DNA of 34,148 bases from an uncultured Geobacteraceae bacterium (GTDB lineage: Bacteria > Desulfobacterota > Desulfuromonadia > Geobacterales > Pseudopelobacteraceae): positions 1 through 34,148 of the forward strand of contig CAIQWT010000099.1 in the NCBI GenBank assembly GCA_903875605.1, given 5' to 3'. Positions 1 to 34,148 of the stretch are shown in pieces (position 1 is the first letter of the stretch; each line of letters starts with the position of its first letter). A program made the translations under genes and the position numbers. The notes under the pieces are model-generated. The model had not been told where the DNA came from, ran no database searches, and saw only the letters and a list, made by a program, of their open reading frames with translations.

Positions 1-20
1 CTACCAAAAGGAGTGACAAC

Positions 21-1235
21 GTGAAGTTCTCAGTGCTTTTACCAACAAGAAATAGATTAGATCTCTTGAAATATGCCATTGAGTCAGTGAGAAGGCAGGA
101 TTATGATAACTGGGAAATCATTGTTTCTGATAATTACTCGAATGAGGATGTCTTAGGCTATGTTCAGTCTCTCAATGAATTTAGGATAAAATATTTTCGA
201 ACAGATAGCTTTATTCCGGTCACGGACAATTGGAATAATGCACTTTACAAAAGTTCAGGCGATTTTGTAATCATGCTCGGAGATGATGACTGTCTTTTGC
301 AAGGATATTTCACAACCGTTTTTGAAATGATCGAAAAGTATGGTATGCCAGATTTCATTTATTCGAATGCCTTGCTCTATGCCTATCCTGGCGTGATGCC
401 AGGGTATCCTGACGGGTTTTTGCAACCATACAGTTATGCTCCATTTTTTGTCGGGGCTAATGAACCTTTTTGGCTCGCACATGAAGACGCAATTGAGCTA
501 GTAAAAAATGCGATGAATTTCAAAATGGTCTATACATATAATATGCAACACTCCGTTTTAAGTCGTAAGTTCATAGATAGTCTTGAAAATAAAGGACTTT
601 TTTTTCAATCACCATATCCAGATTTCTATGCAACAAACGTTATAATGATGGTCGCTAAAAAAATCCTTATCTGCCCACAGCATCTTGTTACTGTCGGAAT
701 AAGTCCGAAGTCTTTTGGGTTTTATTACTCAAATGCGCGTGAGGAACAGGGCGTTGCGTTTCTCAATAATCTTCCCGATGCTGAAAGTGCTAAAAAATTG
801 AGTCATATAGTACTACCTGGGCTTCAAGATAAGACTTCATGGCTGTTTGCAATGGAGTTACTCCGCATAAATTATGGTAAAGATTATGGTATTAGTGTGA
901 ATTATAGAAGGTACCGTTATCTTCAAATTATCCATGTATATTTCAAGTATTATAAGGACTTACATAGAAATGCACTTGATGTAAATAAATCATTATTGTT
1001 AGTAAAAGAGCTGAGAAGCCAATTAAGTTTGCTTGAAAAAATCATTTATCCATCTGTCCTGTGGATTGCAGCAAAAGGTATGTCTCTTGTACCAGGGTCG
1101 ATAAGAAATTACTCCATCAGACAAATTATGTATTTTCTGAATAAAACCCCTTCACTCGATACAACAATAAATGAGAAAAAGTATTGTAATATTTTAGAGG
1201 TTTTCAAAGATGTGAACCCAAAGAAAAAACATTAG
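21..1235 (+). CDS. GT2 family glycosyltransferase
   Basis: Predicted cytoplasmic GT-A fold glycosyltransferase of 404 residues that would transfer a nucleotide-activated sugar in glycan assembly; donor and acceptor unknown. The N-terminus has the GT2 strand and loop (FSVLLPTRNR, residues 3-11), and the metal-binding acidic motif is GDDD at 87-90. The C-terminal half (about 250-404) has no motif I recognise. The start is GTG at 21, preceded by AAAGGAG at a good distance. The gene is AT-rich: the 60-base line from 601 has 19 G/C by hand count, clearly below most later genes. That suggests a separately acquired glycan gene, which is inference. Family assignment is firm, specificity unknown. Confidence 0.9.
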   Translation: MKFSVLLPTRNRLDLLKYAIESVRRQDYDNWEIIVSDNYSNEDVLGYVQSLNEFRIKYFRTDSFIPVTDNWNNALYKSSGDFVIMLGDDDCLLQGYFTTVFEMIEKYGMPDFIYSNALLYAYPGVMPGYPDGFLQPYSYAPFFVGANEPFWLAHEDAIELVKNAMNFKMVYTYNMQHSVLSRKFIDSLENKGLFFQSPYPDFYATNVIMMVAKKILICPQHLVTVGISPKSFGFYYSNAREEQGVAFLNNLPDAESAKKLSHIVLPGLQDKTSWLFAMELLRINYGKDYGISVNYRRYRYLQIIHVYFKYYKDLHRNALDVNKSLLLVKELRSQLSLLEKIIYPSVLWIAAKGMSLVPGSIRNYSIRQIMYFLNKTPSLDTTINEKKYCNILEVFKDVNPKKKH

Positions 1236-1288
1236 CCATACTGACGGTTACAATTCCAGTAAATATTGCATTTGATGCAAAGGCCGAT

Positions 1289-2344
1289 ATGCCATCTGTA
1301 AAACCAGTTATAAAAGTTGGTATTCTTATTCCAACTTGTAACAGATTACACTTCCTGAAACTAGTTCTTCAGAGTGTTTTCAATCAATCATACAAGGAAA
1401 TTGAAGTAATAATTATTGACAATTCCCTGGCCGCTGAAGTCCCAGAATTTATTTCTTCTACAAAATCGACTAGATTACAGTACGTACGTAACGAACAAAA
1501 CCTCGGCTTGCTTGGCAGTATCAACAAGGGCGTAAGGCTGTTCTCTCCTGAAGTGGCGTGGTGCACGATCCTGCCGGATGACGATCTGCTGGATAAGGAC
1601 TTTATTGCCGCCATGGTTGCCATGCAGGCGGAGTGTGCTGCGCAGGCCGTTATCCACGGGAAAAGAGTGCTGATCGGCGGGTCTGGTGAGGTTATCAGGG
1701 AAGCCTTGCCGGCTCCCAGGTTTGAGTCTGCCGTTGACTACCTGAAAAGCCGTGCCGAACTGAGGCGGGAGACCTTTTTAACGGGTGTTTTCTTCTCGCG
1801 ACAGGCCTTTGAGGCGATTGGCGGCTATCCGCAGTTTGCGACCGGGATGGCCACGGACGATGCTTTCATCTTTGCTCTGTCGCTTCAGGATCGCCTTGTT
1901 TATGCAGAACATGCGGTGGCCTGCATCAGGATGCATGAAGGGGCTGAAAGCCATGACACCCGGTCATGTCGGCATCTGGCAGCTTTGCTCGACTTTAAAA
2001 ATTACGTGATCCGCGCCTTTGATGAGTATGGCGCGGCGCATGGCGAACCTGAAATACGCCAGCCCGCTTCACTCGCCGTGTTGCTGGAAAAGTACGTGGG
2101 TATTCTTGCCAGCAGCTTTTGGCTCAGAGACGTGAAACATATAGTGAACAGCCGGGACAGCGGCGCTGAAGCCGCTCTTGAAACGTTATGCGGCCTTGTG
2201 CCCGGCGCGCCCGTGGCGTTCTCGCTGCGGGTGCGAACCTCAGTGGCACTGAAAAACACATTTGGCTTTTTTCCGGAATGGTATCTGGTCTACCGCGCCT
2301 TTTGGGAGCTTGCCGGCAGTATTAAAAACTATATGTCTATGTGA
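1289..2344 (+). CDS. GT2 family glycosyltransferase, compositionally mosaic
   Basis: Predicted GT-A glycosyltransferase of 351 residues. Residues 11-19 (GILIPTCNR) form the nucleotide-binding strand, IIIDNS follows at 41-46, and the acidic metal motif is PDDD at 96-99. The ATG at 1289 has only a weak ribosome site (AAAGGCC). Composition changes sharply within the gene: 1321-1380 has 19 G/C of 60, 1561-1620 has 33 and 2161-2220 has 41. The N-terminal third matches the AT-rich gene upstream while the rest is GC-rich, as if two sources had been joined near 1490-1510. The frame is intact. A gap of about 150 bases follows, without a clear terminator. Substrate unknown. Confidence 0.88.
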   Translation: MPSVKPVIKVGILIPTCNRLHFLKLVLQSVFNQSYKEIEVIIIDNSLAAEVPEFISSTKSTRLQYVRNEQNLGLLGSINKGVRLFSPEVAWCTILPDDDLLDKDFIAAMVAMQAECAAQAVIHGKRVLIGGSGEVIREALPAPRFESAVDYLKSRAELRRETFLTGVFFSRQAFEAIGGYPQFATGMATDDAFIFALSLQDRLVYAEHAVACIRMHEGAESHDTRSCRHLAALLDFKNYVIRAFDEYGAAHGEPEIRQPASLAVLLEKYVGILASSFWLRDVKHIVNSRDSGAEAALETLCGLVPGAPVAFSLRVRTSVALKNTFGFFPEWYLVYRAFWELAGSIKNYMSM

Positions 2345-2498
2345 GCAACTTATTGTCATAGGTATTGACAGGAAACCTCTCCTGATGAAGAGACTCTTAA
2401 TGGCAGCTAGCTGAAATCAGATCTGAACAAAAAAGTTTCTGTTGGCGGCAGAATTCAGTTGAAAAAGTGCAGTGAGCAAACTATGGAGATGTACCGAA

Positions 2499-3389
2499 AT
2501 GTCGCAGGGAAATGATAAAACTGAATATCTCTTTCGTTGTTGTATCTGTGGCAGCTCAGACATTTCAATTATAGACTCTATTTCATGTATTGCGTCATGC
2601 CAGACATGCGGATATGTTTTCGACAATCCACGTCCGAGTCCTGGAGAAATCGATAGCTTTTACTCTCGTCCGGTCCAGTATGATGAGTGGCTTGGGCAAC
2701 TGCCTGAGAGGGAAAATACCTGGAGACTCCGTTTAAAAGCGGTGCGCCGTCATTCTGTGCCAGGATCATTATTTGATGTCGGAGCGGGAGTCGGACAGTT
2801 TATTGCATTGGCGCAATGTTTTTTCACTTCGGTTTTTGGATCGGAAATTTCTTCAACGGCGGTCGCAATTGCGAAAAAAAATTACGGTCTTGATTTAGTT
2901 GCGGGCCGAATTGAGTCAATTGATTTTGGCGGAAAAAAATATGATAACATTACCCTTTTTCATGTTCTGGAGCATATGCACGAACCTGGAGTTTCGCTCA
3001 AACGATGTTGGGAGCTACTTAATCCCGGTGGGATGATTTTTATTGCTGTGCCTAACGAGCTTGATTCACTTCGACGTCATGTGAGGAAGCTACTCCACTC
3101 ACTAGGATTAAAGCAAATTCGGTACGAGGGCGTGTTGGGGATCTCAAAAATTCGTTTAGACGGATCTCTTTCAGAAATCCATTTGTCACATTTTACTGGA
3201 AAATCTCTGGCAAATGCGTTGGATAAATATGGATTTGATGTAGTCGAGCAAGGTATGGACCCATACTATGTGAGCAAAGGGTGGCAGGAGGTTATTGACA
3301 GTACTTATTTCAATATATGTTCTTTTTTCAAAAAGATAACAGGCATGAACGTGTACAATACCTTATGGATAGTTGGCAGGAAAAGATGA
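2499..3389 (+). CDS. SAM-dependent methyltransferase with N-terminal zinc-ribbon
   Basis: Class I SAM-dependent methyltransferase of 296 residues. A CxxC pair at C15/C18 and another at C34/C37 form a probable zinc ribbon. The SAM motif I is LFDVGAGVG at 91-99, and the VLEHMHEPG region matches the post-I/II block of the Methyltransf_12/23 type. Such zinc-ribbon methyltransferases often sit in polysaccharide clusters and act on nucleotide sugars or glycan ends; the exact target cannot be read here. I chose the ATG at 2499 because GGAG lies 10 bases upstream; a GTG at 2472 in the same frame would add nine residues. The gene is AT-rich (23 of 60 G/C for 2881-2940). The stop overlaps the next start as ATGA. 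Confidence 0.87.
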   Translation: MSQGNDKTEYLFRCCICGSSDISIIDSISCIASCQTCGYVFDNPRPSPGEIDSFYSRPVQYDEWLGQLPERENTWRLRLKAVRRHSVPGSLFDVGAGVGQFIALAQCFFTSVFGSEISSTAVAIAKKNYGLDLVAGRIESIDFGGKKYDNITLFHVLEHMHEPGVSLKRCWELLNPGGMIFIAVPNELDSLRRHVRKLLHSLGLKQIRYEGVLGISKIRLDGSLSEIHLSHFTGKSLANALDKYGFDVVEQGMDPYYVSKGWQEVIDSTYFNICSFFKKITGMNVYNTLWIVGRKR

Positions 3390-4549
3390 GAGTCGGAATC
3401 GATGGAAATATACTGACCCTCAGGAAAACTGGAATTGTAGAATATGCTGCCCGAATTATAAACGGCATTCTTGCAAGTGCGCCTGACGTAAGTTTCAGTG
3501 TCCACCTGCCTACTCCTCTACGAAGGCTCCACAGAAAGGAGGATACAGTATTAAGGGCTCGACAGTATATTGTAGACCCTGCAGGAAAAGTTGCTATGTA
3601 CCCGCAGATTTTTCCTCCTCAGAAGATTCAGCGAAAGCTATGGGATTTTATTGGATATCCTGCAGTAGAGTCTATTATTGGAGAGATTGATGTTTTTCAC
3701 GGGATGTCATATGTCTTACCTCCTCGACGCCGGGCAAAAGGGATTCTCACAATCTGTGACCTTACATTTCTTTTATTTCCTGAGTACCACGCGCAAGGTA
3801 TGCAGTCACTTGCTCGAACAATTCGGCGCCAAGCTCATTCGGCCGATGCCGTAATCGCTATTTCAGAACATACTCGGAAGGATATTGTCGAAAGTTTGGG
3901 TGTTCCAGATGAGCGTGTTGTTGTGACGCTTTTGGCTGCAGACGAAAAATATCGTGTGCTGCCTCGGTCCGAAGTGCTTCCGGTAACTTTCCGTTATGGC
4001 ATTGATGGTGACTACATCCTCTATACTGGAACTCTGGAGCCACGTAAGAATGTCACCGCAATTATTGAGGCGTTCAATATCTTGAAAAGAGAGATGGCCT
4101 TACCCCATCGCCTTGTTATTGCGGGACGGAAAGGCTGGCTTTACGATGGACTATTCAAGCAGATCGAAGAGATAAAATTAGGGCGAGACGTTATATTTAC
4201 GGATTTTGTTCCCGACGAAGATCTTGTGGCGCTTTACAACGGTGCTTCATTATTTGTATATCCGTCGCTCTATGAAGGCTTTGGTCTCCCTCCATTGGAA
4301 GCAATGGCATGCGGCTGTCCGGTGGTTACATCAAATACCTCGTCACTTCCGGAGGTTGTCGGTGACGCCGGACTGATGGTAGATCCCCGCCGTCCGGAAG
4401 AGCTGGCCGAAGCAATGGCAAGGATTATTGAAGATAGCGCTCTAAGAGCGGAGTTGCGCGAAAAAGGGCTCAAGCGGGCGGCTGAGTTTAGTTGGCGGCG
4501 CTGTGCGGAAGAAACTCTGGCGGTGTATCGGGAGTTGACTGGAAAATGA
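3386..4549 (+). CDS. GT4 family glycosyltransferase (WbpY/MtfB-like)
   Basis: GT-B fold retaining glycosyltransferase of the GT4 family, 387 residues, predicted cytoplasmic and probably adding mannose- or rhamnose-like sugars (inference from family). It begins MRVGIDGN. The acceptor-side domain carries ICDLTFLLFPEYH and AVIAISEHTRKDI. The donor domain has [21 protein letters not shown] and the catalytic E-x7-E motif EGFGLPPLE. The ATG at 3386 overlaps the previous stop (ATGA) with AGG just upstream; a longer frame from 3317 would run inside the methyltransferase and lacks family similarity. It is closest in the window to the GT4 at 12400, sharing [16 protein letters not shown] and [10 protein letters not shown]. 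Confidence 0.93.
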   Translation: MRVGIDGNILTLRKTGIVEYAARIINGILASAPDVSFSVHLPTPLRRLHRKEDTVLRARQYIVDPAGKVAMYPQIFPPQKIQRKLWDFIGYPAVESIIGEIDVFHGMSYVLPPRRRAKGILTICDLTFLLFPEYHAQGMQSLARTIRRQAHSADAVIAISEHTRKDIVESLGVPDERVVVTLLAADEKYRVLPRSEVLPVTFRYGIDGDYILYTGTLEPRKNVTAIIEAFNILKREMALPHRLVIAGRKGWLYDGLFKQIEEIKLGRDVIFTDFVPDEDLVALYNGASLFVYPSLYEGFGLPPLEAMACGCPVVTSNTSSLPEVVGDAGLMVDPRRPEELAEAMARIIEDSALRAELREKGLKRAAEFSWRRCAEETLAVYRELTGK

Positions 4550-4562
4550 AAAGGGTGACGAT

Positions 4563-5450
4563 CTGAAAGTACCTTACGTTGCGGCAGTCGTTCCTATTCA
4601 TAACGGCAGGGAAGAGACTATCGCCTTTCTTGAATCAATGAGGCACGTATCGTATCAAAATTTGGCAATTGTTATTGTTGATGACGGTTCGACAGATGGC
4701 TCTTCAGAAGCTATTGCCAACAGCTTCCCGCAAATCAAGATCATCAAGGGTGACGGGACACTCTGGTGGGCCGGCGCCACAAACGCTGGGATTCGCGAAG
4801 CGCTTGCCGGTGGCGCGGATTACATTCTGACCATAAACAACGACAATGTAGTGGACCCCCGATTTCTGGAGCCTCTGCTTGAAACGGCTTGTGATAATCC
4901 CCGCAGTCTGGTCACTTCAAAAATGATTGATTACCATGACCATACGTTTGTCTGCTCGTTTGGCGGTAAGATCGACTGGCTCCTGGGAGAGATAAGAGAT
5001 TATACGAGCCGGCGTGATAGCTGTGATTTTGACAAGCTGATGGATTGCGATTGGCTGCATGGCAGTTCCACTCTGATTCCGGCGGCCGCTTTTCGTGAAC
5101 TGGGAATGCTGGATAATGAGAACTGCCCCCAATACCATGGAGATGCTGAATTAGCTCTGCGGGCAAAGAAGAAGGGCTATCGCCTCCTAGTGGAACCGCG
5201 TAGCATTGTCTTTCACCGCACGGCTATTTCCGCAGGCACTCATTCGCTGAACGCTGGTAAAATTTCAGATCTCATCAGGGATATTAGGTCACCTTTTTAT
5301 TATCAAGCCAATCACAAACTGTACCGGGATTACTGCCCGTACCGCCCGTTTCAACTGCTGCTCGGCATCAGGTATGCGCGGTTGCTCTACTCGCTGTTAC
5401 GCCGCACGTTTATTGACCGGACTCGCAGCCGTTATAATCAGACGATGTAA
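4563..5450 (+). CDS. GT2 family glycosyltransferase (rhamnosyltransferase-like), probable CTG start
   Basis: GT-A glycosyltransferase, 295 residues if started at 4563. Conserved blocks are VAAVVPIHNGREE at the N-terminus, IVIVDDGSTDGSS, the GDGTLWWAGATNAGI segment typical of rhamnosyltransferase-like GT2 enzymes, the metal motif NNDN, and a late HGDAEL acidic site. The first ATG in frame is at 4638, but that would remove the first strand and loop of the Rossmann core. The frame is open back to a TGA at 4536 and contains no ATG, GTG or TTG before 4638; the best candidate is CTG at 4563, seven bases after AAGGG. Thus a CTG start, or a sequence error or mutated start, is likely. Translation could be coupled to the GT4 gene ending 13 bases upstream. 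Confidence 0.82.
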   Translation: MKVPYVAAVVPIHNGREETIAFLESMRHVSYQNLAIVIVDDGSTDGSSEAIANSFPQIKIIKGDGTLWWAGATNAGIREALAGGADYILTINNDNVVDPRFLEPLLETACDNPRSLVTSKMIDYHDHTFVCSFGGKIDWLLGEIRDYTSRRDSCDFDKLMDCDWLHGSSTLIPAAAFRELGMLDNENCPQYHGDAELALRAKKKGYRLLVEPRSIVFHRTAISAGTHSLNAGKISDLIRDIRSPFYYQANHKLYRDYCPYRPFQLLLGIRYARLLYSLLRRTFIDRTRSRYNQTM

Positions 5451-5459
5451 GGAGAATAC

Positions 5460-6602
5460 GTGAAGGTCTGTATTGACGCACGACCGGTGCAAAATGCCAA
5501 TAGGGTGCGCGGCATAGGTGTGCTCATCAATAACCTGTTGAGTGCGATGGGGCAGCAGCAGATTGAAGGCGATGATTTCGTCCTTGTGACCCAGCGTGGC
5601 CGCGAGTTTGCCCCGTATTTTGATAGGGAAGAACAGCTTGAGACATTCCGCCTCGAGCGTCCCAACCGTTTTAACTGGATTGCCGACCAACTGTTCCTGC
5701 CGGGCTTGGTCAAGAAGAGTGGTGCTGACGTATTCTTTGCAACAGACTTTAACAGTTATCTTATGCCTTCAAAAAATGTAAAGGTCGTCGCCATGGCCTA
5801 CGATCTCATACCGTTTCTTTTTCCCGAGGTTATGGATGGCCAACCTTTGCCTGTGCAGATTGGCTGGCGGATCAATTTTCAAAAGCTCAAATCTGCGGAT
5901 GCGGTAATTGCCATTTCTGAGGCTACCAAGGATGACCTGGTGCGTCTTTTCGCTGTCGCGCCGAAGCGGATACATGTGATCCACCCAGGTATTGATCATG
6001 ATCTGTTCAATATGTCCAATTCAGGCGACGCGACGCGCGCGGATGTGTTGCTGGATCGCTATGGTATCACCGGGCGGTTTCTCCTGTATGTGGGGGATTC
6101 GGAGTGGCGCAAAAATCTGCATCGTGTGCTGCAGGCTCTGGCTCTGCTTGACGGAGATATCAAGTTGCTGCTGGTTGGGAAAAGGGCTAAGGGAGACGTA
6201 GTCCTGCAAGGGTGGATTCGTGAGCTCGGTCTTGAGGAGCGTGTCGTAACACCCGGATATGTAGCGGATGAAGATCTACCACCGCTTTATGGTGCTGCAG
6301 AGGTTTTTATCTTCCCCTCTCTGTATGAAGGTTTTGGCTTGCCGGTAATTGAAGCTATGGCCTGCGGCTGTCCGGTCATAACCTCTAATGTCTCGTCAAT
6401 GCCGGAAATAGCCGGTGATGCTGCACTACTTGTTGATCCGGTTAATGTTGAACAGATCGCTGAGACAATAAATAAGATACTGAATGAAAAAGGATTGCAA
6501 TCTGCTCTTTCAGAAAAAGGTGTTAGAAGGGCAGCCTTTTTTTCTTGGGAAAAATCTGCACAGGAGACCATTGCACTTATTAGGTCAATTGCTGCCCAAT
6601 GA
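5460..6602 (+). CDS. GT4 family glycosyltransferase
   Basis: GT-B retaining glycosyltransferase of 380 residues, probably acting on the cytoplasmic glycan intermediate. It starts MKVCIDARPVQN and contains RGIGVLINNLL, AYDLIPFLFPE, AVIAISEATKDD, YVGDSEWRKN and the E-x7-E motif EGFGLPVIE. The start is GTG at 5460, preceded by AAGGAG. The 3' end overlaps the next gene by four bases (ATGA at 6599). It shares SNVSSMPE followed by [10 protein letters not shown] with the adjacent GT4 at 6599, so the two look like a tandem paralogous pair. Donor sugar is not predictable. Confidence 0.93.
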   Translation: MKVCIDARPVQNANRVRGIGVLINNLLSAMGQQQIEGDDFVLVTQRGREFAPYFDREEQLETFRLERPNRFNWIADQLFLPGLVKKSGADVFFATDFNSYLMPSKNVKVVAMAYDLIPFLFPEVMDGQPLPVQIGWRINFQKLKSADAVIAISEATKDDLVRLFAVAPKRIHVIHPGIDHDLFNMSNSGDATRADVLLDRYGITGRFLLYVGDSEWRKNLHRVLQALALLDGDIKLLLVGKRAKGDVVLQGWIRELGLEERVVTPGYVADEDLPPLYGAAEVFIFPSLYEGFGLPVIEAMACGCPVITSNVSSMPEIAGDAALLVDPVNVEQIAETINKILNEKGLQSALSEKGVRRAAFFSWEKSAQETIALIRSIAAQ

Positions 6603-7720
6603 ACGGATCTCTATTGAATATCGGTGTTGTTACCGCCTTTCTTGGCAACCTGCGGGCGGGTACCTGGACCTACACCTGGAATCTTCTTAAGGGATTGGGG
6701 GCAAAGGCCGGTGTTACGGCAGTTGATCGTGAACAGCGCTTACTGCCTGGGCTTGAAGACATAAATCTGACGGATTTTCCGGGTGGGGGGAGGGCACTTG
6801 CTAAACTTGTGTGGCCTAATTTCACCTTGCCGGACAAGGCCGGTATAGCAGGATTTGACCTTGTTCATTGTACGACCCCTTATGGTACCTTCAGGCAAAC
6901 TGCTTATAAAAAAATAATAACAATATGTGACGTAACGCCGCTGCTTTTTCCCGAAACCCACGGCAAGATGAATGTATGGCATCATCGTTTTATATTGCCG
7001 TCAATCCTGAAGCAGGCTGATCATATTATCACCATCAGTGAAACTTCCAAAAGAGATATAATTCGCTATTTCAAGGTGCCAGAGGACAAGATTACCGTCA
7101 CTCTGCTGGCCGCTAACAATGCATTTCAAGAAATCCCGCACGGAATTCCTGCCGATGATATTGCAAAAATATCGCGACCGTACATACTCAACGTGGGTAC
7201 GCTTGAACCACGAAAGAATCTGGAAGGATTGCTCCGCGCTTTTGCCGTTGCGCGCCGGAAAGGTATGCCACACACATTGGTTATTACCGGAGCCAGGGGA
7301 TGGGGTAAGTCGCCACTGGCGGGTCTCATAGAGACATTGTCACTGGGTGATTCTGTCCTTTTCACAGGTTTTGTTAATGACAATGATCTACCGCATCTGT
7401 ATAAAGGAGCAGACTTTTTTGTCTATCCGTCACTGTATGAAGGATTTGGCTTACCGATTCTTGAGGCAATGAATTGCGGTACCCCTGTTATAACTTCAAA
7501 TGTATCATCAATGCCGGAAGTTGCCGGTGATGCGGCGTTGCTTGTAGATCCTCTAAGTCAGTCTGAATTGGCTGATGCGATCTTTAGGCTGGCTGGAGAC
7601 CCGGAACTGCGTAATACCATGTTACTCAAGGGTATTAAGCGTGCGGCGCACTTTTCGTGGCAGAAAACTGTTGATGAGACGTTCTCGGTGTATGAAAAAA
7701 TATTGAAAGGACGAATTTAA
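6599..7720 (+). CDS. GT4 family glycosyltransferase
   Basis: GT-B retaining glycosyltransferase of 373 residues. Visible blocks are [55 protein letters not shown] and the E-x7-E motif EGFGLPILE, followed by [19 protein letters not shown]. The ATG overlaps the upstream stop and has no strong ribosome site, so translational coupling is likely. The N-terminus ([21 protein letters not shown]) keeps the glycine-containing loop of the family. It probably works in sequence with the neighbouring GT4 in building a repeat unit; which linkage each makes is unknown. Confidence 0.93.
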
Positions 7721-8431
7721 ATGCAGCTTGCTGATGAGGTTCACGTGCAAAAAATATCGGTTGTAATTCCAGTTTTTAACGAACGCAACACAATTATGGA
7801 ATTAATATCAAGGGTAAAGTCTATTCCGTTTGTCACCCAGATCGTAGTGGTTGACGATTGTTCTACTGACGGAACTGCATTAGTTCTACAGGAACTTCGC
7901 GACGATATTATACTGTTTGTTAAACATGAAAAAAACCGGGGAAAAGGGGCTGCTCTCAGGACAGGCTTTACTCATGTTAACGGCGAAATAATAATTATTC
8001 AGGATGCTGATCTTGAATATGATCCTATGGAGTACGAAAAACTGATCAAACCGATTCTGGATGGTAAGGCTGATGTTGTGTACGGTTCTAGATTCAGTGG
8101 CGGGGATATGCATAGAGTCGTATTTTTCTGGCATATGCTTGGCAACAAATTTCTGACATTATTATCCAATATATTTACTAACCTAACTCTTACTGATATG
8201 GAAACTTGTTATAAGGCATTTACCTGTGATGTCCTTAACAAGTTAACAGTAGAGGAAAATCGTTTTGGTTTTGAGCCGGAATTTACCGCCAAAATAGCCA
8301 GAATGAGGGTGAGGCTTTATGAGGTCGGAATTTCCTATTTTGGAAGAACTTATGGAGATGGCAAAAAAATCAGCTGGAAAGATGGGTTTTCTGCCATCCG
8401 CTGCATCATTAAATACAACCTTTTTCGGTAA
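7721..8431 (+). CDS. DPM1-like GT2 polyprenyl-phosphate glycosyltransferase
   Basis: GT2 enzyme of 236 residues closest to the dolichyl/polyprenyl-phosphate mannose synthase group, which moves a sugar from a nucleotide donor to undecaprenyl phosphate on the inner face of the membrane. Motifs: [23 protein letters not shown], the catalytic [26 protein letters not shown] and [12 protein letters not shown]. There is no C-terminal membrane segment, so it would be a DPM1-type soluble or peripheral enzyme. The ATG directly follows the previous stop and has AAAGGA eight bases upstream; a GTG at 7745 is a possible shorter start. With the two multi-pass proteins downstream it suggests lipid-linked sugar donor supply (inference). 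Confidence 0.9.
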
Positions 8432-8436
8432 CCTAC

Positions 8437-9846
8437 ATGCGTTTTCTTTTAATAAATCCGTCACGAACCGTTGAGCGGAATAACATCTGGAGCGTTATTA
8501 ATTCAATGACGCCTCCTGTGGGACTTGCTGTACTCGCGGCATTACTGGAACAACACGGAACTCCAACAGATATTATCGATGCCCAGGCTCTGCAACTGAC
8601 ACCGGAAGAGGTCGTTGAACTCGCCTCTTCAAACGGCATATACGATATTATCGGTATCACGGCTACGACTCCTGAAATAGGAAGCGCGACGATCACGGCT
8701 CAACTTTTTCGCAAAGCTTTTCCCCAAGCGAGGATTCTATTCGGTGGAGTTCATCCGACCATCTTTCATCGTGAATTGGTTGAGGAATGTGTTGCTGATT
8801 TTGTAATAAGAGGCGAAGGCGAGGGACCTATTGTCGCGCTGGCGGCTAACGATCCTTTGAGTGAGATTGCAAGTCTGACCTGGAGATCGGCAGTCGGCGA
8901 AGTGGTTATCAACCCGCTGAATGAAAAGCGGGCGGATCTTAATTCCCTACCTTTGCCAGCTTATGACAAGCTGCCGATGGACAAGTATCGTTCGGCTCTG
9001 GGGGCAGCGCGCCATTCTCCTTCTCTTGGAATAATCACATCACGCGGATGCCCCGGTTCCTGCACATTCTGCTACTCAGGCATGTTTGGCAAGCAGATAC
9101 GCTATGTCGCTGCTGAACTTGTTTATGACCATATCATTTTTCTTCAGAAGCACTACGGCATCAAAGAAATTTCATTTTATGACGATACCTTTACATCTGA
9201 CAGGGAACGGATAATTACTCTTTGTCAGCTAATAATAGAAAATCGAACGGCTGTCTCCTGGTCATGTTTTGCCCGGGTGGACACCGTTGACCAGGAATTG
9301 CTCTATTTGATGCGACGTGCGGGATGCCACCAGATCATGTACGGCTTTGAATCCTCTGATGACAAGATACTTAAGACGATCAATAAACGTGTTACAACCG
9401 GGAATTATGCCGATACCATCAAGATGACGCGCTCAGTCGGGATAGACATCAGAGGGGCATTTATGCTTGGAAGCCCCGAAGAAACGGAGCAATCCCTTAT
9501 AAATACGATCAATTTCTCTACGCAACTTGATATCCAATATGCAATTTTTAACATAACAACTCCATATCCTGGAACGGCACTATATACCTGGGCAAATAAA
9601 CACAACTGTCTTATTCACTCTGACTGGGAAAAATACGATCTGGCGCATCCAATAATGGAATTACCCGGACTTCCCTCTAAGACTGTAGAGATGCACTATA
9701 GGCGAGCTTATAGAGTGTTTTATCTCCGTCCGGGTTATATCTTTGGTCGCCTGTTTGGGATGCTTTCTCCGGCATTAATTAAAACAGGCTGGGAAGTGTT
9801 CAAAGGGATAATCCTAATGTCAGGTAAAATAAAGCACAGCAGGTAA
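8437..9846 (+). CDS. B12-binding-domain radical SAM protein
   Basis: Radical SAM enzyme of 469 residues with an N-terminal cobalamin-binding-like domain (about 1-135: LLINPS, PPVGLAVLAALLEQHG, FGGVHPT, GEGEGP) and a radical SAM core. The [4Fe-4S] cysteines are C205, C209 and C212 in CPGSCTFC. Downstream ISFYDDTF, MYGFESSD and GAFMLGSPEET match the BchE/P-methylase-like class. The classical DxHxxG cobalamin motif is not seen, as in many members. Members methylate or rearrange unactivated carbons, or modify lipids. In this cluster a sugar or polyprenyl-lipid substrate is plausible but unproven. The ATG lies six bases after the previous stop, with no clear ribosome site. Confidence 0.9.
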   Translation: MRFLLINPSRTVERNNIWSVINSMTPPVGLAVLAALLEQHGTPTDIIDAQALQLTPEEVVELASSNGIYDIIGITATTPEIGSATITAQLFRKAFPQARILFGGVHPTIFHRELVEECVADFVIRGEGEGPIVALAANDPLSEIASLTWRSAVGEVVINPLNEKRADLNSLPLPAYDKLPMDKYRSALGAARHSPSLGIITSRGCPGSCTFCYSGMFGKQIRYVAAELVYDHIIFLQKHYGIKEISFYDDTFTSDRERIITLCQLIIENRTAVSWSCFARVDTVDQELLYLMRRAGCHQIMYGFESSDDKILKTINKRVTTGNYADTIKMTRSVGIDIRGAFMLGSPEETEQSLINTINFSTQLDIQYAIFNITTPYPGTALYTWANKHNCLIHSDWEKYDLAHPIMELPGLPSKTVEMHYRRAYRVFYLRPGYIFGRLFGMLSPALIKTGWEVFKGIILMSGKIKHSR

Positions 9847-9849
9847 TGA

Positions 9850-10599
9850 ATGTTAACTAGTAGAGAAAACAACAATATTTCGTCAGTTGAAACATTGCCT
9901 GACTATCAACTTGATAATCTGGAGGGGATGTATAACTATTATAACTGGATCATGACGCTCTTTGCGCCTCATCTGGGTGAGCGTATCTTGGAAATAGGCG
10001 CAGGCACTGGAACTTTTTCACGATTGCTTGCGTCGCATAATTCGGTGGTTTCTCTGGTACTTGTGGAGCCGGATCCCAGACTTAATATAAGACTTATGGA
10101 GGATTTTGAGGAGGACGACAGGGTCGTCGTCGTATCATCAACCATTGAAGAGATGACTGCTGATATGCTGTCATCATGGCGAATAGATTCCATCGTTATG
10201 GTGAATGTCCTTGAGCACCTTGAAAATGATTCATCTGTTTTGAAAATGTTACAAGATGCGCTACCCAACGGAGGGCGAATTTTGACATTTTCACCGGCAT
10301 TCCCGGTTTTATTCAGTGATTTTGATGCCTCTGCTGGCCATTTCCGCAGATATACAAAAAAAACAATCCATTTTGCCTTCGAAAAAGCTGGGTTGAAAAT
10401 ACTGGAATCAAGCTATTTCAATCTGCCAGGTTTTTTTATATGGCTGTTTATGATGCGCTTTTTAGGGACGTCACATTTTGGTAAGGGCAAGGTTTCTATG
10501 TTTAACCGTGCCATACCATTCATTCAGTCTATTGAAAAATATTGGTCACCTCCAGTGGGTCAGAGCATCGTGACAATAGCAAAAAAGGTGCTGCGATGA
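9850..10599 (+). CDS. class I SAM-dependent methyltransferase
   Basis: Methyltransferase of 249 residues. SAM motif I is ILEIGAGTGTF (46-56); acidic motif II is VEPD; the VNVLEHLEND block and LPNGGRILTF complete the Methyltransf_11/23 pattern. RRYTKKT and GLKILESSYFN resemble methyltransferases commonly found beside DPM1-like GT2 genes in glycan clusters. It begins at ATG 9850, four bases after the radical SAM stop. The substrate could be a sugar, lipid or polyprenyl-linked intermediate; nothing in the sequence decides this. The next gene overlaps its stop (ATGA). Confidence 0.88.
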   Translation: MLTSRENNNISSVETLPDYQLDNLEGMYNYYNWIMTLFAPHLGERILEIGAGTGTFSRLLASHNSVVSLVLVEPDPRLNIRLMEDFEEDDRVVVVSSTIEEMTADMLSSWRIDSIVMVNVLEHLENDSSVLKMLQDALPNGGRILTFSPAFPVLFSDFDASAGHFRRYTKKTIHFAFEKAGLKILESSYFNLPGFFIWLFMMRFLGTSHFGKGKVSMFNRAIPFIQSIEKYWSPPVGQSIVTIAKKVLR

Positions 10600-12386
10600 A
10601 AAGTCATCCTCATTTAGTTCCTAGGGATCATATCTATGCTCTAGTGATTTATACTCTGGTTACACTCGCATTTCTTTATTCTTATCTGCTCAATCCAAAT
10701 GGGTTCAACGGGTTCGGAGATGATGCCGTCTTTGCTAATGCCTTCTGGTGGTTCAAGCGATGTTTGGTTGAGTTCAAAAATCCATTCTACTCTGACTATC
10801 TGTTTCATCCGGGTGGGATGAGCCTGGTGTTTCATACAACCACATATTCCAATTTTATACTGACCCTGCCGGTTAATTTACTCTTTGGCGTCAATGCTGC
10901 AGTTAATACTTCCTATTTTATCGGATTCATTCTTTGTGGTTATTTCACCTTTTTGCTGGTGTATGATCTGACTTCAAGCAAAAGTGCCGCTATTATCGCC
11001 GGGATCATTTTTTCCTTCTCACCGTTCCATTTTTCCCAGGGCCGTGGACACCTGCATATGGCTACTTTGCAGTGGTTACCGCTTTATTTTCTGCTGCTGA
11101 AGCGTGCACTGGAAGGGCGGAGAGCTTTACAGGCTCTATATGCCGGGGTTGCCCTCGGATTGATTATACTCACCGACCAATTACAGACGATCTGTGCCGT
11201 TCTAGCGAGTGGAATAATCTTAGCAGTCGCATTTATTGCCAGTGAAAAGAATGTCTCAACAGTGAAGAGAGTTGGTAGCCAACTTGGATTTATTGTCGTT
11301 GTTGCTTCATTGTCTTCAAGCTTCTATCTATTTCCCACTTTGCGGGAGATACTTACCAATAGAAGCGCCACCAGAGTCGATGTTCTCGAGCATGGTGGAG
11401 CCAACATGTTTTCTGCCGATCTCCTTGGATTTGTGATACCAGGTTTTCATTCCTTGTGGGGATCAATGTTTTCTTCATTCAACCTCGGGCGCGACAGCGT
11501 GGTATACCTTGGAATAATTACACTCGCTCTTGCACTGTATGGTGGCTGGCACCGTCGTGATGACTTGACCGTGAGATGCGTTGGGCTGGTGGCATTCTGC
11601 TTCTGGATAATGACCATGGGGACGTATCTTCATGTAAATGGCGTTTGGGTTTTTGCTGGTATGCGAATTCCGTTGCCTTATCTGGCCATGATAGATATTC
11701 CTCTGTTAGGTGAGAACAGGACTCCATGCCGGTTTCACTTGATGACAATACTCGCTTTAGCGGTACTTGCCGGATATGGCTTTCGGGAATTATTAAATCG
11801 AGTCGGTAAAATCTCAAATCAGAGGCACGCGTTACTGCTGGTAGCTATACCATTACTGATCCTGGTGGAGACGCTACCGGCGCATCAGGATCCCGGGGCG
11901 ACTCATGTCCCCCCGGTTTTTCGTGAGATGGCTCGTGATAAGGAGGTATATTCTGTCCTACAGCTACCGTTGTCACGATGGTCCGCGATTATTAAACACG
12001 GATCAGGTAATCCATCGAGCATGATGTATTATCAAACTATCCACGAAAAACAGATCTTTGGCGGATTGGCAAGCAGGTTAGCCATTGACGCTCTTGATTT
12101 CAATGACCAGATTTTAAACCTGCTGGTGGATGTTTCAGCTTACGACAATGTAATGTTAGCTCAAAAAAAACAGCCTAGCGCTGTCGACATTGAATCCCAC
12201 AGACAGTTAGGGCGGATGCTGGTTCCACAACGGGAAGCCTTTCTCAAAAAGTACGGTATTCGCTACATTGTACTTCACCCTCCTTTAACCGGTGACACCG
12301 AAAGCAGGGCTTTTTTGGAGAGTTTTATTGGAAAAGAGTTCCGTGCAGATGTCGACGGCAGTCTGCTCTATCTGAAAGTTTATTGA
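10596..12386 (+). CDS. multi-pass membrane protein, GT-C-like candidate
   Basis: Integral membrane protein of 596 residues with many hydrophobic segments (first at about 13-33, others spread to about 430) and a C-terminal soluble part. Near the first loop it carries the acidic pair GDD (about 41-43) followed by FWWFKRCL and DYLFHPGG, an arrangement seen in GT-C enzymes, which use lipid-phosphate sugars on the outer face. Assignment as GT-C or as the PTPS-related/YfhO-like membrane family is tentative. The ATG at 10596 overlaps the previous stop and follows AAAGGTG; an in-frame start at 10542 would overlap the methyltransferase by 58 bases and is less likely. The tail KYGIRYIVLHPP resembles the extracytoplasmic region of YfhO-type proteins. 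Confidence 0.8.
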   Translation: MKSHPHLVPRDHIYALVIYTLVTLAFLYSYLLNPNGFNGFGDDAVFANAFWWFKRCLVEFKNPFYSDYLFHPGGMSLVFHTTTYSNFILTLPVNLLFGVNAAVNTSYFIGFILCGYFTFLLVYDLTSSKSAAIIAGIIFSFSPFHFSQGRGHLHMATLQWLPLYFLLLKRALEGRRALQALYAGVALGLIILTDQLQTICAVLASGIILAVAFIASEKNVSTVKRVGSQLGFIVVVASLSSSFYLFPTLREILTNRSATRVDVLEHGGANMFSADLLGFVIPGFHSLWGSMFSSFNLGRDSVVYLGIITLALALYGGWHRRDDLTVRCVGLVAFCFWIMTMGTYLHVNGVWVFAGMRIPLPYLAMIDIPLLGENRTPCRFHLMTILALAVLAGYGFRELLNRVGKISNQRHALLLVAIPLLILVETLPAHQDPGATHVPPVFREMARDKEVYSVLQLPLSRWSAIIKHGSGNPSSMMYYQTIHEKQIFGGLASRLAIDALDFNDQILNLLVDVSAYDNVMLAQKKQPSAVDIESHRQLGRMLVPQREAFLKKYGIRYIVLHPPLTGDTESRAFLESFIGKEFRADVDGSLLYLKVY

Positions 12387-12399
12387 TGCCGGTGCACAC

Positions 12400-13530
12400 A
12401 TGACAAAATTGCGCATAGCAATCGACGCCTCAACCATCTCTACACAGGGCGGCCCCCGGACTTATGTTCTTGGGCTGTTAGATGCGCTCTTTAGAATTGA
12501 TTCAGTTAATGATTATGTCATCTTTTACAATGATCCTGTTCATCTTGGAAGGTTTCCACAGGCGCGTGAAATTGTGCTTCCGGGTCGTAATCCCCTTGCC
12601 AGGTTGTGGCGTGAGCATGTGCTGCTGCCTTTAGCGTGTCGCCGGGAAAAGGTTAATCTTCTTCATTGCCCCAAAAGTGCCATACCATACTTTTCACCCT
12701 GTCCAGTAGTGGTTACTCTCCACGATCTCATTCCCATAAAGCATCCAGAAACAGAGAAGTTTGCAGCGCAGGTTTATTGGCGCCTTCAGATCCCGATTGC
12801 TGCAAAAAGAAGCAATTTCATTATCACGGATTCGGAATATGCCCGGCAGGAAATTATCGATGACTTCAAGATAGAACCGGAGCGGATCAAAGCTACAATG
12901 CTTGGTTTTAACCCGGCTATGCTCGAACAGCGGAATGCGGAAGAGGGTAGGACAATCCTGAACAGCTACGGACTTCCTGATGGCTACATACTTTATGTCG
13001 GCACGATACAGCCGAGGAAAAATATTGATTCTCTTATTGAAGCCTACGCTCTGCTCAGAAAAGACAACAAGGAGACACCAAAACTCGTCATCGTAGGACG
13101 AAAGGGCTGGCTTTATGACCGTCTCTTTAATCGTATAATGGAGCTGGGGTTGGCTGAAGAGGTGCTTTTTACCGGTTTTGTGCCGGATGAAGAGCTGCCG
13201 TTCATCTATGACTCTGCCCTGGTATTTGCCTATCTATCCCTTTTTGAAGGTTTTGGCCTGCCACCGCTTGAGGCGATGGCATGTGGAGTGCCGGTAGTTG
13301 TTTCCAACACGACATCTCTGCCCGAAGTTGTTGGCGATGCCGGTTTTTCAGTGATGCCCACTGATGTTGTAGCAATAACAACTGCTCTAAAAAAGGTGCT
13401 ATATAATTCTCAATTGGCTGATGCCATGAGGGAAAAGGGGTTAGAAAGAGCCCGCAGCTTTTCCTGGGAGAAGTGTGCGCAGGAAACACTAGAAGTTTAT
13501 TCGGCTGCAATAGGGAACAGCAGTTTTTGA
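12400..13530 (+). CDS. GT4 family glycosyltransferase
   Basis: GT-B retaining glycosyltransferase of 376 residues. It starts [11 protein letters not shown] and shows [62 protein letters not shown] and E-x7-E in EGFGLPPLE, then [14 protein letters not shown]. It is separated from the other three GT4 genes by 4.7 kb but most resembles the one at 3386. No good ribosome site is visible before ATG 12400, which lies 13 bases after the upstream stop, so coupling is possible. It is followed by a 51-base gap and then the YfhO-like gene. Confidence 0.92.
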
Positions 13531-13581
13531 TTTTTATCGGTTCAGTTCAAAGGACAATTAATACAGGCAGCGGAGTAACCA

Positions 13582-16023
13582 ATGACGGAACGCAGAAAAG
13601 ATATACTGGCATTGACTATCCTTCTCGTAGTACTGGTCGGAATATTTGCACCGGTATTATTCACATCAAAGATAATCAGAGCTCCGGACATTCTTAATGA
13701 GTATTATTGGACAGTAAAAGATCTCGGTAAAACTCCTTTTCTGGATATTTTCAAGGTAGATATATCTTCAGCAGGTTGGTCCATCTTTCAGAACAGCGGC
13801 TATACAACTGAAGGTGGCGGTGTGTCGATGGCATTCCTTGTTTACCATCGCTTGATTTACTGGTTGATACCGTCACCAGTCAATGTCGCCTGGTTTATGG
13901 TGCTGCATCTTTTTTTCGGCGGAGCAGGCACATACCTTTATTGTCGTTCCATCGGTGCAAGCCGTGCCGCCTCTTTTTTTGGCGGTATTATCTTTGCCTT
14001 TTGCACCGAAAATGCTTCTTTACTTAACGCCGGTCACGTCCTCAAGCTTGCTACAATCTCATACGCTCCACTGGCGTTTTACTTTCTCGAAAAAGGATTC
14101 CAGTCGCGTCGGCTTATTTTTTTCCTCTCTGCCGCCTTTACCCTCGCATTTCAGTTCTTTAACTATCACTGGCAGATAGCTTTTTATACGTGCCTTGCTC
14201 TTGGTGTTTACGGCTTTCTCCGTTTTGCGGGGGAGGTTTGGGCTACACGCGGTTCTATAGATAAAAAGCCGATTTACAAGCTACTAGCTCTCAACCTGGC
14301 ACTACTGGTCTTTTTCTTGACAACCGTATCAATTTCTTTGCTGCCGCTGGCCAACTGGTCAAAGGACACTAATCGCGGTGTACAGAGTGGTGAAAATCAG
14401 GGTAAGGGCGGCTTGAACCGTGATGAGGCCATGTCCTGGTCCATGCCGCCGGAGGAGTTGGCAACATTCATAATTCCCGGTTTTTTCGGACTGTCGCGTC
14501 AGGAGGCAGGTGACCCTGCTCCGAAAGATTCGTCTTATTATTGGGGCCGTATGCATTTTACCCAGACAAGCGACTACATGGGATTGTTGCCGTGGTTACT
14601 GTTACCGTTACCGCTTGTATTTAGACGGGATCGCTATACCTGGCTTGCTGTTATCGCTATAACATGCAGTCTGCTATTTTCAATGGGTAAATACAGCCCG
14701 CTCTATAATCTGCTCTACGATCACTTTCCTGGAATTAACCGCTTCCGTGTGCCAAAAATGATGCTTTTTGTCACGGCACTCGGGCTTGGGGTAATGACCG
14801 CGAGAGGATTAGATGTTTTGCTGGACGCTGAAGCGAGAAAGAATAAAGCCTTTCGTTATTATATCGCCGGGATTTTACTGGTGCCGGTCGTACTCGTTGT
14901 TGTGTGGCTGCTATTGAAGTATGGGGGGAATGTCTGGGTCAACTGGGTCTATGACCTTATCTCCTTGCCTACTCGCTATGAGCAGGGTGCTCACCTTATA
15001 GTGCAGCGTTGGAACACCAGCCTGAAGGAGACTGCCATTGCGGCAGGATGGGCAACAGCATATGCGATTCCACTCTTTGCCTTATCTCGCGGTTGGCTTT
15101 CTGCGCGTATTCTACCTCTGATTCTGCTGACGATTCTAGTGGCAGATATGGGTAGAGTGAATGGTAGGTTCATGCCTTTATCTGAAGTCCCGATAAAATC
15201 CAAAGGTGTAGTGACACCAATAATGGAATTTCTGCTTAAGGATTCAAAGCAATACCGAACTTTTCCTTTAAGCTCTGACCCACAACAATACGCCTCGGCT
15301 GAAATTCCAACGGTGTTTATGTCTACGCCGGTGCAGCAGACCAGGTGGCAGAATTATCTGGATACGTTTTCGTTTAACTCTGCAATGCCGGATATCCTTA
15401 ATATTAAATATCTTATTTATGCCAGTGACCAGTACCAGCAGGATAAAACACAGCTGTCATCCAAGTATGAGAAGGTCTTTCAGTCTCCGGATGGTAGCGA
15501 AATAGTAGTGCGTAATAATGCCGTCCTTCCCAAAGCATGGCTTGTGCCGTCGGTTATTGTCGTTGCGGATAAACAACAGCAGTTGTCAATTTTGACAAAT
15601 CCTGCTTTCGATCCTCGCAGGCTTGCCTTTGTTGAATCGCAACCTTCTCTGCCTATGTTACCGCTTGATTCTCCGGTCCCAGAGACATTAGGTGCAGTTT
15701 CAGTTGCGCGTTACGAAAATGAACGGATCGTGCTGGAAGCAACACCGACCAGAAATGCCCTGCTGGTTGTTGGGGAAAAATACTACAAGGGATGGATCGC
15801 ACGTGTTGACGGAATAAAAGCAGAAATCCATCCTGTAGATCACGTGCTGCGCGGGGTATACCTGACCCCTGGCGCCCATAAGGTAGAGTTTGTCTTCGAC
15901 CCGCTCCCTTTCAAGGTCGGAAAATATCTGACTCTGATTTCTTTTGCACTGTTTGCAGCAATGTTATTTCGTGAGTGGCTCGTAAAGATGAAAAAGGGGA
16001 AGGAATCAAGGGGCACTGCTTGA
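13582..16023 (+). CDS. YfhO-family multi-pass membrane protein
   Basis: Large integral membrane protein of 813 residues. A first membrane segment at about 8-28 is followed by a loop (NEYYWTVKDLG, then QNSGYTTEGGGVS) and many further helices. The C-terminal third contains an extracytoplasmic domain (around EKYYKGWIARVDG and GVYLTPGAHKVEFVFDP) and then one last helix, the usual YfhO layout. Established knowledge: YfhO of Bacillus and Listeria is a GT-C-like protein that transfers sugars from undecaprenyl phosphate, made by a CsbB/GtcA-type GT2 enzyme, to cell-envelope polymers. The DPM1-like gene at 7721 could supply such a donor here (inference). GGAG lies upstream of ATG 13582. The last bases overlap the next gene's TTG start. 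Confidence 0.88.
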   Translation: MTERRKDILALTILLVVLVGIFAPVLFTSKIIRAPDILNEYYWTVKDLGKTPFLDIFKVDISSAGWSIFQNSGYTTEGGGVSMAFLVYHRLIYWLIPSPVNVAWFMVLHLFFGGAGTYLYCRSIGASRAASFFGGIIFAFCTENASLLNAGHVLKLATISYAPLAFYFLEKGFQSRRLIFFLSAAFTLAFQFFNYHWQIAFYTCLALGVYGFLRFAGEVWATRGSIDKKPIYKLLALNLALLVFFLTTVSISLLPLANWSKDTNRGVQSGENQGKGGLNRDEAMSWSMPPEELATFIIPGFFGLSRQEAGDPAPKDSSYYWGRMHFTQTSDYMGLLPWLLLPLPLVFRRDRYTWLAVIAITCSLLFSMGKYSPLYNLLYDHFPGINRFRVPKMMLFVTALGLGVMTARGLDVLLDAEARKNKAFRYYIAGILLVPVVLVVVWLLLKYGGNVWVNWVYDLISLPTRYEQGAHLIVQRWNTSLKETAIAAGWATAYAIPLFALSRGWLSARILPLILLTILVADMGRVNGRFMPLSEVPIKSKGVVTPIMEFLLKDSKQYRTFPLSSDPQQYASAEIPTVFMSTPVQQTRWQNYLDTFSFNSAMPDILNIKYLIYASDQYQQDKTQLSSKYEKVFQSPDGSEIVVRNNAVLPKAWLVPSVIVVADKQQQLSILTNPAFDPRRLAFVESQPSLPMLPLDSPVPETLGAVSVARYENERIVLEATPTRNALLVVGEKYYKGWIARVDGIKAEIHPVDHVLRGVYLTPGAHKVEFVFDPLPFKVGKYLTLISFALFAAMLFREWLVKMKKGKESRGTA

Positions 16024-16727
16024 CACTTGACGATCTGAAGCTGTATCAACTCCAGCTTTTTCAGCCACTGAATGGTTATCGCTATTCACTGGATCCGCTA
16101 CTGCTGGCACGCTTCTGTACGGAAGTGCCATCGAGTGGGCATATTGCAGATCTCGGAGCCGGATGCGGCATTATTTCGCTGATACTGGCCAGGGTTAACC
16201 AGGGTGCTTCAGTAGTGGCTGTCGAAAACAACCCTGAAATGGTAGCATTGACCGAGAAAAATATACTGCACAATAAACTTTCAGACAGGGTGATAATCCA
16301 GGCTGAAGACATCATCAATCTGCGCACCAATCACACAGTATCTTCTTTCGACCTAGTCGTATCAAATCCACCCTTTAGGACTCAGGTGAGCGGCCGCACC
16401 AGTCCACGTGCTGGCCGCAATACTGCTCGCCATGAATCAACGGCCGGGCTTGCAGATTTTCTTTCTGCGGCTAAGTATCTGGTAAAACCTTCGGGCAGAA
16501 TCTGCTTTATACACCTTCCGTCGCGCCTGGCTGAATTCATTTCGTTGGCAACAGAGCTTAAGTTGTCACTGCTCCGCCTGCGGATGGTTCACAGCAACCC
16601 TGAGTCTCCAGCGAATATGTTCATGGCTGAATTGGCAAAGGGGAGTCGTGGCACACCGGTTGTGGAAGCGCCGCTTTTTGTGCAGGACATGGCGGATGAT
16701 ACTCGCGCTGTTGTTACGGCGGAATGA
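16020..16727 (+). CDS. trmN6: tRNA1(Val) (adenine(37)-N6)-methyltransferase-like
   Basis: Rossmann-fold N6-adenine methyltransferase of 235 residues, TrmN6/YfiC type, expected to methylate A37 of a tRNA. The N-terminal LYQLQLFQPLNGYRYSLDP block is the signature of the family, motif I is ADLGAGCGI (43-51), and the amino-methylase motif IV is NPPF (116-119). I start it at TTG 16020, which overlaps the YfhO-like stop as TTGA and sits about six bases after AAGGGG; this gives MTLDDLKLYQ, matching the usual family start. A frame open from 15975 would add 15 residues lying within the previous gene. The specific tRNA target is assumed from homology. It seems a housekeeping gene attached to the glycan operon. 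Confidence 0.85.
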   Translation: MTLDDLKLYQLQLFQPLNGYRYSLDPLLLARFCTEVPSSGHIADLGAGCGIISLILARVNQGASVVAVENNPEMVALTEKNILHNKLSDRVIIQAEDIINLRTNHTVSSFDLVVSNPPFRTQVSGRTSPRAGRNTARHESTAGLADFLSAAKYLVKPSGRICFIHLPSRLAEFISLATELKLSLLRLRMVHSNPESPANMFMAELAKGSRGTPVVEAPLFVQDMADDTRAVVTAE

Positions 16728-16740
16728 TACTCCTATATCG

Positions 16741-16778
16741 AAAAAGGCAACCTCAAGAGTGAGGCTGCCTTTTTTTTC
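16741..16778. terminator. bidirectional intrinsic terminator
   Basis: A 15-base stem (16741-16755 with 16760-16774, one mismatch) encloses the four-base loop AGAG. A run of T follows on the + strand (to 16778) and a run of A precedes it, so it can end both the glycan/trmN6 transcript and the leftward CheX-like transcript whose gene stops at 16812. Confidence 0.88.
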
Positions 16779-16811
16779 TAAGGAGATTGTGGTGCTGCGC
16801 CACTCATTTTC

Positions 16812-17675
16812 TTACTTAATCAACAGGTAAAGCTCCATTATGTCACCGTCACCGATATGAATCGGGAAGCATAGGGCTGTTTCACCTTCAGGTACCTGCA
16901 TTCCGGAGAGCGGTGGATGTATGGTTACAGGTGGGTTGATATTTATTATGATCCCCATCTGGGAAGCCTTGGCAGCCACGTTCCCGCAGACGATATTAAC
17001 AAACTCCATGACAGTGTCTTCTAATACCTCCGTCGGTTCGGCAGCGACTGATTCCTCGCCAAGTATCGCCTTGGCAATTGAGCTCTGCAGCCCCTTTGAA
17101 ACAGAAATCATATAGCGTGCTTCAACGTCACCACTCAAGTCCATGGCAGCCATCATGAAGTTAGGCGCGATAACTGTTGATACAGCACATTTGCCAGGTC
17201 TAAACTGCAAGCCCAGTACGCGGGTGATCATCTTGTAGGTCAGATCAGCCGTCATTTCCCATACTTTGTTGTCTGAGGTAGAAATTGGAAGTTCAATGCC
17301 GTCTGTTACATATTGTGCCTGGTCGGCCTTGAAAGCATCCAGGTGTTTCTGTAATTCATCGTTTGTTAACGCCCCTTCCTGCACCAGCGCTTCGCCGATA
17401 TACAGATGAGTGTTTTTCTGGCGGGTAATAATGTCGTTCAGCTGAACTATCGTCAAAAAACCCATCTCTATCAGTAGGTCACCTAGTTTATTGTCTATAG
17501 ACATCTGAGCATTGTGGGCACGCCCGATCTCTGCAGGGGTAACAAGACCCATTGACACGGCCATTTCACCGAATTTTAGATTATTTTTTTCCTGCAGATG
17601 AACCGCATTAAGCAATTCTTCACTGGTAACGATATTTTGTTCGACAAGAAATTGTCCAAAAAATTTAACAGCCAT
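16812..17675 (-). CDS. CheX-type phosphatase with four N-terminal MshEN/T2SSE_N-like repeats
   Basis: Protein of 287 residues, predicted cytoplasmic. Residues 1-121 hold four repeats with an exact 29-residue period, beginning FGQFLVEQ (6), FGEMAVSM (35), LGDLLIEM (64) and IGEALVQE (93); each continues G/N-x-(V/L)-T and a short helix. They resemble the type II secretion ATPase N-terminal/MshEN motif, some of which bind c-di-GMP, but the arginine of the RLG motif is missing in all four. Residues about 139-287 are CheX-like, with the phosphatase signature D220-x3-E224-x2-N227; CheX proteins dephosphorylate CheY. The ATG at 17675 follows AAGGGG; the frame extends upstream to 17819 but overlaps the CheY gene. 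It probably acts on the CheY encoded 34 bases upstream. Confidence 0.85.
   Translation of the reverse strand: MAVKFFGQFLVEQNIVTSEELLNAVHLQEKNNLKFGEMAVSMGLVTPAEIGRAHNAQMSIDNKLGDLLIEMGFLTIVQLNDIITRQKNTHLYIGEALVQEGALTNDELQKHLDAFKADQAQYVTDGIELPISTSDNKVWEMTADLTYKMITRVLGLQFRPGKCAVSTVIAPNFMMAAMDLSGDVEARYMISVSKGLQSSIAKAILGEESVAAEPTEVLEDTVMEFVNIVCGNVAAKASQMGIIININPPVTIHPPLSGMQVPEGETALCFPIHIGDGDIMELYLLIK
17313..17660 (-). repeat. four 29-residue protein repeats (87-base period)
   Basis: Coding bases for residues 6-121 of the CheX-like protein. Units start at codons 6, 35, 64 and 93, always with a (F/L/I)-G pair and then a hydrophobic helix, and the spacing is 29 residues each time. The DNA copies have diverged, so this is an old internal duplication visible at protein level. 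Confidence 0.75.
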
Positions 17676-17709
17676 ATTCTGCCCCTTGCCTAATTTTAAA
17701 TTGGATGAA

Positions 17710-18075
17710 TCAGAGCTCCCGCAGAATCCGCAGGACATTGTCGGCTTCAAACGGCTTGGATATGACGTTTTTTGCACCAAGCTTAAGCGCTTCGGTAAAC
17801 TTGTCACCAACTCCACCAAGCGAAGTCACCATCACAACCTTGACCTCTTTATCCATGACTGAGAGCGTGCGCAGTGCCGTCAGGCCGTCCATGCCGGGCA
17901 TGTTCATGTCCATGCAGATGATTTCAGGATTTTCAGTATGATTCATCTTAATTGCCTCTGCACCGTTTTTTGCATGTCCGACGCAGGTCAAGTCGCCTGA
18001 TTCGCTGATTATTTTCTCAAGCTGCCTGGCAACTGAGAGGCTGTCATCAACTACGAGAACCTTTTTCTTTTCCAC
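17710..18075 (-). CDS. CheY-like single-domain response regulator
   Basis: Stand-alone receiver of 121 residues without output domain. The acidic pocket is D10/D11, the phosphoacceptor D56 (CMDMNMPGMDG), the switch threonine T84 and the lysine K107 (SKPF). It resembles the CheY-type group found in Geobacteraceae and spirochaetes with VTSLGG after the switch residue. Start is GTG 18075, preceded by GGAGG four bases upstream. It is the first gene of a leftward pair with the CheX-like phosphatase, so it likely relays a kinase signal to motility or another target and is reset by that neighbour. The kinase is not adjacent; no CheA is in the window. Confidence 0.92.
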   Translation of the reverse strand: MEKKKVLVVDDSLSVARQLEKIISESGDLTCVGHAKNGAEAIKMNHTENPEIICMDMNMPGMDGLTALRTLSVMDKEVKVVMVTSLGGVGDKFTEALKLGAKNVISKPFEADNVLRILREL

Positions 18076-18146
18076 GTTTCCTCCGGATGATCTGGCTGCA
18101 ACTTACTGTGCTTCACTACTATTGATTGGCACAAAAACTGTCGGTG

Positions 18147-18175
18147 AATGTATCTGAAAGGAAAACAAATGTCAA
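18147..18175 (-). promoter_or_regulatory. candidate sigma-70 promoter for cheY-cheX
   Basis: Reading leftward, TTGACA (18175-18170) is a perfect -35, followed after 17 bases by TACATT (18152-18147), a four-of-six -10. Predicted transcription would start near 18140, about 65 bases before the GTG at 18075. Confidence 0.45.
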
Positions 18176-18199
18176 AAGTATGTTTGTTATTTGTCATGT

Positions 18200-18229
18200 T
18201 TGACTTTTCATACTCAGGCCGAATGTGAT
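18200..18229 (+). promoter_or_regulatory. candidate sigma-70 promoter for the PPIase gene
   Basis: TTGACT (18200-18205) and TGTGAT (18224-18229) are spaced by 18 bases, facing the PPIase gene 39 bases further on. The -10 is weak. The -35 boxes of this and the leftward promoter lie back to back, 24 bases apart. Confidence 0.35.
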
Positions 18230-18267
18230 AGAGTTTGGAAAATTTATTTCAAGGAGTATCTGTGACG

Positions 18268-19284
18268 ATGAAAACCTCTCATTCATCAGTATGGTTAAAA
18301 GCATTTGTGGTTGCTGCACTGGTTTCATGCGGTGGTCCTGCTCTCTCAGCAGAAACGGAAGTTAATAAAGCCAGTACAGCACCTGTCGCCGCACCAGCTT
18401 ACGTAGCGCCTCAAGGTACCGTTGCCAGGGTTAACGGAATTGCAATTGATGCCGTCGAGCTTCGCCGGGCAAAAAAAGTTATGTTACGCGGACAGGCCGT
18501 GCCGGCTGACCAGATGGCAACTTATGACATGCCGGCCGTTGGACAGTTAGTAGCAGCCGAGTTGCTTTTTCAGGCCGCAGCAAAAGTTGAACTTAAGGAT
18601 CTGGACAAACTGATTGATGCCAAGGTGGCACAGGGTAAGGCTCGCTTTAAGGACGAAAATGATTTTAAAACCGCCATCAGGGATCTTGAGATGGACGAAA
18701 AAGACTTTCGTGAATATACACGCCGTGATCTGCTGATCACACGCTTTGTTGAAACAAATTTCGTTTCAAAAGTTGTAGTTACTGATGCAGAAATCCGTAC
18801 ATTCTATGACACTAACTCCGATAAGTTTAAAAAGGATGAAACTGTTAAAGCCAGTCACATTTTGATAGGTGCTGACAGTAATTCTTCGGCAGAGGAGAAG
18901 AATAAGGCCCGCGAGAAGGCCGAACAACTGAAAAAAGAGTTGGCTGGCGGTGCTGATTTTGCCACTCTGGCCAAGAATAACTCAACTTGTCCGAGCAGTA
19001 AGCAGGGTGGGGATCTTGGCTTCTTTGGCAAAGGCCAAATGGTTCCGGCATTTGAAAAAGCGGCTTTTTCACTTAAGCCAGGCGCGATTAGTGATATCAT
19101 CGAAACTCAATTCGGCTATCATATTATCAAGCTTACGGAAAAAAAACCGGTTGAAATTACTGAATTAAAGGATGTGAAAGTTAAGATAGAAGAGTATCTT
19201 AAAGGACCGAAAGTTAACGACGCAATACAGAGCTACCTTGGAGATGTCAAGAAAACTGCCAAAATAGAGATTTTAATAAAATAG
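18268..19284 (+). CDS. parvulin-type peptidyl-prolyl cis-trans isomerase, exported
   Basis: Exported folding factor of 338 residues, PpiC/SurA/PrsA-like. The N-terminus has a signal sequence (hydrophobic about 12-20); LVSC at 18-21 fits a lipobox, and ALSA at 25-28 fits a signal peptidase I site, so it is a lipoprotein or periplasmic. A SurA_N-like helical region (about 52-185) precedes the rotamase domain (about 192-290) with KASHILIG, QGGDLGFFGKGQM, PAFEKAAFSL and QFGYHIIKL. AAGGAG at 18251-18256 could serve GTG 18262 (spacing 5) or ATG 18268 (spacing 11); the two differ by two residues. It is a monocistronic unit with its own terminator. It may assist outer-membrane or secreted protein folding. 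Confidence 0.92.
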   Translation: MKTSHSSVWLKAFVVAALVSCGGPALSAETEVNKASTAPVAAPAYVAPQGTVARVNGIAIDAVELRRAKKVMLRGQAVPADQMATYDMPAVGQLVAAELLFQAAAKVELKDLDKLIDAKVAQGKARFKDENDFKTAIRDLEMDEKDFREYTRRDLLITRFVETNFVSKVVVTDAEIRTFYDTNSDKFKKDETVKASHILIGADSNSSAEEKNKAREKAEQLKKELAGGADFATLAKNNSTCPSSKQGGDLGFFGKGQMVPAFEKAAFSLKPGAISDIIETQFGYHIIKLTEKKPVEITELKDVKVKIEEYLKGPKVNDAIQSYLGDVKKTAKIEILIK

Positions 19285-19315
19285 TTTCTGACAGATGGTT
19301 TTTGCTGCGTTGCCT

Positions 19316-19354
19316 GAACGGCTGCCCGTGCGTAATCCGGACAGCCGTTCTTTT
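19316..19354 (+). terminator. intrinsic terminator after the PPIase gene
   Basis: GAACGGCTG (19316-19324) pairs with CAGCCGTTC (19342-19350); the stem extends inward by three more pairs after one mismatch. A short T-rich tail (TTTT) follows. It separates the PPIase gene from the kinase at 19436. Confidence 0.75.
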
Positions 19355-19435
19355 GGACATGATGATTAAAATAATAAAATCTTAAGTATGTGTGATTGGC
19401 CCGTTTTTTTATCAACGATATTTCTGAGGGTTAAT

Positions 19436-21394
19436 ATGAGATTTTCGCGACATCACGTTTTCTCGCCAAGTACGCTAACTAGCATCATTATGGTTTTTAT
19501 ATGTGCCCATCTCTTGTCGTCCGTTTCTACGCTATATGCCGCTGATTCTATCCCTGCATCAGATTTTGCCATCAACAAGTCAGTGGTCTTGCTGGGATGC
19601 CTGTTCTTCCTCCTTTGTCTCTTCAGTTTGACTGGACTTGCTCTGAATATCCGCAAACGCTCACGGCTTGAAGAGATACTTCGCTTGAAGATCAACCAAT
19701 ATCAGGATTCACAGGAGGAGTTGCAGGCTACAGAAGAGATGCTGCAAGCACAGATTAGCGAATACATGCAGAGCCAGGATGAACTACAGGCAACGGAAGA
19801 GATGCTTCGTGAGCAAATTGGAGAATATCAGATTGTCCACGATCAGCTGCTGGCAACCGAGGAAATGCTGCGAGTTCAGTTGGAGGTGGCCGTAGAGGGA
19901 TCTCTTAAATTTAAAGCTGTTTTTGAACATTCGCCCATAACGGTTGCTCTTACTAGCCTGCCTGGAGGGGCTTTTAGTGAAGTTAATCAGGCGTTCATAG
20001 ATATGTTTGGCTATTCAAGAGAGGAGGCGATCGGTAAAACCACTGTAGATCTGGGTGTATGGTTGCACGAGTCGGATCGGAATCGCTTTCTGCAACTCTT
20101 GCGTGAACATTCTTTTGTCAATAACTTTGAGGTTGAAATGCAACGTAAAGGCGGGGAGGAGTTTACCGCCATATTTTCGGGTACACTGCTGGAGATTGCC
20201 GACAAACCGTTTGTACTGAGTGCCGTTATGGATATCTCCGACCAAAAACGCTTGCAAAACCAACTGCATCAGTCCCAAAAAATGGATGTAGTCGGTCAGT
20301 TGGCTGGAGGTATTGCCCATGATTTCAATAATATGCTGGCCGGGATCATGGCTGCAGCTGAAATGCTGAAGTTGCGACTGCCGGGTGATGATAAAAACAG
20401 TAAAATGGTGGATACAATCATCGAAGCGGCAAACCGTTCAGCAGACCTTACCCGTGAACTATTGATGTTCTCGCGTAAAGGAGATGCGGTTTCGAGGCCG
20501 GTTCGTATTCATGAAACAATATCTACCGTCATGTCACTGCTTGAACGCACTATTGACAAGCAGATTCAAATAACTTCCCGTATGCAGGCAGATAATCCTG
20601 TTGTTATGGGTGATCAAGCACAACTACAGAATTCGCTGCTCAACCTTGGGGTCAACGCCCGTGACGCAATGCCTCATGGTGGATTTCTGACCTATACAAC
20701 AAGTGTAAAGGATATGGATGTGGCGGCCAATCGATCATTGGGGATCTCCCTTGCAGTCGGTCGTTATCTGGAAATAGCAGTGTCAGATACCGGAATTGGT
20801 ATGACTAAAGGGTTGATGGATCATATCTTCGAACCGTTTTTTACGACCAAGGCGGTTGGTAAAGGAACTGGACTGGGTTTAGCATCTGTTTACGGGACAG
20901 TGCGCAGTCATCAAGGTGAACTGCACGTACAGAGTGAGCCTGGAGTCGGCTCGGTTTTTAAAATGTACCTGCCGATAATTGAGGCGGAATCCGTTGCCAA
21001 GGCATCTGAAGGAGTTGCGCTTACGGGTAAAGGTGGGATCCTGCTGGTAGACGATGAAGAAATTTTACGAGATATCGGCCGCGAATTACTTGAAGATTTT
21101 GGTTATACTGTCTTTCTCGCTGAGAATGGTATTCAAGCGTTAGAGGTGTTTGGATCTCACAGGAATGAGATATCGCTGGTTATTCTTGATATGATAATGC
21201 CGAAGATGGGTGGCAAAGATACCTTCCTGCGGTTACGTGAGGAAGTGCCTGAGCTGAAAGTGCTGTTCTGCTCAGGATTCAGTAGTGAAGGTACAGGATG
21301 TGAACTGGTCAGGATGGGGGCTTGCGGCTTTATTCAAAAACCCTATAACCGCAGTGAGCTGAGTCGGGCAGTCGCGGAGGCACTGGAACTTTGA
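19436..21394 (+). CDS. membrane hybrid histidine kinase (2 TM, coiled-coil repeats, PAS, HisKA, HATPase, REC)
   Basis: Hybrid kinase of 652 residues. Hydrophobic segments at about 14-35 and 49-71 bracket a very short outside loop, so sensing is probably cytoplasmic or within the membrane. Residues 90-152 are three 21-residue coiled-coil repeats, then a PAS domain (about 155-280), the H-box GGIAHDFNN with H295, an N-box near N408, DTGIGM (451-456), GKGTGLGLA (475-483) and a receiver with D585 and K635 (QKPYN). ATG 19436 follows GAGGG with five bases' spacing; the frame is open from 19388. The stop overlaps the sigma-54 regulator start (TTGA), so the two are co-translated and probably partners. 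No Hpt protein is nearby. Confidence 0.92.
   Translation: MRFSRHHVFSPSTLTSIIMVFICAHLLSSVSTLYAADSIPASDFAINKSVVLLGCLFFLLCLFSLTGLALNIRKRSRLEEILRLKINQYQDSQEELQATEEMLQAQISEYMQSQDELQATEEMLREQIGEYQIVHDQLLATEEMLRVQLEVAVEGSLKFKAVFEHSPITVALTSLPGGAFSEVNQAFIDMFGYSREEAIGKTTVDLGVWLHESDRNRFLQLLREHSFVNNFEVEMQRKGGEEFTAIFSGTLLEIADKPFVLSAVMDISDQKRLQNQLHQSQKMDVVGQLAGGIAHDFNNMLAGIMAAAEMLKLRLPGDDKNSKMVDTIIEAANRSADLTRELLMFSRKGDAVSRPVRIHETISTVMSLLERTIDKQIQITSRMQADNPVVMGDQAQLQNSLLNLGVNARDAMPHGGFLTYTTSVKDMDVAANRSLGISLAVGRYLEIAVSDTGIGMTKGLMDHIFEPFFTTKAVGKGTGLGLASVYGTVRSHQGELHVQSEPGVGSVFKMYLPIIEAESVAKASEGVALTGKGGILLVDDEEILRDIGRELLEDFGYTVFLAENGIQALEVFGSHRNEISLVILDMIMPKMGGKDTFLRLREEVPELKVLFCSGFSSEGTGCELVRMGACGFIQKPYNRSELSRAVAEALEL
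19703..19891 (+). repeat. three tandem 63-base units coding 21-residue coiled-coil repeats
   Basis: Units 19703-19765, 19766-19828 and 19829-19891 each encode 21 residues, exactly three heptads, around the core LQATEEML (LLATEEML in the third) and a Q-(I/L)-x-E linker. They form a signalling helix between the second membrane segment and the PAS domain. Confidence 0.85.
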
Positions 21395-22809
21395 AAACAA
21401 CAAACACCACACCTCAGCAACAGGCTACAATTTTGGTTGTAGAAGACGAACAGTACGTCAGGGAGTCTCTGACAGCGTATCTTGATGACATCGGTTACCG
21501 GGTGCTTGAAGCGGAAAACGGTGAGACGGGATTGTCGCTGTTTCGGGAGCAGAAACCCGATATTGTTATGACTGATCTGCGCATGCCGGTGATGGACGGT
21601 TTTGCCCTGGTAGAAGCAATTGCGGCAGAGGCAGAGCTGACGCCGATTGTTGTTGTTTCCGGAGTCGGAGCAGTTGGTGAGGCGGTGCGGGCCATGAGGT
21701 CTGGGGCCTGGGATTATCTTTCCAAGCCAATAGTAAATTTTGAAGAGCTACAACTCACTCTGGAGCGTTCACTGGAAAGGGCCAGGACAAAGCAGGCGTT
21801 AGAGAATCTGCGTCGTCATCTCTCAGAGGGAACGCTGGAGGACGAGACAGCATTCAGTAATATAATCACTGCCTCTCCACGGATGCGCTCTCTGTTTCTT
21901 TATCTAGAGTCAGTCGCCCCATCCCGCCAGCCGGTATTAATCACTGGCGAAACAGGCACCGGAAAAGAATTAATTGCCAGGTCGCTCCACACTTTAAGCA
22001 CTCTTCGTGGCCCGTTTGTGGCGATTAATCTGGCCGGACTTGATGATATCATGTTCAGTGACACCCTCTTTGGTCATCAACGCGGCGCTTACACCGGTGC
22101 TGATAGGGTTCGTGAGGGCTTGATTCGGCAGGCAGCCGGCGGGACTCTTTTTCTGGACGAGATCGGTGACTTGTCGCCAGGATCTCAGATGAAACTGCTC
22201 CGCTTGTTGCAGGAAGGAGAATATCTACCTCTTGGTGCCGACAAGGTACAAAAAAGTGATGTTCGAATTGTGGCTGCGACCCATGCCAACCTGAAAAGTA
22301 AGATGGAACAGGGCACCTTCCGTCCGGACCTGTATTACCGGCTTTTCAGCCACCGTGTTGAGTTGCCGCCACTCCGCGAACGTCCTGAGGATATTCCGCT
22401 GCTGACGTTACATTTTCTGGAGAAGGCAGCCACTATGCTAGGTAAACCCACACCTGTCGCACCGTCAGAGCTGAATAGCTATCTCATGTCCTACCGCTTT
22501 CCCGGCAACATCCGTGAAATGGAAGCACTGATTCACGATGCAGTTGCCCGCTCGGCTAGCCGCACACTATCTCTCGATTCAATTGTGGCGGCGGTCGGCA
22601 GTGATCTACTCGCATCCGCAACGTCATCTCCTGCTGCTACTAACTGCCTGGTCTGCCCGTTTGCAGAAAAGTTTCCAACTATAAAAGGGGCCGAGGAACT
22701 TCTGATAGCGGAGGCGCTGCGACTCGCTGGCAATAACCAGCGGCTTGCCGCTGCCTATCTTGGGATTACTCGCCAGGCTCTTAACAAACGGTTGTGCAGG
22801 AAGGGTTAA
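21391..22809 (+). CDS. sigma-54-dependent response regulator (NtrC family)
   Basis: Activator of 472 residues. The receiver (about 13-130) has D62 as phosphoacceptor (MTDLRMP) and K112. The AAA+ domain has Walker A GETGTGKE (186-193), the sigma-54-contact loop GAYTGA (232-237, Y in place of the usual F), Walker B GTLFLDE (251-257) and an arginine-rich region around 311-331. A Fis-type helix-turn-helix ends the protein (about 437-470, NNQRLAAAYLGITRQALNKR). TTG 21391 overlaps the kinase stop (TTGA), with GGAGG ten bases upstream; any later start would cut into the receiver. It likely activates sigma-54 promoters, and the one at 26711 is an obvious candidate. Its last 29 bases overlap the convergent kinase gene. 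Confidence 0.93.
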   Translation: MKTTNTTPQQQATILVVEDEQYVRESLTAYLDDIGYRVLEAENGETGLSLFREQKPDIVMTDLRMPVMDGFALVEAIAAEAELTPIVVVSGVGAVGEAVRAMRSGAWDYLSKPIVNFEELQLTLERSLERARTKQALENLRRHLSEGTLEDETAFSNIITASPRMRSLFLYLESVAPSRQPVLITGETGTGKELIARSLHTLSTLRGPFVAINLAGLDDIMFSDTLFGHQRGAYTGADRVREGLIRQAAGGTLFLDEIGDLSPGSQMKLLRLLQEGEYLPLGADKVQKSDVRIVAATHANLKSKMEQGTFRPDLYYRLFSHRVELPPLRERPEDIPLLTLHFLEKAATMLGKPTPVAPSELNSYLMSYRFPGNIREMEALIHDAVARSASRTLSLDSIVAAVGSDLLASATSSPAATNCLVCPFAEKFPTIKGAEELLIAEALRLAGNNQRLAAAYLGITRQALNKRLCRKG

Positions 22810-25174
22810 CACTGTTAAGAGATTCTGTATTCCGTGTTAATAACAATGAACTCAAGAGTTGCCCGAATTCTGTCATTTTGTATGGTTTTGCTACAGCCCC
22901 TGCGAACCCGTATTTGCTAAAATCCGAGATGATCGGATCATTTGAATAGCCGCTCGACACGATCAGGCACGCTTTATGATCGATTGCAAGAATCTGTTCT
23001 GCCGTTTCCTTGCCCCCCATGCCACCAGGAATGGTAAGATCCATAATTACCATTGAAAATGATTCCCCTGATTCTCTGGCCGCTTTAAAAAGCTGAACCG
23101 CCTCAGCGCCGTTTACGCATGTTGTAACGCTATACCCCAGAAACTCCAACATTTCAGATGTCATGTCACGAATCATTTCTTCGTCATCCATAACAAGGAT
23201 GGAGCCTCCGCTATGTTCCCCGGTTGTTAGCATGGATGTTTCTGTTTGAGAATCCTTTTGCTCATGGCCGATGGATGGAAGATGGATTGAGAAGGTCGTG
23301 CCTGTTCCTTTGATAGATTTTACTCCGATATGGCCGCCATGCCTGCACACAATCGAGTACGCCGAGGCGAGCCCAAGTCCGTTCCCCGTAAGTTTGGTTG
23401 TGAAATACGGATCAAAAATCCTTTTCAAATCATCATCCGGTATTCCGCACCCTTGATCGGTAAATTTAAGCAGGACATATGTTCCGCCTGGTAATGTCAA
23501 CGTATTACAATCTGCAAGGATCACGTTTTGTGCGGAAACAGTCAGTGTACCGCCTCCCGGCATTGCTTGCGTGGCATTAATAATTATGTTGTGGAATACC
23601 TGACTAATCTGCCCCTCATCCGCATCTATAGCGTGGATAGATTGAATAATGTCAACTTTTCCTTTAACATTTGAACCGTGAAGTACCAGGGAAATACTTT
23701 CGTTTAACAGGTGATGAAGCGAAATTACTTTTTTTATCGGCTCTCCTCCGCGAGCAAATGTCAGAAGCTGATGAGCCAGTTCAGTCGCCCGTACGGAAGC
23801 TTTTTCGGCTTCAAGCAGTGGTTTGTATGATTTGTGATTGGCATCAATAAACATCTGCGCAAAGGAGATATTTCCCATTATTCCTGTAATAATATTATTG
23901 AAATCGTGCGCGATGCCTCCGGCCAGGATGCCGAGGGATTCCAGTTTCTCAATTTTCAGTAGTTCCTTTTCGTGCTCTTTCCGGTCTGTGATGTCGGTGC
24001 TCATCACACATAAGCCTCTTATGCTGCCGTCTTTGCTCTTTAAGGGGAATTTTATTGAAATGGCATAGCGACGTTTCTTTTGCGAATCTTCGAGCTCTTC
24101 TTCTCTCTCGATGCAGGTGCCGCTTGACAATACCTCTAGATCATTATCTCTGAACTGCATACCGCTGGTGTGTGGAAACAGCTCATGGTCTGTTTTGCCG
24201 ATAGCTTCATCCCGTGACACCCCGGTCACTTCTTCCCATTTCCGGTTAACAGTCACATAGCGGCCATCCACCTCTTTGACCGCAATTATCATCCCGCTGT
24301 ACTCAATAATGTCAGCAAGAAACCGTCGGTTTTCTTCCAGGTTGTCTTTTGCCTGTTTCATTTCTGTGATGTCTGTATGTGTCCCGATCATGCGCAGTGG
24401 GGTGCCGTCCTCACTGCGGTTAACCACCGTGCCGCGACCAAGAATCCACTTGTAACTCTCATCCTTGCATCTCAAACGATATTGAACTACATACGTTGCC
24501 GTGTTGCCATTCAAGTAGGCCTGCATTGCTCCGGAAACATATGACTTATCATCTGGATGAATTCGTTGCACCCATTCTTCGTTTGCAGGGTGGATACAAT
24601 CTTCAGAATAACCCAGCATCTCTTTCCAGCGTTTTGTGTATTGTGCCTCGCCGCTCTGGATATTCCAATCCCATACACCGTCACCGGAACCTTCGATGGC
24701 AAATTTCCAGCGATATTCACTCTCATGGAGAGCTTCCTGTGCACGCCTTCGCTTTGTTAACTCTTCTATCAGGCTCTCTTTAACCTGCGAAAACTCAAGC
24801 TTGTTACGATTACATTCTTCTTGGGAACGAGCCAGTTCCAGTTTTTGCTCATTGTTACGATAAGTGGCCTGCTGACAGTTATCGAGCAACATGAGGTGTG
24901 AATGAAGCAGCGCTCCAAGTTGTGCGGTAAGTTCGCTCGGGACAGTAAAATGAAAAAGGAGTGGTGCGCATTGAATCCAGCTGTATTCAGATCCAAACGT
25001 AACTATGATGCCGGTTAGGATGTTGCCAAATGGTGCCAGCGCGTTTTCTGCATCCTCACGGGTTGTCGCCAGAAGAGCAAACGGCCAGCGCCTGACATCT
25101 CTTTGCTCAAGGTTGGGGCGGTACAGAAAAACATCCGGTGCATTTACATTCAGAGATAACAGTGGATAGTTCAT
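22781..25174 (-). CDS. soluble hybrid histidine kinase (novel N-terminus, PAS-PAS, HisKA, HATPase, REC)
   Basis: Cytoplasmic hybrid kinase of 797 residues without membrane segments. Residues 1-100 match no domain I know. A coiled coil (about 105-150) leads to PAS 1 with a PAC motif (about 152-273, HPDDK and MIGTHTDIT) and PAS 2 (about 284-398). The H-box is GGIAHDFNN with H423; NIIINATQAMPGGG, DQGCGIPDDD and GNGLGLAS are the ATPase boxes; the receiver has D712 and K763. ATG 25174 follows GGGAG and lies one base after the FIST stop; the frame continues upstream only by overlapping FIST. It is probably fed by the FIST protein. It is not the same clade of kinase as 28491, whose H-box is AHEINN. 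Confidence 0.92.
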   Translation of the reverse strand: MNYPLLSLNVNAPDVFLYRPNLEQRDVRRWPFALLATTREDAENALAPFGNILTGIIVTFGSEYSWIQCAPLLFHFTVPSELTAQLGALLHSHLMLLDNCQQATYRNNEQKLELARSQEECNRNKLEFSQVKESLIEELTKRRRAQEALHESEYRWKFAIEGSGDGVWDWNIQSGEAQYTKRWKEMLGYSEDCIHPANEEWVQRIHPDDKSYVSGAMQAYLNGNTATYVVQYRLRCKDESYKWILGRGTVVNRSEDGTPLRMIGTHTDITEMKQAKDNLEENRRFLADIIEYSGMIIAVKEVDGRYVTVNRKWEEVTGVSRDEAIGKTDHELFPHTSGMQFRDNDLEVLSSGTCIEREEELEDSQKKRRYAISIKFPLKSKDGSIRGLCVMSTDITDRKEHEKELLKIEKLESLGILAGGIAHDFNNIITGIMGNISFAQMFIDANHKSYKPLLEAEKASVRATELAHQLLTFARGGEPIKKVISLHHLLNESISLVLHGSNVKGKVDIIQSIHAIDADEGQISQVFHNIIINATQAMPGGGTLTVSAQNVILADCNTLTLPGGTYVLLKFTDQGCGIPDDDLKRIFDPYFTTKLTGNGLGLASAYSIVCRHGGHIGVKSIKGTGTTFSIHLPSIGHEQKDSQTETSMLTTGEHSGGSILVMDDEEMIRDMTSEMLEFLGYSVTTCVNGAEAVQLFKAARESGESFSMVIMDLTIPGGMGGKETAEQILAIDHKACLIVSSGYSNDPIISDFSKYGFAGAVAKPYKMTEFGQLLSSLLLTRNTESLNSVNPSCTTVC

Positions 25175-25175
25175 A

Positions 25176-26333
25176 TTACGCTCCCAAAAGACAGATGACA
25201 CAGGTGGCGTTATGGAAGTAGGACTCGGTGTATGAAAGGTCATCTTTTAGGAATGGACCTATTTCACCAAAAGAAGGAAAGCCTACAAGAGGTATTTGAT
25301 TCCCTATAGCACTCTGAATCGCCTGCACTTCCTCTTCCCCGCGATTGTTTAGCTGCCATTTCCTGCCGGCACAACTCACTACTATAGCAGCAGCCGGAAT
25401 GAATCCGGATCTAACAATGCTTGTAATACAGCTGGATATGGCTTTCAGCAGCTGTTCTCGATCGGCACCGCTTACGCGGATGGTTGCACCCGAAGGTATG
25501 CTGCCAAAGGTGGTAATTGTACCTGTCCGCATATCGAAACGGAATGATGAGCGGAGGTAAAATCGTTCTAAAGACGAATCGGTATAGGTGGCAAGAGCGA
25601 GTATTCCCAGATCAGCCTCTGCGAGTGGTTTGCCGATCTGGTCCCTTATAAAATCCAGTGGATTAAGCCCGCTGATACTTATGGTTGTCTTGCCGTCCGA
25701 CTCTCCGACTATCCCGGGAACCCCAATCGGCAGGAAGCCGCTGGCTGAATTAGTAATAAAAGGCATTGCTCCGGATGCGAGCAGAATTGCAACTCCGTCT
25801 TCAATGTTGCCTCCGTTGAGGAATAGTCGGCTGCGAGTAAATTTTCTGTCATCACCTGTCATCCCTCCAATGAACGGAAACGAAAAAACGTCACGCACTC
25901 CGGAAGCGATGCAGGTTCCATCGGCCGTGACGCCATCTGCCAGAACAAAGGCCCATTCAGCTTTTCCGCCAAGCTGTTCAAGAGCAGCAGAAGCGCACGC
26001 GCGCGCTGTGGTTAATGAATCGGCGCCGACTCCTGTCTTCACTGCGACGCCCCATTTTGTCATGCCATCTGACGTAATTCCAAGGGCACACACTCCGTAG
26101 TGTGCGGTCATGGAAGTTTCATAAATACCGTCACCAGTACCGCCGAACACAATTACATCTCTGGTTTCAAGGCCATCGTACAATCCGGTGAAAAAATCTG
26201 CATATTCGAGTTCAAACGTAATTGAGGCAAATAGCAGAATCACTTCCGGTGCCATATCTTTCAGCGTTTCGCCAATGGTGCTTCCAGCCTGATAGGCATC
26301 AGTAAGAGAAGTGCTGGCTGATTTGTACCTCAT
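25176..26333 (-). CDS. FIST-domain sensor protein
   Basis: Protein of 385 residues made only of the FIST N and FIST C domains. FIST is a known sensory module, proposed to bind small ligands such as amino acids, and is often fused to kinases, GGDEF or chemoreceptor modules. Visible features: LLFASITFE, FGGTGDGIYE, FIGGMTGDDRKF, ISGLNPLDFIRDQIG and the C-terminal signature GFPSFGEIGP (351-360). No membrane segment. A strong AAGGAGG precedes ATG 26333. The kinase gene starts one base after its stop, so this appears to be a split sensor-kinase pair, with FIST acting in trans (inference). The ligand cannot be read from sequence. Confidence 0.9.
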   Translation of the reverse strand: MRYKSASTSLTDAYQAGSTIGETLKDMAPEVILLFASITFELEYADFFTGLYDGLETRDVIVFGGTGDGIYETSMTAHYGVCALGITSDGMTKWGVAVKTGVGADSLTTARACASAALEQLGGKAEWAFVLADGVTADGTCIASGVRDVFSFPFIGGMTGDDRKFTRSRLFLNGGNIEDGVAILLASGAMPFITNSASGFLPIGVPGIVGESDGKTTISISGLNPLDFIRDQIGKPLAEADLGILALATYTDSSLERFYLRSSFRFDMRTGTITTFGSIPSGATIRVSGADREQLLKAISSCITSIVRSGFIPAAAIVVSCAGRKWQLNNRGEEEVQAIQSAIGNQIPLVGFPSFGEIGPFLKDDLSYTESYFHNATCVICLLGA

Positions 26334-26542
26334 AGCTGCCTCCTTTGACTGGGGGTTTCAGCCCGTTGCCGAGTTTAAAAGTTTTAGAGTTAAGTGGCGT
26401 AAAAACTAAACCAAACTATATCAAAAAAATGCAATTCACAATATTTAATAAATAATAACTGGCATGCAAAAAGACTTATTAGTCAACGACAGCACCTCTA
26501 ATCGATTCCAGAAAGAGACATATAGAATCTTAAACATGCCCC

Positions 26543-26556
26543 TGCGACAATAGTCA
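26543..26556 (-). promoter_or_regulatory. box A, candidate activator site (NRACWWTWGTCGCA)
   Basis: On the minus strand it reads TGACTATTGTCGCA. With box B it forms an inverted pair: TGCGACAA (26543-26550) and TTGTCGCA (26569-26576) are exact complements. It lies about 155 bases before the sigma-54 -24 element. Confidence 0.5.
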
Positions 26557-26562
26557 CTGTTG

Positions 26563-26576
26563 AGACATTTGTCGCA
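26563..26576 (+). promoter_or_regulatory. box B, candidate activator site (NRACWWTWGTCGCA)
   Basis: Reads AGACATTTGTCGCA, six bases from box A in opposite orientation, so centres are 20 bases apart, about two helical turns. It lies about 135 bases before the -24 element, a usual range for enhancer-binding proteins. Confidence 0.5.
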
Positions 26577-26608
26577 ATTAGTCTAACATCCTGAATTGTC
26601 ACAATAAA

Positions 26609-26635
26609 ATCATATTAATGGTAATCCCCTGTCAA
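26609..26635 (-). promoter_or_regulatory. candidate sigma-70 promoter for FIST-kinase operon
   Basis: Reading leftward, TTGACA (26635-26630) is a perfect -35 and TATGAT (26614-26609) a five-of-six -10, but the spacing is 15 bases, shorter than ideal. The leader would be about 270 bases. The -35 overlaps box C (26633-26646). Confidence 0.3.
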
Positions 26636-26646
26636 CAATAGTCGCA
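26633..26646 (+). promoter_or_regulatory. box C, candidate activator site (NRACWWTWGTCGCA)
   Basis: Reads CAACAATAGTCGCA, in the same orientation as box B and exactly 70 bases downstream of it. It is about 65 bases upstream of the -24 element and overlaps the possible -35 of the leftward FIST promoter. Confidence 0.5.
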
Positions 26647-26710
26647 AGAGTCCGGACATTCTAGTGGATATAACTATCTATAATAACTCCGCAAAAAAGG
26701 TTTTAGTCTA

Positions 26711-26726
26711 TGGCACGCCATATGCT
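26711..26726 (+). promoter_or_regulatory. sigma-54 (RpoN) promoter, -24/-12
   Basis: TGGCACG-N4-ATGCT: the -24 element matches the TGGCACG consensus in full and the -12 element matches TTGCW at four of five bases; GG (26712-26713) and GC (26724-26725) are separated by exactly ten bases. Transcription would start near 26737, giving a leader of about 58 bases before ATG 26795. Confidence 0.72.
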
Positions 26727-26794
26727 CTCTAACTGAGAAGAATTTTCATTGCACAGTTACAAAACTGCGGTTGCTATTAGAAACGGGGGAATTT

Positions 26795-28438
26795 ATGAAG
26801 CTTAAAATGTACAAGGATTGGGGCATTTTTACAAAGATCATGAGTCTGTCAGTGCTGACGTGGCTGGTATTGGTAGCAGCGACTATTTTTGCACTGGTGC
26901 CTTTTATCCGTGGGCTGATCATGGAAGAGAAGCAGGCCACTGTCAGCTATCTCGTCCAGGAAGCAACCAGTATGCTTTCGTCATACCAGAAGCAGGTAGA
27001 ATCCGGAATACTCACTAAAGAAGAAGCTCAAAAACGGGCTTCCGAGCGAATAAGTGCCATCCGTTATGACGGCTCAAACTATCTCTGGATTAATGACCTT
27101 GGCCCGAAAATGGTCATGCACCCGATCAAGCCTGAGCTGAACGGCAAAGATTTAAGTGAAAATAAAGATCCGAATGGTAAAGCTCTTTTTATGGAAATGG
27201 TCAAGGTCTGCAAAGATAAAGGCAAAGGCTTCGTAGATTACGCCTGGTCCAAGCCTGGTAACAGCAAGCCGGTGCCCAAAATATCTTACGTGGAACTTTA
27301 CCAGCCGTGGGGTTGGGTGATCGGCACCGGTATCTACGTTGATGATGTGACAGCCCACGTCCGTCAGATTCAGATCGGCATAGGTATCGCCCTGATGGGT
27401 ATTCTGATGCTTAGTACCCTGTTGGCCTGGCTGGTGTCGCGAACAGTAATTGGGCCGATCAAGGCGGTAGTTGACACTATAAGAGATATTGCTCAGGGTG
27501 ATGGCGACCTGACCCGCCGGCTGCCGATTGTCGGCAGGAACGAAATCGGTGAACTGAGTGAATGGTTCAATACATTTATCGGTAAACTTCACGGCATTAT
27601 CAATCAGGTTTCCGGCAGCTCATTGCAACTGGCATCCTCCTCTCTTGAACTCCAGTTGACTTCCAGGCAGATGACGGAAAGCATAGCTCAGCTCTCTTCT
27701 CAATCAACTTCGCTGGCAACTGCCGGTGAAGAGATGTCTGCCACCTCAGGCGATATTGCAAATAACTGCCATCAGGCCGCCGGTAATGCCGGAGGTGCGA
27801 CTCAGAAAGCCAAGCAGGGGGCGGCTGTTGTCGGTCAATCCATAGCAGTCATGAACAGTATCGCCGAGCGGGTCCAAAAAGCAGCCGGTACAGTTGATGC
27901 TTTGGGAGTTCGCTCTGAACAAATCGGCGCCATAATCGGCACTATCGAAGATATCGCTGATCAGACTAATCTGCTGGCGCTGAATGCCGCAATTGAAGCG
28001 GCACGAGCAGGTGAACAGGGCCGCGGTTTTGCTGTAGTTGCTGATGAAGTACGTGCACTGGCCGAACGCACCACCCGTGCAACCAAAGAAATCGGTGAAA
28101 TGATCAAAGCCATCCAGAAAGAGACTAAAGATGCTGTTGTCTCTATGGAACAGAGCGTTGTTCAGGTTGAGCAGGGGACCAGCCATGCTGCAGAATCAGG
28201 ACGCTCATTGCAGGAAATCCTTGATATCATCAATGATGTCACCGAGCAGATCAGTCAGATTGCTACTGCAGCAGAAGAGCAGACAGCCACGACCCGCGAA
28301 ATCAGTTGCAACGTAATGAGTCTCAACGATCTGGCACAGCAGAATGATCACGCACTCCATGAAACAGCGCTAGCTGCCAATGATGTCTCGCGTCAGGCCG
28401 AAGAGTTGAAGCAGTTAGTCGGTCAGTTCAGGCTATAA
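26795..28438 (+). CDS. methyl-accepting chemotaxis protein with sCache domain
   Basis: Chemoreceptor of 547 residues in the inner membrane. Membrane helix 1 at about 17-39, an sCache_2-like periplasmic domain (about 45-188, with [15 protein letters not shown] and the [11 protein letters not shown] ending typical of this family), membrane helix 2 at about 192-216, HAMP (217-270), and a signalling domain whose hairpin tip is [18 protein letters not shown] (407-424). Such sCache domains often bind small organic acids; the ligand is unknown. No C-terminal CheR-tethering pentapeptide is present. ATG 26795 follows GGGGGA; an in-frame TTG at 26771 would add eight residues. It is preceded by the sigma-54 promoter and followed by a kinase gene 52 bases on without terminator. 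Confidence 0.95.
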
Positions 28439-28490
28439 GGGATATAGATTCAGGAAATCGGCACGTTTTTCTGTGTAAAGGAGTCATTGG

Positions 28491-29684
28491 ATGTCGCCTA
28501 AATCAGCAGAAATATTTTTTAAAAGCGAATCGCGCTACCGTATGCTAGTAGAAAACTCCTGCGACATCATCTTTTCACTGAATATGGAAGGTAACTTCAC
28601 CTATATTTCTCCCGCCTGGGAGAAAATTCTCGGCCATGAACCATCCGGGATTATAGGGCATAATTTTAGGGAATTTATCCATCCGGAAGATATCTCACTC
28701 TGTGAAACTTCAATTTTAACGTCTGTTCAGACCAAATCGGCACAGGAGATGACCTATCGCATTCATCATGCAGATGGCGGCTGGCGCCGACATACATCTC
28801 GCGGCACGCCGCATTTGGATGAAGACGGTCTGCTGACGTTTATAGGCATGGCTCATGATGTTACCGAGCAACTCCGCATTGAAGAAATAATGATACAGAC
28901 GGAAAAAATGATCATGATCAGCGGTATGGCTGCCGGTATGGCACACGAGATCAATAACCCGCTGGGTGCTATACTGCAGCATGCCCAGAACATAGAGAGG
29001 CGGGTATCAGACGATATTCCGGCAAATTTAAAAGTTGCTGCTGAGATTGGGGTTGATCTCGACCTGGTACGGGTATATCTACAAAAACGGGGTATCCTGG
29101 ATTTTATCAGCCACATTCGAACCGCTGGAATGAGGGCTTCGGATATCATATCTAAAATGCTCCATTTTAGTCGGCGCGGCGAGTCCGGTACTGAATATAC
29201 CGATATTCCGGCTCTATTAGACAGGGTGCTTAATCTTGCAGGTACCGATTATGACATGAAGAAAAAATATAATTTTCATCGCATTGAGCTGCTGCGCCTT
29301 TACGCACCCGAGCTGCCGCCGGTTGAGATGGCCGTTGTGGAAATAGAGCAGGCTATATTGAATATCCTCAAAAACGCTGCTCAGGCGATCTCAGGTGCGG
29401 AGCTGAACCGACCTCCGCGAATAACAGTGCGGGCATTATTGTCTTCGGGGATGGTTGTGATCAAAATAGAGGACAACGGACCTGGTATGGACGAGGCAAC
29501 CAGAATGCGGATTTTCGAACCTTTTTTTTCCACCCGAGAGGTTGGTATGGGTACCGGTCTGGGGTTGTCGGTAGCCTATGCAATAATCACCAAGAGGCAC
29601 CATGGATCAATTGATGTCCAGTCTCAAGCCGGTGTGGGAAGCAGCTTTACCATCAAGCTGCCATTGCAGGGGGAAGCGTTATGA
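28491..29684 (+). CDS. PAS histidine kinase with expanded HisKA region
   Basis: Soluble kinase of 397 residues: PAS (about 13-130, with FIHPEDI and GMAHDVTEQ), H-box GMAHEINNPLGAILQ with H152, N-box around N295, G1 box DNGPGM (329-333), then STREVGMGTGLGLS. About 35 residues (about 172-207, containing EIGVDLDLVRVYLQKRGIL) lie between the H-box helix and the second helix (AGMRASDIISKMLHFSR), longer than in a standard HisKA hairpin. I recall this extended form from other deltaproteobacterial kinases. AAAGGAG precedes ATG 28491. The stop overlaps the receiver gene start (ATGA), so kinase and lone receiver are likely partners. Confidence 0.92.
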   Translation: MSPKSAEIFFKSESRYRMLVENSCDIIFSLNMEGNFTYISPAWEKILGHEPSGIIGHNFREFIHPEDISLCETSILTSVQTKSAQEMTYRIHHADGGWRRHTSRGTPHLDEDGLLTFIGMAHDVTEQLRIEEIMIQTEKMIMISGMAAGMAHEINNPLGAILQHAQNIERRVSDDIPANLKVAAEIGVDLDLVRVYLQKRGILDFISHIRTAGMRASDIISKMLHFSRRGESGTEYTDIPALLDRVLNLAGTDYDMKKKYNFHRIELLRLYAPELPPVEMAVVEIEQAILNILKNAAQAISGAELNRPPRITVRALLSSGMVVIKIEDNGPGMDEATRMRIFEPFFSTREVGMGTGLGLSVAYAIITKRHHGSIDVQSQAGVGSSFTIKLPLQGEAL

Positions 29685-30070
29685 ATAATGCCGATATCAG
29701 GGTGCTGCTGGTTGATGACGACGATATGATCCGCGACTGTATAATGGCCTATCTTGATGACGAAGGTTTTAGTGTGCGCGGTGCGGCCTGTGGCGAAGAA
29801 GCTTTGGAAATAATTCATTTACTCAATCCGGCGGTCTGTATATCGGATATGAGGCTCCCTGGAATGAGTGGAGAACAGTTCATTGCCGCGGCTTATGCTC
29901 TTTGCCCATCAACTGGATACCTTCTCCACACAGGCATGCACTATTCTCTGTCTGATTCTTTGTGTGCCATCGGGATGACTGACGACGACATTCTGCTCAA
30001 GCCGATCCATGATTTGTCGAAACTAGTGAGAAAAATCAAGAGCAGTGCCGTAGCCTGGAGCAATAAATGA
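29681..30070 (+). CDS. single-domain response regulator (REC)
   Basis: Receiver-only protein of 129 residues. Acidic pocket D12-D14, phosphoacceptor D56 (CISDMRLPGMSG), switch T84 and K107 (LLKPIHD). It has no output domain, so it may shuttle phosphate or act by contact. It overlaps the kinase upstream and the REC-PAS-GGDEF-EAL gene downstream by four bases each (ATGA), showing tight co-translation. Partner assignment to the kinase at 28491 is inference from this overlap. Confidence 0.92.
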   Translation: MNNADIRVLLVDDDDMIRDCIMAYLDDEGFSVRGAACGEEALEIIHLLNPAVCISDMRLPGMSGEQFIAAAYALCPSTGYLLHTGMHYSLSDSLCAIGMTDDDILLKPIHDLSKLVRKIKSSAVAWSNK

Positions 30071-32187
30071 TGAATCGAATCGCTGCAAATATGGTGTTGT
30101 TAACCATTGACGACGAAGAATCAATTCGCACCAGTGTGGCCGCTTTTTTTGAAGATTGTGGTTTTGTCGTGCTTCAGGCCTGTGATGGTCGCGAAGGGAT
30201 TGATATGATCCATTCCATGCACCCGGATGTTGTTATTACAGACCTGCGAATGCCGAACGTGGATGGCATGGATGTGGTAGATGCAGCCAGGAAACACAAT
30301 GATAATCTGCCGGTCATAGTTCTTTCAGGCACCGGAGTGCTGTCAGATGCAACTGAAGCGATGCGTCGTGGAGCCTGGGACTATCTCAGCAAGCCGGTTG
30401 TTGATCTTGTCGAGCTAGAGATGGTTGTTGCCCGCTGTATCGAACGGGCTGGTCTGGTTCAGGAGAACCGGAATTACCATGATAATCTGGAGATGCTGGT
30501 CAAGCAGAGAACTGCTGAATTGCGCAAACTGAATGCCGCAGTAGAACAGAGCGCCAACAGTGTTATTATCACCGATATTAATGGAATTATTGAATACGTA
30601 AATCCAAAATTTACGGTAGTCTCAGGATATAGCAGTGAAGAGGCTATAGGTCAGAATCCGCGTATTCTTAAGTCAGGCAAACAGGCGGACAGCTATTATG
30701 TTGAAATGTGGAAAACCATAAGTTCCGGTAAGGAGTGGCAGGGCGAATTTTGTAACAAAACCAAAAATGGCCGGCAGTTCTGGGAGTTGGCAAGTATTGC
30801 CCCGATTAAGAATGAAGCCGGCATGATAACTAATTTTGTTGCCATAAAAGAGGATATTACCGGCCGCAAACAGCATGAAGACCAACTCTATTATCAGGCC
30901 AACTTTGACGCACTGACCGGTTTGCCTAATCGCCATTATTTTCAGAATTATCTTGAGCTTCAACTGGAGTTGCTTAACCGCGAAAACCAGTTTTTGACAC
31001 TGATGGTTCTGGATATTGATAATCTCAAATACGTAAACGACACATTTGGTCATGAATTCGGGGATAATCTGATTAAGGAAATCTCCCGTCGCCTTGAGGC
31101 GGTCTGCGGGCACGAATGCGTTGTGTCACGTTTTGTTGGAGATGAATTTACAATTATTCCACCACTGTCTAATGATGCCGATGACTCAAAAAATCGAGCA
31201 GAGCAGATTCGTTGTGCCATGAATGATGTTTTTACCGTTAAAGGAACGGATATTATTGCAACTGCAAGTATTGGTGTGGTGGTCTATCCGGAAGATGGCG
31301 AAAGCGTGGAAAGCTTGTTGAAAAATGGTGAAGCGGCCATGTATCAAGCGAAGAAAGAGGGGAAAAACGCTATCAGTTTCTATACCCGCGAATTGAACAG
31401 CCAGCTTGAACAGCGCTTTGCCCTGGAAGCAAAGCTTCACAAAGCCATCGATCGGGGAGAGTTCAGTTTACAGTACCAGCCGCAAATCAACCACACTCTA
31501 GGCTCTATAATTGGCGTGGAAGCGCTTCTTCGCTGGACGCCAACCGGTGAGGGGCCCGTCTCACCAAGCCTTTTTGTGCCGATTCTGGAGGAGAGCGGGA
31601 TGATCGTAGCGGTCGGTGAATGGGTGCTGTGGCATGCCTGTGAGCAGGCCGTAGAATGGCAGAAGCTTGGACTGATAGGTTTACGCATGTCGATTAATAT
31701 TTCAGCACTGCAGTTCATGCGCAGCGATCTAGATGTTGCCGTCAAGCGTGTGCTGGAGGCAACCGGGCTGGATCCGCATCGCCTCTGTCTGGAGCTGACC
31801 GAAAGTATGATCATGGTGGACAGTTCACGAACTCTTGAAAAAATGAACGCTCTGGCGCAGATCGGCGTCATTTTATCGCTGGATGATTTCGGCACCGGTT
31901 ATTCTTCACTCGAATATTTGGGACGACTGCCGATCAACGAGTTGAAAATCGACATATCGTTCGTTCGTCGGATGCTGACTACCAGAAACGATGCAGCAGT
32001 GGTTAATACGATCATTGCCATGGGGCAGGGACTTGATATGGAGTTGGTTGCCGAGGGGGTAGAGACGAAGGAGCAGCTGCTATATCTGACTGAGCGGGAG
32101 TGCGGAATTATACAGGGCTTTTATTTCAGCGAACCACTAAAGTCGAATGAAGTCTTGCTATTCTATAATGATTGGAGCTCAAAGTAG
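30067..32187 (+). CDS. REC-PAS-GGDEF-EAL c-di-GMP turnover protein
   Basis: Response regulator of 706 residues controlling the second messenger c-di-GMP. Receiver (about 10-130; D59 phosphoacceptor, K109), coiled coil (about 135-155), PAS (about 158-268), GGDEF domain (about 275-440) and EAL domain (about 452-700). The GGDEF motif is VGDEF (357-361), its first glycine replaced by valine, and the RxxD inhibitory site upstream is absent (GHEC at 348-351). The EAL domain keeps EALLRW (485-490), N544, E576, D606/D607, K627 and E663, so phosphodiesterase activity is the safer prediction; cyclase activity is uncertain. Its receiver resembles that of the sigma-54 regulator at 21391 (shared AMR-x-GAWDYLSKP). 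ATG 30067 and 30070 are both possible starts. Confidence 0.93.
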   Translation: MMNRIAANMVLLTIDDEESIRTSVAAFFEDCGFVVLQACDGREGIDMIHSMHPDVVITDLRMPNVDGMDVVDAARKHNDNLPVIVLSGTGVLSDATEAMRRGAWDYLSKPVVDLVELEMVVARCIERAGLVQENRNYHDNLEMLVKQRTAELRKLNAAVEQSANSVIITDINGIIEYVNPKFTVVSGYSSEEAIGQNPRILKSGKQADSYYVEMWKTISSGKEWQGEFCNKTKNGRQFWELASIAPIKNEAGMITNFVAIKEDITGRKQHEDQLYYQANFDALTGLPNRHYFQNYLELQLELLNRENQFLTLMVLDIDNLKYVNDTFGHEFGDNLIKEISRRLEAVCGHECVVSRFVGDEFTIIPPLSNDADDSKNRAEQIRCAMNDVFTVKGTDIIATASIGVVVYPEDGESVESLLKNGEAAMYQAKKEGKNAISFYTRELNSQLEQRFALEAKLHKAIDRGEFSLQYQPQINHTLGSIIGVEALLRWTPTGEGPVSPSLFVPILEESGMIVAVGEWVLWHACEQAVEWQKLGLIGLRMSINISALQFMRSDLDVAVKRVLEATGLDPHRLCLELTESMIMVDSSRTLEKMNALAQIGVILSLDDFGTGYSSLEYLGRLPINELKIDISFVRRMLTTRNDAAVVNTIIAMGQGLDMELVAEGVETKEQLLYLTERECGIIQGFYFSEPLKSNEVLLFYNDWSSK

Positions 32188-32278
32188 TTCTAACACCATT
32201 TCTAACCTTTATTTAATCAGTCTCTCATGGTATTCAGTAAACGCTGTTTTAATACGGCCTTGATCATGGAGTAACCTA

Positions 32279-34148
32279 ATGTCTACAGATTATTATCTTC
32301 GTCTGCGCCGCAGATTTATCAGTGCCGTTATACTTGTGCTTGTAGCATTATCAGGTGTGGTGTACGTACACGGAATTCCTGAAAGAGAGCTACAGTTCTC
32401 AGTTGCCGGACTTGCTGTTAGTTGTCTGCTGTTAGTTCTGCTGACAGTGCTGCCATATATTTTTCTGCAACAATTCAAGAAGCTTGAGCAGGTCAACCGT
32501 AAACTTGAGGAGCAGCAAATCGATCTTGAACTCAAAGTCGAACTGCTTGACGCCGCTTCCGACGCAATTCTGCTGCTTGATGAGAAAGGGCAGTTTGTCT
32601 ATTTTAATACTGCACTGCAGGCCATGACCGGGTATAGCCGTGAGGAATTACTGCTAAAAGGTCTTCATGGAATACAGCCACCTGAATTTGCCGCCCGGAT
32701 ACAGGAAAATATCAAAAGAGTTTTTGATCATGGAGAAGCATATTTCGAGTCTGCGTATGTTCGTAATATCGGGGATATTCTGCCGATAGAAGTTCACGCC
32801 CGGGTGACAAATGTTAATGGCCGAACTCAGATTCTAAGTATGGTGCGTGATATAAGGGAACGTAAAGAGTCCGATAACAAAATAAAAACTACAATCAAGG
32901 AATGGCAGGGAACCTTTGATTCCGTTGAGGACGTGGTATGGTTGCTGGATATTAACCGTACAATCATCCGTGCTAATAAAGCCACTGAGAGTGTGTTCAA
33001 AAAACTTTCTCAGGACGTAATCGGTTGCAGTTGCTGTGAAGTTTCACATAGTGACATGATTCAGCATGAGAACTGCCCATTTGCACGGATGCTAGAAACT
33101 AAAAAACGTGCATCAATGCAGCTCCACATCGCAGACAGGTGGTTTGAAGTCTCCGTTGATCCTGTCTTCTCAGAAGATGCTACTATTATTAATGCCGTTC
33201 ATATCGTTAAGGATATTACTGATTTGAAAAAGGCAGAGATGCGTGAAATAGTCCGTTCAGAAATTCTGGAACGAATTGCACGCGGTGAGTCGCTTTCCGG
33301 GCTTCTCTCGTTTATTGCCACTTCGATTGAGAATGAAAATCCAGGAATGCTCTGTTCAATACTGTTGGTCAGTGATGACGGTAAAAGATTGTTGAACGGG
33401 GCTGCTCCAAGTTTGCCAGACATTTATAACAGTGCAACCCATCGCACAAAAATCGGTGATGGAATTGGTTCGTGCGGTACTGCTGCTTTCCGGATGAAGC
33501 GGGTTATTGTGGAAGACATTAATACGCATCCCTTTTGGAAAGGTTTTGCACCCGCTCAGGTTGCCGGGCTACGCTCGTGCTGGTCTGAACCGATTATTTC
33601 ATCAACAGGCCTGCTGCTCGGCACCTTTGCCATCTATCATCGATCTCCGGCTATTCCTACTGAAAACGAAATATCACTTATCCAACAGGCATCTGCTTTT
33701 GCCGGTATCGCTATAGAGCGGAGTCGAGGTGAAGCTGAGCGCATGGAGTTGGAACAGTTGCTGAGCCAGTCGCAGAAAATGGAGGCAATTGGGCACCTGT
33801 CTGGTGGCATAGCCCATGATTTTAATAACTTATTGACACCTGTTTTAATTTACGCCGACATGCTTAAGCGTTCATTGCCGGATAACGATAAGGCACGGTC
33901 TCAGCTTGACGGTATTATTAAAGCATCCGGCAAGGCACGGGATCTGACGCAGCAACTACTCAGCTTCGGGCGTAAGCAGGTCATGCAGATACAAGTCGTA
34001 GATCTGAACGACGTTATCATGTCTTTCTATTCGATGGTGCGCCGGACGCTGCGTGAAAATATAAGTCTTAGTCTGCAGCTTTCCGGACAACCGGTTGTGG
34101 TTCGTGCTGATATTTCAAAGATAGAGCAGGTGCTCTTGAATATGGTAC
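32279..34148 (+). CDS. membrane histidine kinase (2 TM, PAS, PAS, GAF, HisKA, partial HATPase), cut by window end
   Basis: Open frame from ATG 32279 (GGAG seven bases upstream) to the window end, 623 codons without stop. Two hydrophobic segments (about 12-30 and 43-66) are followed by a coiled coil, a PAS domain (about 80-195, ending MVRDIRERKE), a second PAS domain with a cysteine cluster (CSCC then NCPF, about 250-275), a GAF domain (about 325-485, with GSCGTAAF and the EPIISSTG-LLLGTFAIYHRSP stretch), the H-box GGIAHDFNNLL and the start of the ATPase domain. The rest of the ATPase domain and any receiver lie outside. The GAF plus cysteine-bearing PAS suggest cytoplasmic ligand or redox sensing (inference). 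The 91-base gap upstream shows no terminator, so it may belong to the chemoreceptor operon. Confidence 0.9.
   Translation, partial: MSTDYYLRLRRRFISAVILVLVALSGVVYVHGIPERELQFSVAGLAVSCLLLVLLTVLPYIFLQQFKKLEQVNRKLEEQQIDLELKVELLDAASDAILLLDEKGQFVYFNTALQAMTGYSREELLLKGLHGIQPPEFAARIQENIKRVFDHGEAYFESAYVRNIGDILPIEVHARVTNVNGRTQILSMVRDIRERKESDNKIKTTIKEWQGTFDSVEDVVWLLDINRTIIRANKATESVFKKLSQDVIGCSCCEVSHSDMIQHENCPFARMLETKKRASMQLHIADRWFEVSVDPVFSEDATIINAVHIVKDITDLKKAEMREIVRSEILERIARGESLSGLLSFIATSIENENPGMLCSILLVSDDGKRLLNGAAPSLPDIYNSATHRTKIGDGIGSCGTAAFRMKRVIVEDINTHPFWKGFAPAQVAGLRSCWSEPIISSTGLLLGTFAIYHRSPAIPTENEISLIQQASAFAGIAIERSRGEAERMELEQLLSQSQKMEAIGHLSGGIAHDFNNLLTPVLIYADMLKRSLPDNDKARSQLDGIIKASGKARDLTQQLLSFGRKQVMQIQVVDLNDVIMSFYSMVRRTLRENISLSLQLSGQPVVVRADISKIEQVLLNMV

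Follow-up and report, generated by a model that had tools for sequence, protein, structure and literature searches.

Promoters of the NtrC-type sigma-54 systems, such as that of glnA, carry upstream activating sequences, and the consensus site of NtrC itself is TGCACC-N5-GGTGCA. For Desulfovibrio vulgaris Hildenborough, a study of the sigma-54 regulome predicts activator sites upstream of sigma-54 promoters; according to the excerpts of it used here, the largest fraction of promoters lies at most 100 nt from the closest activator site, and some regulator genes are co-localised with their targets (PMC4641369). In Geobacter, sigma-54 elements are predicted before che, mcp or flagellar operons (PMC2577667); the word 'enhancer' does not occur in the main text of that paper, and its excerpts hold no activator sites. 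Control regions of the same general kind are also described, in the excerpted parts, in a study that maps response regulators (PMC3333781) and in one of the Geobacter RpoN regulon (PMC2725144). The sites described below are marked by GTCGC and GCGAC; neither string occurs in the main texts of PMC4641369, PMC3333781 and PMC2725144, and the excerpts of PMC12316311 hold nothing on these sites. In the literature, covered mostly by the opening of abstracts, we found no published description of them, and the literature on CrdA-type chemosensory systems yielded none either.

The control region analysed here precedes a chemoreceptor gene in a window of 34,148 nucleotides (the whole stretch of DNA under study) that belongs to genome G000, whose contigs are labelled C8, C25, C32, C61, C70 and so on. 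It contains three sites, A, B and C, upstream of a -24/-12 element (Table 1). Together these are very probably a genuine conserved upstream activating sequence of the promoter at 26711-26726.

Table 1. Features of the control region, the genes around it and a paralogous regulator of the same genome (G000). Positions are those of the window unless a contig is named.
Feature	Position	Strand	Basis and remarks
Hybrid histidine kinase	19388-21394	+	Pfam; 4-base overlap with the activator gene
NtrC-family response regulator, proposed activator	21391-22809	+	Pfam: receiver, sigma-54 AAA+, Fis-type HTH
PAS-kinase-receiver protein	22781-25243	-	Pfam; between activator and sites
FIST-domain protein	25176-26333	-	Pfam; between activator and sites
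Site A	26543-26558	-	Plus strand reads TGCGACAATAGTCACT, minus strand has the strong half GTCGCA; exact box
Site B	26561-26576	+	TGAGACATTTGTCGCA; exact box; 18 bp from A
Site C	26631-26646	+	GTCAACAATAGTCGCA; exact box
TAAC of conserved A+T-rich element	26671-26674	+	Between site C and promoter
-24/-12 sigma-54 promoter	26711-26726	+	TGGCACGCCATATGCT; top score on both strands of the window; place kept in relatives
Chemoreceptor (sCache_2, HAMP, MCPsignal), first gene of the controlled operon	26795-28438	+	Pfam; ATG after GGGGGAA
PAS histidine kinase, likely operon	28491-29684	+	Pfam
Receiver protein, likely operon	29681-30070	+	Pfam
Receiver-PAS-GGDEF-EAL protein, likely operon	30067-32187	+	Pfam
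Histidine kinase-like gene, off the window end	32279-34147	+	Open frame and synteny
Paralogous NtrC-family regulator (L288)	G000:C8:108634-110040		44.5% identity to the 21391 protein; RQALNKRL

The three boxes lie where the first-pass annotation had put them: the pattern matches without mismatch at 26543-26555 (minus), 26564-26576 (plus) and 26634-26646 (plus), and nowhere else in the 34 kb. The boxes form the strong halves of imperfect inverted repeats (TGCRAC-N4-GTCGCA), given here as 16-mers. Boxes A and B had been described as an inverted pair two helical turns apart; the inverted arrangement holds, and the site centres are 18 bp apart rather than two turns. Site C follows 70 bp past site B, and the distances of about 65-170 bases upstream of the -24 element are as claimed. 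The hexamer had been expected about 0.2 times in 461 bases, and its 17 occurrences in the window give a similar figure (about 0.23 per 461). The 461-base spacer holds GTCGCA twice and TGCGAC once, and three or more hexamers appeared in none of 3000 Markov-1 sequences with the spacer's composition. The notion that the hexamer recurs by chance in an A+T-rich spacer could appeal to the loose box pattern, which is not clearly enriched in the window; with two mismatches allowed it matches 15 times (shuffle mean 9.2), a number that 6 of 100 shuffles reach, so this pattern means little. Against chance stand the random spacers just mentioned and the spacing kept in 21 relatives, and since conserved spacing refutes it we give this notion practically no weight.

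The promoter TGGCACGCCATATGCT has the GG-N10-GC of sigma-54 promoters and scores 20.5 of 21.5 as a -24/-12 element, with the runner-up in the window at 18.5; in the direction of the FIST gene, on the spacer's minus strand, the top score is 15.0 of 21.5. The genome encodes sigma-54 itself (PF04552 match at C94, E 2.0e-63, above cut-off). Between site C and the promoter, 19 of 23 spacers, the window counted, have the TAAC of the A+T-rich element 39-41 bases ahead of the TGGCA of the -24 box, and the element is a possible candidate site for a DNA-bending protein. By eye, the fit of this element to the IHF consensus, as an excerpt of PMC7962754 quotes it, looks poor.

The gene order after the chemoreceptor (28491-32187) is identical in six fetched relatives, and in several relatives the 32279 histidine kinase-like gene also comes after the operon. 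The proposed activator matches PF00072, PF00158 and PF02954, all above the Pfam cut-offs, and carries GETGTGKE, DLRMP and, at residue 232, the GAFTGA loop as GAYTGA, a variant that we take to be a working form. No NCBIfam equivalog cut-off was reached (best 25 of 116 families), so it is not assigned to NtrC, AtoC, ZraR or another named subfamily; the best two were AtoC (345.6 bits, cut-off 714) and ntrC (340.4 bits, cut-off 558.6). Its two closest named relatives, at 80% and 78%, are both in Geobacteraceae MAGs. The hybrid kinase 19388, which adjoins the activator in several relatives, is the likely kinase of this regulator; further upstream are a CheX-like gene on the minus strand and then a PPIase.

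The regulator gene had been placed 4 kb from the boxes, which is roughly right, the gene end at 22809 being 3.7 kb from box A. This gap exists because the kinase-FIST pair sits between regulator and sites in the window; the pair is missing in the 12 fetched relatives where the regulator directly precedes the chemoreceptor gene. G018 and G016 have a convergent kinase beside the regulator, as in the window. None of the FIST orthologues (14 relatives) is divergently paired with a chemoreceptor in the stretches covered, so they are of no use for comparing spacers.

We compared 22 spacers from 21 related genomes, with the window kept out of training. Excluded from this set were G018n and G016n (regulator 3' flanks without the sites) and G060 (other boxes); the region upstream of a second chemoreceptor in G005 (C12, L112) stayed outside the comparison, and site A of G037, which the script's pattern missed, was placed by hand. 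The distance from A to B is +18 in 21 of the 22 spacers and in the window (+15 in G018), and that from A to C is +85 to +87 (window +88). Since B, C and the promoter were each placed at the best match inside a given range, what carries information is how constant these positions are. The first-pass annotation had looked to orthologous spacers for a verdict on its boxes, and there both sequence and spacing are kept, with the inverted-repeat sites holding their place upstream of the promoter as in an upstream activating sequence. The boxes might instead serve a repressor, or some other regulator with no relation to sigma-54, and stand near the -24/-12 element only incidentally, and the region does hold two weak sigma-70-like matches, about as many as in shuffles (mean 1.6); yet C stands at a fixed +78 to +82 bp from the -24 element in the 22 spacers (+80 in the window) and the set remains linked to the activator gene, which makes this alternative very improbable.

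Models built from the relatives only recover the sites of the window. The A model ranks site A first in the 34 kb (17.1 vs next 12.1 bits), and the C model does the same for site C (20.5 vs next 11.5 bits). In 3000 random spacers the score of A was reached once and that of C never. The best scores in 40 random sequences of 34 kb were 18.9 (A model) and 18.3 (C model); since the 17.1 bits of A fall within this range, site A rests on its position and conservation. Site B is weaker, with 8.5 bits by the A model (eighth in the window) and matches at 7-11 of 12 positions in the relatives' spacers. A model pooled from A, B and C places C first in the window (15.8) and A only sixth (11.7); pooling thus yields a motif too loose to pick out site A.

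The N-terminal 227 residues of the chemoreceptor were searched against 147 genomes, of which 97 matched, and gave at least 30 chemoreceptor loci, the window among them, with further matches that had no locus. By the relatives-based models, A and C are both present in 13 of 30 upstream regions, namely the window and 12 relatives; as these 12 belonged to the training set, their tally describes and does not test. All 12 have a 21391 orthologue with at least 58% identity. Among the 17 loci without the set, such an orthologue occurs in two genomes, G016 and G038, and in G038 the set is placed before another cluster instead of the chemoreceptor locus. For eight of the 17, no scored protein exceeds 49% (16 candidates scored per genome), and seven were outside the regulator comparison (G099, G102, G104-G107 and G112). 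The upstream DNA is short in three of the 17: L040 (32 bases), L041 (296) and L049 (295). The upstream regions scored at L048 and L050 have a sigma-54-like element and lack the site set.

The annotation's suggestion that the 21391 regulator and the boxes belong together is well supported by gene order, as tblastn shows it for 30 fetched stretches. A 21391 orthologue lies immediately 5' of the set in 20 of the 22 conserved spacers. Orthologues with at least 58% identity are present in 22 relatives (97 searched), and 21 of the 22 carry the set. The exception, G016, lacks it in the two places examined, the regulator's 3' flank and the region before the chemoreceptor. Both proteins are kept in that genome (regulator 78-79%, L099, C14; chemoreceptor 88-90%, L098, C13), and its chemoreceptor comes, by eye, after a CheW-like gene. 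The two exceptions to linkage are the chemoreceptor copy of G005 and G018: in G005 the set occurs both at the regulator's 3' flank and at the chemoreceptor operon about 14 kb away, and in G018 regulator and operon are on different contigs. G006 and G018 have a second, similar set before a CheA-type cluster (CheA by eye), with no 21391 homologue found within the fetched stretch.

The genes that follow the regulator and its set differ among relatives. They are the chemoreceptor operon in, for example, G013, G026 and G029, and a kinase in G028 and G025. In G038 the set is followed by a small gene that matches nothing in Pfam and by genes for a STAS protein (barely over cut-off), CheA, CheW and a chemoreceptor, and G005n, G021, G011, G001 and G024 resemble G038 downstream by eye.

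The stretch RQALNKRL at the end of the HTH, presumably the recognition helix of the 21391 protein, occurs in the window, in 12 printed training-set relatives and in six loci of other genera (G062, G065, G070, G074, G056 and G063), which were selected for an adjoining homologue of 47-49% identity. At these six loci GTCGCA boxes and a sigma-54 element again come after the regulator gene, and the fit of the site to the A model ranges from 13 to 31 bits. The regulator of G060 (52%) has RSALNKKI, and its flank carries CTGCGAAA boxes instead. The protein and site patterns fit a RQALNKRL helix that would read the GTCGCA bases, though the contrast comes from a single divergent case.

Elsewhere in the genome the exact box is rare. 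A scan for it upstream of other -24/-12 promoters had been proposed as a check: beyond the three matches in the window there are five (eight in all), none regulatory-looking, four being inside open frames and one without a nearby sigma-54 element, so in its exact form the box does not mark a regulon across this genome. Allowing one mismatch, the palindrome shows no genome-wide enrichment (111 matches vs 140 in the reversed control). A strict box-plus-promoter pattern matches once in the genome and never in the control; its relaxed form, run over 147 genomes, was too loose, with frequent control matches. From the relaxed scan we chose 19 places by eye and added one chemoreceptor-paralogue region of G000; a convincing site set was absent, by eye, in 8 of the 19 (L157, L158, L160, L162, L165, L173, L174 and L176). 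The G000 stretches on C76 and C4 gave no useful result.

Broader patterns do reveal related sets. With at most one mismatch, TGTCAACNNNNGTCGCW matches 17 times in the genome (8 in the reversed control), and exactly only at the window's site C and at C61:18904. An A-like site lies upstream of such matches at 93 bases on C61 (17.3 bits), 87 on C32 (12.9) and 86 on C70 (9.9), while C8:118324 has one at 67 bases (10.5 bits); all four sets are outside long open frames. The pattern GTTGC-N3-4-KCAAC-N4-GTC, which the window's own A/B pair does not match, occurs seven times at five places (control 0), several of them preceding -24/-12-like elements; its match on C25 has no full pair. G030 and G020, which are without a close 21391 orthologue and have RQALNKRL regulators, hold 10 and 7 matches of it.

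Three of these places have recognisable neighbours. On C61 (18904-19030; L206/L210) an A/B and C set is flanked by a gene that looks cheW-like by eye and by one for an FKBP-type PPIase (Pfam), and its sigma-54 element, AGGAACAAAACATGCA, is weak. On C32 (28283-28381; L290) a site set with TGGCACATTAGTTGTA precedes two genes that, by eye, encode a histidine kinase-like protein and then a receiver-type regulator. On C70 (L289), A/B and C sites in a comparable arrangement precede a TGGCACATAAGTTGTAA element in the region that separates a PilR-like gene from a type IV pilin-like frame downstream of it (2951-2745, minus strand, 68 residues); the HTH of this PilR-like protein differs from that of 21391.

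Such sets raise the main alternative, namely that the sites of the window are used in this cell by the contig-8 paralogue, alone or together with the 21391 protein. The two proteins, 44.5% identical, have RQALNKRL in common (ISRQALNKRL in the paralogue vs ITRQALNKRL), and similar A/B and C sets occur on C8, C32, C61 and C70. In G037, moreover, a paralogue-like gene (C422) is preceded by a set whose B and C both read GTCGCT, which means that the two regulators overlap in their half-sites; the site architecture is common to at least two paralogous regulators, and the contig-8 protein could cross-bind the window's sites. The shared stretch leaves the pairing with 21391 short of certain. Several observations nevertheless count against the paralogue. 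The outer halves of the genome's five other A/B pairs are GTCT, GTCA, GTAC or GATT and never GTCGCA, though two C sites are GTCGCT; the GTCGCA-type set adjoins the 21391 orthologue in 20 of the 22 spacers; G028 retains set and regulator yet has no close match to the paralogue's HTH; and in G032, the sole genome examined that combines a paralogue-like protein with a chemoreceptor orthologue while missing a close 21391 orthologue, the region before the chemoreceptor holds no set. Use of the sites by the paralogue is therefore unlikely in our judgement. The paralogue's own gene cluster is itself preceded by an A/B-type pair and a TGGCACACTAGTTGTA element (C8:107179).

We consider it probable, though not proven, that the 21391 protein is the activator that uses the boxes, its phosphorylated form binding them as an upstream activating sequence and switching on the chemoreceptor operon through sigma-54. 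What is observed are the sites, their spacing and conservation, and their link to 21391 orthologues; from these we infer the following course. The hybrid kinase 19388, whose gene overlaps that of the regulator, would probably phosphorylate it, and dimers of the regulator would occupy A and B as neighbours and, at a distance, C, contacting DNA through the Fis-type HTH. An AAA+ oligomer could then assemble on the sites, the A+T-rich spacer would be looped over, and the oligomer would open the sigma-54 polymerase complex. The operon for chemoreceptor, kinase, receiver protein and GGDEF-EAL protein would thereby be switched on. The contig-8 paralogue, G016, the weak site B and the pooled-model rank of A speak against this explanation, as do the score of A within the random range, the palindrome's lack of enrichment and the frequent control matches of the box-plus-promoter pattern.

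A more tentative reading, which we hold to be possible but doubtful, is that a site and promoter cassette at the activator's 3' end preserved its layout through exchanges of its target genes (chemoreceptor operon, kinase operon or STAS-CheA-CheW-MCP cluster), and that in this genome two paralogues with the same stretch share this layout and are told apart mostly through the outer half-sites, with the second driving, among others, the pilin-like gene. The separation by outer half-sites is weakened by the GTCGCT in the paralogue-linked set of G037.

For an operon of chemosensory and c-di-GMP signalling genes in Geobacteraceae-like bacteria, the locus offers an operator motif that can be put to the test, together with a likely regulator. 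With a paralogue that carries the identical HTH stretch and has sites like these, it would also allow a clean test of whether and how closely related enhancer-binding proteins separate their sites. The control region is familiar in kind and specific in detail. Like NtrC-type sigma-54 promoters with upstream activating sequences, for example glnA, it has inverted-repeat sites about 65-170 bp before the -24 element, and, as in those systems, the regulator combines a receiver, an AAA+ domain and a Fis-type HTH. Unlike that of NtrC, the site is TGCRAC-N4-GTCGCA and stands ahead of a chemoreceptor and c-di-GMP operon. The lineage differs from that of the D. vulgaris Hildenborough regulome, and in both, as far as the excerpts of that study go, predicted activator sites lie upstream of sigma-54 promoters. 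As at the chemotaxis clusters in the excerpted Geobacter study, a predicted sigma-54 element precedes a chemoreceptor operon, here together with activator sites.
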